Shown: piece after piece, positions 1 through 64,000 of the stretch
Numbering within the stretch: the stretch's first letter is position 1
How the letters are laid out: each line of letters starts with the position of its first letter
Source of the DNA: Paenibacillus durus ATCC 35681
Lineage (GTDB): Bacteria; Bacillota; Bacilli; Paenibacillales; Paenibacillaceae
Reading direction: 5' to 3'
NCBI RefSeq assembly: GCF_000993825.1
Contig: NZ_CP011114.1
Location: forward strand, 4,588,001 to 4,652,000
Length of the DNA: 64,000 nucleotides
Made by a program: the position numbers and the translations under genes
The notes under the pieces: generated by a model
What the model saw: the letters and a program-made list of their open reading frames with translations, nothing else
Databases searched by the model: none
Told to the model about the DNA's origin: nothing

Positions 1-125
1 TTTGGATTAAACGGCTGTTTTGCTTTATGATATACCCCGTTATAGACTATATAAACTTCTCGGTCCTTGGCCGGGCGGCCTTTTCTACGGCACGACATCC
101 GATATTGGGGACTCCATCGATATCC

Positions 126-935
126 TTAGTGCAGATTGGACAAATCATTCGCTGTGCCGGCGATATGTACGTAGGCGCGGTTCAGCTCCTGCATGGACAA
201 CGCTTGATGCCGTGCGAACTCACGGATATCCTGCACGGATTGATTCATCTGGGTAATGGACTGCTTCATCGCTTCCATCTGCTCGTGAATATGGTTTGCC
301 AAGTCTCCGCTCGTTGCACCCAGCTTGCGAATCTCCGTGGCGACAACCCCGAAGCCGCGGCCCTCATCACCCGCTCTTGCCGCTTCAATCGCGGCGTTCA
401 GACCCAGCAGATGGGATTGGTCGGCAATATGCTTCACCGATGTAAGAATCTGAAAGCTGCTCTCAATTTCGTTTAACATGGTCAAGGTATGCTCGGCAAG
501 CTGGTCCAATCTTTCGGTCGTCCCTTCTGCCGAACGGGTAACTTCTTCTGAAGTCGCCGTCATTTCTTCTACCAGAGAAGACAGCTCCTGCGCCCCCTCC
601 TGGAGCTTGATGTTGCGATTGTTGGAAGTGAGGGATGCCATAACGCCGATCACCTGATCGTCTTCCATGATGGGTACGGCCGTTGAGATATAAGGTACGC
701 CGAAATTTTGCGCTCCCCGCTCTTCACGCTGCACTTTTTTAGTCTCCATCGCAGTATAGGATACTGTGCCTTTGAAATTTTCAACAGACGCTCCGACCGG
801 AATCTTTAGATCAACCGTTTTTCCGGGAAGATAGGCCAGCACTTTATCTGTATCGGCCAGTACCAAAGCCGCATCCTCCGCATACGTGTGTTGAATTAAA
901 TCAAGTACATTTTGCAACTGTTCCATTTTTTCCAT
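126..935 (-). CDS. Soluble methyl-accepting chemotaxis-type signalling protein
   Basis: About 269 residues with no membrane segment. The N-terminal ~110 residues look like a small sensory domain, and the C-terminal half carries the MCP signalling hairpin tip ([19 protein letters not shown], then VVATEIRKL), which contacts CheA and CheW in this family. The protein is much shorter than classical MCPs and lacks transmembrane and HAMP regions, so it probably acts in the cytoplasm. I chose the ATG at 935 because AGGCGG lies nine bases upstream; the TTG at 944 abuts that site. No chemotaxis gene is nearby, so its ligand and partner array cannot be inferred. Confidence 0.85.
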
Positions 936-1061
936 TTCAATCAACCGCCTGTATAATAGAATAACTGCCTTATTCCATTATCGTCCTGTTTTCGTAAACG
1001 GTTATACACTGATGGATTTTTTCTGAAAACTTTCAAAAATAGTGAGGCCAAAGAGAGCCTG

Positions 1062-1474
1062 TCATCTCTCAATCAGCCGATTGCAGGACGTATCCCAGCG
1101 CCACAGGTCGGATCGCCCCTCCAAATGCAGCCCGCCATACCACTCGTCTTTGCCTTTTAGCAAGAGGTAGTCCTCTTCTCCAGCCAAGACCTTCCGGCCC
1201 AGCGCAGTTAGCGTGATCCTGCAATCGGCAAAAGAGGGTACCGCTTGACCAAAGCCGGGGAAAGCCTGCAATCCTTGAATATGCAGCAGCGGGTAGGGCT
1301 CTTCCGACATGTTCTTCAGATTGCGCCAATATTCCAGATCGCCCATGCCCAAAATATGCAGTTGCTCTCCAACCCGCCCGAATAAAGCGTGCGGTGTATA
1401 TTCCGCGCCTGCAGCGGCCTCCAAAGTAGCTTGCTCAATCAGCCCAAGTCCGTTATGAACAGATGGGATGCGGG
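1062..1474 (-). pseudogene. DUF1835/DUF3658 protein, 3' part cut off by the tnpB element
   Basis: This stretch encodes the C-terminal ~137 residues of the protein whose N-terminal part lies at 2920-3499. It opens with PSVHNGLGLIEQATLE and contains the DUF3658-like end (LTALGRKVLAGEEDYLLL and a WRWD motif). It has no start of its own; the GTG at 1490 lies inside the insertion element. Joining the base at 2920 to the base at 1474 restores one open frame of 331 codons including the stop (580 + 413 bases). The function of DUF1835 proteins is unknown. The frame shows no other damage, so the disruption looks recent. Confidence 0.8.
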
Positions 1475-1700
1475 TTGAACACTCCCCCACTTAGCTAACA
1501 CTTGAAGTGGGGGATTCTTGGGTAATCCCTTCTACTGAGGGGAATTCATTTCGATATTTTCTCACGAAAAATCGTAGACCAAGCGATCCCTGCGGTTCCC
1601 GCAGTTTTCCAAAGGAAAATCTGTACCGATCTTCCTAGAGTTTTAAGGTTTTTGCCTAGCAAAATATCTAAAGAGAAGGTAGGGGTGACGTTTAAACAGC
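1475..1700 (-). ncRNA. Predicted omega RNA (reRNA) of the TnpB element
   Basis: In IS200/IS605 elements the guide RNA of TnpB is transcribed from the end of tnpB through the right end of the element, and its guide is the flanking DNA. Here the segment after the tnpB stop is rich in stems: CTGCGG/CCGCAG near 1590-1604 and a terminal stem CCCCCACTT (1484-1492) with AAGTGGGGG (1505-1513). On the minus strand the element ends in GTGTTCAA, like the ends of known reRNA scaffolds, and the guide would start at 1474 with CCCGCATCCCATC. The 5' end is not defined by sequence; 1700 is a guess. Confidence 0.6.
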
Positions 1701-2780
1701 AAGGCTCTTGATGTTCTGTGCGGCATTTTCATCCCGATCATGAAGGGTATGGCACGATGGACATTCCCATTGCCGCACAGACAATTTCTTTACTTCGGAA
1801 TGGATAGTGCCGCATACATGACACCTTTGGCTCGTTGGGGCGAACGTGTCAGCCACCTTCACCGAGCGTCCATACCATTCCGCTTTATACAAAAGCTGAC
1901 GGGCAAATTCACCCCAGGACGCATCGGCGATGGATTTGGCCAGCCGGTGATTTTTGAGCATGTTCGCCACGCTCAGATTTTCGATGCTGATCGTTTGGTT
2001 TTCACGAATCAGCTTCGTGGTGAGTTGATGCAAAAAATCATGGCGGCTGCCCACGATCTTTTCATGGATTTGGACAACCTTCTGTTTGGCTTTCTGCCAA
2101 TTGGAGCCCCCTTGGTTACGGCGAGCCATGCGGCGTTGCCAAAATGCAAGTTTTTGTTCATATTTGCGAAACACTTTGGGATTGGCAACCCGCAACCCAT
2201 CAGAGCAGACCGCTAATTCCTTGAGTCCAAGGTCAATGCCGATCTCCTTATCGGTCTGCGGCAGAGGTTTCATTTCCACTTCGCAGAGGATGGATACAAA
2301 ATACTTGCCTGCCGCATTTCGCCGCAGGGTAGCCGAAAGAATGCGACCTTCACACGCTCTGGAGTTGGCAAAGCGGAGCCAGCTAAGCTTCGGAAGTTTC
2401 AGTCGGTTTCCGTTAATGGCAATATTGTCATTGGTGTATTTGGTGGTGTAACTTTGCACAGGATGCTTGCGGCTTTTGAAACGTGGAGCCTGATTTTGTT
2501 TCTTGAAGAAACGTTCAAAGCTGTCTGCTACGTTCCGCACCGCCGATTGCAAAGCAATGCTATCTACCGATTTCAACCATTCAAATTGCTGTTTGAGTGC
2601 AGGAAGCTGTGTGGCACAGGTGTTATAGCACAACCCTTTACCGGTTGCCGCATAGGTTTCGTTCCATTTGGTTAAGAAATGATTGAAGACAAAGCGGCAA
2701 CAGCCAAACATTTGATGGATGAGTTGTCGTTGTTCCGGGTTGGGATAGATGCGATATTTGTAAGCTTTATGCACCATCAT
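1692..2780 (-). CDS. tnpB: TnpB RNA-guided endonuclease of IS200/IS605 type
   Basis: The protein has 362 residues, a normal length. It has the N-terminal OrfB helix-turn-helix-like region, a RuvC nuclease core and a zinc finger. Catalytic acidic residues appear intact: D183 in GIDLG, E267 in SIENL and D350 in [11 protein letters not shown]. The zinc finger cysteines are C320/C323 and C340/C343. The start is supported by AGGAGG eight bases upstream of ATG. Known TnpB proteins cut DNA next to a TAM using an omega RNA from the element's right end. With all motifs kept, this copy is probably active as a nuclease, although the element lacks tnpA. Confidence 0.93.
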
Positions 2781-2865
2781 GCCACACAGCCTCCTTTCAT
2801 ACAGGATAGTTTCATAATAGCACGTATGTTCGCTTTAGGCAAAAAACCGCCGATTCATCTCCTCC

Positions 2866-2898
2866 CTATAGAGGATCTATAGAGGATCTATAGAGGAA
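2866..2898. repeat. Three tandem copies of an 11-bp unit in the left end of the tnpB element
   Basis: CTATAGAGGAT is repeated at 2866-2876 and 2877-2887, then once more as CTATAGAGGAA at 2888-2898. It lies between the left boundary (2919) and the tnpB start, and supplies the TAG that ends the truncated DUF1835 frame at 2888. It may be replication slippage or part of the left-end structure. Confidence 0.8.
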
Positions 2899-2919
2899 GG
2901 AGTCTTCTCGGCTTTTTAG

Positions 2920-3499
2920 ATAAATGGGCCTCAAACGCCTTTTTCACAAAAGGCAGCACAGAGGTATCTTTCTCAAGGAACCGGATATGCTGCTCCGGCA
3001 GAGGTGAAGTATAGGCTTCCCACATTTTGCTTCCCAGCGCCAATTCCCGCTCTGAGACAGACCGCCAGGTACCGGATAATGCCTGTAGCTGCTTAACCGT
3101 AAGCTGCCCCAACCCGCGAAAGCGTTCAACCCCCGGGTAATCCCCGATGCACAGCAAGTTCAAATTCGTGTCCCCAAGCGTCTGCCCGGCAAGGCAATGA
3201 AGCAGATAACACAGCATCGTCTGATCGAACAGATCGTATTCGAACCATAAGACGATTTCGTTATATTTTTTCAAATCACGCAGAATTCGCTCCTGTTCCT
3301 CAATCTTCAAATATTCCTCGCGGGGAATCCCGAGATTGCGTTCCAGATAACGCGCCCGGATCTCCCGGTTCTGTCTCTCCGTCATATCGCGGAATACAGG
3401 CCCAACGGAATAGATTTCCCTCCAGGCCATAGCCTCGCCTTGAACCGCGCCCTGCCTGAGCTTATCCGCAACAGAATCCCCGTTAGTAATATGCAGCAT
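2920..3499 (-). pseudogene. DUF1835 protein, 5' part interrupted by the tnpB element
   Basis: This encodes the first ~193 residues, starting MLHITNGDSVADKLRQG and reaching the insertion point after FEAHLS. The start at 3499 is set by GGAGG seven bases upstream; upstream extension of the frame to 3670 has no ribosome site and runs into the next gene's 3' end. After the insertion point the frame reads a short tail in the element and stops at 2888. The DUF1835 domain is conserved in Bacillales but has no assigned biochemical role. Confidence 0.8.
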
Positions 3500-3570
3500 G
3501 CTTTTTCCTCCTTCGAGAGCTTCCCCTGAGTACCGGGCGACAATTATGCGCCGCAGACAATTGAACAAGA

Positions 3571-3589
3571 CCATCCCCGCACGGGATGG
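3571..3589 (-). terminator. Short hairpin, likely terminator of the SRPBCC gene
   Basis: CCATCCC/GGGATGG stem with a five-base loop, about 40 bases after the SRPBCC stop. The U-tract on the minus strand is weak (TCTTGTTC), so efficiency is doubtful. Confidence 0.45.
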
Positions 3590-3630
3590 CCTTCTCTTTG
3601 AAGTAAAAATTAGCCCCGCTAATAAAGCGT

Positions 3631-4140
3631 TTATTGCAGGGACTGCAGGTACTCCGCAAGGCGGTCCCATGTTTCGGTGATGCCCTGCTCCATGCCCATA
3701 TCCATAACCGTCTTCAGCGCTTCGGCGGATTCAAACCGCGCCCGGCTGATGATCTTCGTCTTCCCGTCCTGCTCGACAAATTCCATCGTAATGTCCGAGG
3801 GCGGCATTCCTTCTGTAATATTGCCTTCCGCATCGGAGAAATAATCGGTGTAGACAATTTTTTCCGGCTCCACGATGTCTTGATATACCGCTTTGCCCCA
3901 AGATTCCATCCCGTAAAAATCGCCCTGCTTCTCATCCACGCACTTCATGCAGTAATGCCAAACGCCGCCCGGGCGAAAATCGATGGTGCAAACCGGCAGT
4001 GTCCAGCCCCGGGGTCCCCACCAATGCTTCAAATGCTCAGCTTCCGAAAATGCCTTGAAGACGAGCTCACGCGGCGCATCGAATACCCGCTCCAGAACCA
4101 GTTCCTGACCTTCCACCCTCGTAATCATTTCATTCGGCAT
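3631..4140 (-). CDS. SRPBCC (AHSA1-like) domain protein
   Basis: 169 residues forming one START/Bet v1-like fold of the Aha1 C-terminal type: the VFDAPRELVFKAFSEAEHLKHWWGP opening is diagnostic, with the C-terminal helix MEQGITETWDRLAEYL. Members bind hydrophobic ligands; most have no known substrate. The gene lies 18 bases after an ArsR-type regulator and has AAGGAGGAG in front of its ATG, so the pair is an operon, a very common arrangement in Bacillota. I infer that the regulator and the ligand-binding protein answer to the same signal. Confidence 0.9.
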   Translation of the reverse strand: MPNEMITRVEGQELVLERVFDAPRELVFKAFSEAEHLKHWWGPRGWTLPVCTIDFRPGGVWHYCMKCVDEKQGDFYGMESWGKAVYQDIVEPEKIVYTDYFSDAEGNITEGMPPSDITMEFVEQDGKTKIISRARFESAEALKTVMDMGMEQGITETWDRLAEYLQSLQ

Positions 4141-4158
4141 TGAAACTCCTCCTTAAGA

Positions 4159-4515
4159 TTAGGTTTCCTTCGGTTCACTTTCCCCGGCTTGCGGCTTGTT
4201 CTCTTCGGCTTGCATCTTCTGCAGGTAAATGTCCAGATTGTCGAATCGCTCATTCCAGATGTTGCAATAAGCATCCAGCCAGGAAGCCAGCGCCCGAAAC
4301 GGCTCACTGCGGAGCCTGTAGTTCCGGCGATTGGCCACTGCCTCGACTTCAACCAGTCCGGCCTCCAGCAGAACCCGCAGATGCTTCGAGGCTTGGGGCT
4401 GGCGCAGCCCCAGATGATCGGCGATTTCGCCTACAGTCAAGGGACCGCCGCGCAGCAGCTCGACCATGCCTAGTCGGTTAGGTTCGGCCAGTGCGCTGAA
4501 TGTCATAATATTCAT
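4159..4515 (-). CDS. ArsR-family winged-helix regulator
   Basis: 118 residues. Residues ~5-85 are a winged helix of the ArsR/SmtB type (LAEPNRLGMVELLRGGPLTV, recognition helix RQPQASKHLRVLLEAGLV). There is no CxC metal site, so it is unlikely to sense arsenic or similar metals; this subgroup is usually paired with an SRPBCC gene, as here. The C-terminus is charged and low in complexity. It probably represses its own two-gene operon. Start ATG at 4515 has AGAGGA upstream. Confidence 0.88.
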   Translation of the reverse strand: MNIMTFSALAEPNRLGMVELLRGGPLTVGEIADHLGLRQPQASKHLRVLLEAGLVEVEAVANRRNYRLRSEPFRALASWLDAYCNIWNERFDNLDIYLQKMQAEENKPQAGESEPKET

Positions 4516-4698
4516 AATGCTATTGTTCCTCTGGCGAAGCGATTCTAACCCGGGATACGGCGGGGCCTATGCTTCCGGTACGGGTCATATCAGGCCACCT
4601 CATTTCAATTATTGTGTATCGGCTGCTTATACATATAATATACCCGATGAGGAATATTCGAATCAAGGAATGTTTAAATTTTTTAGGGCCATTCGTAC

Positions 4699-4760
4699 AA
4701 AAAGCGCCTTCTGCATATTGAGACTGCTCATCGCATGAACTCAATTACACAAAAGGCGCC
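4699..4760 (-). terminator. Intrinsic terminator of the luciferase-like gene
   Basis: Long imperfect stem: GGCGCCTTTTG...TTGAG (from 4760) pairs with CTCAATATGCAGAAGGCGC (to 4704) and is followed on the minus strand by TTTTTG. It lies 42 bases after the 4802 stop. Confidence 0.75.
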
Positions 4761-4801
4761 AATATGCGCTCTATCAACCGCTAATCCCCGGCACTGCCTG
4801 T

Positions 4802-5863
4802 CTACTCCCTCGGCTCGCCCGCCGCTTCCCAACGGGAGATTTCCTCCCGAACCCGCGGCGCGACCTCCGTTCCCAGCAGCTCAATGGCCCGCATAACGTC
4901 CTCGTGAGGCATCGTACCAAGCGGAGTATGCAGGAAAAAGCGAGTGATGCCTACGTTTTTTCGCAAATGGATGATCTTATTCGCCACCGTCTCCGGATCG
5001 CCTACATACAGCGCCCCTTCAGGGCTGCGCGCGGCATCGAAGCTGGAACGGTCATAATGCCCCCAGCCCCGCTCCCGTCCGATCACATTCATCGCCGCCT
5101 GAGTGGATGGGAAAAATCGGTCCGCCGCAGCCTCGGTATCTTCAGCAATAAATCCGTGCGAGTGCGAGGCGACGGGCAGACGCGAGACGTCATGACCGGC
5201 TTTGGCTGCCGCTCTCTTATATAGCTCTACAAGCGGCGCGAACTGAAGCGGGCGCCCCCCGATAATCGCCAGCACCAGCGGCAGTCCGAGCAGCCCGGCG
5301 CGGATCACGGATTCCTGATTTCCTCCGCTGCCAATCCACACTGGCAGAGGGTTCTGCACCGGACGCGGATATACACCCAAATTCGGAATGGCAGGGCGGT
5401 GTCCGCCTTCCCAGGTGACTTGTTCCGACTCCCGGATCTTGAGCAGCAGCTCCAGCTTCTCGTCGAACAACTCATCATAGTCATCCAGGTCATATCCAAA
5501 CAAGGGAAATGACTCGATAAAAGAACCCCGGCCCGCCATGATCTCCGCGCGTCCATTCGAGATGCCGTCCAGTGTGGCAAAATCCTGAAACACCCGCACC
5601 GGGTCGTCGGACGACAGCACTGTAACGGCACTCGTCAGCCGGATTCGCTTCGTCTGCGCCGCCGCAGCAGCCAGCACAACCGCAGGCGAGGACGCCGCAT
5701 AGTCTTTACGATGATGCTCGCCCACGCCATACACATCCAGCCCCACCTGATCGGCCAGCACAATTTCTTCTACGACCTCGCGCAGCCGCTGCGCGTGACT
5801 CATTACTTCTCCGGTATGCACATCCGGCGACGTCTCGACAAATGTGCTGATGCCTATCTCCAT
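4802..5863 (-). CDS. LLM-class flavin-dependent oxidoreductase (luciferase-like)
   Basis: 353 residues with the bacterial luciferase-like TIM barrel: MEIGISTFVETSPDVHTGEV at the start, the conserved VYGVGEHHRKDYAASSP segment and RAEIMAGRGSF in the middle. Enzymes of this class use reduced FMN supplied by a partner reductase; substrates vary widely and cannot be read from sequence. I chose ATG 5863, which has GAGGGGAG about eight bases upstream; the frame extends to 5887 without a ribosome site. It is a single-gene unit between two terminators, one of them broken by the IS3 element. Confidence 0.88.
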   Translation of the reverse strand: MEIGISTFVETSPDVHTGEVMSHAQRLREVVEEIVLADQVGLDVYGVGEHHRKDYAASSPAVVLAAAAAQTKRIRLTSAVTVLSSDDPVRVFQDFATLDGISNGRAEIMAGRGSFIESFPLFGYDLDDYDELFDEKLELLLKIRESEQVTWEGGHRPAIPNLGVYPRPVQNPLPVWIGSGGNQESVIRAGLLGLPLVLAIIGGRPLQFAPLVELYKRAAAKAGHDVSRLPVASHSHGFIAEDTEAAADRFFPSTQAAMNVIGRERGWGHYDRSSFDAARSPEGALYVGDPETVANKIIHLRKNVGITRFFLHTPLGTMPHEDVMRAIELLGTEVAPRVREEISRWEAAGEPRE

Positions 5864-6036
5864 TTGCAGCGCTCCCCTCTTATACAAAGCTGAGTATCTT
5901 TATTTTGAACCTTTACGAAAGGGATAGCAAGCGCATGTTCAGCCAGGAGCTTCACGTAGGGCACAACAAACGAAAAAAGGGGCGCCCGGAATGAACTGCA
6001 CCCCGTCAAGTAGACAGTACAAATAATAAAAGTGTA

Positions 6037-6951
6037 TTAAGCGGCCTTGGTCCTGAATTCCATAGGACTGAGGCCGTTTAATTTTGCCTGTAACCGCTCG
6101 TTATTGTAAAAGTGAATGTAGTCATCAATGTCCTTTCGGAGTTCTTCAAAGGTTCGGTAGGTATGCAGATAGTACTTCTCGCATTTCAATGTCCCCCAGA
6201 AGGATTCCATCGGTCCGTTATCGATACAGCAGCCCACTCGGGACATACTTTGTTTCATTTCCGCTTTGTCTAGCATCTTCTTAAAGTCCAAAGAGGTATA
6301 CTGAAACCCACGGTCGCTGTGGAGTAGTGGATGGCTCTCTGGCGTGGCCTGTAAGGCAGACTCCAACGTCTCAAAGACCAGCGGATTATTATTGGAATGG
6401 CCCAGCACGTAGGAAACAATCGACTTATCGTGCAGGTCTAATATGGCGCTTAAATACGCCTTTTTCCCGTTCCCGTATTTGAATTCTGTGACATCCGTGA
6501 CCCATTTTTGGTTTGGAGCGTCTGCCTTGAAGTTACGGTTCAGCACATTCTCTGCGACCTGCTGAGGTGTGGAGTTTGCATACTTCTTTCTCTTTCTGCG
6601 GATGACGGACTGGATGCCTTGGAGTCTCATGAGACGGTACACTCGCTTTGCGTTAAGCGGTTTGTCCATCTGTCTTCGCAAATGCAGGGTTAATTGACGG
6701 TACCCAAAAGTCCGTTCTACCTTCTCGTACAAGTGGAGCATGGACTGTGTGAGTTTCTCATTTTCAGCCTCTCGGCCACTGGGTTTGCGATTCAGCCATT
6801 TGTAGTAACTGGACCGTGCTATCCCTGCGATGGCACATAAAAGCCGGATGGAGCAGGATTCCTCTTGCTGTACAGCCTGAATGGCCAGGTAGAGGTTCTC
6901 CTGACGAACGGAACTTAATGTCCCCTCCTTTCGAGTTCCTCTAACTTTTTT
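6037..6951 (-). CDS. IS3 transposase OrfB (integrase part, made by frameshift)
   Basis: Integrase catalytic domain with DDE residues visible: D in WVTDVTEFKYG, D in LHSDRGFQYTS, and the E region in NGPMESFWGTLKCEKYY. The N-terminal helix-turn-helix part (SSYYKWLNRKPSGREAENEKL) lies upstream of the first ATG at 6741 in the same open frame. No start codon with a convincing ribosome site precedes it. OrfB is therefore expected as the C-terminal part of an OrfAB fusion of roughly 519 residues formed by -1 frameshifting at 6945-6951. Confidence 0.92.
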   Translation of the reverse strand, partial: KKVRGTRKEGTLSSVRQENLYLAIQAVQQEESCSIRLLCAIAGIARSSYYKWLNRKPSGREAENEKLTQSMLHLYEKVERTFGYRQLTLHLRRQMDKPLNAKRVYRLMRLQGIQSVIRRKRKKYANSTPQQVAENVLNRNFKADAPNQKWVTDVTEFKYGNGKKAYLSAILDLHDKSIVSYVLGHSNNNPLVFETLESALQATPESHPLLHSDRGFQYTSLDFKKMLDKAEMKQSMSRVGCCIDNGPMESFWGTLKCEKYYLHTYRTFEELRKDIDDYIHFYNNERLQAKLNGLSPMEFRTKAA

Positions 6952-7595
6952 AGGAAAGCATTCTCCGCACGAAGCCGTTCATTTTCATATTCTAGCTTCT
7001 TCATGGCGAGTTTGTAGCGATCGGCATCTGTGAGCTCTTCCGGCGCCTTGGTGCGTCCTCTGCCGTCCCGCAGGGCTTCCTCTCCACCGACTTGGTACTT
7101 CTTTACCCAACCGTATACTTGCTGGTAAGACACCTGGAAATGGCTTGCCGCCTTCGTGTAATCTTGTCCGTTTGCAAGGCAGTACAGCACAATGTCGATC
7201 CTCTCCTGCCATGTTGTTGCACGTCCTTTGGTCATAGCCTTAGTTCCTCCTGAGTCAGCTGTAAAGCTGTTGCTATGACCATTATACTTCTTAATCCAGT
7301 TCGCGAGTTGGGTGCAGCTCGCAATCCGGTACTTCTCAATAATTTGATATTGCGACAATGCCCCTTCCAAATAATCTTTCACCGCTTGAAGTTTAAGCTC
7401 AGCGGAATACGTTCGGTTGTGGGTCCGGACTTCCAGACCCTCGTAACCGTACAACTCATACCTTCGCCGCCATTTCACGATAGAGTTCTTGGTGACTCCA
7501 AACTTCCGAGCAGCAGCCTTCACTCCAAGGAATCCCTGTTTAATTTCTTGGAGGATCGTCAATTTATCGAATGCCGTAAACTTCTTTTGTTCCAT
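6915..7595 (-). CDS. IS3 OrfA (two helix-turn-helix domains)
   Basis: 226 residues with two helix-turn-helix modules (VKAAARKFGVTKNSIVKWRR and the later KAASHFQVSYQQVYGWVKKY) and a C-terminal leucine-zipper-like coil (YENERLRAENAFLKKLEELE), as in the IS150 group. The ATG at 7595 is preceded by GGGGAG. OrfA alone normally represses or modulates transposition; the OrfAB fusion is the transposase. The frame ends just after the slippery site. Confidence 0.92.
   Translation of the reverse strand: MEQKKFTAFDKLTILQEIKQGFLGVKAAARKFGVTKNSIVKWRRRYELYGYEGLEVRTHNRTYSAELKLQAVKDYLEGALSQYQIIEKYRIASCTQLANWIKKYNGHSNSFTADSGGTKAMTKGRATTWQERIDIVLYCLANGQDYTKAASHFQVSYQQVYGWVKKYQVGGEEALRDGRGRTKAPEELTDADRYKLAMKKLEYENERLRAENAFLKKLEELERRGH
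6945..6951 (-). promoter_or_regulatory. Programmed -1 frameshift heptamer A_AAA_AAG
   Basis: On the minus strand orfA reads CTA AAA AAG TTA. The heptamer A AAA AAG is the classic -1 slippery site of IS3 elements. Slipping joins orfA to the orfB frame without meeting a stop. Confidence 0.85.
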
Positions 7596-7685
7596 AAAAA
7601 TACTCCCCATACAGTAACAGGTTTTATTATTTCACCTGTCTACTATATGGGGAGCATATCAGAATAAGCGCCCCTTTTCATGATT

Positions 7686-8912
7686 TTATTTTACTGTGAT
7701 AGATAAATCCACGCCTTCGGTTTTCGTCTCTAGTCCAAATGCTTTCGAGACGAGATCCAGGCTCACATAGGTTTTGCCGTTAACGACCACCGCTGGGGAT
7801 TCGACCTGCTGCTTCACACCTTGCGTATCGAGGAAGAAGCTGTTACCCGTTTTGAAAGTCGCTGTTTTCATATCATATTTGAACGTAATGGACTTTGTCT
7901 TCGGGTTGAAGGTTGCGCTGGACGCCTTCGTTCCGGAGAGCACGCCCGCTAGGCTGCGGATTGGAATTAAGGCTTTCCCTTTATAAGCCAGCATGTAAAC
8001 ATCCTGTTTAATGCCGTTCACATAGAGATTGAAGCCATTTACTTGGGTAATCGTGGCGAAATTAACTTGCTTGTCGATCGCCTTAATAACCTCAACCACA
8101 AATTCGCCCGTCCAGACACCGGCGTTTCTGCCGCTTGTAGGATTCCAATGCTCATCATGTCTGCCTGCATCGGACATCCCTCTGATGCCTACGAAAGGAA
8201 CGTGAAAGCCGTTCGCTACTTGAGCCACGGAAGCCGTCTCCATATCCTCCGCCATCATGCCAAGAACCTCATTAGTCCACAGAATCCGGTCCACTTCATT
8301 ATTGAATTGGTCGGCGCTGCCGATCGTCCCGGCATACACATGCCCATGCATGTACTTGTTCTGTACCGACATCGCGGCTTCGACCAGCTCCGGCGTGCTT
8401 TTGAACGTTTTGTATTTCATTAGGTTGTCGTCGTCATCCCGCACATCGGTCGTCATCATATTCCACGTTTCCGGCTTGCTGCCTTCTCCCGCCTTTCGGG
8501 TCGGGGAGATCGTGTTGATATAATTGATCAGCTCTTTACCGACGACAATGTCGTACAGATGCGTCTTCTCATCATGGCCTCCGGCTGTGCCCTGGTTAAT
8601 GATCGCGCGCGGATGGAAAGTGTTAATAAGCAGCGTTGTCGATGTGGCCGCGTTGACCATCCCCATCTCCGTCCGGCTTACAACGACCGGGATTCCGTCA
8701 ATTTTGCCTATGTAGTAGCTGTACATACCGACTTTTTGCGTTTTGTATTGGCCCATTGCTTTGAGCAGCGATTCGATTTCGACATCTAGCGCTCCCTGCA
8801 CAGCGATTGGGGCCTTTTCAGTACTCTTCGCGGCGGCAGCCGACGGATGATAGGTGAAACTGCTGATTACTACCATACAAAATACGATTAACATTGCTGT
8901 GGCTCTTCTCAC
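7686..8912 (-). CDS. Secreted MTA/SAH nucleosidase-like protein with copper-amine-oxidase N-like domain
   Basis: About 408 residues. A signal peptide (AMLIVFCMVVISSF) precedes a purine nucleoside phosphorylase-like domain (~45-290) with the MTA/SAH nucleosidase signatures: AEDMETASVAQVANGFHVPF for ribose binding and GIRGMSDAGRHDE, where SD supplies the catalytic Asp. Residues ~295-405 match the Cu_amine_oxidN1 (stalk) domain common in Paenibacillus surface proteins (NGIKQDVYMLAYKGKALIPIR). GTG 8912 is chosen because GGAGG lies ten bases upstream. MTAN enzymes are normally cytosolic, so an exported form with a wall-type domain is unusual; it may salvage or hydrolyse extracellular nucleosides. 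Its terminator is broken by the IS3 copy. Confidence 0.82.
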   Translation of the reverse strand: MRRATAMLIVFCMVVISSFTYHPSAAAAKSTEKAPIAVQGALDVEIESLLKAMGQYKTQKVGMYSYYIGKIDGIPVVVSRTEMGMVNAATSTTLLINTFHPRAIINQGTAGGHDEKTHLYDIVVGKELINYINTISPTRKAGEGSKPETWNMMTTDVRDDDDNLMKYKTFKSTPELVEAAMSVQNKYMHGHVYAGTIGSADQFNNEVDRILWTNEVLGMMAEDMETASVAQVANGFHVPFVGIRGMSDAGRHDEHWNPTSGRNAGVWTGEFVVEVIKAIDKQVNFATITQVNGFNLYVNGIKQDVYMLAYKGKALIPIRSLAGVLSGTKASSATFNPKTKSITFKYDMKTATFKTGNSFFLDTQGVKQQVESPAVVVNGKTYVSLDLVSKAFGLETKTEGVDLSITVK

Positions 8913-9113
8913 CTTTGCATTCCTCCAGTAATCCTTTGATATTAATATTTTAAATATTAATATAATCAATAGCGGCTAAGGATGTAAAGGAGGAATTTTC
9001 ACTACCTATCCATTCTTCATTTGCTAGCTGCTGCACTATTGTACCGCTGCCAAATATAGTAATATCAGCGCCTTCGCCGCTATGCAGCTTGGAATCACTC
9101 GCGCCGCAAACTT

Positions 9114-9160
9114 AAGAACCTTCAATCCCACATGTAAACAAAGGATTGAAGGCTCTTCTT
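9114..9160 (-). terminator. Hairpin ending the germination operon
   Basis: GAACCTTCAATCC (9116-9128) and GGATTGAAGGCTC (9143-9155) form a 12-13 bp stem downstream of the last ger gene. The T stretch on the minus strand is weak (TTCTTAAGTTT). The rest of 8913-9205 shows no gene. Confidence 0.65.
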
Positions 9161-9205
9161 GTTATTTCCGTATCTGCCAGGATTCACCAGCCGCCCACAC
9201 TATAG

Positions 9206-9430
9206 TCACTCCGTTTTCAACAATGAACCGAGTGGTTCCAGAACCGTTTCCACGGCTTTACTTGGATTGGGCAGGTAGATGTGTAACGAAACTAAAATGC
9301 TTAACGTTAAGCCCGTTAGGATAAGCACGGAATATACGACCACATCTTTTTTCTGTCTCTTTTTAATCAATAGGGGAAAGTCCACGCCGGCCAGCAGGAT
9401 AAAGAGGAGTATAATCGCCATGATCTTCAT
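9206..9430 (-). CDS. Small membrane protein of the ger operon (GerD/YndG-like position)
   Basis: 74 residues with two hydrophobic segments (MAIILLFILLAGVDFPLLI and VYSVLILTGLTLSILVSLHIYL) separated by a basic loop KKRQKKD. It starts three bases after the gerC stop, so it is translationally linked to it. Small two-helix proteins are known as fourth members of some Ger operons, where they modulate receptor function; I cannot assign it to a named family. Confidence 0.75.
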   Translation of the reverse strand: MKIMAIILLFILLAGVDFPLLIKKRQKKDVVVYSVLILTGLTLSILVSLHIYLPNPSKAVETVLEPLGSLLKTE

Positions 9431-9432
9431 CC

Positions 9433-10656
9433 TTATTTATGCTCCTCTTCCACCATGATCATCGATTTGCTCGTCAGACCTGTGCGGACCACCTTGGCAT
9501 GAGGATGAATGTCCACTTCCACCCTGGAGAATTCATCATCCCATCTGTCTTTATACTCCCGGTTCCACGCTTTCGGGTAGGTCCGATATACGGCGGTGCC
9601 TAACCCGAATATGTCCGAATTGAACGTTTTTTGTGCCTTGCCTAGCGTTAATTCTATTCTTTTCTTAACGTCTTGCTCCAATAACTGTTCGACATATTGG
9701 ATCACCTTCGGTTTACTAACATCCAATTGGGAGCTATTCTCATACAAATTGTTCTCCATATGGATTTCCACATTGATTTTGAGCTTGTTGTTCCTGAGAA
9801 TCGGCTTGATTTTCGTTGTTGCCCTAATTGCCATCGCGCTGATCTTCCCTCCCCCTTTCTCCTTCGGAACGTCCACCGTCACAATACTAGTCTTCAATTC
9901 ATTACGCAGCCACAGCACACCGCGTGTCTCCGCATCATCCAGCCAACCGACCAGTTTATCTTTGTGGAACACAGCTGAGCCGGAAATAGCAGCGTTCATC
10001 TCCTGTGCGGAAGAATTCCCTCCATCGCCAACCTCCGCGCGTTGCAGCATCACCTGGGCCGCGACGGGCTCGACCCCGTCTGTAAGCAGCATATGAATAA
10101 AGTCTTTTAAGTAGATCTGGAGCCCTATATGACGCTTCTCCTCTTCCCTGATCTCCTCGGCGGAAATCTTTTCCCATTTGGCATTGAGACTCAAAATATT
10201 CGCCGCTTCCCCTTCACTAATTAGAATAAAACTGCGCAGCCGCGATTCCCGGTAACGCACAAAAAAATCCAGAACGGGCGCAACCCCATCTCGGGCCTGC
10301 TTCTCCCCGATCACAATAATTCGGCTGTGGGAGAAAAACAATCTGCGGGGAAGTTTTTTCTGCAGCTTACGTATAGCGTCCATTATCGTCTCTCCCTCCT
10401 CCGATACGATAACGGTTGGTTTATTTCCACCGCCGCCAGCTCCGCTTCCCCCGCCGCCCCCGCTTTTTCCGGAGCCTCCGGCCGGCCCTAGCATCGTCGG
10501 AACGGCAATCTGCAGCGTTAACAGGTACTTCCCGTCGTCCCTCTTGTCAATAGCGGTCGCAGTCACAATCGACAGATCGTTTAATTCAACCCGGCTCCAA
10601 CAGCCGGTTACCGGCATCATTGCGATGATTAACAGCAGAATCCCTATCTTTCTCAT
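9433..10656 (-). CDS. gerC: Ger(x)C-family germinant receptor lipoprotein
   Basis: 407 residues. A lipoprotein signal (IGILLLIIAMMPVTGC) with the lipobox Cys in VTGC is followed by the GerAC fold (WSRVELNDLSIVTATAIDK). A glycine-rich linker (GGSGKSGGGGGSGAGGGG) at ~70-90 is unusual and looks like a flexible insertion. The protein would sit on the outer face of the spore inner membrane as the C subunit of a nutrient receptor. The start at 10656 has GGAGGG just upstream; the ATG at 10659 is also possible. It follows gerA by 25 bases. Confidence 0.92.
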   Translation of the reverse strand: MRKIGILLLIIAMMPVTGCWSRVELNDLSIVTATAIDKRDDGKYLLTLQIAVPTMLGPAGGSGKSGGGGGSGAGGGGNKPTVIVSEEGETIMDAIRKLQKKLPRRLFFSHSRIIVIGEKQARDGVAPVLDFFVRYRESRLRSFILISEGEAANILSLNAKWEKISAEEIREEEKRHIGLQIYLKDFIHMLLTDGVEPVAAQVMLQRAEVGDGGNSSAQEMNAAISGSAVFHKDKLVGWLDDAETRGVLWLRNELKTSIVTVDVPKEKGGGKISAMAIRATTKIKPILRNNKLKINVEIHMENNLYENSSQLDVSKPKVIQYVEQLLEQDVKKRIELTLGKAQKTFNSDIFGLGTAVYRTYPKAWNREYKDRWDDEFSRVEVDIHPHAKVVRTGLTSKSMIMVEEEHK

Positions 10657-10681
10657 CATCACCCTCCTTCCATAAACAGGG

Positions 10682-12217
10682 CTAACCGCCACGCTTGGGG
10701 GGGCGTGGCCGCAGTGCTCCTTTCATGCGCCGGGTATTATTCTTGCTGACCTCAGTCGAACGGTTGATCATACCCCACCAAGGCACGCGCACAAGAACAT
10801 CTTTCAGATCACTTGTATGCAGAGGAGCCATCGGTGATAAATAAGGAACCCCGAACGAACGCAAGCGCGCCATATGGATCAGAATGAACAGCACTCCGAG
10901 CAGCACACCATACAGCCCGAGCGTCCCGGCCAGAAACATCATGGGAAACCGAAGCAGCCGGATGGTAATGGCCTGGGAGTAGCTCGGAATGATAAAGGAA
11001 GCAATACCTGTGATGGATACGATAATGACCATTGGCGCGGACACGATCCCGGCGCTTACGGAAGCCTCGCCAATGACGAGCGCCCCGACAATGCTGACTG
11101 CTTGTCCAACCGGGCGCGGCAGGCGCACCCCTGCTTCCCGGAGTGCCTCGAACGAGATTTCCATCAGCAGCGCTTCGACAATCGCCGGAAACGGAACCGC
11201 CTCCCGGGAAGCGGCAGCGCTGAGCAGCAGGGACGTTGGCAGCATCTCCTGATGGAAAGTCAGCAGAGCGATGTAGAGAGAGGGCAATAGCAGTGCAATG
11301 ATCAGAAATAGATAGCGGAGCATCCGGATTAACGTCGAGATTACATATCTTTGGTAATAATCTTCGCTGGCCTGCATCATTTCAAAGAAAGTAACCGGGA
11401 CGATCAGCACAAAGGGGGTATTGTCAATGAGTATGGCGACCTTGCCTTCCAGCAGATTGCCCACGATCTTGTCGGGCCGCTCCGTGTAATTAACCTGTGG
11501 GAAGATAGAGAACGAGTTGTCCTCAATCAACTCCTCCACATAGCCGCTCTCCAAAATGGCATCGATATCGATCCGGTTCACTCGTTTCCTGACTTCCTCA
11601 ACGATCGCATCGTCCGCGATCCCTTCCAGGTACGCAATCGCGACATCGGTCTTTGATAATTGCCCCAACTGCAATCCTTCTATCTTCAACTGCGGAGTTC
11701 TCAATCTCCGGCGAATAAGGCTTATGTTAGTAAGCAGATTTTCCGTAAAGCCTTCCCTTGGACCGCGAATGACAGCTTCTGTGGCCGGTTCTTCAACAGC
11801 CCGCTTCCCCCAGCCCTTCGCGCTGATGAACAGGGCCTTATTCACACCGTCAATGAGCAGCACCGTGTCTCCACTCAGAATATGGTCTAGGGCCTCCTGA
11901 ATCCGTTCGCCAGAGTCGACTTGCGCTGCGGTAATGACCTGATTCTGAAGCAGAGTCTCAAGTCCGATCTGTGAAACCCTGGATTTCTGCAGCATAGTTT
12001 CACCATATTGGAGCAGAGGCCGAATGATATCCGAATCTACAATGACGGTGTTGACCATTCCATCCAGGAAAATAAGCGCCGCAGTTTGAGCATCGCCTAA
12101 CTGGAATTCCCGGAATACGACATCGGTTGACCGGTCAAATATCGCTTTAAGCAATTGTATGTCCTGTGTTATTTTTCCGCTTATCATCTCGTTATTTGGC
12201 GGTGTTCCTTGCCCCAT
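10682..12217 (-). CDS. gerA: GerA-family spore germinant receptor subunit A
   Basis: 511 residues. The soluble N-terminal half contains typical GerA elements (FREFQLGDAQTAALIFLDGM, GDTVLLIDG, NISLIRRRLRT). The C-terminal half has several transmembrane helices from ~290 on, including VNYTERPDKIVGNLLEGKVA just before them. GerA subunits assemble with GerB and GerC into receptors that start germination when a nutrient is sensed. ATG 12217 is preceded by AAAGGATG. The ligand cannot be told from sequence. It lies between gerB and gerC on one transcript. Confidence 0.94.
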   Translation of the reverse strand: MGQGTPPNNEMISGKITQDIQLLKAIFDRSTDVVFREFQLGDAQTAALIFLDGMVNTVIVDSDIIRPLLQYGETMLQKSRVSQIGLETLLQNQVITAAQVDSGERIQEALDHILSGDTVLLIDGVNKALFISAKGWGKRAVEEPATEAVIRGPREGFTENLLTNISLIRRRLRTPQLKIEGLQLGQLSKTDVAIAYLEGIADDAIVEEVRKRVNRIDIDAILESGYVEELIEDNSFSIFPQVNYTERPDKIVGNLLEGKVAILIDNTPFVLIVPVTFFEMMQASEDYYQRYVISTLIRMLRYLFLIIALLLPSLYIALLTFHQEMLPTSLLLSAAASREAVPFPAIVEALLMEISFEALREAGVRLPRPVGQAVSIVGALVIGEASVSAGIVSAPMVIIVSITGIASFIIPSYSQAITIRLLRFPMMFLAGTLGLYGVLLGVLFILIHMARLRSFGVPYLSPMAPLHTSDLKDVLVRVPWWGMINRSTEVSKNNTRRMKGALRPRPPKRGG

Positions 12218-12292
12218 TTCTATTTCATCCTTTCTACGAAAGCCGCTAACCATATGCTCTCCAAAATCCTGATTTTACATCATCCATTTCGC

Positions 12293-13399
12293 TTATCCCT
12301 TCTGCTCCCTGCCATCCAGCCGCCTAACCTTGGCAATAATCAGCATCAGCAGAGGAAATAGAATGACGAAAGGAAAGGAGAAGAACGGCCAGATAGTGGA
12401 TGCGAATACAGCATCCTCCATAATTGTTCCATAAGCAACGATGGAGAAAATAAAGAGCAGAATACCCACAGGAATGACGATGGAACGATAGTCGGAAAGC
12501 CTGCACCACTGAGCTAACCCAACCACAGTGCAGTAATAGCAGACGGCTATCTTCATAAAGCCTGACGTTATCCATAGCAGCACGCCAAGTATATCCATGT
12601 CCGTTAAGAAACCCAACTTTTCGATGTACTTGATAATTTCGTGAGTGGGAAAATTCAGTCTGGCAGCGATCGCTGGACCTAACACGAGAATAGAGGTCAG
12701 CACGGCTATCGTCAGGAGCATGCCGCCAAATATAATAGCTAGGATATAGGACTTCATCACCTTCTGAATATTGCTGATATTGGGCAGCAGCATCGCGAAC
12801 AGAATGGTCTCGCCAAATGGAAGAAAAGCCACCGAGATGGAGCCTTTCACGACAGGAATGATTCCTTGGCCCATAAACGGAGTCAGATTGTCCCATTTGA
12901 ACTCCGTTATCAGCAATATGATAGTGAACATGACGAGCAGTTCACGATAAGGCAAAATAAGCTGATTGACTCGCCCAAGCGTTTCTATCCCTCCCCGAAC
13001 CGCATAAGCGATTACGCAGAGCAGCGGTCCGCTTACGACAATAGGCGGTGTACGCGGCAATGCGGTTATCGTCACATAATCGCGAAACAGCCCGATCACA
13101 AGCGACCCCAGATAAAACGGGTACAGCACGTACAGAAGACCGACTATTTTTCCAAACCATTTTCCTAATATGATTTCGCTGTACTGGATGATGCTCTGCT
13201 TCGGAAATAACAGCCCCAAACTGGTAAATAGAAGAACAACCATTATTCCAATCAAGGCGGCGAAAATGATGGTGAGCCAGCCGTCCTGTTTGGCAAAAGA
13301 AGCGGCACTAGCCGGAACGATTACAGCGACGCTTCCCACTAGGAACGTAAACATCAAAGCCCCAGCCTGCCCAGCACTAATCTTTCCACGGTCAACCAT
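12293..13399 (-). CDS. gerB: GerB-family germinant receptor permease-like subunit
   Basis: 368 residues, about ten transmembrane helices, with the APC-superfamily-like spore permease fold (KISAGQAGALMFTFLVGSVA at the start and LPFGETILFAMLLPNI in the middle). GerB subunits carry the main germinant site. It is the first gene of the minus-strand ger operon, with GGAGGG upstream of ATG. The order B-A-C-small protein differs from the A-B-C order of B. subtilis gerA but occurs elsewhere. Confidence 0.93.
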   Translation of the reverse strand: MVDRGKISAGQAGALMFTFLVGSVAVIVPASAASFAKQDGWLTIIFAALIGIMVVLLFTSLGLLFPKQSIIQYSEIILGKWFGKIVGLLYVLYPFYLGSLVIGLFRDYVTITALPRTPPIVVSGPLLCVIAYAVRGGIETLGRVNQLILPYRELLVMFTIILLITEFKWDNLTPFMGQGIIPVVKGSISVAFLPFGETILFAMLLPNISNIQKVMKSYILAIIFGGMLLTIAVLTSILVLGPAIAARLNFPTHEIIKYIEKLGFLTDMDILGVLLWITSGFMKIAVCYYCTVVGLAQWCRLSDYRSIVIPVGILLFIFSIVAYGTIMEDAVFASTIWPFFSFPFVILFPLLMLIIAKVRRLDGREQKG

Positions 13400-13444
13400 T
13401 ATTGTCCCTCCAATATCCGAGCATACTTAGAATATTTTCCTAAT

Positions 13445-13463
13445 AGCGGTTTAAATAACCGCT
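13445..13463. promoter_or_regulatory. Inverted repeat between divergent gerB genes
   Basis: AGCGGTT-TAAAT-AACCGCT, a perfect 7-bp inverted repeat in the 134-base divergent spacer. It could be an operator for both genes. I could not place a convincing sigma-G promoter by eye. Confidence 0.35.
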
Positions 13464-13533
13464 TCATAAAATGTTTATTTTTACCTCAACTGCAAATACT
13501 GGGTTTATTATTTTCCGCGGGGAGAGACATCAC

Positions 13534-14631
13534 ATGGCACAGGAGAAGATAAGCAGGTGGCAGCTCATTTCCATCATCATTTTGTTTGAAATCGGGACTA
13601 CGGTGCTCTTTGGATTACGTATGCAGGCTAAACAGGATGAGTGGCTGGCTATCTTGACCGCGATGCTCGGCGGACTTGGGCTAATGTGGGTCTACACAAA
13701 GTTATGCGAATATTATCCAAACCGAACGCTTATCCAAATGATCCCCGAGATTGTTGGAAAATGGATCGGATATCCGCTATCGCTGATTTATATATTGAAT
13801 TTTGCCTATGAGTCTTCACGGGTATTACGAGACTTTGGGGAACTCATCGTGCAGACGATCTTGACAGAGACGCCGATCCTCGTGGTTATGGCAGGATTTA
13901 TGCTCAGTGTCGTCTACTGCATGCGCGGCGGGCTGGAAGCACTCGCACGTTTGGGGGAAATCTTGTTTCCGGTTGCCTTTCTTGCCCTTGTCCTGGGGTG
14001 GATTCTTATCTTCGCTTCCCAAATTCATCATTTTGAATATGTAGAACCCGTTTTCTCAAAAGGGCTAAGACCGATATTGAGCGCGGTGTTCCCCTTCCTT
14101 ATCGTATTTCCATTCGGACAAACGCTGCTGTTCATGATGTTTACCATCAATTCGAATGACCGCAGCAGCATCAAAAAAGCGGGGATGATTGCGGTTCTTG
14201 CCTCTGGCATCATACTATCCTTAAATATGCTGGGACTCATGGCCGTATTTGGTCCTAAGGTTCTTGAACAAACGGAATTTCCTCTGTATACCGCTATAGG
14301 CATGGTAAGTCTGGGGGATTTTATTATGAATCTGGATGCGCTTGCGATTCTGATGATGGTGCTGGGGGGATTTTTTAAACTAGGGGCGTTTATGTATGGT
14401 ACCGTACTCGGAACTGCGCAGCTGTTCAAATTGGAATCCTATCATTCCATCCTTATTCCATGGGGCATGATTATTCTGGCGATGTCCCTTATCATTGCGT
14501 CTACTTACACACAGCATATCAATCTTGGCTGGAGCATATCCATACCTTATATCTTTTTCCCGCTCTATGTCATAATCCCTATTATATTGCTGATCATTGC
14601 CGCTATTCGTAATATGGGGCGCAGTGATTGA
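13534..14631 (+). CDS. Second GerB-family permease-like subunit (divergent orphan)
   Basis: 365 residues with about ten transmembrane helices (ISRWQLISIIILFEIGTTVL start, FPFLIVFPFGQTLLFMMFTI in the middle). It is a paralogue of the gerB at 12293-13399 with clearly different sequence. The ATG at 13534 follows GGGGAGAG; earlier in-frame starts have none. It stands alone on the plus strand, divergent from the ger operon, with no gerA or gerC after it. An extra B subunit could swap into the receptor and widen ligand range, as reported for some B. megaterium receptors; that is inference here. Confidence 0.9.
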   Translation: MAQEKISRWQLISIIILFEIGTTVLFGLRMQAKQDEWLAILTAMLGGLGLMWVYTKLCEYYPNRTLIQMIPEIVGKWIGYPLSLIYILNFAYESSRVLRDFGELIVQTILTETPILVVMAGFMLSVVYCMRGGLEALARLGEILFPVAFLALVLGWILIFASQIHHFEYVEPVFSKGLRPILSAVFPFLIVFPFGQTLLFMMFTINSNDRSSIKKAGMIAVLASGIILSLNMLGLMAVFGPKVLEQTEFPLYTAIGMVSLGDFIMNLDALAILMMVLGGFFKLGAFMYGTVLGTAQLFKLESYHSILIPWGMIILAMSLIIASTYTQHINLGWSISIPYIFFPLYVIIPIILLIIAAIRNMGRSD

Positions 14632-14645
14632 TTTCCACAAAAATA

Positions 14646-14693
14646 ACGGGGTTATCCAGTCGTCATCTGCGATGACTGCTGGAGTAGCCCCGT
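14646..14693. terminator. Bidirectional hairpin between orphan gerB and asparaginase
   Basis: Outer stem ACGGGG/CCCCGT and inner stem CCAGTCGTCATC/GATGACTGCTGG between the convergent stops at 14631 and 14711. Confidence 0.65.
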
Positions 14694-14710
14694 CTGCTTA
14701 GAGACTCAAA

Positions 14711-15847
14711 TTAATATTCGTCAAAGAAGGTTTGGATCACCGCCGGATTCTTAGTTTTCGTCAGAGCCAGCATCAGTAGAATGCGGGCCTTCTGCGGATT
14801 CAAGGAATCGGAGGAGACAAAGCCTGACTTATCGTCATTGGCGGAATGAGTAACGACGCCGCTGCCCGTACGTGTAGAACGGACAACCGCAACACCCTTG
14901 CTTACTGCCTTCGCCGCGCCCTTTTCCGAGGCCGTGGACAGCGAGCCGTTGCCGCTGCCGGCTACGACGATTCCCTTGGCGCCCGCGTTTATCGCGGCGT
15001 CGTACAAATAGCTGCCGTTATTCTGGTATTCGTACAGAATATCGACCTGAGGCAGCTCGGTCAAATTGGAAACGTCAAATACGCTGCTTGCCGTATGTTT
15101 GCGCTTGACTTCATTATAGAAATAAATCTTGTCGCCGGAGACTACCCCCAGATAGCCTTGTTCCACTGATTTGAACGTATCCGTGCCGGTCGTATTTGTT
15201 TTGGTGATATAACGGGCGGCGCCGATGCGGTCGTTCAGTTCAATCATGACGCCCTTGCCGCGGGCTTCTTTGCTGCTTGCTATTTTCACCGCATTATACA
15301 GGTTGAACGGGCCGTCTGCGCTGATCGCCGTAGCGGGACGCATCGCACCGACCACTACAACCGGCTTGTCGCTCTTGACAACAAGGTTCAGGAAATAAGC
15401 GGTTTCCTCCAGCGTATCCGTTCCGTGCGTTACGACAACGCCGTCTACATCATCCGTAGCGAGCAGCGCGTTGATGCGTTTGGCCAGTTTAAGAAGAACC
15501 TCGTTGTCTATATCGGGACTGCCGACATTGGCAATCTGCTCGCCGCTAACATCGGCAATCTGCTTCATTTCGGGAACAGCATTGATCAAAGTATTGATGC
15601 CGAGCGCGCCCGCCGTATATCCGGTCACATCCGTAGTGGAGGCGGAAGAGCCGGCAATGGTTCCACCGGTTGCAAGGATCGTGATGTTTGGCAGGGCGGT
15701 ATTTACGGCGGTGACTTGCGGGCTGGTAGATACAATCTTGCCCGGAACCACAGAAGCCTCAGCGGAACTTACAGCAGCAGGGATCATTAAGGCAGCCGAC
15801 ATTATAGTAATTCCGATTTTCTTCTTCCAGTTAATAGATAAGTTCAA
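14711..15847 (-). CDS. ansB: Exported type II L-asparaginase
   Basis: 378 residues. A signal peptide ([21 protein letters not shown]) is followed by the asparaginase fold. Both catalytic Thr motifs are present: [13 protein letters not shown] with the nucleophile Thr, and [17 protein letters not shown] with the THGTDT triad segment. The protein would hydrolyse extracellular Asn to Asp and ammonia. Length and export point to the high-affinity type II group. The start is TTG at 15847, with GGGGAGG ten bases upstream and no better start. It is a single gene. Confidence 0.94.
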
Positions 15848-16102
15848 TTTCGTTCTTCCTCCCCATTATGTAAAGTAAAAGTTATTGAATTACAGCCAGC
15901 TGTAACTTTGTTATTCGGTACTTCCCCCCTCCTTTTCCATACGTAAGAAAACCTGACAAAACAAAGTGAAATATACTCACAACTTGCTGACATACTTGCT
16001 ATTTTAAATCTTATTATAAAATATTCATGAAATATGTGTCAATTTATTTAATTTTTTATGAATATTTTTTAAAATATCTCCGAAAACCTGTCAGCGAGTA
16101 CC

Positions 16103-16750
16103 TTACTTGGCAGTCCGTAAACTCAATAGCTCTCCTAAGGCAATTCGGCCGGCAATTTCGTATCCGCTGCCCAGCCCTCTTGGTTTCACCACAACAATAC
16201 CCAAGTTGGGGATTTCGCCCAAACCAACCCCTGGAGGGAAGCTGTGAGCGACGATCACTTGGTTGGTTCCGAAAGGCGGCGTTTTCTCCAACACAGAAGT
16301 CAGAGCAGTCAATGTATCCTCTCGCTCCGAAGGAGTTACGTCACCGCTTAAATGATAAATTCTAATCCAGAACGGATCGGTCTGAATCTTTCCTTCCCCA
16401 AAAGCCAGTTCGGCCGTTTCCCTGGTACGGCAAAAAGGACTGGTCAGCACCGGAAATTGAACAGGGATTTGTAATCTGCGAAGCGCCTCCCCAAGAGCGG
16501 CAGCTTGTCTTCTGCCTTCCCCGGAAAGATTTCTTTGGGTCGAACAATCCGTGAAGACCAAATCGGGCCGGTCTTCTCCTGCCGTGGCTTCACCATGCCT
16601 TATATATAGAATATATCCGCCCTGACGGAGTGACTCGAGCAACAATGGGTTTACCGGCCCGGCTGCTGCCGCATTTCCTGCCGCCCCCGCCATTTGCGTC
16701 GGAAACAGAAGAAGTAAACAAAGCATACATAGACAAACTAACCTTTTCAT
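16103..16750 (-). CDS. Exported histidine phosphatase family protein
   Basis: 215 residues. An N-terminal signal sequence (LVCLCMLCLLLLFPTQMAGA) leads to a phosphoglycerate-mutase-like fold: YIRHGEA with the phospho-acceptor His, the LTSPFCRTRETAELAF region with the second Arg, the acidic stretch near GDVTPSERED and VIVAHSF with the second catalytic His. All core residues are present, so it is probably an active extracytoplasmic phosphatase. The substrate is unknown. Its ATG has GAGAGGAG upstream. Confidence 0.87.
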   Translation of the reverse strand: MKRLVCLCMLCLLLLFPTQMAGAAGNAAAAGPVNPLLLESLRQGGYILYIRHGEATAGEDRPDLVFTDCSTQRNLSGEGRRQAAALGEALRRLQIPVQFPVLTSPFCRTRETAELAFGEGKIQTDPFWIRIYHLSGDVTPSEREDTLTALTSVLEKTPPFGTNQVIVAHSFPPGVGLGEIPNLGIVVVKPRGLGSGYEIAGRIALGELLSLRTAK

Positions 16751-16801
16751 TACTACCGCTCCTCTCGCTGAGAACCCTTTTTATAAGGTGTAGTATACGC
16801 A

Positions 16802-16850
16802 GGAAAAAAATAAAAAACGGGTGATGAACGCTAGACGTTCTTTCACCCGT
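16802..16850 (-). terminator. Strong intrinsic terminator of chrA
   Basis: ACGGGTGA-GAACG/CGTTC-TTCACCCGT stem at 16817-16850 followed on the minus strand by TTTTTTATTTTTTT. It starts ten bases after the chrA stop. Confidence 0.85.
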
Positions 16851-16858
16851 TCCTACGA

Positions 16859-18073
16859 TTACATTAGCCCCAGCAGCATTCCTCCCGCAGCGCCGGTAAG
16901 CACAACCACCCAAGGCGGAAGCTTCCAAAAGACCAGCATCACAAACAACATGACGGCCAGAGCGAAATCCATCGGTTTCAAGATGGCGGTAGTCCACAGC
17001 GGATCGTACAGAGCAGCCAGCAAAATGCCAACGACGGCGGCATTAATTCCCATTAACGCCCCTTGGATTCTCGGGCTGTTCCTTATCCCGTTCCAGAACG
17101 GGAGCGCACCGACAACAAGCAGAAATGCCGGCAGGAAAATGCCAATCGTGGCGACCACCGCTCCTGTGATTCCCCCGGCCATAGCCCCAAGGTAGCCTGC
17201 AAAAGTAAATAGCGGCCCCGGGACCGCTTGCGCAGCTCCGTAACCCGCCAGGAAATCCTCTTGGCTCACCCACCCTGTGGGGACAACCTCCCGCTCCAGA
17301 AGCGGGAGTACGACATGCCCCCCGCCGAACACCAAAGAACCGGAACGATAGAAGCTGTCAAACATCGCGAGCCATCCGGCTCCCCCCGATTGTCTGAGCA
17401 GCGGGAGTGCGGCGAGCAGACCAACAAATACAACCAAGCAGAAGATAGCAAAGGCCCGGCTGACCGGAATTGGAAGCTCGGGTAGCCCTTCCGCCGCTCT
17501 CTTTCGGTACAACCACAAGCCGACGATCCCGGCAGCAATAATGATAAGCACCTGACTGTAAGCGGTATGCCAAGATAACGCAACTGCTGCGGCAGCCACG
17601 GCAATCGTCGCTCTACCCCGATCAGGAGTGAGCTTCTGTCCCATCCCTAGAATAGCATGGGCAACAATCGCTACAGCTACGATCTTCAGTCCATGAATCC
17701 ACCCTGCACCCGCAATATCGTAACCTTGGAGCAGGAAGGCAAACGCAACTAACGCGATGACAGACGGCAGGGTGAAACCCAGCCATGCTACGAGACCTCC
17801 AATTAGTCCCGCTCTTAACACTCCGATGCCAATTCCAACCTGGCTGCTGGCGGGACCGGGGAGAAACTGGCATAGGGCTACAAGGTCGGCGTAGCTTCGT
17901 TCGTCCATCCATTTTCGGCGGCGTATGTACTCGTTATGAAAATAACCAAGATGGGCGATGGGTCCTCCAAATGAGGTGAGTCCCAGTTTTGTGGAAACCT
18001 TCAGAACTTCCAGAAGAGCCGAAAATCTCCCTTTTTGAGCATATTCCGCTGCCTCTTGCTGATTCGTATCCAT
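16859..18073 (-). CDS. chrA: ChrA long-chain chromate transporter
   Basis: 404 residues with the two homologous CHR halves expected of the long-chain family. The first half carries LTSFGGPIAHLGYFHNEY and LCQFLPGPASSQVGIGIG; the second has LVFGGGHVVLPLLEREVV and YGAAQAVPGPLFTFAGYLGA. About ten hydrophobic segments are visible. Members export chromate. No chrB or other metal gene is adjacent, so chromate as the natural substrate is assumed from family only. ATG 18073 has AAGGAG upstream. Confidence 0.93.
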   Translation of the reverse strand: MDTNQQEAAEYAQKGRFSALLEVLKVSTKLGLTSFGGPIAHLGYFHNEYIRRRKWMDERSYADLVALCQFLPGPASSQVGIGIGVLRAGLIGGLVAWLGFTLPSVIALVAFAFLLQGYDIAGAGWIHGLKIVAVAIVAHAILGMGQKLTPDRGRATIAVAAAAVALSWHTAYSQVLIIIAAGIVGLWLYRKRAAEGLPELPIPVSRAFAIFCLVVFVGLLAALPLLRQSGGAGWLAMFDSFYRSGSLVFGGGHVVLPLLEREVVPTGWVSQEDFLAGYGAAQAVPGPLFTFAGYLGAMAGGITGAVVATIGIFLPAFLLVVGALPFWNGIRNSPRIQGALMGINAAVVGILLAALYDPLWTTAILKPMDFALAVMLFVMLVFWKLPPWVVVLTGAAGGMLLGLM

Positions 18074-18202
18074 ATGTACGGATTACTCCTTTTCCTTAGT
18101 TGGTCGGGAAAGAGATTTAGTATGAAATCGACTCTATTCTATGCTATACTCCCTTCCTGATCTAGCCCTTTTACAGAAAATTTACAATCAGAAAGAGGTC
18201 TC

Positions 18203-18373
18203 GTGGACATTGGTCAAATGATTGAGAGCGATTGGAAAGCGGAAGTATCCTTCTTTCATCATATGACCGGAATTGACCCTGAATTTTTTGATAAGTATAT
18301 GACCAGAAACTTGGATTTCGGTCTCCAAAAGGTTACAAAGATGCCGGAGCGTATTTCTGGTGATGATATGTAA
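18203..18373 (+). CDS. Small ORF of 56 residues, possibly a gene remnant
   Basis: An open frame starting GTG (MDIGQMIESDWKAEV) and ending at TAA 18371, with AGAGG a few bases upstream and a hairpin terminator 15 bases after the stop. The composition is acidic and aromatic (FFHHMTGIDPEFFDKYM) and looks protein-like, but I do not recognise the family. It may be a genuine small protein or the N-terminus of a lost gene. It sits in the 327-base gap between chrA and the LysR gene, where nothing else is seen. Confidence 0.4.
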   Translation: MDIGQMIESDWKAEVSFFHHMTGIDPEFFDKYMTRNLDFGLQKVTKMPERISGDDM

Positions 18374-18387
18374 GTGTAGCTGTAAGC

Positions 18388-18435
18388 AAAAAGACGACGT
18401 TCATTTTTGAATCCCGAATGAAGAGTCGTCTTTTT
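18388..18435 (+). terminator. Bidirectional terminator overlapping the LysR 3' end
   Basis: AAAAAGACGAC (18388-18398) and GTCGTCTTTTT (18425-18435) form a stem with T tracts on both strands. It would serve the small plus-strand ORF and also the LysR gene, whose last codons it overlaps. Confidence 0.7.
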
Positions 18436-19315
18436 CACTGTGCAGTTCTTCTCTAAGAAAATGATATAGCCTATACCCTGCTGATTTCAATGCATGCCCT
18501 GTCGTTTTGCAGAGTATGCCAAAGGTCATCTCGATCAGACTGCCGCTTATCGTGCGCGTGACCGTATTTGGCGGAACCGGGTCAACCGTAATTTTGGGTA
18601 CCAATGCAACGCCTAGCCCGCTCTCCACAAAATACTTCAGCGCCGTCATACTGCCGATTTCCATCGTGTCCAAAGTAATTCCTCCGGCTTCCTGCAGAAC
18701 GATTTCCAGCTTGCGGCGGTAGGGACAAGTCGCAGACGTAATGAGCAGACGATGGTTCTGAAAATCCTCAGGAACAATAGACGCCTTATGGGCAAGCGGA
18801 TGGTTTTCCGGCATTAACACTACAAATTCCTCTTTGAACAGCGGCTCGAACAAAAGCTCAGAACCAAGATCCGGTGCGGAGCAGAAAGCAAAGTCTATAT
18901 CGCCCTTGAGCAGCTTCTCGCTTAGCAGCGGTGTATTGCCAAATTCCACGGAAACTCTTACTTTCGGGTATTGGGCCATAAACGACCTGAGTATGCCGGG
19001 TAAGCGATAGCTCGCCGTCGGCTCTGTCACTCCTAATCGAATATGCCCCGCGGTTCCCTTAAGCAGTCCAGCCATGTCTTCCTGCAGCTGCTCCATATTT
19101 TTAAGGATTGGCAAGCTTTTCTCCCAAAAAAGACGGCCCGCTTCCGTCAGTTGAATCTTCTTGCCGCGCTCGATCAGTTGAACCCCCATGTCCGACTCCA
19201 GCTTTTGAATCTGCATGGTGACGGTGGACTGCGCATAATTCATCTCTTCCGCCGCACGGATAAAGCTGCCGTATTTTACAATTTGGTGAAAGGTCTTCAA
19301 TGTTTTGGCGTCCAT
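18401..19315 (-). CDS. LysR-family transcriptional regulator
   Basis: 304 residues. The N-terminal winged helix (LKTFHQIVKYGSFIRAAEEM, then MNYAQSTVTMQIQKLESDMG) is followed by the LysR substrate domain (~90-295). ATG 19315 is preceded by AGGAGGGG; the longer frame to 19336 ignores this site. It is transcribed away from the SDR gene at 19461, and the spacer holds a T-N11-A palindrome. The natural target is therefore probably the SDR and its own promoter. The co-inducer is unknown. Confidence 0.92.
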   Translation of the reverse strand: MDAKTLKTFHQIVKYGSFIRAAEEMNYAQSTVTMQIQKLESDMGVQLIERGKKIQLTEAGRLFWEKSLPILKNMEQLQEDMAGLLKGTAGHIRLGVTEPTASYRLPGILRSFMAQYPKVRVSVEFGNTPLLSEKLLKGDIDFAFCSAPDLGSELLFEPLFKEEFVVLMPENHPLAHKASIVPEDFQNHRLLITSATCPYRRKLEIVLQEAGGITLDTMEIGSMTALKYFVESGLGVALVPKITVDPVPPNTVTRTISGSLIEMTFGILCKTTGHALKSAGYRLYHFLREELHSEKDDSSFGIQK

Positions 19316-19338
19316 TTTTCCCCTCCTATATCCCACAG

Positions 19339-19353
19339 TTCAAATAATTTGAA
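19339..19353. promoter_or_regulatory. LysR-type operator palindrome
   Basis: TTCAAATAATTTGAA is a perfect 15-bp palindrome of the T-N11-A form bound by LysR proteins, 23 bases upstream of the LysR start and inside the divergent spacer. Confidence 0.6.
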
Positions 19354-19460
19354 TGATTTATTGATTTTATTCAATTATACAAAACACTCATCCTCCCTTA
19401 CAATCATTCTTGCAGAGAGGCCACAGTAAAATGTATTTCCAATGATCAGGAGGGATTGAA

Positions 19461-20201
19461 ATGAATCTGCACAATAAAGTTGTGTTAGTGACTGGCGGAG
19501 GAACAGGGATTGGCAGGGCCGCTTGTCTGGGGCTTGCTGATCGAAAAGCGATCGTTGCGGTCAATTATTCACGTTCCAGGGACGAAGCTCACGAGACGGT
19601 AAAGATGATCCAAGAGAAAGGCGGCACAGCCATCGCCATTCAGGCTGATGTCTCTAAAGATACGGAAGTACGCCAAATGATTGAACAGATTGTCCAGCAG
19701 TTCGGAACGGTGAATGCGCTCGTTAATAACGCTGGGATTACATCGCATAATTCCCTGGGTGATTTGGAGGCGGCAACCGAAGAGGTCTGGGATCGGCTGT
19801 ATGACGTGAATGTAAAAGGAATGTTCTACTGCGCAAGAGCAGCAGCCCCCTATTTTAAAAAAGAAGGACAGGGCGCCATTGTGAACCTGGGCAGCATCGC
19901 GGGACAGACCGGCTCCGGTTCCTCCCTTCCTTATGCGGTCTCCAAAGCTGCAGTTCACGGACTGACAAAGTCTTTGGCCCGTGCTCTGGCGCCGGAAGTC
20001 CGGGTCAACTGCGTCGTGCCGGGAGCCGTTGCCACCAGATGGTGGGCAGGCAAGGAAGAACAGATGAAGCAGCTCGCCCCCAATCTGCTCCTTCAGCACA
20101 TCTCCACACCCGAAGACATTGCCGGGTTCATCTGCGCCGTACTGGAACAAGAATCCATGACCGGGCAAATCATTACGGTGGACAGCGGGCAGACATTGTA
20201 A
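19461..20201 (+). CDS. SDR oxidoreductase (FabG-like)
   Basis: 246 residues, classical short-chain dehydrogenase: the Rossmann motif TGGGTGIGRAACLG, NNAG at ~90, catalytic Ser in LGSIAGQTGSG, YAVSKAA with the YxxxK pair, and the C-terminal GQIITVDSGQTL typical of FabG-like enzymes. It uses NAD(P)H; the substrate is not evident. GGAGGG lies upstream of ATG. It is divergent from a LysR regulator that likely controls it. Confidence 0.92.
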   Translation: MNLHNKVVLVTGGGTGIGRAACLGLADRKAIVAVNYSRSRDEAHETVKMIQEKGGTAIAIQADVSKDTEVRQMIEQIVQQFGTVNALVNNAGITSHNSLGDLEAATEEVWDRLYDVNVKGMFYCARAAAPYFKKEGQGAIVNLGSIAGQTGSGSSLPYAVSKAAVHGLTKSLARALAPEVRVNCVVPGAVATRWWAGKEEQMKQLAPNLLLQHISTPEDIAGFICAVLEQESMTGQIITVDSGQTL

Positions 20202-20310
20202 GAACGAGAATTTACAGGGAACGGCTCCTGCTGTTCTGATGAAAATAATGTTTTAGACTGATCCGCTATAGGAAAACAGCGGTGATCTAAGAACTGAATA
20301 TAGTTATAAT

Positions 20311-20527
20311 GAACGAAACCGACATCCTGTTGCTGACCTCTTTCGTTCTTATGGGGTTTAGTACGAGTAGCCGGGGTAGAACGTCTCTGCCCGTAGGGCT
20401 TGACCTCGTGTGCTAAACTGTTTACCTGACCAGAACTTTAATGACATGCAGTATCGGTACTGCTCCTGTCCTACTCGTCTGATGACTAAAACGGCAGCCG
20501 ACTACAATGTTCGGCTGCCGTCGTGTC
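20311..20527 (+). ncRNA. Unidentified structured RNA candidate
   Basis: The 363-base gap 20202-20564 has no ORF but dense secondary structure. GAACGAAA (20311-20318) pairs with TTTCGTTC (20341-20348). A nested hairpin runs from GTTTAG (20356) to CTAAAC (20418), with inner pairs ACGAG/CTCGT, AGCC/GGCT and GGG/CCC. GCAGTA-TCGG-TACTGC follows. A terminator ACGGCAGCCGA/TCGGCTGCCGT with TCTTCTTTT ends it. ACGAGTAG (20363) can instead pair with CTACTCGT (20471) and TTTAG with CTAAA (20486), giving an alternative fold. A TATAAT lies at 20305-20310, slightly too close to the first stem. The strand is inferred from the terminator. It is an ncRNA candidate only; I cannot name a family. Confidence 0.45.
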
Positions 20528-20530
20528 TTC
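20491..20530 (+). terminator. Intrinsic terminator between SDR side and cfr-like gene
   Basis: An 11-bp perfect stem ACGGCAGCCGA/TCGGCTGCCGT with a nine-base loop, then TCGTGTCTTCTTTT on the plus strand. It may also stop minus-strand transcription from the cfr-like gene (CCGTTTTAG). Confidence 0.7.
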
Positions 20531-20564
20531 TTTTAACTATCGTTCTCTGGTTCAACAACATTGG

Positions 20565-21596
20565 TTATTCCTTACCGTAAAGCTGTCCGCATGCCGCGTT
20601 AATGTCCGATCCGAATTGCGTTCGGATGGTCACTTTGATACCTTTTGACTTCAAGACCCGAACAAAGCTATCGATCTGGTTAGAATCAGATGTCCGGTAA
20701 CTTTCTGGAGTAACTTCGGTTGAGTTGTAGGGAATCAGATTTACGTGATAAAGATGTTCTCCAGTCCCCCTTCCTCGTAACAACTCAGCAACCGCTTTCG
20801 CATGCGCCGTCGAGTCGTTGACTCCTCGGAGTAGAAGATAAGCAATATACACCTTCCTCCCTGTATGTCGGATATGGCGATCCAATACATGGAGGACGTC
20901 TCGGACTGGAAACCGGTCGTTGATCGGCATCAGCTCACTCCGTTGATCGTCGAACGGCGAATGCAGAGAAAAGGTTAGATTGACTTGGGGATACTCCCGT
21001 GTCAACTTGTCGATTCCCGGCAACAGACCGGTGGTGGAAATCGTAATTCGTCGATGTCCTAATCGAAAGAGGCTTGGATCGGTCAAAATATTCAAAGCAT
21101 CAAAGATATGCGGGTTGGCGAGCGCCTCCCCCATACCCATGAATGAGACACTGTCTAAGCTGTGACCATTCAGGTGAAAGTAAAGCAATTGGTCGGTAAT
21201 TTCGTCGGCCGTCAAATTTCGTTTCAGACCTATCGTACCGGTGGCACAAAATTTGCACCCAAACCCGCAGCCGCACTGTGTGGAAATACAATAGGACTCC
21301 CACCCACGTTCATAATGAAGTCGTACGGCCTCAATATGTTCGTCGCCAGCTACGGCAAACAACACCTTGCTGACCTGACTCGATGTGAGTTCCTTTACTG
21401 GAAAGATGCTACAGACCCGCGGACCAAGCGTCTGAATCAATTTTACACGCAGGGATTTGGGCAATATGACCATCCGTTCGAATTCGCCGACTTTTCCCTT
21501 GAAAATCGCTTCTGTAATTTGTGAATATCTATATGAGGGTTGCTTCAACTCGGACAATACTTGGCGAATCCTTTCATATTTCGAGACTGGCTTCAT
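20565..21596 (-). CDS. cfr-like: Cfr-like radical SAM 23S rRNA (A2503-C8) methyltransferase
   Basis: 343 residues. The radical SAM cluster cysteines are C110, C114 and C117 (CGFGCKFCATG), and the C-terminal cysteine used in the Cfr/RlmN mechanism is in DINAACGQLYG. Long stretches match Cfr as I remember it rather than housekeeping RlmN: GWESYCISTQCGC, LTADEITDQLLYFHL, VSFMGMGEALAN, YPQVNLTFSLHSP and LMPINDRFP. Cfr methylates A2503 at C8 and gives resistance to phenicols, lincosamides, oxazolidinones, pleuromutilins and streptogramin A. Chromosomal cfr-like genes are known in Bacillales. It lies downstream of an Lsa-type ABC-F gene on the same strand, with GGTAAGGAGA before ATG. Resistance itself is inferred. 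Confidence 0.85.
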   Translation of the reverse strand: MKPVSKYERIRQVLSELKQPSYRYSQITEAIFKGKVGEFERMVILPKSLRVKLIQTLGPRVCSIFPVKELTSSQVSKVLFAVAGDEHIEAVRLHYERGWESYCISTQCGCGFGCKFCATGTIGLKRNLTADEITDQLLYFHLNGHSLDSVSFMGMGEALANPHIFDALNILTDPSLFRLGHRRITISTTGLLPGIDKLTREYPQVNLTFSLHSPFDDQRSELMPINDRFPVRDVLHVLDRHIRHTGRKVYIAYLLLRGVNDSTAHAKAVAELLRGRGTGEHLYHVNLIPYNSTEVTPESYRTSDSNQIDSFVRVLKSKGIKVTIRTQFGSDINAACGQLYGKE

Positions 21597-21708
21597 GTCT
21601 TCTCCTTACCGCCGGAGAAAACGTACAAGAGCAACCGTCAGCCAGCGCCTTAAATACGTCATTAACCAATTACGAAGAGAAAAGCACGATGCGTTTGCAG
21701 ACGGATCG

Positions 21709-21816
21709 CTACGTGCATTTGTCGATAAAATGGTAATCCTCCGGCATTTTGTTTTTGTGAACCGCATCATTTGAAATGAACCGGTTCACAAAATCATCTA
21801 CAACCTCAATCAACAT
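21709..21816 (-). CDS. Small ORF of 35 residues between lsa-like and cfr-like genes
   Basis: MLIEVVDDFVNRFISNDAVH and onward, ending at TAG 21709. CTGGAGG lies 9-14 bases before the ATG (an in-frame ATG at 21825 overlaps the site), and the ABC-F stop is only 22 bases upstream. The ORF contains an inverted repeat GTGAACCG/CGGTTCAC. It could be a leader peptide for the cfr-like gene, a small accessory protein, or the remnant of a deleted gene. I do not recognise the sequence. Confidence 0.4.
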   Translation of the reverse strand: MLIEVVDDFVNRFISNDAVHKNKMPEDYHFIDKCT

Positions 21817-21838
21817 CGCATTCATCCTCCAGAAAAGG

Positions 21839-23323
21839 TTAGTCTGTAAGTTCTACAATCTTTGTCGCGATATGCTTGCAAAACTCGCTGTCATGCTCTA
21901 CGAAAAGGATGGTCGGAGCGTGCTTCAGAAGCAGCTCTTCGATTTGCATCCGGGAAATGACGTCGACAAAATTAAGCGGTTCGTCCCAAACATGCAAATG
22001 AACCCGCTCGGAGAGGCTTTTCGCGATGAGCACCTTCTTCTTCTGGCCGCCGCTAAAAGATGCGATGTCCTTTTCGAATTGCAATCGCGAAAAATCGAGC
22101 TTCCGTAAAATCGATTTGAACAAGCTTTCATCAATCCCGCTGTTTCTGGCGAATTCCGACAAATTGCCGTGCAAGTGCGAAGTGTCTTGCGAAACGTAGG
22201 ATATTTTCAGTTGGCTCCCGATTCGTAACGCCCCGGAGTAGGGAATATCCTCGCCGCAAATTAGTTTGAGCAAACTGGATTTTCCTGAACCGTTGGGACC
22301 GGAGAGCGCAATGCGGTCCCCTTGCTCGACAGTAAAGCTGACGTCATGGCAAACTTTCTTCTCGGCATAATGAATCGATACGCGGTCAAGCTCGACGAGT
22401 TGGTGTTTGTGATAAGCCAATTGTGAAATTTTCAGGCTTTCCGAGCTTTCGACGTTTTTAAGCAACTGGGATCTATCCTCGATCGCGGATTGTTGTCTTT
22501 GCTCAATCGACTTGGACCTCTTCATCATTTTGGCGGCCTTGTGGCCGATGTAACCTTTATCTACCTTGGAGCCGGAGTTGCGTGTGCCGTTTTTTGTTTT
22601 TTCCACTTCGTGCGACCAGTTGCTCGTCCGGTTGGCCGCTTCGGACATCCGCTTGATGTCCTTCCTCAGCTTATCGTTCTCGGCGAGTTCGAATTGGTCC
22701 TGCCGTTGTTTGTTCTCCCACCAATCGGAAAAATTTCCTTTCTGGATTTCGATATTGGTCTTGTTGATCGCAAGAATGTGGTCCACGCAGTTGTCGAGAA
22801 ACGCCCGGTCGTGCGACACCAAAATAAACCCGCTCTTGTCGTTCAAATAATCGCTAACCAGCTTCCGAGCATGCAGGTCCAGATGGTTGGTCGGCTCGTC
22901 AATGAGCAGAAAACTATTTTCCTTCAAAAACAAAGCCGCCAGCAGCACCTTCGTTTGTTCTCCGTTTGACAACGATTCGAAAGGTCGGTATAACACGTCC
23001 TCCGTCACTTTCAAAAGCGAAAGCTCGCGCTGAAGCTGCCAATACTCATAGTCCGGATAAATGTCGGCGACGACGTCGACAGTATGGTTTGCTTTGTTTT
23101 CAACGTGGAATGGAAAATAATCGAAGCTGACATTAGCCGAAATCGTTCCACTGTATTCGTACTTACCAAGTAACAGATTGAGAAACGTGGTCTTGCCCCG
23201 GCCATTTCTCCCAGTAAAGCCCAATTTCCAACCGGTATCCATTTGAAAACTAACGTTCTCAAAAATGTTGTCGTAATTGCCATCATAGGCAAACGTTAGG
23301 TTCGTAACTTTAATCAATGACAT
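21839..23323 (-). CDS. lsa-like: Lsa-type ABC-F ribosome protection protein
   Basis: 494 residues with two ABC domains and no membrane segments. Domain 1 has Walker A GRNGRGKT, signature LSNGEQ and Walker B LLIDEPTNHLD. Domain 2 has GPNGSGKS, FSGGQKKK and VWDEPLNFVD. The linker between them (~190-300) is long and basic, as in antibiotic-resistance ABC-Fs, and the N-terminus MSLIKVTNLTFAYDGNYDNI strongly resembles Lsa proteins. Lsa proteins displace lincosamides, streptogramin A and pleuromutilins from the ribosome. AAGGAGG precedes ATG. A complete attenuator lies immediately upstream, indicating drug-inducible expression. Confidence 0.9.
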   Translation of the reverse strand: MSLIKVTNLTFAYDGNYDNIFENVSFQMDTGWKLGFTGRNGRGKTTFLNLLLGKYEYSGTISANVSFDYFPFHVENKANHTVDVVADIYPDYEYWQLQRELSLLKVTEDVLYRPFESLSNGEQTKVLLAALFLKENSFLLIDEPTNHLDLHARKLVSDYLNDKSGFILVSHDRAFLDNCVDHILAINKTNIEIQKGNFSDWWENKQRQDQFELAENDKLRKDIKRMSEAANRTSNWSHEVEKTKNGTRNSGSKVDKGYIGHKAAKMMKRSKSIEQRQQSAIEDRSQLLKNVESSESLKISQLAYHKHQLVELDRVSIHYAEKKVCHDVSFTVEQGDRIALSGPNGSGKSSLLKLICGEDIPYSGALRIGSQLKISYVSQDTSHLHGNLSEFARNSGIDESLFKSILRKLDFSRLQFEKDIASFSGGQKKKVLIAKSLSERVHLHVWDEPLNFVDVISRMQIEELLLKHAPTILFVEHDSEFCKHIATKIVELTD

Positions 23324-23341
23324 TTTTGGACCTCCTTATCA

Positions 23342-23510
23342 AAAAAATAGAGCTACAAGAAAGTTACCTTTCTTGTAGCTCAAAAAATACGGATAATCCA
23401 CCCCGGAACAGGGATGAATAGAATATATTTTATGAGTGAAAAGAATAAGGTAACTTTCTTGCCAATAAAGAATAAAACAATCCACTTTATTCTTTAAACC
23501 AGGCAAGAAA
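23342..23510 (-). promoter_or_regulatory. Ribosome-mediated transcription attenuator of the lsa-like gene
   Basis: Three mutually exclusive stems can be drawn on the minus strand. The terminator is GAGCTACAAGAAAG/CTTTCTTGTAGCTC (23381-23350, 14 perfect bp) followed by TATTTTTTT. The antiterminator pairs CAAGAAAGTTACC (23461-23449) with GGTAACTTTCTTG (23368-23356), 13 perfect bp that consume one terminator arm. A protecting stem pairs TTTCTTGCC (23510-23502) with GGCAAGAAA (23463-23455), extended by AAAGAATAAA/TTTTATTCTTT. The first protecting arm lies within the last codons of a 32-codon leader ORF. A ribosome stalled there would free the antiterminator strand and switch lsa on. Confidence 0.85.
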
Positions 23511-23585
23511 TATTACATTATCCTCTTCATCTCCAATCGTTAAGTGTAGCGGTATTTTATCATATCCTTTTCTTTGTTGCAACAT
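23487..23585 (-). CDS. Leader peptide of the lsa-like attenuator (32 residues)
   Basis: ATG 23585 to TAA 23487 encodes MLQQRKGYDKIPLHLTIGD and continues to a C-terminus FLAWFKE. The F-L-A codons form the 5' arm of the protecting stem, so translation to the end of this ORF controls the fold. The upstream ribosome site is poor. A second, shorter frame (ATG at 23563, seven codons MIKYRYT) with AGAAAAGG upstream is an alternative leader. Drug-stalled ribosomes on such leaders are established for other ABC-F genes. Confidence 0.5.
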   Translation of the reverse strand: MLQQRKGYDKIPLHLTIGDEEDNVIFLAWFKE

Positions 23586-23630
23586 CCCATAAAGTGGAAA
23601 ATGCTTACCGTTGTCAGAAATGGTAATGCT

Positions 23631-25037
23631 TCATGAATCAGTTAATGCTTGTTCTCCTGTGGGTTGGCTTGCCGGAAGAAAACAGATCAGCGCCGCAATA
23701 AGAGCAGACGTTATAAATAACACTGATCCCAATATGGAGCTCGATATAGCATGAGCGAAATGCATCTTTGAAGGTTGACCCGTACGGATAGCTGCATCAA
23801 ATACGGATATGAGAATAGCCAGTCCCAACGAGGATCCGCTTTGATGCGCAACATTAATGAGACCCGAAGCTGCACCGGTATCGTGAGGATCCACACCTGA
23901 GAGCCCCAAAGCGGTAAGCGGTTGGAAAACCATGCCGGCGCCAATGCCCATGATCGTCAAGAGGATGAACATTTGCGGAAAGAACTGGTCTTGCACGGCA
24001 ACGATCCGGCTTATCCAGAGGGTACCCATGATGGCTAATAGCAAACCGGCCATCAGGACTTTCCTATTTCCAAAACGGTGCACCAACCCGGGCATCAAAT
24101 ACATCATCCCGAACTGGGCGCCTGTAAATGGTAGGAAGGCTAAACCTGCTTCCAGTGAGCTGAAACCGAGCACGTTTTGCAAATACTGAGGGATAAAGAA
24201 AAAGAGTGAAAAATTCCCGCACACCACGAGGAACCTTCCAAGATAGGCTCCGGACCGCTGGCGGTTCGCAAACAATCGGAGCGGGATGATCGGCTCCGTT
24301 GCCCGGGCTTCAATAAGAACGAATGCTGCTAACAAAATAATCCCGGCTGCAAGCGAAATCCATGTTTCGGGTTTCCCCCAACCTTTCTCGGCAGCCTGAA
24401 CAAAGCCGTATACCAACGCAGTCATGCCGATGACGGAGACAATCGCACCCCAAAAATCAAAACGTCCGGTCCTCGTACCTGTTTTCTGTATATACCTCTG
24501 TACCAAATACAGCAAAGCAATCCCAATGGGTACATTGATAAACATCCCGACGCGCCAAGACAAAAAATCGGTGAAAAATCCACCAAGTAGGAGACCGATA
24601 CTGCCGCCTGCAGCCGAAACCGCGCTGTACATCGCAATTGCTCTGGAACGTTCCTTGGCCTCAACAAAGCTCGCTGACAGTAATGCTAACGCAGCAGGCG
24701 TTGCTAATGCAGCCGCGAAGCCTTGGAATGCACGGGAAACCAGCAAAAATTCGGCTGTCGGCGCCAAACCAGCCAGCATGGAGGCAAGCGAAAATAATCC
24801 AATGCCTACATTAAGTATTCTTCTGCGCCCCAGAAGGTCACCTGCCCGGGCACCAAGCAACAAGAAACCGCCGAACGGCAAAATGTAGCCATTTTGGACC
24901 CAGGTCAAGCTGGTCGCTGTCATATGCAGCGAACGGCCGATTTGAGGGATTGCCGTTATCATAATGGAGGCGTCAAGCACAACAATCAGTTGACATGCGA
25001 TGATAATGGTTAAAATCATCCGTTTTGACTGATGCAT
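23631..25037 (-). CDS. MFS drug-type transporter (DHA2/EmrB-QacA family)
   Basis: 468 residues with about 14 hydrophobic segments. Family motifs include LDASIMITAIPQIG in helix 1 (motif D1), GARAGDLLGRRRILNVG (motif A), LLLGGFFTDFLSWRVGMFIN (motif C region) and FINVPIG. Such proteins export drugs or metabolites with protons. ATG 25037 is preferred because GGAAAGGAAG is correctly spaced; ATG 25043 is too close to it. The gene is divergent from an AraC-family regulator and lies just upstream of the lsa leader, so it may belong to the same resistance island. The substrate is unknown. Confidence 0.9.
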   Translation of the reverse strand: MHQSKRMILTIIIACQLIVVLDASIMITAIPQIGRSLHMTATSLTWVQNGYILPFGGFLLLGARAGDLLGRRRILNVGIGLFSLASMLAGLAPTAEFLLVSRAFQGFAAALATPAALALLSASFVEAKERSRAIAMYSAVSAAGGSIGLLLGGFFTDFLSWRVGMFINVPIGIALLYLVQRYIQKTGTRTGRFDFWGAIVSVIGMTALVYGFVQAAEKGWGKPETWISLAAGIILLAAFVLIEARATEPIIPLRLFANRQRSGAYLGRFLVVCGNFSLFFFIPQYLQNVLGFSSLEAGLAFLPFTGAQFGMMYLMPGLVHRFGNRKVLMAGLLLAIMGTLWISRIVAVQDQFFPQMFILLTIMGIGAGMVFQPLTALGLSGVDPHDTGAASGLINVAHQSGSSLGLAILISVFDAAIRTGQPSKMHFAHAISSSILGSVLFITSALIAALICFLPASQPTGEQALTDS

Positions 25038-25184
25038 AAGCATCTTCCTTTCCTTTTCAGTTGTTTCGTGTTCCTGAATAATATTATGGATGGAATTGGA
25101 GGAAGGAAGTAGACCGTTACTGCATAAAACTTGCCTAAAGCTGCAAAATGATGTAGTTTAAAAAAGAATGGGGGAATGGAATTC

Positions 25185-26153
25185 ATGCCGGAACAAAGAG
25201 TGGATAACCAAGCTAACTTTGGAAAGAGTGTTTCTATTCATAAGAAAGCATTAGATCAGCTTATTGCTATGGCGGATCGGATTACCCTGGCGGAGGGACG
25301 GACGCCAACGATCGTTCCGTTTCTTACGATTGTCAGGAGCAGTCGTGAAACGCCGAAAAGTCAGGGGGTGTTGACGCCTTCTTTTTGCCTGATCCTTCGA
25401 GGGACTAAGAAGCTTTACCTTGGTCAAGATATCTTTCATTATTCGGCGGGGGATTATTTGGCGTCACTCATCGATATGCCGGCTGCCGCGCAAGTCATCG
25501 ACGCTACGGAAGAATCGCCGTATATCGGTTTACGTGTCGATTTTACGAGTCAAGAAATAGCTTCTGTGGTCATGGAGGCGGAAATCAGCACGGAGCCAAA
25601 GGAGAAAAATCGGAGTGCCGGTGCCTTCATCGGAAAATCAGATGCCGCGCTGCTGGACATATTTTTCCGGTTGCTGAAGATTGTTGATAAGCCTAAAGAA
25701 GTTCGATTTCTGTCCGAGTTGATTAAAAGGGAAATGATTTTTAACTTGCTGTCAGGAGATTTTAGGCACTTATTTTTGCAAAAGGCGCTCTTTGATCAAA
25801 AAGCGGACGGAGTCGGAAAGGCCATTCATTGGATCAAAGAAAACTACGAACGCTCTTTCACCATTGAGGAACTCGCCAAATCCTGCAACATGAGTATCTC
25901 TGGGCTGCATCATAAATTCAAAGCCGTCACGACAATGGGGCCCTTGCAGTACCAGAAGCAGCTTCGCCTTCTGGAAGCGAGACGCCTCATGCTGAGTGGT
26001 CCCATGGGGGCAACGACAGCCGCTTTGACAGTAGGCTATGAAAGTCCGTCACAGTTCAATCGGGAGTATCGGAGGCTCTTTGGTCTACCTCCTCTCCAGG
26101 ATATGAAATCGTTGCGAAAAACTTCATATGCCGGGGGATTTGAGGATAGTTAA
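25185..26153 (+). CDS. AraC-family regulator with AraC_N (cupin-like) domain
   Basis: 322 residues. Residues ~20-165 form the AraC_N type sensor (TPSFCLILRGTKKLYLGQDIF, YLASLIDMPAAAQVIDA). The C-terminal ~100 residues form the two-helix-turn-helix AraC DNA-binding domain (IEELAKSCNMSISGLHHKFK and ALTVGYESPSQFNREYRRLF). The ATG at 25185 fits a GGGGG site ten bases upstream; the first ATG at 25176 is too close. It is divergent from the MFS pump with a 147-base spacer, so the pump is the most likely target. Confidence 0.9.
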   Translation: MPEQRVDNQANFGKSVSIHKKALDQLIAMADRITLAEGRTPTIVPFLTIVRSSRETPKSQGVLTPSFCLILRGTKKLYLGQDIFHYSAGDYLASLIDMPAAAQVIDATEESPYIGLRVDFTSQEIASVVMEAEISTEPKEKNRSAGAFIGKSDAALLDIFFRLLKIVDKPKEVRFLSELIKREMIFNLLSGDFRHLFLQKALFDQKADGVGKAIHWIKENYERSFTIEELAKSCNMSISGLHHKFKAVTTMGPLQYQKQLRLLEARRLMLSGPMGATTAALTVGYESPSQFNREYRRLFGLPPLQDMKSLRKTSYAGGFEDS

Positions 26154-26278
26154 CCTCACATTTGACTTTTCCAATTCACTCTTTATTATCCCTTCAAAAG
26201 TCGCAGCAAACGATTGAAAGTTTCTCCGGCATTGCCGCAGCCATAAGGATAATTCCCGATCATCTTATTTGGAAATGT

Positions 26279-26479
26279 TCAAGACAACGCGGTCGGCCTA
26301 ACCATAATTTCGCTGATTAGGGTGTCATCAGGTTCATTAATGGCAAACGCGATGGCTCTGGCAATACTGTAAGGAGAAATCCCTTTGTCGCTTAGTTGAT
26401 TGGCGATCGTCTGCACTTCCGGGCTGGTAATGCTGTCAAAAAGTTCGGTCTTCGTCAGACCTGGAATGCCGCATTCCAC
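26279..26479 (-). pseudogene. C-terminal remnant of an SDR oxidoreductase
   Basis: 66 residues. The segment PGLTKTELFDSITSPEV followed by SIARAIAFAINEPDD and SEIMVRPTA is the usual end of classical short-chain dehydrogenases. The Rossmann fold, NNAG and YxxxK parts are missing upstream. The fragment's 5' edge carries a palindrome TGGAATGCGGCATTCCA that may mark a deletion joint. I infer decay, not a functional small protein. Confidence 0.7.
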
Positions 26480-26619
26480 ACAATTTATGGCCGATCAGGT
26501 TAGGAATTTATTTGAAAAGAATCAAGTTTACCCGAAGTAGCATTGATTTACATTAATTCCACTATCCTGCCCGTTCGCCGCCAGTCTACAACCTTATTTT
26601 CATTGGGCTCCTGCACAAC

Positions 26620-26660
26620 AATGACCGCCCCCGTGAAAAAGGGGCGGTCATTTTACTATT
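26620..26660. terminator. Strong hairpin terminator
   Basis: AATGACCGCCCC (26620-26631) and GGGGCGGTCATT (26641-26652) form a 12-bp stem followed on the plus strand by TTACTATTTTATTT. It lies 50 bases downstream of the DUF421 gene on the minus strand. Apart from the SDR remnant, 26154-26702 shows no gene. Confidence 0.75.
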
Positions 26661-26702
26661 TTATTTACGGCGGGATTCCCTACGCTACCTGACTTAACAT
26701 AT

Positions 26703-27410
26703 TCATTCTTTATCAATGGGTTTTTGAATGCCATCTTTATAAAAGTCAAAGACGAGCTGCTGCTGCGTTCCTCTTACGGCATAGAATACGTCGGAGATCC
26801 GCTTCCCCTTGCGCCGGAGTTCGTTCTCCAGCCACTTCTTGGTCAGTCCGTTATTCTCCAGGTTTTTTTCTATAAGTACTCCATCCATGATCAGTTCAAC
26901 CGGAAAAGCTTGGGCGTTCGGGCGAAGCTTCAAATCCTTTTTAGTTACATATTGATACTCGTCTTTCTTTAATACCGACACCGTTCCGTTATCCTCAAGA
27001 ACCGCATAATTTACTTCCTCTATGTTGAAAATTCCTTTTCCCCTCAATGCTTGATCCAATGAGTCCATCGTATATCTTACACGTCTCATGTTCTCTTCAA
27101 GAATTTTCCCGCTTTCAATAAGCGTGGTTGGAGAACCGGATATCCAGCTTCTCATTTTGCGGCTCTTCAGGGCAATGACGGATAAAAGAATGGATGTAAC
27201 GGTAATGACAATGAGCGACAATGCCACATGTGACCATTGCAGTTTATCATTGAACGCCAAGTTAGCCGTAATGGACCCAAGTGTAATCCCGGTCACAAAG
27301 TCATGAAACGTCATATTTGAAATTGTCTGTTTACCGAGTAGTTTGGCTGCCAATAAAAGCAGCAAAATAGCAAAAATAGTGCGAAACAGAATATCTATAT
27401 AGGCTTGCAT
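26703..27410 (-). CDS. DUF421 (YetF/YcaP-like) membrane protein
   Basis: 235 residues. Three N-terminal transmembrane helices (ILFRTIFAILLLLLAAKLLG, ITLGSITANLAF, SLIVITVTSILLSVIALK) precede a cytosolic DUF421 domain (SGSPTTLIESGKILEENMRR, LRGKGIFNIEEVNYAVLEDNG, PVELIMDGVLIEKNL). The family is common in spore formers and several members are sporulation- or stress-linked; biochemical function is unknown. GGAGGGAGC lies before ATG. Confidence 0.92.
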   Translation of the reverse strand: MQAYIDILFRTIFAILLLLLAAKLLGKQTISNMTFHDFVTGITLGSITANLAFNDKLQWSHVALSLIVITVTSILLSVIALKSRKMRSWISGSPTTLIESGKILEENMRRVRYTMDSLDQALRGKGIFNIEEVNYAVLEDNGTVSVLKKDEYQYVTKKDLKLRPNAQAFPVELIMDGVLIEKNLENNGLTKKWLENELRRKGKRISDVFYAVRGTQQQLVFDFYKDGIQKPIDKE

Positions 27411-27497
27411 CTCATGCTCCCTCCTTAAGCTCTCATTATTTCCATATCGAGTTGAAAGAAAACATGCTGCACTGAATGAGGATTGTTAAAGCTTGCT

Positions 27498-27514
27498 CAT
27501 TACGTTACGTAATG
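27498..27514. promoter_or_regulatory. Operator-like palindrome before the MerR gene
   Basis: CATTACGTTACGTAATG is a 17-bp near-perfect palindrome 30 bases upstream of the MerR coding region, placed where a MerR protein would bind its own promoter. Confidence 0.5.
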
Positions 27515-27543
27515 AAATACAATAGGTATAGGAGGTGGGACGC

Positions 27544-28353
27544 ATAGACAGTACAACCAAAACCTATTTGGTCGGTGAACTGGCCGCGGCAACCGGTGTA
27601 ACTGTACGAACCCTTCAGCACTACGATAATATCGGGCTTTTGCCAACACCCGGCCGTACCGATGGCGGACGACGTTATTATACCGAGGAAGATATGCTCT
27701 GTTTAGAACAGATCATCTTTTACAAATCTTTAGGACTTTCCTTAAAAGAAATACGTGACAAGGTGGTTAAGCACCCCACGTTATCTCAAATCAAGCAAAT
27801 ACTGAATGAGCATGAGCTAGTACTCTATAAAAAAATAGAAGACGCGCATGCAAGCATTGCGGCAATCGAGGCATGCCGGACGGCCATCGCTGCGGGAAAC
27901 TACCCATCGTGGCAGCTGCTGACCGGATTTATCCGAACCTTAAAGAACAGCAGTCTGATCGATTGGGGTCAATACACGTTTAATGACGCCCAGAAGGAAA
28001 TCCTCGGCAAACGATTTGCCAACGAACAAGACGCCTTCGATTTGTATCATACATGGAGAGTGCTGGCCTTGAAAGCCGTGACTCTTGCCAAGTCCGGGGC
28101 GTCGCCGGATGATCCAGCCGCGCAAGACTTGGCCGCAGACTGCTGGAAAATGGTTCTGGAGGTGACCGGAGGCGATGCCGATCAAATCGATACTTTCGCA
28201 CAGGTTCAAGGAGACCGGGCAGCATGGCCTGAGGGAGACCGCGATCTGATGGATGCGTCACAAGCCTTTATCGACCTGGCGGTAAAGCACTATTTAGCAT
28301 CCCGATCCTCAGACATCGATGAACACAGAGGAGGTTCGAAAATAAATGAATAA
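27544..28353 (+). CDS. MerR-family regulator with extended C-terminal domain
   Basis: About 269 residues. The MerR winged helix is clear (TYLVGELAAATGVTVRTLQH, YYTEEDMLCLEQIIFYKSLG), followed by a coiled segment and a TipA-like C-terminal domain of unknown ligand (RFANEQDAFDLYHTWRVLAL). The start is odd: AGGAGG is followed after eight bases by ATA GAC AGT; the only near canonical start, GTG 27535, overlaps the ribosome site. Either a non-standard ATA start is used or the start was lost by mutation; a downstream TTG would remove part of the domain. The gene overlaps the fucosidase start by eight bases, so the two are one operon. Confidence 0.82.
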   Translation: MDSTTKTYLVGELAAATGVTVRTLQHYDNIGLLPTPGRTDGGRRYYTEEDMLCLEQIIFYKSLGLSLKEIRDKVVKHPTLSQIKQILNEHELVLYKKIEDAHASIAAIEACRTAIAAGNYPSWQLLTGFIRTLKNSSLIDWGQYTFNDAQKEILGKRFANEQDAFDLYHTWRVLALKAVTLAKSGASPDDPAAQDLAADCWKMVLEVTGGDADQIDTFAQVQGDRAAWPEGDRDLMDASQAFIDLAVKHYLASRSSDIDEHRGGSKINE

Positions 28354-29803
28354 TACAACCTATCAACCAACCCAGGAGTCCCTGAATACTCACCCGGTTC
28401 CAGAATGGTTCGAAGATGCCAAGTTTGGAGTGTTTATCCATTGGGGACTATATTCGATCCCTGGTTTTGCACCCTTAGGCAGTTTAGCGGAGACGTTGAA
28501 GACCGATTATGACCGGGCATTGCTAAACTACCCCTATGCCGAAGGCTATTGGAATGCGATCAAGGACCCTAATACACCATCGGCTCAATACCATAAAGAG
28601 AAGTATGGCAGCATGCCCTACCAAAGTTTTAAAGAGATGTTCATAGATGGACTAAAAAAATGGGACCCTTCCGCTTGGGCAAAAACTTTCAGCGACGCCG
28701 GCGCAAAATACGTAGTGATCGTTTCCAAACACCATGACGGTTATTGCCTATGGCCTACTGAGGTTAAAAATCCGCATGAGCAGGACTGGTTTAGCAAGCG
28801 TGACATTATAGGTGAATTAGCTGAAGCCGTAAGAAAGGAAGGCATGCGCTTTGGCATATACTATTCGGGCGGAATTGACTGGACGTTTCGGAGAAGAATT
28901 TCAAGGACGTTCATGGATTATTCATTTTCCACACCTGGCGGTGATTATCCGGAATACGCGGATGCCCAGGTCCGCGAGCTGATAAAGCGGTATCGCCCGG
29001 ACATTTTATGGAACGATATCTGCTGGCCTACTAACCAGGACACATTGTTCCGCTTGTTTGCCTACTATTATGAAGTCGTTCCAGGCGGTGTGGTAAATGA
29101 CCGATGGAAACATGCAACTTCGGCCAACAAGATTATGGGTCTGAAACCTGTACGGGCCGTGATGGACATTATGGTTAAGCAAATGATAAAGAAAAATCCC
29201 GATATTCACTCTGCCCTTGTACAACCTCCCATACCCCATAGCGATTTCGCTACACCGGAGTATACGAAATACTCGGAAATCCAACCAAAAAAATGGGAGA
29301 TGACGCGCGGAATCGGAAATTCATTTGGCTATAACCGCAATGAACGCGATGAAAACTATGCTTCCTTTGAGACATTATTATTAGATTTTTTAGATGCAGT
29401 GTCCAAAAATGGCAATTTGCTGCTGAATGTAGGTCCTCGTGGTGAGGATGCGCAAATCCCCGTTGAACAACTAAGTCGGTTGTCAAAATTCGGATATTGG
29501 CTAAAGCAGAATGGTGATGCCGTCTATGGTACACGGCCTTGGATACGATCGGCAGCAGTCACCGAGACAGGAGAGGCTGTCCGATTTACTGCAAAGGACA
29601 ATAATCTTTACCTGATGATCCTTGGGAAGCTCAGCGGATCGAAAATAAAAGTAAAAGAAGTATTCATAGATGGCGAGGCATGCCTCCTTGCTGATGGCAG
29701 TCCGGTAAGGATAGAACGAGACGGCGATGACATGGTCCTAACCTTCACACGGCAGCTTGATCATCTATTTGTGCCTGTTGTTCAAATACAGAATATGCGA
29801 TAG
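28346..29803 (+). CDS. GH29 alpha-L-fucosidase
   Basis: 485 residues with the GH29 signature start PEWFEDAKFGVFIHWGLYS, the HHDGYCLWPTE substrate pocket and YRPDILWND, where the first Asp is the expected nucleophile. The C-terminus has the beta-sandwich region (YWLKQNGDAVYGTRPW). No signal peptide is visible, so it acts inside the cell and needs imported fucosides. GAGGAGG precedes ATG. The upstream MerR gene overlaps it and probably regulates it. No fucose catabolic gene is near. Confidence 0.92.
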   Translation: MNNTTYQPTQESLNTHPVPEWFEDAKFGVFIHWGLYSIPGFAPLGSLAETLKTDYDRALLNYPYAEGYWNAIKDPNTPSAQYHKEKYGSMPYQSFKEMFIDGLKKWDPSAWAKTFSDAGAKYVVIVSKHHDGYCLWPTEVKNPHEQDWFSKRDIIGELAEAVRKEGMRFGIYYSGGIDWTFRRRISRTFMDYSFSTPGGDYPEYADAQVRELIKRYRPDILWNDICWPTNQDTLFRLFAYYYEVVPGGVVNDRWKHATSANKIMGLKPVRAVMDIMVKQMIKKNPDIHSALVQPPIPHSDFATPEYTKYSEIQPKKWEMTRGIGNSFGYNRNERDENYASFETLLLDFLDAVSKNGNLLLNVGPRGEDAQIPVEQLSRLSKFGYWLKQNGDAVYGTRPWIRSAAVTETGEAVRFTAKDNNLYLMILGKLSGSKIKVKEVFIDGEACLLADGSPVRIERDGDDMVLTFTRQLDHLFVPVVQIQNMR

Positions 29804-29818
29804 GGTTAACATAGTTCA

Positions 29819-29842
29819 GCTCCAGCAGTCATCTGCTGGAGC
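29819..29842. terminator. Terminator between convergent fucosidase and ABC operon
   Basis: GCTCCAGCAG/CTGCTGGAGC, a perfect 10-bp stem with a four-base loop, 15 bases after the fucosidase stop. The T tract is weak on both sides. Confidence 0.65.
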
Positions 29843-29861
29843 ATTCTGCATTTAGGGTGAT

Positions 29862-30959
29862 TTAACGTTTAACTTCCATTTTCTCATGTTTGAAAATTTT
29901 ACAGCTGTCGCTTGGAAGATGTACAAACAGCCTTTGTCCAACGGCAATATCGGATTGTTTATTCACATACAACCGGATGGTTTCCCCTTCTGGAGCGCCA
30001 ACCATGCACTCTTTTCTTTCTCCTGAAAATACGATGTTCCGCACTTCCCCTTGAAGTATATTTTCTTCTGTGGAACCTTCATTGCCGATTTGAATATCCT
30101 CAGGCCGAATAAAAATGATTACTTTATCCCCTTTTTGTATTTCATCCTGTTTTACCAAGCCTTTTAATTGAAAACCATCGCTTTGAATGGACGCGTGCCC
30201 GTTATCTTTGTCCACACATTGCCCGACAATTTTATTAGATACACCAACAAAGTCTGCTACAAAAGGTGTTTGCGGTTCATTATATATTTCAAGAGGCGTC
30301 CCTAATTGCTGAATGACTCCATTCTTCATCACGGCAATCCGATCCGACAATGTAAGCGCCTCTTCCTGATCGTGAGTGACATAAATCGAAGTGAATTTTA
30401 ATTTGTCTTTTAAATTCATTATTTCAAATCGTAATTCTTCTCTCAGCTTGGCGTCCAAATTCGAAAGTGGCTCGTCAAATAACACGACCTTAGGCTGATA
30501 GATCAAAGCCCTTGCCAATCCAACCCTCTGCTGCTGTCCCCCAGATAATTCTCGCGGATATCGTTTGGCCAGATGATCCAATTGGACCAGACGCAGCATT
30601 TCCATCACTTTGACTTTACGTTCCTTTTTATTTTCTTTGCGGATTTTCAGCGGAAATTCCACGATCTCAAAAACAGTCATATGCGGAAAAAGGGCAAAAT
30701 TTTGAAAGACCAAACCGATTTCTCTTTTATGTGATGGAACATGGGTCAAATCTTTGCCTTTGATATGGATTTCTCCATTATCCGGCGTCAAGCTGCCTGT
30801 AATCATGTTCAGCGTGGTTGATTTCCCGCAGCCGCTCGACCCGAGAAGAGTCAGCATTTCTCCCTCATAAATGTCCAAATTCAGCTGGTTCACTACCGTA
30901 GCATGTCCGAACTTTTTTGTAATATTTTTCAATGAAATCATGACTTTCTTATCTATCAT
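29862..30959 (-). CDS. ABC transporter ATPase (PotA/FbpC type)
   Basis: 365 residues. Walker A GSSGCGKST, Q-loop LVFQNFALFPHMTV, signature LSGGQQQR, Walker B VVLFDEPLSNLD, and a C-terminal TOBE region from ~250 (FIRPEDIQIG). It energises the two permeases encoded just upstream; its ATG overlaps the permease stop by four bases. The class transports polyamines, iron, phosphonates and glycerol-phosphate compounds. Operon context points to a phosphorylated substrate. Confidence 0.93.
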   Translation of the reverse strand: MIDKKVMISLKNITKKFGHATVVNQLNLDIYEGEMLTLLGSSGCGKSTTLNMITGSLTPDNGEIHIKGKDLTHVPSHKREIGLVFQNFALFPHMTVFEIVEFPLKIRKENKKERKVKVMEMLRLVQLDHLAKRYPRELSGGQQQRVGLARALIYQPKVVLFDEPLSNLDAKLREELRFEIMNLKDKLKFTSIYVTHDQEEALTLSDRIAVMKNGVIQQLGTPLEIYNEPQTPFVADFVGVSNKIVGQCVDKDNGHASIQSDGFQLKGLVKQDEIQKGDKVIIFIRPEDIQIGNEGSTEENILQGEVRNIVFSGERKECMVGAPEGETIRLYVNKQSDIAVGQRLFVHLPSDSCKIFKHEKMEVKR

Positions 30960-31792
30960 AAACCTTTCACTCCTCCGCTTAAATTTTCCGGCTTGATTTG
31001 TTTCACGATTACACCAAGGATGAGGATGGAAGGGATGAGCAGGATAACGGAAATCGCGCTGGCTACTTCTTTATAGCCGTCTCCGATGGATAGATACGTC
31101 TGTATCGGCAAAGTGACCGTCTGCGGGCCGTAAGTCATCATACTTAAAGTAAACTCGTTAAAGGAAGTCACAAATACGAAAATTACCGCCGCCAAGATCC
31201 CGGGCATGGACATAGGGATAACCAAATATAGAAATCTCTGAAACCAATTGGCCCCGCAAACGCCGCCCGCGTCGATAACCCTTTGTTCCAAAGCCTCAAA
31301 CGTAGCGGACATAATTAATACAACATAAGGAATGGTAATGGTGGAATGCGCAAGCGCCACACCGAAATGAGTGTTAATCAGATCTAATGTATAAAATATT
31401 TTGGCCGTTCCGAGCGCATAAGTTAATTCCGGTATCATTCTAGGGAGCAGTATCAGAGCGATCAGCAGCTCCTTTGCCCGCAGCTTTCTTTTTCCTATAG
31501 CCCAAGCAGTGGGAACTCCGATCAACAAACTGATGACTATCGTTAATCCGGCAATCATAAAACTATTCATCGTGACCTGCATCAGATCCGTCATCTGAAA
31601 AGCCCACTCGAACCATCGTATACCCCATGATTCAGGCAGCCACCTTGCGCCGAACCAGCCTTCTCCGAAAGCGGACACGATGATGACGGCAAACGGCGAT
31701 AAAATAAACAAGGCAAATCCCAAAAGGAACGCGTAAATCACGACTTTCTTTCCCGTCCGGACGGCCCGAATGCTATGAGTGATCGGATTCAT
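30956..31792 (-). CDS. ABC permease, second subunit (PotC type)
   Basis: 278 residues, six transmembrane helices, with the EAA loop near ~180 (VIDAGGVCGANWFQRFLYLV). It begins one base after the stop of the other permease, which implies translational coupling. The TM order and spacing match PotC/FbpB-type importers. Confidence 0.9.
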   Translation of the reverse strand: MNPITHSIRAVRTGKKVVIYAFLLGFALFILSPFAVIIVSAFGEGWFGARWLPESWGIRWFEWAFQMTDLMQVTMNSFMIAGLTIVISLLIGVPTAWAIGKRKLRAKELLIALILLPRMIPELTYALGTAKIFYTLDLINTHFGVALAHSTITIPYVVLIMSATFEALEQRVIDAGGVCGANWFQRFLYLVIPMSMPGILAAVIFVFVTSFNEFTLSMMTYGPQTVTLPIQTYLSIGDGYKEVASAISVILLIPSILILGVIVKQIKPENLSGGVKGL

Positions 31793-32668
31793 CTATGCCG
31801 CGCTCCTTTTCTTAGTCAATCTAAAGTAAATCAAGATAAAAATAATCTCGAGAATCCCCATAATAATGGCTAAAGCGCTGGCTCTGGGCCAGTTATTAAA
31901 CACACCTGCTTCCGTGTAAATCGCAACTGTCAGGGGTCTGTAATTTCCACCGGCAATCAGCGGAACATTAAAGGCGCCGAAAGCAAGTAGAAAGGTCATC
32001 ACCGAGCCGGAACGGATACCGCTCATGCTTAATGGCAAAGTAATATATCTGAACACTTCAAAAGGTTTGGCCCCGGTAATCGTAGCCGCTTGCTCTACGT
32101 TCCGGTCGATTCCTTCTATCGATGATAAGGTCATCAAGATCGTATGAGGGGAGTAAAGCCATGCATAAAATAAGATCAAGCCGTACAGGGTGTAATTGAT
32201 TTTCAACGGTTCATCAATAATTGGCAGCACTTGCATAAGAAACAAGTTGACCCAACCGTTCTTGTCCCAGACGATCAGCAGGCCGAGAGCACTGATTAAC
32301 GCTAGTACCGTTAGCGGCAGTAAAATCAATAGTCGGATGAATGTATGACCTTTTACCCGTTTCCTTAAGATTAAAGCGAGCGGCAAGGCGATAAGGACGG
32401 AAAGGATCGTTGTGGAAATAGCCAAAACAAAGGTAATACCGATAACGTTCCAGTATTTTGCCGAACTTAGTAAATCGATATAGTTCTGAAGGGAATAACC
32501 GGTATGATTGCTTATCGTTAAGCTGTTCATGAAAGTTATGCAGAGCGGATAAATAAAGAGGCCGATGAAAAAGACTAGCCCGGGAAATAGAAGCAATAAG
32601 GTGAGCAAATTGTCTTTTTTAAATTGCATTGATATGGAAATGAGGAATCCTGATGAGGGATTCCTCAT
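31793..32668 (-). CDS. ABC permease, first subunit (PotB type)
   Basis: 291 residues with six transmembrane helices (LLTLLLLFPGLVFFIGLFIY at the start) and the EAA-like loop (VEQAATITGAKPFEVFRYIT). ATG 32668 is set by GGAGG eight bases upstream, but this ATG is inside a 13-bp perfect hairpin (32638-32670). An alternative is the ATG of MQFKKDN further in, which lacks a ribosome site. It follows the binding-protein gene by 21 bases. Confidence 0.88.
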   Translation of the reverse strand: MRNPSSGFLISISMQFKKDNLLTLLLLFPGLVFFIGLFIYPLCITFMNSLTISNHTGYSLQNYIDLLSSAKYWNVIGITFVLAISTTILSVLIALPLALILRKRVKGHTFIRLLILLPLTVLALISALGLLIVWDKNGWVNLFLMQVLPIIDEPLKINYTLYGLILFYAWLYSPHTILMTLSSIEGIDRNVEQAATITGAKPFEVFRYITLPLSMSGIRSGSVMTFLLAFGAFNVPLIAGGNYRPLTVAIYTEAGVFNNWPRASALAIIMGILEIIFILIYFRLTKKRSAA

Positions 32669-32670
32669 TT
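32638..32670 (-). promoter_or_regulatory. Perfect hairpin covering the permease start codon
   Basis: AAATGAGGAATCC and GGATTCCTCATTT, 13 bp each with a seven-base spacer. On the mRNA the stem contains the permease ATG and follows the GGAGG. It could lower permease translation or protect the upstream binding-protein message, as intercistronic stems do in other ABC operons. Confidence 0.65.
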
Positions 32671-32689
32671 CTTTCACCTCCAGCTGAAA

Positions 32690-33853
32690 TTACTTAACCA
32701 AATCCATGCCTTTTTCTTTTAAGAACGTGTAAGCTTCATTATTATTCAATGGAATTCTGGATTTCTTAACGACATCCCATGACGGCACGTTGTTCCATAC
32801 CGATTGAGGAACATTGTCATATTTATTGATTCCCATATAGATCCACAGCGTTTCCATCATGTTCACCTGCGTTTCTTCCGAAAGCATCCAGTTCACAAAC
32901 TTAGCAGCCAGCTCTTTCTGACTGTCAGGCGCGTTAGCAGGAATCGCTAGATAAGCTGCACCGCCATAATGGCCGCTTGGGAAGAAGGTGGATTTTACGG
33001 ATTTAGGAAGCAGGCCTTGGTCTCTGGACCAGAGTGTATAGTCAATTGCATATTCGGTAATCCAAACATCTTCCGAGGCAAATTGCTGGAACAATACCGG
33101 CGGTTCAGAAGCTAAAGGCTTAAAGAATGCTTTCGAGAATTCGCTGAATTTATTGATGCCGTTCGTCCATTCGGCTGTTTTTTGTAAAGTTTCAAAAGGC
33201 TTCGAGAAGTCTACTCCGTAACCGAGAAGGATATCGCGCTGCATGATTCTTCCTCCGCCGGACTTGGCGTCCGAACGGATCATACCGATGTGGCCGGCCC
33301 ATTCGCCCCGTCTTTCATAGAATTCTTCCCAAGATTTCGGAGGATTCTTGATTTTGTCGGAGTTGTACAAGATTCCAAATTGATCATGCCAGAAAGGAGC
33401 CGCCTTACCGTCCGTTGCAATTCCTAAGGCTTCCTTTAATTCACTAGGCTCAATCAGCGAAATATTGGGGATTTCCGGGTTGTTTTCAAGCGTTTCAAAC
33501 GGGATTCCAGCTTGAATCATATTGCCGATGCCATCCGGCTTTAACAACAGCACGTCGATATCGCCTTCACCTTGTTTCTGAGCGGATAATCTTTGCTGGA
33601 TTTCAGCCCCGGACCCTGTGACATAGTTAATTTTGATGCCCAATTCGCTTGATGCTTTTGGAATCATTTCACTAAAAAACTTTTGTGTGTTTGCGCCGCC
33701 TGCGGTATCGATAAAAGTAATGGATTGATTTTGAGGCTCAGGAGACGGGTTACTTGCATTGTCTTTTGTACTTTCGGTAGGACTGCTTGAACAACCGGCA
33801 ATCAGAGATACGCTTAATGTCATAATTGCGCACAGCTTCAACATGGATTTCAT
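32690..33853 (-). CDS. Substrate-binding lipoprotein of the ABC transporter
   Basis: 387 residues. Lipoprotein signal with lipobox LIAGC at Cys21, then a type 2 periplasmic-binding fold (FIDTAGGANTQKFFSEMIPK, LLLKPDGIGNM, FVNWMLSEETQVNMM) like spermidine, iron and 2-aminoethylphosphonate binders. It would sit on the outer face of the membrane. AAAGGAG precedes ATG. The ligand is not determinable; a phosphodiester or phosphonate is suggested by its neighbours. Confidence 0.9.
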   Translation of the reverse strand: MKSMLKLCAIMTLSVSLIAGCSSSPTESTKDNASNPSPEPQNQSITFIDTAGGANTQKFFSEMIPKASSELGIKINYVTGSGAEIQQRLSAQKQGEGDIDVLLLKPDGIGNMIQAGIPFETLENNPEIPNISLIEPSELKEALGIATDGKAAPFWHDQFGILYNSDKIKNPPKSWEEFYERRGEWAGHIGMIRSDAKSGGGRIMQRDILLGYGVDFSKPFETLQKTAEWTNGINKFSEFSKAFFKPLASEPPVLFQQFASEDVWITEYAIDYTLWSRDQGLLPKSVKSTFFPSGHYGGAAYLAIPANAPDSQKELAAKFVNWMLSEETQVNMMETLWIYMGINKYDNVPQSVWNNVPSWDVVKKSRIPLNNNEAYTFLKEKGMDLVK

Positions 33854-33867
33854 AGTTATCTTCTCCT

Positions 33868-34674
33868 TTATGTTGTATATATATTTAACAGTTGTTCCAT
33901 ATTTTTAACGATATAGTCAGGAATAATTCCAAGCATATTGTCCCGCAAATAGGGATTATGTTCATTAATCCAGACCGTTCGCAGCCCCGCTTGCACTCCT
34001 CCAGCCATATCCGTCATAAAATTATCTCCAACCATGACGCAATGATCGGGGTCAAGTCCATACCGGTTAAGCACACATTCGAACAAGTAAGGTGAGGGCT
34101 TCCCGATGTGCTCGATCTTCAGGCCGATCACCGTTTCAATCGCAGCGGTTAAAGAACCCGTTTCCGGTACAATCACCCCTCCGGTTCCTACATGATGCGA
34201 ATCGCAATTCGCCCCGATGACTTTCGCTCCGCAATGAATATCATTGACGATCTTCTGCAGCTTGTCATAATCAAACGTTACATCTCTCCCGACAAGAATG
34301 ACATCGGCCCGTATTGGATCGTCGATTGGAATAAGTTCATGTCCCGCACCTAGAACCGAGCCTTGCAATGCTTCGCTGCCCGCTACCTTAACCTTGACAC
34401 TGCTACCGAATTTCTCCTTCAAGTAATGACCTGCGTTGTCTGTTACGGTAATAATTTCATCAGGTTCGGCTGGTATGCCGATGCGGCTCATTTTGGAAGC
34501 AATTTCTTTTGCCGTCTGAGTTGAATTATTGGTAACGAAGAAACAACGTTTCCCTTCATGTTTGAGGAGCTCCAACAGTTCTTTAGCCCCGGCAGCCGGC
34601 GTGTCGCCATAATAGATGCATCCGTCCAAATCAAAAAGAAATGCCCTCATGCTGTTCATTGCTGTATTGCCCAT
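33868..34674 (-). CDS. HAD-IIA family phosphatase (NagD/AraL-like)
   Basis: 268 residues. HAD motif I is FLFDLDGCIYYGD with nucleophile and acid Asp, motif II is FFVTNNSTQ, motif III Lys is in HIGKPSPYLF, and motif IV is MVGDNFMTDMAGG. The C2-type cap is in the middle. Related enzymes dephosphorylate sugar phosphates, glycerol phosphate or phosphoglycolate. The start at 34674 follows AAAGGAG and overlaps the phosphodiesterase gene by 44 bases. I infer that it removes phosphate from the product of that enzyme. Confidence 0.9.
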   Translation of the reverse strand: MGNTAMNSMRAFLFDLDGCIYYGDTPAAGAKELLELLKHEGKRCFFVTNNSTQTAKEIASKMSRIGIPAEPDEIITVTDNAGHYLKEKFGSSVKVKVAGSEALQGSVLGAGHELIPIDDPIRADVILVGRDVTFDYDKLQKIVNDIHCGAKVIGANCDSHHVGTGGVIVPETGSLTAAIETVIGLKIEHIGKPSPYLFECVLNRYGLDPDHCVMVGDNFMTDMAGGVQAGLRTVWINEHNPYLRDNMLGIIPDYIVKNMEQLLNIYTT

Positions 34675-36016
34675 TCCTTGCTCCTTTGCCATTAGTTTTA
34701 AAATCGATGGCCTGCCCGTCCATCCCGGAAATATCACCTCCCATCATACTTAAAAGAGTCGGAGCTATATCGACAATTTGAATTTCGGGTATTTGAATGC
34801 CTGAAGGAATCGATTTGCCTGCGGCAACAAAGATACATTTCAATTCCTCATGATCAGGCAAATAGCCATGCATGCCTTGAAACTTCGTTCCTTCCATAAA
34901 CACAAGATCTCCCTCGTGTTCAAAATGAATGAAACAATCCATCTTCGCTTCAAAAGCAAAGTCCGGACGCTGATCCTCCATTTCTCCCTCAACAGGCAAA
35001 CCCAAGCTATCATAATCCTGCGGTTCAAAAAGTCTGCCTATCCCTTCCATTTCCTGCAAGCATTGTTTCACTTCCCGCATCAGTGCAGCTTTCATTGCAG
35101 GCTCTTCCTCAAAAATATACACGTATCCGGAACCGCCATTGGATACCGCCGCCACCTTGCTTTGCTCCGGCTGATTCGGATCGAACCAGCCTTTTTGTTT
35201 GAAGCATACATTGGGAAAAACCGTTTTCGTCGTATCGACGAATCCATGATCGGATACGATACATAGAGCGGTGTCTTCCCAGATCCCTTCTTCCTTTAGA
35301 GTCGAAACAAGCTCCCCGATTCGCTCGTCAATATACTCTAAGGACCAATACACTTCTTGCGATCGGGTGCCATAATCATGCTGGTAGCTGTCTGGAAGTA
35401 AATAATGAAGCAGCATGAGATTAGGTTTATGCCTCTGAATCAAATGCTTGGCAACTTCCGTCGTCAACCAATCCTGCATATGTCCCCGTGAATGATCTTT
35501 ACTCCAGGAACCGTATTGCTCAACCGGCAATCCCGCTTCTTTAAGCTCTCTCCACAAACCCGGCGTAGCATAGGCTTCAAATAAATCCTGATCATAAAAT
35601 TCAGGAATATTATAATCAATTGATTGGGCTTCCCTGGTAACGGGCCAGCATACGGAAGCCGTTGTCCATCCGAGCTGTTTGGCCGTGTCATAAATGGTCT
35701 CTCTTTGAAGAATCTCTTCCTTGCCCCAAGTGCTGTCGCTAAAATATTCGCCGACGCTTTTAGTTGAGCGATTCATTACCCAGTTTCCTAAAATCCCGTG
35801 CTTCCGGGGATAAGTGCCGGTAACGATGCTCGAATGAATAGCCCAGGTTGCCGTTGGAAATACGCTTTTCATCGCACCCGCCATTACACCCTGCTTGATT
35901 AAAGATCTTAGATGCGGCATTCTAACCTGCCGTTCCTGAAGGTAGTAATTCGCCATTCCGTCAATGCTGAGTAATATGATGTAAGAAGGCCGTTGACTGA
36001 CTGCTCCAGAGCTCAT
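34631..36016 (-). CDS. Alkaline-phosphatase-superfamily phosphodiesterase (NPP type)
   Basis: 461 residues, no signal peptide. Metal and nucleophile motifs of the type I phosphodiesterase/nucleotide pyrophosphatase family are present: ILLSIDGMANYY, FPTATWAIHSSIVTGTYPRKHG with the nucleophile Thr, LLHYLLPDSYQHDYGT and VSDHGFVDT, with HGYLPDH near the end. Family members split phosphodiesters, pyrophosphates or phosphonoacetate. AAGGGGGAAG precedes ATG. It is the first gene after the GlpP-type leader terminator and so heads the regulated part of the operon. I infer a glycerophosphodiester-like or phosphonate substrate taken up by the ABC system. Confidence 0.88.
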   Translation of the reverse strand: MSSGAVSQRPSYIILLSIDGMANYYLQERQVRMPHLRSLIKQGVMAGAMKSVFPTATWAIHSSIVTGTYPRKHGILGNWVMNRSTKSVGEYFSDSTWGKEEILQRETIYDTAKQLGWTTASVCWPVTREAQSIDYNIPEFYDQDLFEAYATPGLWRELKEAGLPVEQYGSWSKDHSRGHMQDWLTTEVAKHLIQRHKPNLMLLHYLLPDSYQHDYGTRSQEVYWSLEYIDERIGELVSTLKEEGIWEDTALCIVSDHGFVDTTKTVFPNVCFKQKGWFDPNQPEQSKVAAVSNGGSGYVYIFEEEPAMKAALMREVKQCLQEMEGIGRLFEPQDYDSLGLPVEGEMEDQRPDFAFEAKMDCFIHFEHEGDLVFMEGTKFQGMHGYLPDHEELKCIFVAAGKSIPSGIQIPEIQIVDIAPTLLSMMGGDISGMDGQAIDFKTNGKGARNGQYSNEQHEGISF

Positions 36017-36065
36017 TTTCTTCCCCCTTGGAGTTAGTTTTGCTTCAGTAAAATAAAAATGAACA

Positions 36066-36136
36066 GAAAAAGAGAAAGCTCAACAATAAACAGACATAGC
36101 CATGCTAAGTTCTGTTTATTGTTCAGAGCTTTCTCT
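36066..36136 (-). terminator. Leader terminator between glpP-like gene and phosphodiesterase, likely GlpP-controlled
   Basis: AGAGAAAGCT-AACAATAAACAGA (36071-36094) pairs with TCTGTTTATTGTT-AGCTTTCTCT (36111-36136), over 22 bp, followed on the minus strand by TTTTTCTG. It sits 30 bases after the GlpP-like stop and 50 bases before the next start. In B. subtilis, GlpP prevents termination at inverted repeats in glp leaders; position and gene order suggest the same here. Confidence 0.75.
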
Positions 36137-36165
36137 CGACACGACTCTAAACAATTAGAGATATA

Positions 36166-36747
36166 TTATATATCTTGAAAAGTTAATGACCACAAGCTTT
36201 GTTCACTGACAGAAAGCGAAGTTGCGCCAGCCTCAAGACATTCGGACGCCTCTTCTTTCGTATGAATCAGCCCGCTTGCGATGATGGGAATATGATCATA
36301 AGCGTCCGTAAAAGCAGCGATCGTCTTACGAACAACCCCAGGCATAAGCTCCACTCCATCAGGGCAAACATTCTCTACCGCCTTGAGTCCATTTTGCAGC
36401 GCTAAAGAATCAATAATAAATAAGTGAAGTATTCCGAATAAATTAGCTCTTTTCGCTTCAGCGATCAGATGACTTTTCGGCGTGACAATTCCGTCCGCTC
36501 CAATGTAATCTGCTATAAAGCTTACCGTTTCCTTGTCGGTATTGGATAAACCCTTAATCAAATCGACATGGACAAAAGCGCCTTTACCGGCTCTCTTGAC
36601 TAACTGAACGGCGTTAATAATCTCCTTAACTGTTCCACCCATGAAAAAGATATTGTCCACTTGACTTTCGATTGCTTGTTCAACATCTTTCACATTGCGT
36701 AAAGCGGCAATAATCGGCTTCTGACCAACTTTGTGGAGCAGATTCAT
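36166..36747 (-). CDS. glpP-like: GlpP-family glycerol-3-phosphate-responsive antiterminator
   Basis: 193 residues, the family length. It has the TIM-barrel-like GlpP fold: KPIIAALRNVKDVEQAIES, FVHVDLIKGLSNTDKETVSF, VELMPGVVRKTIAAF, PIIASGLIHTKEEASECLEA. GlpP proteins bind glycerol-3-phosphate and the leader mRNA of glp genes and stop termination. It is not next to glpF, glpK or glpD but directly upstream of a strong terminator and a phosphodiesterase/ABC operon, so this paralogue may serve that operon alone. AAAGG precedes ATG. Confidence 0.88.
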   Translation of the reverse strand: MNLLHKVGQKPIIAALRNVKDVEQAIESQVDNIFFMGGTVKEIINAVQLVKRAGKGAFVHVDLIKGLSNTDKETVSFIADYIGADGIVTPKSHLIAEAKRANLFGILHLFIIDSLALQNGLKAVENVCPDGVELMPGVVRKTIAAFTDAYDHIPIIASGLIHTKEEASECLEAGATSLSVSEQSLWSLTFQDI

Positions 36748-36771
36748 GATGACTACCTTTCTGTTTCGTTG

Positions 36772-36787
36772 ATTCTGATAACAGAAT
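36772..36787. promoter_or_regulatory. Palindrome upstream of the glpP-like gene
   Basis: ATTCTG-ATAA-CAGAAT, a 16-bp inverted repeat 25 bases upstream of the start. It may be an operator; no regulator gene is assigned. Confidence 0.3.
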
Positions 36788-36877
36788 AACCAATAAATAT
36801 TATGAAAATATCAATGATTTGTAAAATTAACATAAAAATTATATTAACAAAATTTTATTTTTTTCCAGGCATCGTTT

Positions 36878-37780
36878 CTACCACAGCGTGTAACCGGCTT
36901 CAATCAGGATTTTATACCACTGTTCCCGGGTCATCTCCACGCCGTCGACCGATTTTATGGCCCGCTCAATCCGCTCCTTGTTGCCAGTGCCCAGTACGAT
37001 GGCGGGATTTGACGCGTGCTTGAAAATCCATTTGTATACGACTTCGTCAATATGTTCCAGCCCAAGCTCCTGCCGAATGTTCTCCAGCACGTTGTTCATT
37101 TTTTCCTCAGCCGCATTAGTGGGATGGAAAATCCGCCCGCCCGCCAGAGGCGACCAAATCATCGGGGAGATGCCTTCTTTCAGGCAATGGGTCATTGTGC
37201 CGTTATGATAATTTTGGATGCCCAGCGGATGCAGCATGAATTGGTGCGTGACAAACGGAATATCCGTATATTTCTGCAAGGTGTCAAACTCAAGCGGACT
37301 ATGGTTGGATAAGCCAAAATATTTGACCTTCCCCTCATCCTTAAGCTGCTGGAGCGTTTCGCTAAGCTCGGACGGATCGACCAGCAGATCGAACATATGA
37401 ATCAACAGGATATCAATGTAACCGCATTTCAGCTTCTCCAAGGATTCGTTCACCTGGGCCAAGACATATTCCTTATCCGTATTGAAGAAGCGGGTCTTAA
37501 TATTGGGATTTTTGGCATTCGGGACACAGATATCGCATTTCGTGACGATTTGTATTTGCTCCCGCAAGGACGGCTCCAATTGCAAAGCTTCTCCAAACTG
37601 TGCTTCGTTCCGATGATCGCCTCCGTAAATATCGGCATGGTCAAAGGTTGTAATGCCCCGCTCAATACACCATTCGATAAACCCTACCACTTGCTTGGTG
37701 CTCAGATTCCAATCATTCATCCTCATGCATCCGACAACCAGTTTGGAAATGGAAAGCTGCTCGTTTAATTGAATTTTCAA
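36878..37780 (-). CDS. Aldo/keto reductase (YdhF-like)
   Basis: 300 residues. The AKR barrel shows the catalytic D/Y region (TTFDHADIYGG), the Lys in QIVTKCDI, and His in IDILLIHMFD, plus the NADPH-binding end (IVLGTGNKERIERAIKSVDG). It reduces carbonyls with NADPH; the substrate is open. The start is TTG 37780 with GGTGGGTGG in front; upstream ATG codons of the frame (37861, 37837) lack a ribosome site. It is a single gene. Confidence 0.9.
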   Translation of the reverse strand: MKIQLNEQLSISKLVVGCMRMNDWNLSTKQVVGFIEWCIERGITTFDHADIYGGDHRNEAQFGEALQLEPSLREQIQIVTKCDICVPNAKNPNIKTRFFNTDKEYVLAQVNESLEKLKCGYIDILLIHMFDLLVDPSELSETLQQLKDEGKVKYFGLSNHSPLEFDTLQKYTDIPFVTHQFMLHPLGIQNYHNGTMTHCLKEGISPMIWSPLAGGRIFHPTNAAEEKMNNVLENIRQELGLEHIDEVVYKWIFKHASNPAIVLGTGNKERIERAIKSVDGVEMTREQWYKILIEAGYTLW

Positions 37781-37829
37781 CAATGCCACCCACCTTGTAT
37801 AAGGATTATACATAATAAATCCGTTTTCA

Positions 37830-39032
37830 TTATACATCCCCGCGAAAGCGTTTGCTTTCAATATTTTCAGGTTTTATTTTTAAAAACTTATAGTGAAAAA
37901 TGAAAACCGATATAACCATTAGAATAATCGCCGCTAAATAGAGATGAACGTAGGATAATTGTTCAACAATAACTCCGCCAAGCATGGGTCCGAGCGCCCT
38001 GCCTAAGGTAGACGACATACTTACAAAACTTTGATAGGAACCTTTTGCATTCGATGGTGAAATCGCATTAATCATTGCCGGGATAGCAGGAAACACAAAC
38101 ATTTCTCCTAAGGTAAGCAAGACAATAGCAGCCATGAACCCGATATATTGTTGACTGAATATAAGGACCATGAAGGAAAAAACAAATAGCATAACGCCCA
38201 CATAAATCTGTATTTTATAAGTATGAGCCAACTTTTTAATCATTAACGAAATCAGCGGCTGGCCTAAAATAATCAGCAATGCATTGATCGTCCATAAAAA
38301 GCTGTACTGTTTAATTGAAATATTAACTTTTGGTAAATAAGCCGAAATAGTACTTTGCCATTGGACATAACCGATCCACACGACGAAGTAAACAAAACAG
38401 ATAATAAATACATGGATTAACCGTTTACCCTCATTACTATTTCTTGCTTCACTTAACCCGTTAGATTCACTTTGTGGAGGAGTGGCGCCCATATCTTTGT
38501 AAAATAATAAAACGATCATTAAAAAGGCGATGTACAATAGCAGATTCGCTATAAATATAAGAGAAATATTGATATCCGCAATGAAACCGGCAATCGATGT
38601 TCCGACAGCTACTCCGACATTAAGCCCTAAGTAAATGGCATTAAATACATAACGATGATCATAGCCAGATACACGGGTCGCAAGCGAATTAATGGATGTA
38701 AAAAGGATACCTGTGCCCAAACCTAAGATCGCTAAAAATACGGCGTAATGCGGCCAGCCATGATTAAAAACTAAACCAATAAGTGAAATTATGGAGATAA
38801 ACAGTCCGAGTAAAACCGTCTTATAACCGCCGATCCTGTCGAACAATCGCCCGCCGAAAAAATTTCCGATTAATGTTGTAGTGGAATCGATTAGCAGCAC
38901 AAAGCCAGCAACAGCCAGTGATTTCCCCAGATGATCGTGCATGTAAATCGTATTTAGCGGCCAAATAAAACTGATCCCGGCATTATTTAAAATAGACCCT
39001 GCTACTAACCATTTTAACTTTGACTTGTTCAT
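37830..39032 (-). CDS. MFS transporter (DHA1-like)
   Basis: 400 residues with 12 hydrophobic segments and the MFS loop motif FGGRLFDRIGGYKTVLLG. The family exports drugs or metabolites. It overlaps the MerR gene's stop by four bases, so both come from one MerR-controlled promoter. Such MerR/MFS pairs are typically inducible efflux units; the inducer is unknown. Confidence 0.9.
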   Translation of the reverse strand: MNKSKLKWLVAGSILNNAGISFIWPLNTIYMHDHLGKSLAVAGFVLLIDSTTTLIGNFFGGRLFDRIGGYKTVLLGLFISIISLIGLVFNHGWPHYAVFLAILGLGTGILFTSINSLATRVSGYDHRYVFNAIYLGLNVGVAVGTSIAGFIADINISLIFIANLLLYIAFLMIVLLFYKDMGATPPQSESNGLSEARNSNEGKRLIHVFIICFVYFVVWIGYVQWQSTISAYLPKVNISIKQYSFLWTINALLIILGQPLISLMIKKLAHTYKIQIYVGVMLFVFSFMVLIFSQQYIGFMAAIVLLTLGEMFVFPAIPAMINAISPSNAKGSYQSFVSMSSTLGRALGPMLGGVIVEQLSYVHLYLAAIILMVISVFIFHYKFLKIKPENIESKRFRGDV

Positions 39033-39421
39033 TTGTTTATCATAGCCTTATACAGGCTCATTCGATCGATTATTTTGGTCCTATGATTCTCAATGATTTT
39101 TCTTTTTTCATCGAGTTCCCGTAAATGATTATCCAGTACCGCTAAACGTTTCGTTAATACGCTTATTAGTTGGTCATTCACAGTTATAGCGCTGTTTTCA
39201 ATTACGCATCCCTCTTTTCCAAAATCGATAATCTCTTCTAACGATAGCCCCATGTCTTTTAACTCCTTAACAAATTCTATAAAGGCAAGATCTTCGTCAC
39301 TATACTCTCTGATACCCGAACAGTTCTTATTAACTGCTGGAAGCAGACCTATTTCTTCATAGTAGCGAAGTGTGTGCGTAGACAACCCCGTTAACTGCGA
39401 AATATCGCTGATTTTATACAT
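39029..39421 (-). CDS. MerR-family regulator
   Basis: 130 residues: winged helix (ISDISQLTGLSTHTLRYYEE), hinge and a dimerising coiled coil (LTKRLAVLDNHLRELDEKRK). A single central Cys (KEGCVIEN) makes a metal site unlikely. It is the first gene of a two-gene operon with an MFS pump. A palindromic operator lies 38 bases upstream. Confidence 0.92.
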   Translation of the reverse strand: MYKISDISQLTGLSTHTLRYYEEIGLLPAVNKNCSGIREYSDEDLAFIEFVKELKDMGLSLEEIIDFGKEGCVIENSAITVNDQLISVLTKRLAVLDNHLRELDEKRKIIENHRTKIIDRMSLYKAMINK

Positions 39422-39458
39422 ATGTTTTATCCCCCCTTTTTCAGAGTAGCAGTTAGAG

Positions 39459-39473
39459 TTGACTTTAAGTCAA
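39459..39473 (-). promoter_or_regulatory. MerR-type operator/promoter
   Basis: TTGACTTAAAGTCAA on the minus strand combines a -35-like TTGACT with a perfect palindrome, the layout of MerR-family promoters with a long spacer. TAACTG or TACTCT further down could be the -10. Confidence 0.65.
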
Positions 39474-39486
39474 GACAATATGAGCA

Positions 39487-40356
39487 TCAGATCAACATTT
39501 GACTTATGGCATCGGCGATAATACGGCCTGCTGTCCTTGGAGCTACTATTCCTGGTAATCCTGGGGCAAGAATTGCCTTAATACCGTACTTCTCCGCAAA
39601 AAGGAAATCTGTTCCTCCGGGTTTTGAAGCTACATCGATTATGAGTGTAGAACGTTCCATATTAGATATAACATTCTTTGTCACTACCAATGCCGGGATG
39701 GTATTGAACAAAATATCTGCATCCTGAACGTGATTGTGCAGTTCTTCTATGTAAAATGGGGTCAGCCCCGTTTCGTATGCACGTGCAAAAAGGTCAGGTT
39801 CTCGAACTCCTACCTTCACCTTTGCTCCAAGCCCTTTTAATGTTCTGGCCAATGTCAATCCAATCCGTCCAAGGCCAAGTACTACATTAGTAGAGCCGTG
39901 AATTGTGATATCCGTATTTTGAATGGCCATCATAATGGCGCCTTCTGCTGTAGGAATTGAATTCAAAATGGCTACATCATCTCTAGCAAACAATTCAACC
40001 AACTTGATCTTGTACATTTCGCAGTAGTTCTTTAAATATGCATTGGCCGCCCCCGAAATAATCATTCCATCATTAGGGATAGATTCAAAAACATCAGCCG
40101 TTAATTTCAATTCATTCGTTGAAAAGGTGGACTCTACACCACCGCTCATATCCGTTCCACCTGCAGGCAGAATCACTATCCGTGATTGTTTAAACAATTC
40201 TAAAGACATCTTTACTTTTTGGACACCAGAGAATGATTCTTTCAAACTTTCAAATCCAGTTATACATAAAGTTGCATTTAACTCAGATAATTTCTTAATC
40301 ACTTGAAGCTGTCGGCTATCTCCGCCAACAATGAGAATTTGAGTACCCGTAAGCAT
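39487..40356 (-). CDS. dpaA: Dipicolinate synthase subunit A homologue (orphan)
   Basis: 289 residues. The N-terminal domain (ILIVGGDSRQLQVIKKLSE, VILPAGGTDMSGGVESTFS) and the NAD-binding domain (NVVLGLGRIGLTLARTLKGL, APGLPGIVAPRTAGRII) match SpoVFA/DpaA, which with DpaB makes dipicolinic acid for the spore core in the mother cell. No dpaB or dapG/asd genes are next to it, unlike the usual spoVFAB operon. It may be a second copy or a relative with another partner. ATG 40356 is spaced nine bases from AGAAGG; ATG 40362 is too close. Confidence 0.87.
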   Translation of the reverse strand: MLTGTQILIVGGDSRQLQVIKKLSELNATLCITGFESLKESFSGVQKVKMSLELFKQSRIVILPAGGTDMSGGVESTFSTNELKLTADVFESIPNDGMIISGAANAYLKNYCEMYKIKLVELFARDDVAILNSIPTAEGAIMMAIQNTDITIHGSTNVVLGLGRIGLTLARTLKGLGAKVKVGVREPDLFARAYETGLTPFYIEELHNHVQDADILFNTIPALVVTKNVISNMERSTLIIDVASKPGGTDFLFAEKYGIKAILAPGLPGIVAPRTAGRIIADAISQMLI

Positions 40357-40395
40357 AGCCATTGTCCTTCTTTCCAATTTTTCATGACAATTTAA

Positions 40396-40778
40396 TTATA
40401 GTGGAAGTTCAACTCTTATTTCGAGGAACCCGTCTTCTATGGATACACCTGTGCTGCCGCCCATCTGTTCCGCCAATAGGCTAACGATAGACAAGCCCAA
40501 CCCTGTACTATTACTTCTTGCTTTATCACCAGTATAGAAACGATCAAACAGCCGCTTCACATCCATTACGGAAGGATTGTTCACAGGATTTTTAAACGAT
40601 AGGACGGCTTTGTCTGCAGCCAGCACACGTACTTCTATATCTCCATTTGAGTGCTGAACACAATTACGAATTAGATTTTTGTAGGGAAGCATAATGTCGA
40701 GTAATATTAAATCATAGGAGTTGTTTTGAATTTCCTTTATTCCGTCAACGCCGGTTCAATAATCAGAACAGTAATCAT
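40396..40778 (-). pseudogene. Fused remnant of a response regulator and histidine kinase
   Basis: From ATG 40778 (AGGTGG upstream) the sequence encodes MITVLIIEP, then after a frameshift GVDGIKEIQNNSYDLILLDI and MLP of a receiver domain, then directly YKNLIRNCVQHSN, the N-box of a histidine kinase, followed by RLFDRFYTGDKARSNSTGLG and LSIVSLLAEQMGG. The receiver's rest, the output domain and the kinase N-terminus are missing. An internal deletion that joined two neighbouring two-component genes explains this. The ORF from 40692 alone could make a 98-residue ATPase-like piece. Confidence 0.8.
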
Positions 40779-40896
40779 TAAAAACCACCTGATTCCTTTC
40801 TGTTTTTCGAACTAGAATGTATAGACAGTAAATGACTAAGCATATGGATAACCTGTAACCGCGTCCTGTATTCCTTAATAGAGGAGAGAAAAAGCG

Positions 40897-41619
40897 ATGA
40901 GCCAGCAGAAGAGAATTCTCATTCCGTTGCCGTCACATGATTTTGATACCACTGAAGTCGTGGTGCCTTGGCATAGATGCAAGGAGGCGGGGATGCAAAT
41001 CGTCTTTGCTACGCCGGATGGAAAACGGGCCTACACCGACCCTTATTTGCTGACAGGCGTCATCTTCGGCCAACTGGGTGCAGCCAAAGAAGTAGTTGAA
41101 TGTTATCATCAGGGGCTTGAGCAGGATGACGCATTTTTGCACCCTCTGAATTATGAGCAGATCGAAGCCGAACAGTTCGACGGCTTGCTGCTGCCGGGAG
41201 GTCATGCCAAGGGGATGGTGCCTTATCTGGAGAGTACGGTCCTGCAAGAGAAGGTTCTGCGTTTCTGGCAGTTGGACCGGCCAGTCGGCGCAATCTGTCA
41301 TGGAACCATCGTACTTACCCGGACTATGGACCCGGAGAGCAGACGGTCCATCGTATATGAGAAGCGGATGACAAGCCTGATCAAGCCGCTCGAACGTACC
41401 GCGTATTGGTTGACCGCTTGGGCGCGCGGCCGCTACTATCGAACCTATCCTGAATATGTACAGGATGAAGTCACGCGACACTTGCGGAGCAAGGCTAACT
41501 ATGTAAAGGGACCTTCATTCAACACCCCGTTTGTCGTTGAAGATGGACAACTGCTGACCGCGAGATGGCCCAAGGATGCGGAGCTGTTCGCGGAGACCTT
41601 TATACGGAAGGTAAAATGA
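40897..41619 (+). CDS. DJ-1/PfpI-superfamily protein (class I glutamine amidotransferase-like)
   Basis: 240 residues with the DJ-1 fold: RILIPLPSHDFDTTEVVVPW, FDGLLLPGGHAKGMVPYLES and the nucleophile elbow PVGAICHGTIVLTRT, where Cys is the active residue followed by His. Relatives act as chaperone, glyoxalase or protease-like proteins. GAGGAGAG precedes ATG. The spacer 40779-40896 holds nothing else visible. Confidence 0.87.
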   Translation: MSQQKRILIPLPSHDFDTTEVVVPWHRCKEAGMQIVFATPDGKRAYTDPYLLTGVIFGQLGAAKEVVECYHQGLEQDDAFLHPLNYEQIEAEQFDGLLLPGGHAKGMVPYLESTVLQEKVLRFWQLDRPVGAICHGTIVLTRTMDPESRRSIVYEKRMTSLIKPLERTAYWLTAWARGRYYRTYPEYVQDEVTRHLRSKANYVKGPSFNTPFVVEDGQLLTARWPKDAELFAETFIRKVK

Positions 41620-41662
41620 AGGACATGTCCCTCTGCTTTAACGGCGCACTATTCTTAGCTCC

Positions 41663-42103
41663 CTAGATTCTGTAGTCGTCGCCTCTCCACTGCTGGATCG
41701 ATTTTTTAATGGCATCGGGTGACAGCTGATCTACTGCTGCTTTCTTGCAAAGTGCAGGAAATTCGTCATCGGAGGCAAAACGCAAAGCTACGATTTGTTT
41801 TACGCTAAGCCTCGGATCCAGCAGCTTTTGGGTCAATACATAGTGCCGGAGATTCTCTTCGGCTCGTATCGCCCGATCCTGTGCTTTTAGAGGATAAGAG
41901 CGAACGATTAGAAAAATAACGATAAACATGATAGAAATAATCAGAAAAAGAACGGCAGGAAATACTTGATTCCCCGCATTCAATGATCTCACCAGCTCTA
42001 CTACGGCAGAAATAAATAAACCTGCTGTCAACAGGGTAAGTAATACGTGAAAAAGAGGATGTATCCTGCGATGATTTGTATAGTTTTGAGATTGCTGACT
42101 CAT
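41663..42103 (-). CDS. DUF6526-like membrane protein
   Basis: 146 residues. Two transmembrane helices (FHVLLTLLTAGLFISAVVEL and LFLIISIMFIVIFLIV) are followed by a charged cytosolic domain with RAEENLRHYVLTQKLLDPRL and LRFASDDEFPALCKKA. The layout matches DUF6526, a family of unknown function in Bacillota. The ATG follows GGGGGAGAG. It is probably a separate gene from the YjdM-like gene upstream. Confidence 0.75.
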   Translation of the reverse strand: MSQQSQNYTNHRRIHPLFHVLLTLLTAGLFISAVVELVRSLNAGNQVFPAVLFLIISIMFIVIFLIVRSYPLKAQDRAIRAEENLRHYVLTQKLLDPRLSVKQIVALRFASDDEFPALCKKAAVDQLSPDAIKKSIQQWRGDDYRI

Positions 42104-42132
42104 TTCTCTCCCCCATTGTATGGTTTATCGGG

Positions 42133-42477
42133 TTATACCTTTTTTACAAATTCAGATTTTAAACTCATAGCTCCAAAACCATCAATTTTGCAATCAATAT
42201 CATGATCCCCGTCAACTAAACGTATATTTTTCACTTTTGTGCCTACTTTTAAGACGGATGAACTTCCTTTTACTTTAAGGTCTTTGATTATGGTCACCGT
42301 GTCACCATCGTTTAAGATATTCCCGTTTGCATCTTTGGTAATCCTCTGCTCTTGAGCAGTCTCAGGCTCCAATTCTATAATCCACTCATGAGCACATTCC
42401 GGGCAAACATAAAGACTTCGATCTTCATACGTATATTCGGAATTACATTTTGGGCAATTGGGCAAATTAGACAACAT
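42133..42477 (-). CDS. yjdM: YjdM/PhnA-family zinc-ribbon protein
   Basis: 114 residues. The N-terminal zinc ribbon [21 protein letters not shown] is followed by the PhnA C-terminal domain ([40 protein letters not shown]). The family is often named after alkylphosphonate operons, but a direct role there is not shown. GGAGG lies ahead of ATG. Confidence 0.92.
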
Positions 42478-42557
42478 TTCATTCCTCCATTCGTTACATA
42501 CATATATATACTAACATATCATAACGAACTTGCAGCAATTAAACTTATACTTCCCCT

Positions 42558-43406
42558 TCAAACTCTAGCCGGAAAAAACCGGTCCAGCTTCTCCATCGTG
42601 CCGGTATGGGCTTGCGGAGTGAACACCGTCATGATCATGCTGTGATCCTCGGCCAGCGAAAAGCTGCTGTAATCCATACTCAGTACACCCAACCTTGGAT
42701 GATGCAGCTCTTTTCTCCCTTCAGGGCTATGGATCACTTCATGCTGCGGCCACCACATTTCAAATTCCTTGCTTGATTTCAATAATTGCTCGACTAAATT
42801 GTTATACCAAGGATCGTCCGCGAACTTTCCATAAAAGCTCCTGAATTGAGCCAATTGCCCCTTAGCAATGTTCTCCCAATCGACGAACAGCTGCCGATAC
42901 TCTTCCATCATGAACATCCGCCAAACGACATTACGCTCTCGATCATTCATGTCATCGCTATATCCAAATACTTCGGCGGCTATCCGGTTCCACGCCACAA
43001 TATTCCACCGTCTCCCGACAATATAAGCCGGAAATCGATGGAGCTCATCAAGAATTAGCTTCGTTGCCGGGGAAATCGCCTCGTTGCTGCCTGCATCCGA
43101 CTCCGGATCGCCAGGAAGCCACTGACCGGCTAATGCGAATAGATAGCTTCGCTCGTCCTTATCCAGCTTAAGCGTTCGGGACAGGCTTTCCAAGACCTGC
43201 TCGGATACGCGAATTTCCCGTCCCTGCTCCAAGCTTGTATACCATGTCAAGGAAATCCCCGATAATGCCGCGACCTCTTCCCTGCGCAAACCGGGAGTGC
43301 GCCGGCGCGTCGAATCACTTCTGAGTCCGGCCTCTTGAGGAGATAACCGCTTACGCCTTGTCTGTAAAAAATCAGCAAGCTCCTTGTGTCTGATCGAATC
43401 TTTCAT
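42558..43406 (-). CDS. XRE/HTH regulator with MmyB-like ligand-binding domain
   Basis: 282 residues. Helix-turn-helix in the first ~80 residues (GLRREEVAALSGISLTWYTS), then the MmyB-like PAS domain (FPAYIVGRRWNIVAWNRIAA, PWYNNLVEQLLKSSKEFEMW). These regulators usually sit divergent from a short-chain dehydrogenase and repress it; the same arrangement is seen here with the gene at 43609. Ligands in the family are thought to be fatty-acid-like. AGGAGG precedes ATG. Confidence 0.9.
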   Translation of the reverse strand: MKDSIRHKELADFLQTRRKRLSPQEAGLRSDSTRRRTPGLRREEVAALSGISLTWYTSLEQGREIRVSEQVLESLSRTLKLDKDERSYLFALAGQWLPGDPESDAGSNEAISPATKLILDELHRFPAYIVGRRWNIVAWNRIAAEVFGYSDDMNDRERNVVWRMFMMEEYRQLFVDWENIAKGQLAQFRSFYGKFADDPWYNNLVEQLLKSSKEFEMWWPQHEVIHSPEGRKELHHPRLGVLSMDYSSFSLAEDHSMIMTVFTPQAHTGTMEKLDRFFPARV

Positions 43407-43608
43407 GCAAATCCTCCTAATCCAAAACGGGCAGCATTTATCCTACGATATAAACTGCTATCATCACGAGCGCTACGAGAAACTGTCTTCTTCCTATTAT
43501 ACATCAAGTCCCATAATATGAGCTTATGCACGCACGGCAGCTTAAAGAAACCCCTTCCCCACCGCGGCGAAAAGCAAAATTATGCTCACAGGAGGCGAAA
43601 ATCCGTCC

Positions 43609-44436
43609 ATGATTAATATTGAGGATAAAACCGTTTTGGTGACCGGCTCCACAGACGGAATCGGCAAACTAACCGCTATCCAACTCGCTCAAGCAGGCGC
43701 TACCGTTCTGATGCACGGACGAGACCGCGAAAAATGCGCCGCCGCCCTAAAAGAGATCGCCAAACGGACAGGCAGCAGCAAGCTGCGGACCTATTTGGCT
43801 GATTTTTCTTCCCTTGCCGAAGTTCGGCGCATGGCCGAAGAGATCCGCAATCAAGAAAGCCGTTTGGACATTCTGATCAACAATGCGGGAATCGGTTCGG
43901 GAAAGCTCTCCAATAAAAAAAGAGCACTTAGCAAAGACGGCCACGAGCTTCGTTTTGCCGTCAATTACCTGGCACCCGTCCTATTAACCCAGCTTCTGCT
44001 TCCTACTGTACGGGCAGCCGCACCTGCGCGCATCGTCAACGTTGCTTCCATCGGACAAAAGCAGATTGACCTCAATAATGTCATGCTGGAGCGCGACTAC
44101 GATCCTTTCGATGCCTACAAGCAGAGCAAGCTCGCTTTAATCATGTACACTTTCGAGCTGGCTCAGCAGCTCAAGCCGGACCGCATTACGGTCAATTGCG
44201 TGCACCCGGGGTCCCTACTCAATACAAAAATGGTACGTGAGAGCATCCCCTTCGGGTTCGGCAGCCCCAAATCGGGAGCGGACGTCCTCTTCCATTTGGC
44301 CTGTGCGGCCGAGCTTGATCAAGTAACCGGGCAATACTTCGACAAAAAGCAGCCGGCCCAGGCAGACATTCAAGCCTACAACAGCGATTTCCGTCGCAAG
44401 CTATGGGCATACACGGAGAATTTGATCGCGCCATAA
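43609..44436 (+). CDS. SDR oxidoreductase (retinol dehydrogenase-like)
   Basis: 275 residues with TVLVTGSTDGIGKLTAIQLA, NNAGIGSG, catalytic Ser in VNVASIGQKQ, and the YKQSKLALIMYTF YxxxK site. The sequence resembles WWOX/retinol dehydrogenase-type enzymes rather than FabG. ATG 43609 is used; AGGAGG is 13 bases upstream, slightly far, while the ATG at 43582 precedes that site. It is divergent from the MmyB-type regulator, its likely repressor. Confidence 0.9.
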   Translation: MINIEDKTVLVTGSTDGIGKLTAIQLAQAGATVLMHGRDREKCAAALKEIAKRTGSSKLRTYLADFSSLAEVRRMAEEIRNQESRLDILINNAGIGSGKLSNKKRALSKDGHELRFAVNYLAPVLLTQLLLPTVRAAAPARIVNVASIGQKQIDLNNVMLERDYDPFDAYKQSKLALIMYTFELAQQLKPDRITVNCVHPGSLLNTKMVRESIPFGFGSPKSGADVLFHLACAAELDQVTGQYFDKKQPAQADIQAYNSDFRRKLWAYTENLIAP

Positions 44437-44497
44437 CCGCGTCTGATCGTTCAGTCGTAACCTTTTGCAATCTTAAATTCATTATTGGAGCGTGGTC

Positions 44498-45373
44498 GTG
44501 TTGGCACAAAGAAATGTTAAGAGAACAATGTCGGTTTTTATTACAGGGGCGACCGGAGGAATTGGCTCAGCATGCGTCAAACAGTTCACTCAAATGGGAG
44601 TTCGGGTCTTCGCGGGAGTCCGCGATACAAAGCGGGGCGAGCGGCTCCGGGCGTCAACATCATCTTCGGTGATCCCGGTCCAAATTGATATTACAGATCT
44701 AGCGTCTGTACAATCCGCCTTTGAAGAAGTGGCGACGATGACCGGGAACGAAGGGCTGGCCGGATTGATTAATAATGCAGGCTGCATCGTGCAGGGCCCT
44801 TTGGAGCTGCTCCCTATGGAACAAATCAAGCAGCAGTTTGAACTTAATGTTTTTGGACAAATCGCGGTAACGCAGGCTTTCCTTCCCTTACTGCGGAAAA
44901 ATGGCGGGAGAGTCATCAACATCGGAGCTGTGACCGGAAAAACCGCGCTGCCCTTCTTCGGCGCACTGTCCGCCTCCAAGCACGCGATGGAAGCTATTAC
45001 AGACGCTCTCCGGGTTGAATTAAAGCCTTGGAACATTCACGTAGCCATGATTGAGCCCGGTGCTATCGAAACTGCTATTCACGAAAAAGCCCACGACTCT
45101 TCCGCCCGGTCACTGCAGGAGGTTACGTCCGATAGGCTTGCCTTGTACCAAGATGCAATCACAAAGCTCGAATCGGTCATCGCCAAGCAGCCTTTATCCC
45201 CTACCGAAGTGGTCGTGAACGCCATCATCCACGCCCTGACATCACCCAAACCCCGGACCCGTTACGCTGTGGGCAAGGGCGCACGCATGATCATAACCCT
45301 AAGCCGTTTCCCGGATAAGCTTCGGGATAACCTATTGATCAGCAATCTTGGGTTACGGAAGACGCATGGGTGA
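44498..45373 (+). CDS. SDR oxidoreductase (17-beta-HSD-like)
   Basis: 291 residues: SVFITGATGGIGSACVKQFT, NNAGCIVQG, INIGAVTGKT (Gly-Ala in place of the usual Ser-Ser, the Ser equivalent being less clear), FFGALSASKHAMEAITDAL. The usual YxxxK Tyr position reads L-S-A-S-K, so the catalytic Tyr seems to be replaced; this needs an alignment. GTG 44498 follows GGAG at seven bases; ATG 44528 is an alternative. It is in tandem with the SDR upstream, 61 bases apart. Confidence 0.85.
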   Translation: MLAQRNVKRTMSVFITGATGGIGSACVKQFTQMGVRVFAGVRDTKRGERLRASTSSSVIPVQIDITDLASVQSAFEEVATMTGNEGLAGLINNAGCIVQGPLELLPMEQIKQQFELNVFGQIAVTQAFLPLLRKNGGRVINIGAVTGKTALPFFGALSASKHAMEAITDALRVELKPWNIHVAMIEPGAIETAIHEKAHDSSARSLQEVTSDRLALYQDAITKLESVIAKQPLSPTEVVVNAIIHALTSPKPRTRYAVGKGARMIITLSRFPDKLRDNLLISNLGLRKTHG

Positions 45374-45406
45374 TAGCGGACAGGGACGGTATCTCTGTTC
45401 TAGAAA

Positions 45407-45444
45407 CAAAACCGTCAGACGAGTGCCTCGCTGACGGTTGTTTG
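45407..45444 (+). terminator. Terminator of the SDR pair
   Basis: AACCGTCAG/CTGACGGTT with CGAG/CTCG inside, then GTTTGG. It lies between the convergent SDR and repeat-protein genes. Confidence 0.7.
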
Positions 45445-45484
45445 GTGTTCATGACCTGCCACATTATGTTAAGACTGCTACCTT

Positions 45485-48400
45485 TTATTTCTGGATTTTA
45501 ACTACCTTTTCACCGATCACCAGTACACCGTTGACATATCCTCTAAAGTGCAAAGTAACCTCTGAACCCGTCCAATCAAAATCGGAACGTTCGAATTTGA
45601 ATTGGCCGAGCTTTGCCTGCTGATAATAGCCATTATTACTGTTAAGGGCCTTCACACCATTTACGGTAGCGGTATTCAGATCGAATCCCTGACTGTTGTA
45701 GCCATTCGGCAAGTCTACACGAACAGTAAACACGCCTTTATTGCCCTTGATAATATTAGGAGTCACCGTTATGGAAGCTGGAAGATAAACCGTAAACTGT
45801 TTTTGTAATGTCGTGCTCAGCCCTACACCATCTGTAACGGTAACCTTAACAGTGTAAACTCCCGGTTTGTCGAGTAAAATTTCGCTGCCATTCGTTACGA
45901 CCTGTTCCGCCGCTCCATCCGGACTGGAAACCGTCATCTTCTCGGATACTACACCTGAAAGAGCATCAGTTGCCGAGTAATCCAACTTTAGCGTCGCTCC
46001 GGCCTCAGCCTCTTTGCTGAGATCCATCGTGACGACCGGCGCAGTTCTATCGATTTTCACCACGGCTGTATTCGCAGCCTCGATGTTGCCGGCTATATCG
46101 GTCGAATAGAAAGCAACATTATGGATCCCTTCATCACTGACCGTGAACGTACTTCCCTTGACATATGCCGATCCGTCGATCGAATAGAACGTTGTGGCTA
46201 CGCCGCTAAGAGTATCCGCTGCAGTTAATTGGACGGTCACATCTCCTTTCGTCCAGGCAGCAGGAACGTCAGCAGTGGTCATGGGTGCTGTCTTGTCGAG
46301 CTTCACTTCGGCTGTGTGTGCCGCTTCCTTATTGCCTGCTTGGTCAACCGAGTAGTAACTGATCTTATTAATACCTTCGTTGTCTACCGTAATCGAATTG
46401 CCCTCGTTATAATCGGATCCGTTGATCGAGTAGAACGTTTTGGCTATGCCGCTGAGATTGTCTGCTGCAGTCAATGTCAGTACGTCCGTTTGCGCAATCC
46501 ATTCCGGGATATCGCTTATCTTTGTGCTTGGCGAGGTTTGATCAATCTTAACATAAATCGTCTGCGGTGCTTCCTTATTGCCTACTTTATCCACTGAGTA
46601 GAAGGAAACTTTATTTACACCTTCTTTGTCCACCGTTACAGAAGCTCCCGCCGTGTACTCGTTATCGTTCAGAGAATAGAACGTGTTCGCGACTCCCGTC
46701 TCGTTATCTGTTGCCGATAAGGAGATAATCTGGCTCAGGTTCGTCCAACCGGCGGGTGCTTCTGCTTTCGTCACCGGTGCTTCCGTATCGATAATAAGCT
46801 TGGCGATAACGGTGTTTGACGGTTCCGATTCACCAAACGAGTTACTGTACGATGTCACATAATATTCATGATCCTTATAGGACAAATCCGAAACCGTGAA
46901 AGACAAGTTATTTAGGTTTTGCGTCAGCAAAACCGGTTTGCCGTCAATGAGCTCATATATGTTATAGCCGTTCGCGTAGGTGACGAAATTCCAGGAAATC
47001 CGGGCACTCGTGCCGCTTAACAATTTAATGGAGGCAACCGGAGGCTGCATGACCGGGAAGACAATCGTATTGGATACCCGATTCGAAGGAGCAGACTCTC
47101 CAAAACGAGTGCTGTACGCAGTCACTTCATACGAATGCGATTCCTCTGAAAGATTGTACACTTTGTAGCTTAAAGCCGTTCCCTTATAGATTAACTGCCG
47201 GTCACCGCCAGTCACATCGTAAACATGATATTCGTTTGCCCAAGTGACCGACTGCCAAGAAAGCGTAATATTGTTGGCATTAAATACGGCCCCTACCAGG
47301 ACTGGAGGCTGAACCACCGGCCAGGTCAACGTGAACTGGAGCTCGCTTCCTACTGTTGATTCTCCGAAACGATCGCTGTAGGAGCGAACAACATAAACGT
47401 AATCGCCCTCTGGTTGGTTCGTAAACGTAACGGCCGTTCCAGTTTGAGTTTTTTTCAGAACTTCTTGTCCGTCAATCACTTGATACAACTTATAGCCTGA
47501 AGCATAGGTAGTGGCATTCCAGCTCAAGGTAATGTCATTTCCGTTCGTAATAGTTTGCTTAAAGCCGCTCGGCGCTTGCATGACCGGCCAGACCAACGTG
47601 AAGCTAAGCTCGCTGCCTTCTGCCGATTCTCCGAAGCGGTCACTGTAGGAGCGCACCACAAAGTTGTAGTCGCCTTCCGGCTGGTTCGTGAGTGTGACAG
47701 CTGTTCCGGTCTGCGATCTCACCAACACTTCCTGTCCGTCAACAACCTTGTAAAGTTTATAAGCCGTTGCATAGGTAGCGGTATTCCATTTCAAGGAAAT
47801 GTCATTTCCGTTCACAATACTTTTTATAAAATTACCCGGTGCCTGCATAATTGAAGGAAGAATCGTTAAGGTCACCTGACCGCCTTCGGGTGATTCTCCG
47901 AAACGGCTGCTTACGGCATTTACGATATAGGTGTGATCACCTTCCTGTACATTCGTCTGTGTTGCAGTCAGGCTTGTTACCGTATTCTTTAGAACTTTCT
48001 GTCCGTCGACAAGCTCATAGACTTTATAAGAGTTCGCGTAGGTCACAGCTCCCCAAGTTAACACGACGTCGTTTCCATTCTGGATTTTATATGCCAGATT
48101 ACCCGGGGCGGCCAATGTGGGATAAATCAGCGAAACCGTGACTTCTGCCGCTTCAGGTGACTCGCCAAAGATCGTGGAAACAGAGTTGATCTCATAAACC
48201 AAGGTACCTTCCGGCTGGTCTCTATAAATCACGGAACTGCCGGTTACCGTACTCTTCAGAACCTTTTGTCCATCAATGATTTGATAGATTTTATAGCTCG
48301 TTGCGTAATTCGCTGCCGTCCATTTTAAGGTGATATCATTACCGTTCGTTATGGTGTAGGTCGGGTTTGTCGGAGCTTGCAGCGTTTGACCACTCAGCGT

Positions 48401-50362
48401 TACCGTAATCCGGCTGCCTTCCGACGACTCGCCGAAACGGGTCGAAACCGAATGAACTTCATACGTGTAATCGCCCGGCTTCATGCCGGTATACGTGACG
48501 GTTAAGCCGCTCACCGTGCTTTTAAGCACTTTTTGACCATCCACGATCTGGTAAACCTTATAGCTTGTCGCATAGTCGGATGCAGCCCAAGTCAAAGAAA
48601 AATCCGTCGCATTTTTAATCGTCTGGATCAGATTGGCCGGCGGCTCCATGGTCGGAAAAATGAGCGTAAAGGAAACCTGACTTCCTTCCGCCGATTCCCC
48701 GAAACGGGTAGAGAAGGAATGAACTTCATACGTATAATTCCCTTGCGGCTGATTGGTGTAAGTGACAGTAGTGCCGGCTACCGTGCTTTTCAATACTTTT
48801 TGTCCGTCAATAATTTGATAGACTTTGTAACTGTTGGCGTTTGCCGAAGTACCCCAGGTCAGGACCACATCATTAACGTTTTTGAGCGTATAGTTAACAG
48901 CTGCCGGCGGCTCCATTGTTACGGAGCCCAGAGTAAAGGAAACCTGGCTTCCTTCCGCTGATTCCCCGAAACGAGTAGAGAAGGAATGAACTTCGTAAGT
49001 ATAATTCCCTTGCGGCTGATTGGTGTAAGTGACAGTAGTGCCGGTTACCGTACTTTTCAATACTTTTTGTCCGTCAATAATTTGATAGACTTTGTAACTG
49101 CTGGCGTTGGCCGAAGTGTCCCAGGTCAGGACCACATCATTAACGTTTTTAAGCGTATAGTTGACAGCTGTTGGCGGCTCCATTGTTACAGAGCTCAGGG
49201 TAAAGGAAACCTGACTTCCTTCCACCGATTCCCCGAAACGATCACTGTAGGAATGTACCTCATAGTGGTAATCCCCGGCCGGTTGGTTCGTATAGGTGAC
49301 GGTTGTTCCGGTTACGGTGCTTTTTAGTACGAGCTGCCCGTCGATAACCTGATAAATTTTATAGCCTGTAGCATTTGAAACGGTACTCCATATTAAAACC
49401 ACGTCGTTGACGTTTTGCAGTTTATAAGTTAGATTGCCGGGTGCCGTCATGGTGCCATCCCCGACAATTATCGTTAAACGGCTTCCTTCCGCCGATTCGC
49501 CAAAACGACTGCTGTAGGAATATACCTCATATACATATTCTCCAGCCTCTTGATTGGTAAAGGAGACGGTTGTACCGGTTACCGTGCTTTTTAATACTTT
49601 TTGACCGTCAGCTTGGATTTGATAGATTTTATAGTTCGTGGCATAACTGACTGCATTCCATTTCAGGTTGATGTCGTTGACGTTCGTCAGGCTAAACGTG
49701 AAGTTGCCTGGAGCCGCCATGACTGGATAGACGACATTAACGTCGACAGGTGCGGATAGCGGAGATTCACCAAAGGCGGAATTCACTGCACTAACCGCGT
49801 ACGTAGCTGTTCCCATTGGAGCATTGACGACTGTATATGTACGTGTTGTCTGGGATTTTATCAAGGTTCTTTGTCCATCAGCTTGAACTTGATAAAGATT
49901 GTAACTTTGGGCATTCGCAGAAGTGGTCCAGCTCAGGACGATATCGTTGCCGTTTTGAAATGTGTAGGTTATAGTTGGCGCCGTCATGTCGGGATAGGTG
50001 ATATTCACCGTAATTGGCGCGCAGGGCCCTGACTCTCCATCCGGACTTAAGGTTGAAACCACATAGGTATATGAACCTTCGGGAAGAGCGTTAATGGTAA
50101 AGGAGGTCGTTGTCATTGTCCCTCGCTCGATCAACTGGCCGTCCGTAATCTCATACACCTTATAACCGGTAGCCCCATACACGGAGCTCCATGTCAGCTT
50201 GACATCGGTTGGTGTCAGGAGCTGATAGGAAAGATTGCTTGGAGGCAGCACATTATTGTTTGTCTCAGCCGCAAACACATTTAAAGCGGGAAACAAGACC
50301 TGGATCATAAGCATCATTGAAACCAGGAAAGAAAGTCTTTTGGAGGATTTACGTTTTCTCAT
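45485..50362 (-). CDS. Giant secreted Fn3-like repeat protein under cyclic-di-GMP control
   Basis: 1625 residues. Signal peptide (LSFLVSMMLMIQVLFPALNV FAA), then 13 Fn3-like repeats of ~89 residues (~35-1195), each with a W near the start, a KxYQ strand and the hallmark SxRFGES. Three OmpL47-like repeats (~1195-1440; TFYSINGSDYNEGNSITVDN, DQAGNKEA) follow, then a ~185-residue Ig-like end. There is no LPXTG anchor or SLH domain, so it is probably released or held by other contacts. Secreted Fn3-repeat proteins often act as matrix or adhesion proteins. A class I cyclic-di-GMP riboswitch lies just upstream. Repeats 5 and 6 are nearly identical. Confidence 0.88.
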   Translation of the reverse strand: MRKRKSSKRLSFLVSMMLMIQVLFPALNVFAAETNNNVLPPSNLSYQLLTPTDVKLTWSSVYGATGYKVYEITDGQLIERGTMTTTSFTINALPEGSYTYVVSTLSPDGESGPCAPITVNITYPDMTAPTITYTFQNGNDIVLSWTTSANAQSYNLYQVQADGQRTLIKSQTTRTYTVVNAPMGTATYAVSAVNSAFGESPLSAPVDVNVVYPVMAAPGNFTFSLTNVNDINLKWNAVSYATNYKIYQIQADGQKVLKSTVTGTTVSFTNQEAGEYVYEVYSYSSRFGESAEGSRLTIIVGDGTMTAPGNLTYKLQNVNDVVLIWSTVSNATGYKIYQVIDGQLVLKSTVTGTTVTYTNQPAGDYHYEVHSYSDRFGESVEGSQVSFTLSSVTMEPPTAVNYTLKNVNDVVLTWDTSANASSYKVYQIIDGQKVLKSTVTGTTVTYTNQPQGNYTYEVHSFSTRFGESAEGSQVSFTLGSVTMEPPAAVNYTLKNVNDVVLTWGTSANANSYKVYQIIDGQKVLKSTVAGTTVTYTNQPQGNYTYEVHSFSTRFGESAEGSQVSFTLIFPTMEPPANLIQTIKNATDFSLTWAASDYATSYKVYQIVDGQKVLKSTVSGLTVTYTGMKPGDYTYEVHSVSTRFGESSEGSRITVTLSGQTLQAPTNPTYTITNGNDITLKWTAANYATSYKIYQIIDGQKVLKSTVTGSSVIYRDQPEGTLVYEINSVSTIFGESPEAAEVTVSLIYPTLAAPGNLAYKIQNGNDVVLTWGAVTYANSYKVYELVDGQKVLKNTVTSLTATQTNVQEGDHTYIVNAVSSRFGESPEGGQVTLTILPSIMQAPGNFIKSIVNGNDISLKWNTATYATAYKLYKVVDGQEVLVRSQTGTAVTLTNQPEGDYNFVVRSYSDRFGESAEGSELSFTLVWPVMQAPSGFKQTITNGNDITLSWNATTYASGYKLYQVIDGQEVLKKTQTGTAVTFTNQPEGDYVYVVRSYSDRFGESTVGSELQFTLTWPVVQPPVLVGAVFNANNITLSWQSVTWANEYHVYDVTGGDRQLIYKGTALSYKVYNLSEESHSYEVTAYSTRFGESAPSNRVSNTIVFPVMQPPVASIKLLSGTSARISWNFVTYANGYNIYELIDGKPVLLTQNLNNLSFTVSDLSYKDHEYYVTSYSNSFGESEPSNTVIAKLIIDTEAPVTKAEAPAGWTNLSQIISLSATDNETGVANTFYSLNDNEYTAGASVTVDKEGVNKVSFYSVDKVGNKEAPQTIYVKIDQTSPSTKISDIPEWIAQTDVLTLTAADNLSGIAKTFYSINGSDYNEGNSITVDNEGINKISYYSVDQAGNKEAAHTAEVKLDKTAPMTTADVPAAWTKGDVTVQLTAADTLSGVATTFYSIDGSAYVKGSTFTVSDEGIHNVAFYSTDIAGNIEAANTAVVKIDRTAPVVTMDLSKEAEAGATLKLDYSATDALSGVVSEKMTVSSPDGAAEQVVTNGSEILLDKPGVYTVKVTVTDGVGLSTTLQKQFTVYLPASITVTPNIIKGNKGVFTVRVDLPNGYNSQGFDLNTATVNGVKALNSNNGYYQQAKLGQFKFERSDFDWTGSEVTLHFRGYVNGVLVIGEKVVKIQK
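48648..49181 (-). repeat. Near-identical tandem pair of 267-bp Fn3 repeats
   Basis: Repeats 5 and 6 of the secreted protein differ by only a few residues (D to G, S to N, T to A and the last linker), while other repeats are much more diverged. Their DNA matches closely too, which points to a recent duplication or gene conversion. Confidence 0.8.
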
Positions 50363-50396
50363 GTGTTCCTACCTTTCTTTGATATAAGGATAATAG

Positions 50397-50540
50397 ACAA
50401 AAAAAATGAACCTCTGACAAGGCTCATAGTAAAACCTATGATTCCTTGTGGCAACCGGCTGCCTTCCACATGGATGTGGTTCAGGCCCTTGGCTTTGCGT
50501 CTCATGATTTCTCATGATTTGCCTTTTTCACTGGATTGTG
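50397..50540 (-). promoter_or_regulatory. Class I cyclic-di-GMP (GEMM-I) riboswitch with expression platform
   Basis: The minus strand has the GEMM-I signatures in order: GGCAAATCATGA, a GAAA tetraloop closed by TCATGA/TCATGA, GACGCAAAGCC, GGGCCTGAACC, a small hairpin, then AGCCGGTTGCC (aptamer ~50540-50450). Right after it, ACAAGG-CATAG/CTATG-CCTTGT (50449-50417) forms an antiterminator that competes with the terminator GAGCCT/AGGTTC (50425-50408), followed by eight T. The coding start at 50362 is close behind. Whether the ligand turns expression on or off is not decided by eye. Confidence 0.88.
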
Positions 50541-50634
50541 ACTGAAGCTCTATTTTTATAATAGGTATCTATTCCTGTCATGTGAATAGGCCATAAGAAC
50601 CATGGTCAGTCTAATCTGGCATTTTCCTTTCCTG

Positions 50635-50660
50635 AACCCCCAGTCGAACTGGGGGTTTTC
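50635..50660 (+). terminator. Short strong hairpin with T tract (plus strand)
   Basis: AACCCCCAGT/ACTGGGGGTT with a three-base loop followed by TTTTCG. No plus-strand gene ends here, so its role is unclear; it may block read-through towards the DUF2167 gene's 3' end. Confidence 0.6.
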
Positions 50661-50664
50661 GTGT

Positions 50665-50703
50665 ATAAAAAAATAACGGAGCCCCACATCGGTGCGGCTC
50701 CGT
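50665..50703 (-). terminator. Intrinsic terminator of the DUF2167 gene
   Basis: ACGGAGCC (50676-50683) and GGCTCCGT (50696-50703) form the stem, followed on the minus strand by TATTTTTTTATA. It begins 14 bases after the stop. Confidence 0.8.
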
Positions 50704-50716
50704 TTCACGTTCTAAC

Positions 50717-51613
50717 TTATGATACGTTCTCTTCCGAATTGTCCGGCGTTGGCTCCGTCTCCTCGGTTGCTGACTTCTTTCTGCGGAACAGCTTGCTGAA
50801 TAATTTCCCGACCGCCCCCAATGCGAGAAGGATAACGATCCCGAATTTCTTCGCTACAAGCAGTATTATAGCTATAAGTCCAGCCTTCTTCGCTACTACC
50901 AGCCCGGCTCCGCCCAATATAAGACCGGTTAACCCCAATTTCGATACCTTATCGGTAGCGGCATTAAAGTCCTCGTACTTCTTCCCAGCATTAATAGTAA
51001 GCTTCGGCAGAACCTTCTCCGTCAGGGTCTTCTTATCTTCGTTCAGATGCTCCGGATCGGAGATGAGTATAGCCGAAATCGTTCCTGTGCGGGTCAAGAG
51101 TCTGACGTTATAATTCAGTATTTGTTCCTTGTTATCGTCCTCGGCCAGCATCGACCAGGTCAAGTTATGAGTAGCTTCATCATAGAATGGTTCTACATCC
51201 CAGCCCGTTACGTAAATGCGCGTGCCTTCGGGACGCTCTTTATTGGCTTCCTCGGTCCCTTTTTTGTAGCTCTCCAGTATGTCGTCAGCATTGATCTCTT
51301 CTTTTTCGTCATCCTTAATATGTCCGGTTTCCTCGTAGCGGAAGAGAACCTCCCACATCTGATTTTCGTCCGCAGGGTAAATACTGCCCAACTCGTCGCC
51401 GCTTGGGGTGTCATTATTATCCTTAGCGATTTGCATGGTATCTTCCTTATTCAGGAATACCATAGAAGGGTCCAAATCAAGGGTAGCCATGTCCTCCAGC
51501 TTAACCGGCTGTCCACCTTCCACCCAGTTATAGCTCTGTTCCGCCGAAGCCGTACCGTTGAAAACGGATAGCCAAAGGGCAAAGACGATACTCAGAATCC
51601 TAAATCTTTTCAT
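50717..51613 (-). CDS. DUF2167 membrane-anchored exported protein
   Basis: 298 residues. Signal peptide (ILSIVFALWLSVFNGTASA), an extracytoplasmic domain with YNWVEGGQPVKLEDMATLDL and GWDVEPFYDEATHNLTWSML typical of DUF2167, then a C-terminal hydrophobic region (LTGLILGGAGLVVAKKAGLI and on) and a charged acidic tail. The function is unknown. It has its own strong promoter (51759-51788) and terminator, so it is a single-gene unit between the repeat protein and the diguanylate cyclase. Confidence 0.88.
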   Translation of the reverse strand: MKRFRILSIVFALWLSVFNGTASAEQSYNWVEGGQPVKLEDMATLDLDPSMVFLNKEDTMQIAKDNNDTPSGDELGSIYPADENQMWEVLFRYEETGHIKDDEKEEINADDILESYKKGTEEANKERPEGTRIYVTGWDVEPFYDEATHNLTWSMLAEDDNKEQILNYNVRLLTRTGTISAILISDPEHLNEDKKTLTEKVLPKLTINAGKKYEDFNAATDKVSKLGLTGLILGGAGLVVAKKAGLIAIILLVAKKFGIVILLALGAVGKLFSKLFRRKKSATEETEPTPDNSEENVS

Positions 51614-51758
51614 ACTTCATGCCTCCAGTTGGTTTAGAACGATGCAACTTTCGGTATGGCGGAACCGATTCCCCTAAGTCAGATTGATGACATTATCCTA
51701 TGATGCCCTAGGACTTGTTTCCCTCCATTCATATTGCCCGTATCCATATACTGGATCA

Positions 51759-51788
51759 ATCATAGGTTTTTTTGTCTAAGATTGTCAA
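51759..51788 (-). promoter_or_regulatory. Consensus sigma-A promoter of the DUF2167 gene
   Basis: TTGACA (51788-51783) and TATGAT (51764-51759) with an 18-base spacer, giving a 5' leader of about 140 bases. The leader has no motif that I recognise. Confidence 0.7.
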
Positions 51789-51904
51789 TTGGGATAAAAA
51801 TCCTACTTCACGCAAAAGTTAAATTAGAACTTTTCGCTCATTAAATTCCATCTTGGTAGTATGTTAGTATGATAAATTACTTAGTTATAGTATAAGCATC
51901 ATGG

Positions 51905-52105
51905 GAACTAAGGAGGGATTGCGCCTCCTGTAAGCGTAAACCGAACCTCAGGTAACATTGTTTCCGGCTTGGTCCACCTGCTTAAATGCCTTATACAACG
52001 CCTGTTTCCACAGGTTGAACCAAGCCTGCCCGGTTATTGTGGTAGGTAGAATAAGCAGAGTTTGTGCACAGCAACAGATTTGACCTGGTCACCCTACGCT
52101 TGCCT
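51905..52105 (+). ncRNA. Unidentified structured RNA candidate, ~200 nt
   Basis: In the 1-kb gene-free stretch 51614-52629. GGAGG/CCTCC forms a small hairpin at 51912. GTAAGCGTA (51930-51938) pairs with TACGCTTGC (52095-52103), closing the element. CAGGT (51949) pairs with ACCTG (52083), and GCTTGGT-CCACCTG (51967-51980) pairs with CAGGTTGA-ACCAAGC (52011-52025). The layout (long closing stem, open middle, terminal stem) loosely recalls 6S RNA, but I see no decisive motif. The strand is uncertain. Confidence 0.4.
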
Positions 52106-52629
52106 TCCGTACATTAATAAAAAGAATGTAAAGCTTTATAACTTACAAAATTTAGCCAGGTTGGTCACAAAACTGTCGAAGTTTTGAAGCGTAATTCCAA
52201 GTGACGGCAATTCTTTGAACCAAGTGACATTATTGGTCCTTCCTCACGTAGCCCGAAAGGGCCCATTCCTCGCTCAGCAAACGCCTAATGCCGATATTTT
52301 TCGGCGTCACCCGGCTCCATATGCTCCTGTTTTTTCTGGAATAAATTGTTATTTTACTCATAGACCCATAAAATAGTTGTTGATATAATCCCACTAAGCT
52401 AATCCGTTTTATTGAACGGGTAATAGCTGTTCCATTGCGACCTTGGACGTGTGAAAGACACAAACTGCTCGTCACCCAAGACTATTGATAATATTAATCA
52501 AATCTAGAAAAACACCGGAGCATAAATGTTGTATTCTGTTCACGCTAACTATATATTAAAGTTAAGATATAAAATCCAGTTGCCAAAAAAGATTCCATAT
52601 GACTATTCTTAGCAAGAAGGTGTACTATA
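52106..52629. other. Gene-free region upstream of the diguanylate cyclase
   Basis: No convincing gene. A short repeat, CCAAGTGAC, occurs twice (about 52196 and 52220), and stems such as CACGTAGCCCGAAAGGGC are present, but I cannot assign a role. An 81-codon minus frame at 52230-52475 has no ribosome site and unlikely composition. Confidence 0.5.
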
Positions 52630-54294
52630 TTGGGTTTTGAGGTGTGGGTTGATTTAATATTGTTCTTCGCTTTGTTTGCTCTGTTTGCATACATATTTGC
52701 TTCTGTTACAATCACGAACCTGCACAAAGTCTATCTATTATTCCACTTTTCCATGATGCTATGGCCTTTCTGCCAGTTTGCCATCAAAACCACGGAGAAC
52801 CCCACTTTTCAATTATTTTATGTAAAGCTCGCGTTTGTGAGTTCGCCTTTACTAACTACGGGATGGCTTCTGTTTACGATTTTCCTCACCGGCCAATCGA
52901 AATTTCTGCGAAGAAAAATAAGCTTATTCCTTTTTGGGCCTGCCTTATTAGCGGCGCTCGGTGTGATCGTCAATCCAAACGGTTGGTTTGTCCTCCCTGT
53001 GAACGGCGGTTACATCCAAAGAACCTATGGGCCAATTTTTTGGTTTAATATTACGATCCTGATGATCCATTTTATAGTTTCGCTATATATCATCTATTTA
53101 GCTCTTGTATCAAATAATACGCCTCGGATCAAAAAACAAGTGAGGCACATGCTGAGAGGGATTTTGGTGGTAGCCGTGTTCACCTTGGTGGACATATTCC
53201 TAAATGTTATCCTATCCAAATCTCTACCGGTCATCCCGGGCATGGCATCTCTTGGTGTATTGCTATCTGCTATCATTTTTGTTATTGCCATTCACCGGGA
53301 TAAAGTGTTTGATATTGTGACCATCGCTCATCAAGATATTATTGATACGATTGAGTATGGGATTCTGGTGCTGGATGACAATGAAATCGTGGTAGAAATC
53401 AATCAGTCGCTCCTTCCCCATATAAACCTGCGTATAGGTGATCGATTCGTTATGGCGGACATCCTTCCGCAAGAACCGGCTGACGAGCATATCGAATGTT
53501 TTCTGCATACATACCGGGAACGTCCGCTTGAGAGAACAGAAATCGAGTTATTACATCCTAGAATCAATCGGTACATCAGCATTCATGCTGCGCCCATCTT
53601 GGTTAGCGGTCTAATGGTTGGGCAGATTATCACGTTTCAGGATATAACCGAGCTCAGGCGTCTCATTGATGAAACCAACCTTCATAATAAGATTCTGCAA
53701 GAACACAACGAAGCATTAATCAAAATACAAGCTGAGCTGTTCCAAACGAACCGAAAACTTAATCAGATGGCAATAACCGACAGCTTAACCGGCTGCTATA
53801 ATCGTCATTACTTGACACAGCAGTTAGAGAACGAAGTGATGAAGAACAGGAAATTTCAAATTTCCTTTGCCATTCTTCTATTGGATATCGACTTTTTCAA
53901 ATTGGTCAATGACAATTACGGCCACTTGGTCGGCGATGAAGTGATCTGCAATACGGTGGAAGTCATCAAGCAATCACTGCGACGGACTGACATTTTAGCG
54001 CGTTACGGCGGAGAAGAATTTATTATCTATTTGCCCAATACGGATGAATCGCAGGCCAAAATCCTAGCTGAACGGATCAAATCCACAGTCGAATCAAATA
54101 AAGTAGTTATCGAAAATATAGCCCATTCTGTATCGATTACGATAAGTATGGGACTTCTATCCATTAATGATTTTTCGGTTGAAAATAGACTGAGTCCCAA
54201 ATCTTATATAAATGATTTGTTTGAATCTGTGGATAAGGCCCTATACCAGGCAAAAAATGAAGGGCGTAACCGGATTATTAGTGTTGTACGATAA
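52630..54294 (+). CDS. Membrane diguanylate cyclase (7TM-PAS-GGDEF)
   Basis: 554 residues. Seven N-terminal transmembrane helices (~5-225) of the histidine-kinase 7TM sensor type, then a PAS-like domain (~230-345; GILVLDDNEIVVEINQSLL, GQIITFQDITELRRLI), a coiled coil, and the GGDEF domain (DSLTGCYNRHYLTQQL, DIDFFKLVNDNYGHLVGDEV). The active site GGEEF is intact, and the RRTD five residues before it fits the RxxD product-inhibition site. It should make cyclic-di-GMP. The TTG start has AAGAAGGTG in front. It lies 2.3 kb from the riboswitch of the giant surface protein. Confidence 0.93.
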   Translation: MGFEVWVDLILFFALFALFAYIFASVTITNLHKVYLLFHFSMMLWPFCQFAIKTTENPTFQLFYVKLAFVSSPLLTTGWLLFTIFLTGQSKFLRRKISLFLFGPALLAALGVIVNPNGWFVLPVNGGYIQRTYGPIFWFNITILMIHFIVSLYIIYLALVSNNTPRIKKQVRHMLRGILVVAVFTLVDIFLNVILSKSLPVIPGMASLGVLLSAIIFVIAIHRDKVFDIVTIAHQDIIDTIEYGILVLDDNEIVVEINQSLLPHINLRIGDRFVMADILPQEPADEHIECFLHTYRERPLERTEIELLHPRINRYISIHAAPILVSGLMVGQIITFQDITELRRLIDETNLHNKILQEHNEALIKIQAELFQTNRKLNQMAITDSLTGCYNRHYLTQQLENEVMKNRKFQISFAILLLDIDFFKLVNDNYGHLVGDEVICNTVEVIKQSLRRTDILARYGGEEFIIYLPNTDESQAKILAERIKSTVESNKVVIENIAHSVSITISMGLLSINDFSVENRLSPKSYINDLFESVDKALYQAKNEGRNRIISVVR

Positions 54295-54302
54295 ATAAGT
54301 GT

Positions 54303-55541
54303 TTAAGTGGGGATCGTTATAAGAAATGTTGTGCCCTTGCCTTTTTCACTGTCGACTTCTATTGTCCCTTTAACTTTATTGATTGTACTGTAGACCATGA
54401 GCATACCAAGACCCGTTCCTTCTGCTTTGGTAGAGTAATAGGGCTTGCCCATACGTGATATTTCTTCCTTTGTCATTCCAACTCCGCTATCCTGGATACT
54501 GATCATGATATTTTGCTTTCTTTCCGATATATCAATGAGCAGAGTACCGCCGCCCTTATCTTTCATTGCTTCAATACCATTTTTAAATAGATTAATTAAA
54601 CATTGCTGGATTTGGTTCCTATCATAATTTGTATTTAATGAGTTATTGAAAATAAATTGGACCTCTACTTGATGTATTGTGGCATAGGGTATAATTAGAT
54701 TTTTTGTATACTCTGACTCGGCCTTCAGGTTGGAATAAACCATATTTTCCGATTGCGGCTTAGCAAATGAAAGATAATCACTAACTATTTTTTCGGCTCG
54801 ATTTAGTTCTTGTAAAGATAGTTCTATATATCCTTTTTCAACCGGTGTTATGGTATTTGATTTATTTAAAAGTTGCAGAAAACCACTGGTAACCGTAAGA
54901 GGATTTCTTATTTCATGTGAAACACTAGCCGCGAGCTCACTAACGACATTTAATCTTTCAGATTGTAAAATCCGGTCACGATTTTTAATATTGGCTATGA
55001 TCCGCTCTATTAAGAGCATAATGATACTCATCACTCCAACATGAGTCGTTAATGCATGAAAGGTGAGAATCCAGAATTGTCTATCTAATGTCCCCACAAG
55101 GATGCTTAAAATCATTAGGTAAAAGCCCATGGTAAGAAAAGAAATAGCGGTTGCACCTATAATTCGGCTTTTAGAATCCAGTTTTATAAACTTTTTACTG
55201 AATAAGGGCACAAGAATAAATACAGCGGTTGAAAAAAGAAATGAATAAATCACTCCATCGCCGCCTAAATAAAACCGGTAGATATTTAATATTAGATATA
55301 ACGGCAGAACACTCTTGTAACCTCCAAAAAGGGCCACGATAATAAACGGAATGTATCTTAAATCAAAAATAAATCCCATTTCCAATTTAATAGGTTTGGT
55401 AATACAAAGGATCATCGTCACTGCCGATAGTAAAATGAGAATTTTTCTATTATAGGAATGGGGCCTGTTTTCAAAAAAAATGAGAACGATTAAAACGGGA
55501 AAGAGTAAAAACAAGAAATTCAACAGTAAGGTTTCAAACAA
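54303..55541 (-). CDS. Sensor histidine kinase, KinB-like (5TM-5TMR_LYT)
   Basis: 412 residues. The N-terminal membrane domain has about six helices with the 5TMR_LYT pattern (FDLRYIPFIIVALFGGYKSV), followed by HisKA (SELAASVSHEIRNPLTVTSG with phospho-His) and HATPase_c (LINLFKNGIEAM, DSGVGMTKEE, GTGLGMLMV). It is related to sporulation kinases that feed the Spo0 phosphorelay, and has no response regulator next to it, which fits that role. TTG 55541 follows AAGGAAG. It is convergent with the diguanylate cyclase with eight bases between stops. Confidence 0.9.
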   Translation of the reverse strand: MFETLLLNFLFLLFPVLIVLIFFENRPHSYNRKILILLSAVTMILCITKPIKLEMGFIFDLRYIPFIIVALFGGYKSVLPLYLILNIYRFYLGGDGVIYSFLFSTAVFILVPLFSKKFIKLDSKSRIIGATAISFLTMGFYLMILSILVGTLDRQFWILTFHALTTHVGVMSIIMLLIERIIANIKNRDRILQSERLNVVSELAASVSHEIRNPLTVTSGFLQLLNKSNTITPVEKGYIELSLQELNRAEKIVSDYLSFAKPQSENMVYSNLKAESEYTKNLIIPYATIHQVEVQFIFNNSLNTNYDRNQIQQCLINLFKNGIEAMKDKGGGTLLIDISERKQNIMISIQDSGVGMTKEEISRMGKPYYSTKAEGTGLGMLMVYSTINKVKGTIEVDSEKGKGTTFLITIPT

Positions 55542-55601
55542 GGCATAACTTCCTTTCGGCTATTTATATCTAATCATGTTTTCATGGGAGGCTTCGTTTA
55601 C

Positions 55602-56117
55602 GTGGCAGTATTTATTAATGAACAAATTAAAGCATCCGAGGTGGTGCTGACTGGACTCAGAGGCGAGAATTTAGGCATCGTCTCCAGAGAGGAGGCGCTG
55701 GCTATGGCCCGATCGGAAAAAGCGGACTTGGTCTGTACCTCGCTGATGAGCAGTCCCACGCCCTGCAGCCTGGTTGCGAAGGGAACGGGAAAAGCGGCCG
55801 CTCGAAAGGGCGCGGCCCCGAACAAGGCAGGCGCAGGACGGGGAGCGGGCGGGAGCGGCAAGGAGAAAGTCAAGGAGCTTCGCTTCACCGCTCATATTGA
55901 GGAGCATGATTACGACACGAAGCTCCGCCAGGCGGACAAGCATCTACGCTCCGGCAAACCGGTACAGCTCTTCGTGAAATCATCCGGCGCCAAAGAAGGG
56001 CTTGCCGCCAAGGCCGTGCTGGAGCGGCTTGTAGCCGATCTTAAGGAAATCGGAGTGAAGGAGACCGGCATCCAGACAAGCGGCAAAGGCTCACAGGTGA
56101 AATTAAATCCGCGCTGA
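55602..56117 (+). CDS. Divergent IF-3 paralogue
   Basis: 171 residues. The N-terminal IF3 domain is recognisable (FINEQIKASEVVLTGLRGEN, LGIVSREEALAMARSEKADL). The C-terminal domain is IF3-like (KELRFTAHIEEHDYDTKLRQ), but the rest is altered (KSSGAKEGLAAKAVLERLVA in place of the usual rRNA-contacting helix). The linker is unusually Ala/Gly/Lys rich (~65-95). It is not next to rpmI or rplT, so the main infC must be elsewhere. GTG 55602 has GGAGG ten bases upstream. It may adjust translation in sporulation or dormancy; this is inference. Confidence 0.82.
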   Translation: MAVFINEQIKASEVVLTGLRGENLGIVSREEALAMARSEKADLVCTSLMSSPTPCSLVAKGTGKAAARKGAAPNKAGAGRGAGGSGKEKVKELRFTAHIEEHDYDTKLRQADKHLRSGKPVQLFVKSSGAKEGLAAKAVLERLVADLKEIGVKETGIQTSGKGSQVKLNPR

Positions 56118-56133
56118 TTGTCTCTAAGCCCTG

Positions 56134-56418
56134 TTATCGCTGCTCCCTGGTCGCTAATTGCTCTTGGGCAAGGCGGATCATTTCGCGAACCATGGAGCCG
56201 CCAATTTTGCCGCCGACATGGCCTACCGATTCCGTCGTCAGAGTCCCATTTTCGCCTGGCTGGAGAGGTACACCAAGCTCCTTAGCCACTTCATACTTCA
56301 CATCATCCGGCCGATTCGGATCAACGGCATATCCTTCGTTGTGCATTACATTAGCTTTGAAGGTCTGCATCTCTTGCTCCACCCCCGGCACCACATATTT
56401 CCTCTTTCTTCTGGCCAT
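56134..56418 (-). CDS. sasP: Alpha/beta-type small acid-soluble spore protein
   Basis: 94 residues. The family core is clear: VKYEVAKELGVPL, NGTLTTESVGHVGGKIGGSM and VREMIRLAQEQL. The N-terminus MARRKRKYVVPGVEQEM is longer and more basic than in short SASPs. These proteins coat and protect DNA in the dormant spore and are made in the forespore under sigma-G. GGGAG lies upstream of ATG 56418; the frame upstream to 56466 lacks a ribosome site. Confidence 0.9.
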   Translation of the reverse strand: MARRKRKYVVPGVEQEMQTFKANVMHNEGYAVDPNRPDDVKYEVAKELGVPLQPGENGTLTTESVGHVGGKIGGSMVREMIRLAQEQLATREQR

Positions 56419-56625
56419 CCTGATCCACTCCCTTGATGTCTTTTCCCCTAACATGCCCCGAGGCATAAATCTTCATCCCTGTTCAGCCTCAATAACATGA
56501 CGCTCTGCTTTTAGGACGGTTGATACACCCTTCACCATAGAGCCTACAATATACATTATCAATAGGGAATGCTAAAATGGTCACTAACAAACATCTGTTC
56601 TACAAATTTAGGAAGGTGCCGGCCG

Positions 56626-59600
56626 ATGAGCGTACAGTTAACCAAACAATCGATCAAGCAATGGTGCGGGCCCTATGCATATCAGAAAGGCGACCGATTA
56701 TGCCGCACGAATAAAATCCATTTTATACGATTCGACACCGAAGCGAATGAATATACAGCCGAAGTAAATGGCCCAAGCCGCCATGAGGTTCAACTTACGT
56801 TTGACTGGAACGGTAAGCCGAATGCGGTGTGTACCTGCCCCGCCCTTGGCTCATTTGACTCCTTTTGCCATCATATTGCCGCTGTTCTGATCCGTCTATA
56901 TGACATACAACTAGCCGGCGATTCGACCGCTCCACTGATTCCTGCCGATGCTGTCCCCGGAATAACTCCCGGACGCGCTGAAGCTGTCCCCATCACCGAG
57001 CGCATTCTGAGACTGTTCGACGACAAGCCCATACGTCCCATTCACAACAAGACACTTACGGAAACGAGAACCCCTCTTAAAGTGGAGTTTATTCTCAAGC
57101 TTTTAGCCTTTGGCAACAATACCGTCCTGTTCGGCATAGAGCTTAAAGCAGGCCCCAAAGCCTTATACATCGTTCAAAATATCGCTTCCTTCCTGGATCA
57201 GCTTGGCCGGGGGGAAAGCTATTCTTTCTCGCCAAGATTCAGCTACAGTCCGGAGCTTCACACCTTTGGGAAAGAAGACGAGGCCCTCCTACGGGCCTTA
57301 ATGGAAATGATTCGGGACCGCGCCTCCTACCGCGAAACAGACCGCCTGCACTCCGTCTATGCCTCGGGCAGAAACAGCGACCGCCTGCTGCTCATTCCGC
57401 CGCAGGCATGGGCCAGCCTGCTTCCTCTGCTGACGCAGGCGCCGAACGTCACTCTTATGGACGGAGACATCAAGTATGACGGCATCTGCCTGTCGGATGA
57501 GCCCCTGCTGCTCCGCTTCGAGTTGGATGAAGCAGGTTCAGGGGGCTGTTCGTTGCGTATTCATGGTCTTGAGGAAATAACCATTATGGAGCCATATGGA
57601 GCGGCCTTTCTTCAAGGGAAGCTGCTCCCGCTCCCGGCAAAACAAGGCAAGCGGCTTGCCGAACTAAAGGCAATTCTAGGCGATTCCGGTGCGGACGACA
57701 TTGTCATTCCTGGCGGTCAAATGCAGGCTTTTATGGAAAAAGCCGTCCCCGGGTTCATGAAGCTGGGCAGCGTAAGCATCGCCCCGGCCATCGCCGAGCG
57801 TGTCACGCAATCCCCGCTTCGGGCCAAGCTGTACCTTGACCGGGTGAAGGATCGGCTTCTGGCTGCCGTTGAATTTCAATACGACGAGGTCGTTATTAAT
57901 CCCTTGGAAGATCACCGCACGCAGCAGGAGTCGCCTCGTATTCTCATCCGCGACATGGAGGGGGAGCGGCGGATCATCGATATGATCGAACATTGTCCGT
58001 TTACGAAGACGGAAGCCGGATACTTCATGAACGATGAAGAGGCTGAGTTCGACTTCCTCTATACGGTTGTCCCGCAGTTGGAGAAGCTGATGAAGGTGTA
58101 CGCAACGACAGCGGTGAAACTGCGGGTGCATAAGTTACATACGCTTCCGAAGGTCAGTGTGCAGGTATCCGCAGCCGAGCGAATGAACTGGCTTGAATTT
58201 CGCCTGAATATGGGGTGGATTCCGGAAACTGAAATCCGCAGCCTGGTGAAATCCTTAGAGGAAAAGCGGAGATATTACCGTCTGCCGAACGGTTCCTTGC
58301 TGCCGCTGGACAGCGCTGAGCTTCAGGAGCTGTCGAGGTTCCTCAAGGACACGGGGCTGCTCTACACGGATATAATTGAATCGAAGTTCCGGGTCCCCTT
58401 GACCCGCGGTCTTCACTTGATCGACCATGAATTTGGCGGCTTGAAGCTCGACAAGCCGATTCGCCAGCTTCTATATAACCTGCGAAATCCGGACAATCTC
58501 GACTTCCCGGTCCCCGCTCCTCTCACGATGGTGCTGCGGGATTATCAAAAAATAGGCTACCAATGGCTGAAGACACTCGCCCATTACGGGTTCGGCGGCA
58601 TTTTGGCGGATGACATGGGACTGGGCAAGACTGTGCAGAGCATCGCCTTTATCGTTTCCGTTCTGCCGGAGATTCGGCAGCAGCGCATCCCGGCCCTCGT
58701 GATCTCGCCGGGGTCGCTTATCTACAATTGGCGCAATGAGCTACGGAAGTTTGCGCCGGGCATCCGCGTGCTCATTGCGGACGGCAGCCAGACCGAGCGG
58801 GCGGAGAAAATGCAAAGGCTGGAGGACGCCGACGTCGTCCTTACCTCATACCCCCTCCTGCTGCGGGATGTGGATCTCTATGCCAAGCAGTCGTTTCACA
58901 CGCTCATTCTCGATGAGGCCCAAGCGTTCAAGAACGATGCGACGCAAACGGCACGAGCGGTCAAATCGATCCAGGCCGGTTGCCGGTTCGCCTTGACCGG
59001 AACCCCTGTCGAGAACCGCATCGAAGAGCTGTGGTCGATCTTTAGCGTCGTCTTCCCGGCATTGTTCCCGGACCGGAAGACGTTCGGCAACTTGACGCGC
59101 AAAGAGGTAGCCAAGCGGGCGCGGCCTTTCATGCTGCGCAGGTGGAAGAGTGAGGTGCTTCAAGACCTGCCGGACAAAACCGAGTCAATCAAGCCTACCG
59201 AGCTGCTGCCCGAACAGAAGAAACTGTACGCCGCTTATTTGGCCAAGCTGCAGCAGGACACCTTAAAGCATCTAAGCGTGGACGGCTACCACAAGAGCCG
59301 GATCAAAATTTTAGCTGGCCTCACAAGGCTTCGGCAAATTTGCTGTCATCCCGCCCTTTTTGTCGAAGGCTACAAGGGGGGCTCGGCGAAACTTACGCAG
59401 CTGATGGAAATCGTCGAAGAGTGCCTGGCTAACCGAAAACGCATGCTGATCTTTTCTCAATTCACGGAAATGCTCGGCCTGATTGGCAAAGCACTGAGCA
59501 GTCAGAGCGTTCCGTTCTTTTATCTGGATGGGTCAACGCAGGCCCGTGAGCGCGTCGAGTTATGTGAACGGTTCAACGATGGCGAAATGGACGTCTTCCT

Positions 59601-59895
59601 CATCTCCCTGAAGGCAGGGGGAACAGGACTAAATTTGACGGGCGCGGATACCGTTGTCCTATATGACCTGTGGTGGAACCCGGCAGTCGAACAACAAGCG
59701 GCCGACCGCGCCCACCGCATGGGACAGAAGAACACCGTCCAGATCATCCGCCTGATCACCCAAGACACAATGGAGGAAAAAATGTACGAGCTCCAGCACA
59801 AAAAGAAACACCTGATTGACGAAGTGATGGGGCCCGATCAGGAGGCGGCGTCCGCTCTTACCGAAGAAGAGCTTCGGGAGATTTTGATGATATAA
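56626..59895 (+). CDS. SWIM/SNF2-family helicase-like ATPase
   Basis: 1089 residues. SWIM zinc finger near 60-85 (VCTCPALGSFDSFCHHIAAV), a long SNF2-associated region, then SNF2_N (ILADDMGLGKTVQSIAFIVS as Walker A, LILDEAQAFKN as motif II, ALTGTPVENR as motif III) and Helicase_C (LKAGGTGLNLTGAD, QQAADRAHRMGQ as motif VI). It is a DNA-translocating ATPase; the bacterial members have no settled role. ATG 56626 follows AGGAAGGTG; upstream codons do not. It stands alone, with its own terminator. Confidence 0.94.
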   Translation: MSVQLTKQSIKQWCGPYAYQKGDRLCRTNKIHFIRFDTEANEYTAEVNGPSRHEVQLTFDWNGKPNAVCTCPALGSFDSFCHHIAAVLIRLYDIQLAGDSTAPLIPADAVPGITPGRAEAVPITERILRLFDDKPIRPIHNKTLTETRTPLKVEFILKLLAFGNNTVLFGIELKAGPKALYIVQNIASFLDQLGRGESYSFSPRFSYSPELHTFGKEDEALLRALMEMIRDRASYRETDRLHSVYASGRNSDRLLLIPPQAWASLLPLLTQAPNVTLMDGDIKYDGICLSDEPLLLRFELDEAGSGGCSLRIHGLEEITIMEPYGAAFLQGKLLPLPAKQGKRLAELKAILGDSGADDIVIPGGQMQAFMEKAVPGFMKLGSVSIAPAIAERVTQSPLRAKLYLDRVKDRLLAAVEFQYDEVVINPLEDHRTQQESPRILIRDMEGERRIIDMIEHCPFTKTEAGYFMNDEEAEFDFLYTVVPQLEKLMKVYATTAVKLRVHKLHTLPKVSVQVSAAERMNWLEFRLNMGWIPETEIRSLVKSLEEKRRYYRLPNGSLLPLDSAELQELSRFLKDTGLLYTDIIESKFRVPLTRGLHLIDHEFGGLKLDKPIRQLLYNLRNPDNLDFPVPAPLTMVLRDYQKIGYQWLKTLAHYGFGGILADDMGLGKTVQSIAFIVSVLPEIRQQRIPALVISPGSLIYNWRNELRKFAPGIRVLIADGSQTERAEKMQRLEDADVVLTSYPLLLRDVDLYAKQSFHTLILDEAQAFKNDATQTARAVKSIQAGCRFALTGTPVENRIEELWSIFSVVFPALFPDRKTFGNLTRKEVAKRARPFMLRRWKSEVLQDLPDKTESIKPTELLPEQKKLYAAYLAKLQQDTLKHLSVDGYHKSRIKILAGLTRLRQICCHPALFVEGYKGGSAKLTQLMEIVEECLANRKRMLIFSQFTEMLGLIGKALSSQSVPFFYLDGSTQARERVELCERFNDGEMDVFLISLKAGGTGLNLTGADTVVLYDLWWNPAVEQQAADRAHRMGQKNTVQIIRLITQDTMEEKMYELQHKKKHLIDEVMGPDQEAASALTEEELREILMI

Positions 59896-59906
59896 ATGGA
59901 AAAGGG

Positions 59907-59934
59907 TACATGCGGCGGGGGCATGTTCTTTTTT
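59907..59934 (+). terminator. Terminator of the SNF2 gene
   Basis: GGTACATGC and GCATGTTC form a stem with a short G-rich loop followed by TTTTTTC, 12 bases after the stop. Confidence 0.8.
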
Positions 59935-60040
59935 CAATAATGCCATGACATACCGAGGACGTGAGCAATCAGCGAAGCATGAACCTTGGTCTAGGCATAC
60001 GCATAGTATGAACAAAAGTTATTATGAAGGAGTGAATCAT

Positions 60041-60325
60041 ATGGCATTTTTACCAATGCCCGGAACACCCGCTCAAACCCTGTCTCCTCCCCCTGCCTTC
60101 ATCCCGCCAAAACCTCCTGCCTATGGATCTTATATCATTGACTGCATCCATAATTATACTTATGTCTGGTTATGGAATGGGGACAGTTTCTGGTATTACC
60201 CAACTCGCGTGGAGTACGGAGAAGTTTCAGGTTATCGCTGGAGCGGGGAATTTTGGTTTTATTATGGAATTGATCCAAGATTTATAAATGCGGTTTCTTG
60301 TCCTCCGATTCCTACGCTGTATTAA
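60041..60325 (+). CDS. Small aromatic- and proline-rich protein of unknown function
   Basis: 94 residues. A proline-rich start (MAFLPMPGTPAQTLSPPPAF IPPKPP) precedes an aromatic region with many W and Y (NYTYVWLWNGDSFWYYPTRV) and few charges. Similar short proteins occur in Paenibacillus, often labelled with unhelpful names; I do not know their job. The composition would fit a coat or surface protein. GAAGGAG precedes ATG 60041. Confidence 0.8.
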   Translation: MAFLPMPGTPAQTLSPPPAFIPPKPPAYGSYIIDCIHNYTYVWLWNGDSFWYYPTRVEYGEVSGYRWSGEFWFYYGIDPRFINAVSCPPIPTLY

Positions 60326-60470
60326 TATTGGAGCAGTAAATGGGCTCTTGTGATACGGTTCTCCGCGCGTAACGGAAAATTTCCATTATTAGGATTCCCT
60401 TTGCGTGTTCCCTCGTACAAAATATGATAGTCTAAGGAGCAGCCGTTTCACGAAAGGAGTCCGTTTCGGT

Positions 60471-61298
60471 ATGTTAAAAATCAGCGCTTTCTCCAAGTTG
60501 ACCCGGGTCTCCGTTAAAACTTTACATTTTTACGATAACCTGGGCCTGTTAAAACCTGCCGTTGTAGATGAAAATAATGGCTACCGATATTATACCGAAG
60601 AACAGCTTCTAACTGTTAAGCGTATCGTCGCCTTGAAAGAACAAGGCTTCACATTAGAGCAAATCAAGCCCATGCTGGAAGAAAACGTTCTACCGGAAAC
60701 AGTGAAGAACCAGTTAACGGATAAAAAGAAAGAACTTGAGCAAGCCATCCATGAAGCACAAAATCAGCTTAACGAGATCGATAGAAGGCTGACGCGTATT
60801 GAAGAATCGGAGGAGCATCATCAACATACACCGGCTGCAATTCGATATGTAGAACCTCAACTCATCGCTTCCATACGCGACACGGTCCCACGAACACAGT
60901 TGTGTCTGCTGTTGGACGAAATTTTGCAGTACGTCCGTTCCTGCGGAGAGGATGAAGGGCGCTTACTGACGATTGTATGGCATGATTTCGGCAGCAGGAA
61001 TTCAGATCTGGTCGATATCGAAGTCGCACTGCCTCTAACGAAGGTTGTTCCAAGCAGGGGAAGAGTGAAGGTCAGTATCCTCCCTGAATTGAAGGCTGCG
61101 GCTTCCCTTGTCCACCATTGCAACCCCTACCGCAATGATTGTCCGGCTGTCACTGAACTCCTGTCATGGATACAATCCCAAAGCCTGGTCCCTTCCGCAA
61201 AAGAACCTGTCCGCGAAACCTATTTAACTTCAGACAAGGATATGTACGGAACGTTACGGCTGGCTGAGCTGCTCATCCCAATCGAGCATATTGATTAA
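60471..61298 (+). CDS. MerR-family regulator with GyrI-like region
   Basis: 275 residues. MerR helix-turn-helix (MLKISAFSKLTRVSVKTLHF, YYTEEQLLTVKRIVALKEQG), a coiled coil (LTDKKKELEQAIHEAQNQLN) and a C-terminal effector domain of the BmrR/GyrI kind from ~115. These regulators sense bulky organic compounds. AAAGGAG precedes ATG 60471. The SDR at 61448 is next on the same strand but separated by a terminator. Confidence 0.9.
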   Translation: MLKISAFSKLTRVSVKTLHFYDNLGLLKPAVVDENNGYRYYTEEQLLTVKRIVALKEQGFTLEQIKPMLEENVLPETVKNQLTDKKKELEQAIHEAQNQLNEIDRRLTRIEESEEHHQHTPAAIRYVEPQLIASIRDTVPRTQLCLLLDEILQYVRSCGEDEGRLLTIVWHDFGSRNSDLVDIEVALPLTKVVPSRGRVKVSILPELKAAASLVHHCNPYRNDCPAVTELLSWIQSQSLVPSAKEPVRETYLTSDKDMYGTLRLAELLIPIEHID

Positions 61299-61312
61299 CA
61301 CTCACTTCGATC

Positions 61313-61357
61313 CCATGGTTCATTCTGCAAATTGCAAAATGGAGCATGGTTTTTTTA
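61313..61357 (+). terminator. Terminator of the MerR gene
   Basis: CCATG/CATGG with inner CATT/AATG and TGC/GCA pairs (61313-61349), then eight T. Confidence 0.85.
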
Positions 61358-61447
61358 TGTAAAAAAAGATTCGCCAGTCTCCTTGACTCTCCCCTTAACT
61401 GGAGGGTGTAAATTAGTGCTGCACAATAAAAAGGAGGAGTGGAACCA

Positions 61448-62212
61448 ATGAAACGGCTGGAAGGAAAAATAGCTTTGGTCACAGGAGGAAGCAGAGGGAT
61501 CGGGAAAGGGATTGCCCTGAGATTGGCAGAGGAAGGGGCTCTGGTTATAGTTCACTATGGTAACCGCCGTGATGCAGCGGAAGAGGCCGTTCACCTCATT
61601 GAAGAACAAGGAGGGCGAGCCATTCCAATCGGTGCAGGACTAGAGACCTCCCTTGGAGTGAAGCAGTTGGTTGCATCCTTGGAGGAAGCACTCCTTCGCC
61701 ATACCGGAGATAACCGGTTCGATATTCTTGTTAATAACGCCGGTATCGGAACTTCACAACCATTTGAGGAGACAACGGAAGAAGCATTCGACGAATTATT
61801 TGCAGTAAACGTAAAAGCGCCGTTCTTCCTCGCCCAGCAGGCATTGCCGCTGCTGCGTAACGGAGGACGCATCATCAATATCTCTTCAGGTGTTACACGA
61901 ATCGCATATCCCCAAATTATGGCCTACAACTTGACAAAAGGAGCAATCAATACATTTACCCTGCATCTTGCCCAGTTACTGGGACCGCGCGGCATTACGG
62001 TTAATGCTGTTCTCCCCGGCATCGTCGATACGGACGTCAATGCCACTTGGCTGCACACACCGGAAGGGCAAAAGTATGCATCAGAAATGTCGGCCCTCGG
62101 CCGGATCGGGCAGCCTTCAGATATTGCGGACATCGTCGCTTTCCTCTCTTCTTCGGACAGCCGTTGGGTAACGGGACAAATGGTTGATGCTACCGGCGGT
62201 TCACATCTGTAA
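61448..62212 (+). CDS. SDR oxidoreductase (FabG-like)
   Basis: 254 residues: ALVTGGSRGIGKGIALRLAE, NNAGIGTSQ, catalytic Ser in INISSGVTRI, YNLTKGAI with YxxxK, and GQMVDATGGSHL. NADP preference is suggested by HYGNRR after strand 2. ATG 61448 is nine bases after AAGGAGGA; the GTG at 61439 overlaps it. It is a single gene between two terminators. The substrate is unknown. Confidence 0.92.
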   Translation: MKRLEGKIALVTGGSRGIGKGIALRLAEEGALVIVHYGNRRDAAEEAVHLIEEQGGRAIPIGAGLETSLGVKQLVASLEEALLRHTGDNRFDILVNNAGIGTSQPFEETTEEAFDELFAVNVKAPFFLAQQALPLLRNGGRIINISSGVTRIAYPQIMAYNLTKGAINTFTLHLAQLLGPRGITVNAVLPGIVDTDVNATWLHTPEGQKYASEMSALGRIGQPSDIADIVAFLSSSDSRWVTGQMVDATGGSHL

Positions 62213-62217
62213 GCATA

Positions 62218-62255
62218 GTTAAGAGGAGCAAAACCATGGTTCTGCTCCTCTTAAC
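62218..62255. terminator. Bidirectional terminator between SDR and mqo
   Basis: GTTAAGAGGAGCA/TGCTCCTCTTAAC, a perfect 13-bp stem with a 12-base loop between convergent stops. Confidence 0.8.
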
Positions 62256-62275
62256 CTTGACATTGGTTCGGATTA

Positions 62276-63829
62276 TCATGGGCGGAATGCCGCTTCCCCT
62301 ACTCCTGGCAAACTTTTATTAAGTGTCTTGTTCTCAGGCTTCCCTATCCCATTCGTTAGCCCGAGCGACCGCGCGGTTGAAGTGTGAATTTTGCGTATAA
62401 GCTCCGGGTTTTCAGGCAGTGACAGGCCATAAGAAGAAATCATTTCTTTAAGCTTCGGTTCCCATGCTTTGATATGCTTCGGGAAGCATTTTTCTATGAC
62501 CTCAAGCATGACGGACACGGCGGTGGAAGCACCCGGAGAAGCGCCAAGCAATGCAGCGATCGAGCCGTCGGCGGCATTAATCACTTCCGTGCCAAATTGA
62601 AGCGTTCCTTTGCCGGAAGCCGTATTTTTAATAATTTGCACACGCTGGCCCGCTACTAATAACTCCCAATCCTCGCTTTTGGCGTTCGGGACAAATTCCC
62701 GCAAAGCTTCCATACGCTGTTCTTTCGATAACATCACTTGCTCGATCAGGTATTTGGTCAGCCCAAAATTTTTGGCGCCTGCCGCCAACATCGTTACGAG
62801 ATTATCCGGTTTTACCGAAGTGATCAAATCAAACATGGAACCAAATTTTAAAAACTTGGGCGAGAAGCCGGCAAACGGGCCAAAAAACAACGACTCTTCC
62901 TTGTCGATGAATCTTGTGTCCAGATGCGGAACAGACATTGGGGGAGCGCCAACCGCGGCTTTACCGTATACTTTGGCATGGTGCTGTGCGACAATATCCG
63001 GTTTCCGGCACACCATAAATAGTCCGCTTACCGGAAATCCTCCAATGCCTTTTCCTTCGGGAATACCGGATTTCTGCAGCAAATGCAGGCTTCCTCCCCC
63101 GCCGCCGATAAAGACGAATTTGGCCGTATGGCGCCCTACGGTACCGCTGTCCAGATTCCGCACTTTCAATTCCCACGAGCCGTCGCCGGTACGTTTAATA
63201 TCATCCACCTGATGGTTGAACTTCAGATCGACGTTGTTGCTTTTCAAGTAGTCAAACAAGATGCGCGTCAAAGCGCCGAAGTTGACATCCGTTCCCGATT
63301 CGATTCTTGTTGCTGCTATCGGCTGATTGAGTGTCCGGTCTTTCATCATCAGCGGAATCCATTTCATCAGTTGTACCGGGTCATCGGAAAATTCCATCCC
63401 TTGAAACAGGGGACTTTTGGAAAGCGCTTCAAATCTTTTTCTTAAAAAAGCTGCATCCTGTTCCCCTTGTACAAAACTCATATGGGGCACAGGCACGATA
63501 AAGTCCTGCGGATTCCGTATCCGGTGGCTGTCCACCAGATAAGACCAGAACTGCTTGGAAACCTGATACTCTTCGTTCACCGTTATCGCTTTACTAATAT
63601 TGACCGATCCGTCCGGTTGTTCAGCGGTGTAGTTCAGCTCGCACAGCGAAGAATGCCCCGTCCCCGCATTATTCCATTCGTTAGAGCTTTCCTCTCCTGC
63701 GCCCCCGCGCCGCTCAAACACGGTGATTTTCCAGTCCGGCGCTAATTCTTTCAGCAGTGAACCCAAAGTCGCACTCATGATTCCGGCACCAATTAAAATA
63801 ACGTCGGTTTTCGTTTGTCCGTTGCTCAT
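62276..63829 (-). CDS. mqo: Malate:quinone oxidoreductase
   Basis: 517 residues, full family length. FAD site [20 protein letters not shown], then MQO signatures ([79 protein letters not shown]). It is a peripheral membrane FAD enzyme that oxidises malate to oxaloacetate and passes electrons to the quinone pool, bypassing NAD-dependent malate dehydrogenase. The start is supported by the FAD motif near the N-terminus. It is a single gene; nothing is seen in 63830-64000. Confidence 0.96.
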
Positions 63830-64000
63830 TTTTACCGTCCTTATACCCTACGATTTGCAGGAAGGATGTAAGGCGCTCCTGCTTAGGCGCCACACAGCAA
63901 GCCAGCGCGCGACCAAGTCGCACACCTTTTCTGGATCAATGTTGCCCTGATCTTAGTGTATCACTATTGTTATTAGATTTTAATATTTATCTAATTTTTT

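Follow-up and report, generated by a model that had tools for sequence, protein, structure and literature searches.

A GlpP-linked operon of Paenibacillus durus that probably imports and hydrolyzes glycerophosphodiesters

What does the glycerol-3-phosphate (G3P) responsive antiterminator GlpP control when it is encoded ahead of a phosphodiesterase, a phosphatase and an ABC importer? In Bacillus subtilis the GlpP regulon comprises glpD, glpF, glpK, glpT and glpQ, where GlpQ is a secreted glycerophosphodiesterase and GlpT imports the freed G3P. In PMC9604022, GlpP together with G3P is described as disrupting the leader terminator, and glpQ is included in the regulon. The locus analyzed here lies in the soil bacterium Paenibacillus durus ATCC 35681 (assembly GCF_000993825.1, contig NZ_CP011114.1, positions 4,588,001-4,652,000; this whole stretch of 64,000 nt is referred to as the window). 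Its operon runs on the minus strand from 36747 to 29862 and consists of GlpP, a strong terminator, an NPP-family phosphodiesterase, a HAD-IIA phosphatase and all components of an ABC importer. Every part of this gene set, as listed by a first-pass annotation, was recovered in its place with a family match above the cut-off. The features are, in window coordinates:

36166..36747, minus strand: GlpP, glycerol-3-phosphate responsive antiterminator, 193 aa (PF04309; structure 3kts)
36126..36147, minus strand: putative GlpP box GAGTCGTGTCGAGAGAAAGCTC in the leader, conserved across GlpP leaders
36071..36137, minus strand: intrinsic terminator hairpin, the proposed switch (fold z -5.96; pattern unique in the genome)
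34631..36016, minus strand: NPP-family phosphodiesterase, 461 aa (Phosphodiest, PF01663)
33868..34674, minus strand: HAD-IIA phosphatase (TIGR01460; frame open from 34737)
32690..33853, minus strand: solute-binding lipoprotein, 387 aa (SBP_bac_8)
31793..32677, minus strand: ABC permease 1 (PF00528; PhnU/PotB-like, under the curated cut-offs)
30956..31792, minus strand: ABC permease 2 (PF00528; PotC-like, under the curated cut-off)
29862..30959, minus strand: ABC ATPase with a TOBE domain (PF00005 and PF08402; PhnT2/PotA/UgpC-like, under those curated cut-offs)

The first gene encodes a member of the G3P_antiterm family (PF04309, 184.6 bits against a cut-off of 27), which also matched structure 3kts (2.5e-29), that of Listeria GlpP. 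It had been called a GlpP paralogue, which is incorrect because it is the sole PF04309 match in the 5.58-Mb genome. A GlpP tree was built from a non-random sample of 72 loci, namely 12 window-type or NPP loci, 20 from among the lower-scoring matches, and 40 others, for the most part the best-scoring matches, of which 3 were chosen for their motif or genome. Three clades were recovered: one with glpK/glpD neighbors (36 rows, support 100/99), one with GDPD/ugp neighbors (12 rows, 100/100), and one with NPP or metallophosphoesterase neighbors that contains the window GlpP (15 rows, 100/98). The long branches of L092, L126, L130, L182 and L192 are of unsure placement. The locus labels depend on a distance cut, so that L136 and L138 are entered as HAD only, the GDPD match there being 7-8 kb distant, and L037 is labelled as NPP type though its NPP gene is nearly gone. 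Genomes G446 and G521 were found later and are absent from the tree; their GlpPs, and that of G212, matched the GDPD-type GlpP more closely than the window GlpP. A GlpPKD operon serving glycerol use is described for Paenibacillus polymyxa in PMC6878767; the GlpPs encoded beside glpK/glpD form a clade separate from that of the window, although no row of the tree was identified as the P. polymyxa GlpP.

The leader between glpP and the phosphodiesterase gene folds with -50.7 kcal/mol (z -5.96), and none of 200 shuffled sequences was equally stable. The strong terminator that had been annotated there is present, but its main stem has 25 pairs rather than 22, arranged as 12 + 13 pairs around a 2-nt bulge, with a U run 3′ of the stem. 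The element GAGAGAAAGCTC (with at most one mismatch) was found downstream of glpP in 14 of the 15 loci of the window GlpP clade, and in 13 of these it forms the 5′ arm of a strong computed hairpin, the fourteenth being L123, where the folded stretch is cut off. The leader was then sought elsewhere with a gapped pattern of the hairpin and not with a covariance model, as the DNA alignment had put the 3′ arms in wrong places. In the P. durus genome the pattern occurs at one place only, this leader. Among 197 family genomes it matched in five, four of which have the match downstream of a window-clade glpP; G020 is among the matching family genomes. In a chosen set of 13 genomes it matched 9 and missed G182, G190, G212 and G313, yet the 5′ element is present in G313 and G182. 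A second match in G382 lies away from the operon. The reversed pattern, used as a control, matched in 2/13 chosen and 3/197 family genomes; both the box and the hairpin patterns were picked post hoc, with the leaders already seen. A broader box expression, likewise written once the loci had been seen, matched in 11/15, 7/12, 18/36, 3/5 and 2/4 loci of the five GlpP groups, where shuffled sequences gave means of 1.18, 1.23, 5.1, 0.61 and 0.25, respectively. The match nearest to the genome's own glpK lies 1102 bases upstream, and such distant matches, which were similarly far at several other glpK loci, look like chance. No consensus for a GlpP RNA box is stated in the accessible parts of PMC9604022, PMC3997798 and PMC6878767, but one may have been published, since papers of the Rutberg group on binding to the glpD leader are cited there.

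The leader holds a terminator and a conserved box and is a candidate GlpP-dependent conditional terminator. Alternatively, the hairpin would be an ordinary terminator of glpP and the downstream genes would have their own promoter; promoter-like matches are roughly as common as in shuffled sequence (20, against 15.6, sd 3.7), which neither reveals an internal promoter nor speaks against one. This explanation seems to us barely credible, since the 5′-arm box is kept while the remainder of the hairpin varies, similar GAG...GAGA boxes precede terminators in other GlpP clades, and the hairpin pattern occupies a single genomic place.

Genome neighborhoods were then compared around NPP orthologues, in a search that took no account of GlpP and yielded 11 hits in 392 genomes of the order and 3 in 398 genomes of the class, 2 of them new. 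GlpP lies in the same gene run at all 13 NPP loci, so that the arrangement is beyond chance; HAD is present in 12/13, and of the 12 loci where the contig permits inspection, 11 have importer genes. Related genomes support the pathway first proposed for the locus, and at 8 of these 11 loci the importer is Ugp-like. At L076 the best NCBIfam matches were UgpA (196.6 bits), UgpE (154.5) and UgpB (108.5), all under their curated cut-offs, and at the other loci "Ugp-like" denotes a BLAST match to the L076 genes (24-86% identity) and not to curated models. GDPD, HAD and Ugp-like genes accompany GlpP at L119-L122 and L135 (the L119 GDPD being under its curated cut-off, 140 vs 264), and HAD and a metallophosphoesterase do so at L123, L124, L157 and L158. 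Two genomes count against the glycerophosphodiester operon proposed below: the P. rhizophilus operon lacks NPP, and in G313 neither HAD nor an importer accompanies GlpP-NPP. Across related bacteria the switch and the phosphatase are kept, while the cutting enzyme and the importer are exchanged. The exchanged diesterases are GDPD, NPP and metallophosphoesterase, and the exchanged importers are Ugp-like and Pot-like. The NPP gene would thus fill the slot of GDPD, and the Pot-like importer of the window would stand in for Ugp.

The same neighborhoods bear on whether the operon mainly recycles G3P or phospholipid headgroups, with GlpP sensing G3P overflow and inducing the phosphatase and the diesterase to remove it, and with import being secondary. 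No importer is in view at the four GlpP-HAD-metallophosphoesterase loci, L091 has GlpP-NPP alone, and a phosphatase that destroys the inducer would resemble homeostatic loops; set against the importer genes at 11 of the 12 testable NPP loci, we hold this to be quite improbable.

As to the chemistry, the NPP protein matched Phosphodiest (PF01663) with 196.7 bits against a cut-off of 23 and carries the metal and nucleophile residues of the NPP/ENPP family, sharing fold and conserved catalytic motifs with XacNPP and ENPP4-7. It differs from these enzymes in its fixed linkage to GlpP and in that no hydrophobic N-terminal segment was seen when one was looked for. GDPD (PF03009) was absent among its three Pfam matches, so it is not a GDPD/UgpQ member; four GDPD-family matches lie elsewhere in the genome, which counts against the role proposed for the operon. 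Phosphonoacetate hydrolase PhnA was rejected (TIGR02335, 42 vs a cut-off of 407.55). In the sources the family is named only "alkaline phosphatase family" or similar, and the matches in G252, G330 and G446 have in-frame stops flagged in the matched stretch, with open frames of 442-450 aa. ENPP6 and ENPP7 structures hold phosphocholine, and therefore NPP may release a phospho-alcohol and not G3P. By this account, in which the substrate class is the same, NPP would cleave the opposite bond, in the manner of ENPP6 acting on glycerophosphocholine, and give glycerol and a phospho-alcohol, on which HAD would act, with G3P arising through glycerol kinase. We regard this as unlikely: the corresponding slot of the sister operons holds GDPD enzymes, which release G3P, and ENPP4, ENPP5 and the bacterial XacNPP are at least as near in fold as ENPP6.

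The next gene product belongs to the HAD-IIA family (TIGR01460, 136.6 bits vs a cut-off of 100.15). Its frame opens at 34737, but by comparison with the P. rhizophilus sequence its start is likely the ATG at 34674, in which case its first 44 nt would overlap the NPP gene. Several HAD-IIA phosphatases were among its structural matches, chronophin being the best and NPPase and G3P-phosphatase structures also appearing, including 7po7 and 4i9f; this spread counts against a sure assignment, and HAD may be a G3P phosphatase of the PGP/Rv1692 type.

The importer comprises two BPD_transp_1 permeases, an ATPase with ABC_tran and TOBE_2 domains, and a binding protein (SBP_bac_8, 65.3 bits vs a cut-off of 27) of a rare family named "putative spermidine/putrescine" in the sources. 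The binding protein reached no curated cut-off in NCBIfam, and neither UgpB nor PotD was among its five matches there. Assignment to a named system was rejected in each case by curated cut-offs: Ugp (UgpC 338 vs 432, UgpE 29.6 vs 297), PotABCD (PotA 363 vs 482, PotB 99 vs 348, PotC 103 vs 326), and the 2-aminoethylphosphonate importer PhnSTUV (PhnS 29 vs 395, PhnT2 363 vs 457.7, PhnU 82 vs 283, permease PRK15050 103 vs 247). A fold search with the AF2 model of the binding protein (pLDDT 89) decides no ligand, because sugar, polyamine, dinucleotide and UgpB structures tie; the UgpB-glycerophosphocholine structure of Mycobacterium tuberculosis (6r1b) ranked fourth. It counts against a glycerophosphodiester ligand that the window importer is not Ugp and that its distant relatives have sugar- or inositol-type neighbors in 20 of 38 loci (MocA, xylose-isomerase-like, PfkB, inositol-monophosphatase-like). 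In Gaiellasilicea (L039) the importer is preceded by genes for a HAD phosphatase and for a regulator of the RpiR type. Such neighbors suggest sugar- or polyol-phosphate ligands for these relatives. Their ligand class was not transferred to the window importer, the relatives being 36-61% identical and most below 50%. An unrelated cargo (2-aminoethylphosphonate, phosphonoacetate, a polyamine or iron), with GlpP as an accidental neighbor, would fit the named families to which the ATPase and the permeases come closest (PhnT2, PotA, 2-aminoethylphosphonate permease and PotC). Given that PhnT2, PotA, PhnS and PhnA all fall short of their curated cut-offs, and that GlpP and NPP share a gene run in 13/13 loci, we consider this very improbable.

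A dedicated, GlpP-antiterminated operon for glycerophosphodiester import and hydrolysis is thus the likely reading, and the operon probably imports and splits small phosphodiesters derived from membrane lipids. Starting at a promoter that would lie ahead of glpP, transcription would yield GlpP and halt at the hairpin. The lipoprotein and the ABC importer would take up a glycerophosphodiester, which the cytoplasmic NPP would split into G3P and an alcohol. At the base of the terminator, G3P-bound GlpP would then act on the GAGT...GAGAGAAAGCTC box and allow read-through into the NPP, HAD and importer genes. The HAD phosphatase would dephosphorylate G3P to glycerol and in this way also weaken the signal. 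The initial interpretation of the locus is upheld in part: that GlpP controls the leader and that the substrate is a glycerophosphodiester now have strong comparative support, the ligand of the binding protein, the bond cut by NPP and the action of HAD on G3P are predictions, and the term paralogue is wrong.

In Escherichia coli, UgpBAEC and UgpQ provide ABC import of glycerophosphodiesters and their cytoplasmic hydrolysis. The operon proposed here would share this logic with the Ugp systems of E. coli and mycobacteria, but would be controlled by antitermination, and its importer and diesterase are of other families, while the importers of the sister operons are Ugp-like. With the B. subtilis regulon it shares GlpP, a leader terminator and, as we infer, control of a glycerophosphodiesterase-type gene; it differs in having an ABC importer, a cytoplasmic NPP and a HAD phosphatase, and in that GlpP appears to serve one operon. 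The earlier statement that no such system has been described holds within the literature searched, but GlpP/HAD/GDPD/Ugp-like operons with the same logic are present in several family genomes.

More broadly, and tentatively, GlpP may be a portable antitermination switch, with at least two of its clades at work beyond the glycerol regulon. One clade would have its own, longer-spaced RNA box, governing a single operon here, in which the phosphatase destroys the inducer and so makes the circuit self-limiting; the diesterase and the importer would have been swapped for unrelated proteins, with the switch and the phosphatase retained. The analysis offers a concrete and testable, if putative, RNA box for GlpP, points to a use of GlpP beyond glycerol catabolism, proposes a function for a family of cytoplasmic bacterial NPPs, and predicts a substrate class for a binding protein that has carried a spermidine/putrescine name.

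The gene set listed by the first-pass annotation was found in that order between 36747 and 29862 on the minus strand and consists of the following features.

GlpP (PF04309 antiterminator), 193 aa: first gene of 36747-29862, minus strand; protein family matches
Gap of 149 nt with the terminator: between glpP and NPP, minus strand; leader fold
NPP (PF01663-type phosphodiesterase): 3′ of the terminator gap, minus strand; protein family matches
HAD (HAD-IIA phosphatase): after NPP, minus strand, frame opening at 34737, start indicated at 34674; P. rhizophilus comparison
Lipoprotein-like binding protein: after HAD, minus strand; protein family matches
Two permeases, then an ATPase: last genes, minus strand, operon end at 29862; protein family matches

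The HAD start is more likely 34674 than 34737: in P. rhizophilus the ATG of MGNTAMNS has an AAGGAG ahead of it that resembles a ribosome-binding site. The N-terminus of the binding protein carries a lipobox-like LIAGC, and on inspection of the N-termini no hydrophobic segment was seen in NPP or HAD. GlpP had been called a paralogue, a description that has to be dropped, since the genome search gave a single PF04309 match in the strain's own genome; one glycerol kinase above the cut-off and four GDPD-family matches outside the operon were also found there. Elsewhere in the window, a c-di-GMP-I riboswitch (50447-50533, minus strand, 74.6 bits) lies upstream of a 1625-aa reading frame (50362-45485), the product of which is repeat-rich and probably secreted.

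NPP goes together with GlpP. When the NPP protein was used as query, 11 of 392 genomes of the order matched (E up to 1e-60), as did 3 of 398 genomes of the class, one of these being the own genome; the two partly overlapping samples together gave 13 loci. GlpP was in the same gene run as NPP at all 13, and HAD at 12; the exception is locus L091, whose GlpP was identified by tblastn. Importer genes accompanied 11 of the 12 loci not interrupted by a contig end.

Gene orders at the NPP loci (G numbers are compared genomes)
GlpP-NPP-HAD-Pot-like importer: window, G393, G382
GlpP-NPP-UgpA-UgpE-UgpB-HAD: G088, G312, G240, G427
GlpP-UgpB-UgpA-UgpE-NPP-HAD: G252, G330
GlpP-HAD-NPP-UgpA-UgpE-UgpB: G212, G446
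GlpP-HAD-NPP, then contig end: G521
GlpP-NPP alone: G313

The best NCBIfam scores of the Ugp-like genes of G088 (UgpA 196.6 of 335, UgpE 154.5 of 297, UgpB 108.5 of 411) were all below the curated cut-offs, and in the other genomes "Ugp-like" denotes a BLAST match to the G088 genes. P. rhizophilus (L037, 8960-9120) has a window-type operon and its terminator, with NPP reduced to its 3′ end; a second NPP belongs to a Ugp-type operon of G312 (C36), where a matching leader (C8) is also present. In Candidatus Gaiellasilicea (L039, 8222-14085), an RpiR regulator and a HAD phosphatase are followed by the window importer family, in full context.

GlpP and HAD were found with three unrelated phosphodiesterase families. 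Besides NPP, in other GlpP loci from the family, five (L119-L122, L135) carry GlpP, HAD and GDPD genes, then an ATPase and Ugp-like genes, and four (L123, L124, L157, L158) carry GlpP, HAD and a calcineurin-like metallophosphoesterase with no importer in view, possibly a unit that clears glycerol-3-phosphate (G3P). The substrates of GDPD enzymes are glycerophosphodiesters; therefore, by analogy, the economical reading is that NPP acts on them likewise. A nearby glpK or glpD labels 38 of the 72 compared GlpP loci. Among the 22 listed genomes of the same genus, the own one included, 16 are without a PF04309 match, and glycerol kinase was present in all three of these searched for it (G013, G029, G185). 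Five others have GlpP; GDPD-type diester operons occur in the four examined (L119-L122), the fifth being G094.

In a tree of 72 GlpP proteins, which were chosen and are not a random sample, and a few of which have long branches, the glpK/glpD clade (36 rows, support 100/99), the GDPD/ugp clade (12 rows, 100/100) and the window clade (15 rows, 11 NPP-type and four metallophosphoesterase loci, 100/98) were separated, and neighbourhood labels required 13 changes versus 32.3 in shuffles. GlpP lies outside the window clade at three of the 13 NPP loci (G212 by the tree, G446 and G521 by BLAST only).

The leader folds at -50.7 kcal/mol (0 of 200 shuffles equally stable), with a main stem of 12 + 13 pairs, a small bulge and U's after the stem. 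The element GAGAGAAAGCTC, with at most one mismatch, was found 3′ of glpP in 14 of the 15 window-clade loci; it is absent at L124, where HAD and the phosphoesterase sit 5′ of glpP. For 13 of these 14, folding places it within a strong hairpin, on the 5′ arm; the upper part of this hairpin varies among subgroups with pairing kept. At L123 the element begins at +316, where the folded stretch ended. A GAG(A/C/T) element precedes it by 6 or 7 nt in 11 of the 15. In other GlpP clades a version of the box with about 4-nt spacing stands ahead of terminators (e.g., GAGACGATGAGAAAACCC and GAGACTTGGAGATC), at 7/12 loci (shuffled mean 1.23) and 18/36 (shuffled mean 5.1), with a pattern composed after inspecting the loci. 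A gapped hairpin pattern, which is palindromic so that its place is read on both strands, matched the own genome only in the leader of the window operon; it matched 5/197 family genomes (reversed control pattern, 3/197), four of the five matches being 3′ of a window-clade glpP (G000, G088, G105, G129).

The first-pass annotation knew of no described system with this gene set. The kind is not new, both GlpP antitermination and Ugp-type diester uptake having been described before; this set of genes, a GlpP dedicated to one operon and the diesterase exchange were not found in the accessible parts of the literature searched on GlpP and responsive antiterminators, glpD leaders, glycerophosphodiester transport and GlpP in Paenibacillus. 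A switch is proposed on the basis of the leader box and of GlpP biology in B. subtilis (PMC9604022), and the substrate of the operon on that of the diesterase exchange. The glpP gene would be transcribed from an upstream promoter and the polymerase would halt at the hairpin; G3P derived from the imported diester would load GlpP, which would grip the foot of the 5′ arm so that the polymerase passes. HAD, at a guess from its family, would take G3P away and close the loop. Since the hairpin pattern has a single site in this genome, and the nearest box match to its glpK is at least 1102 bases upstream, the window GlpP probably serves this operon alone.
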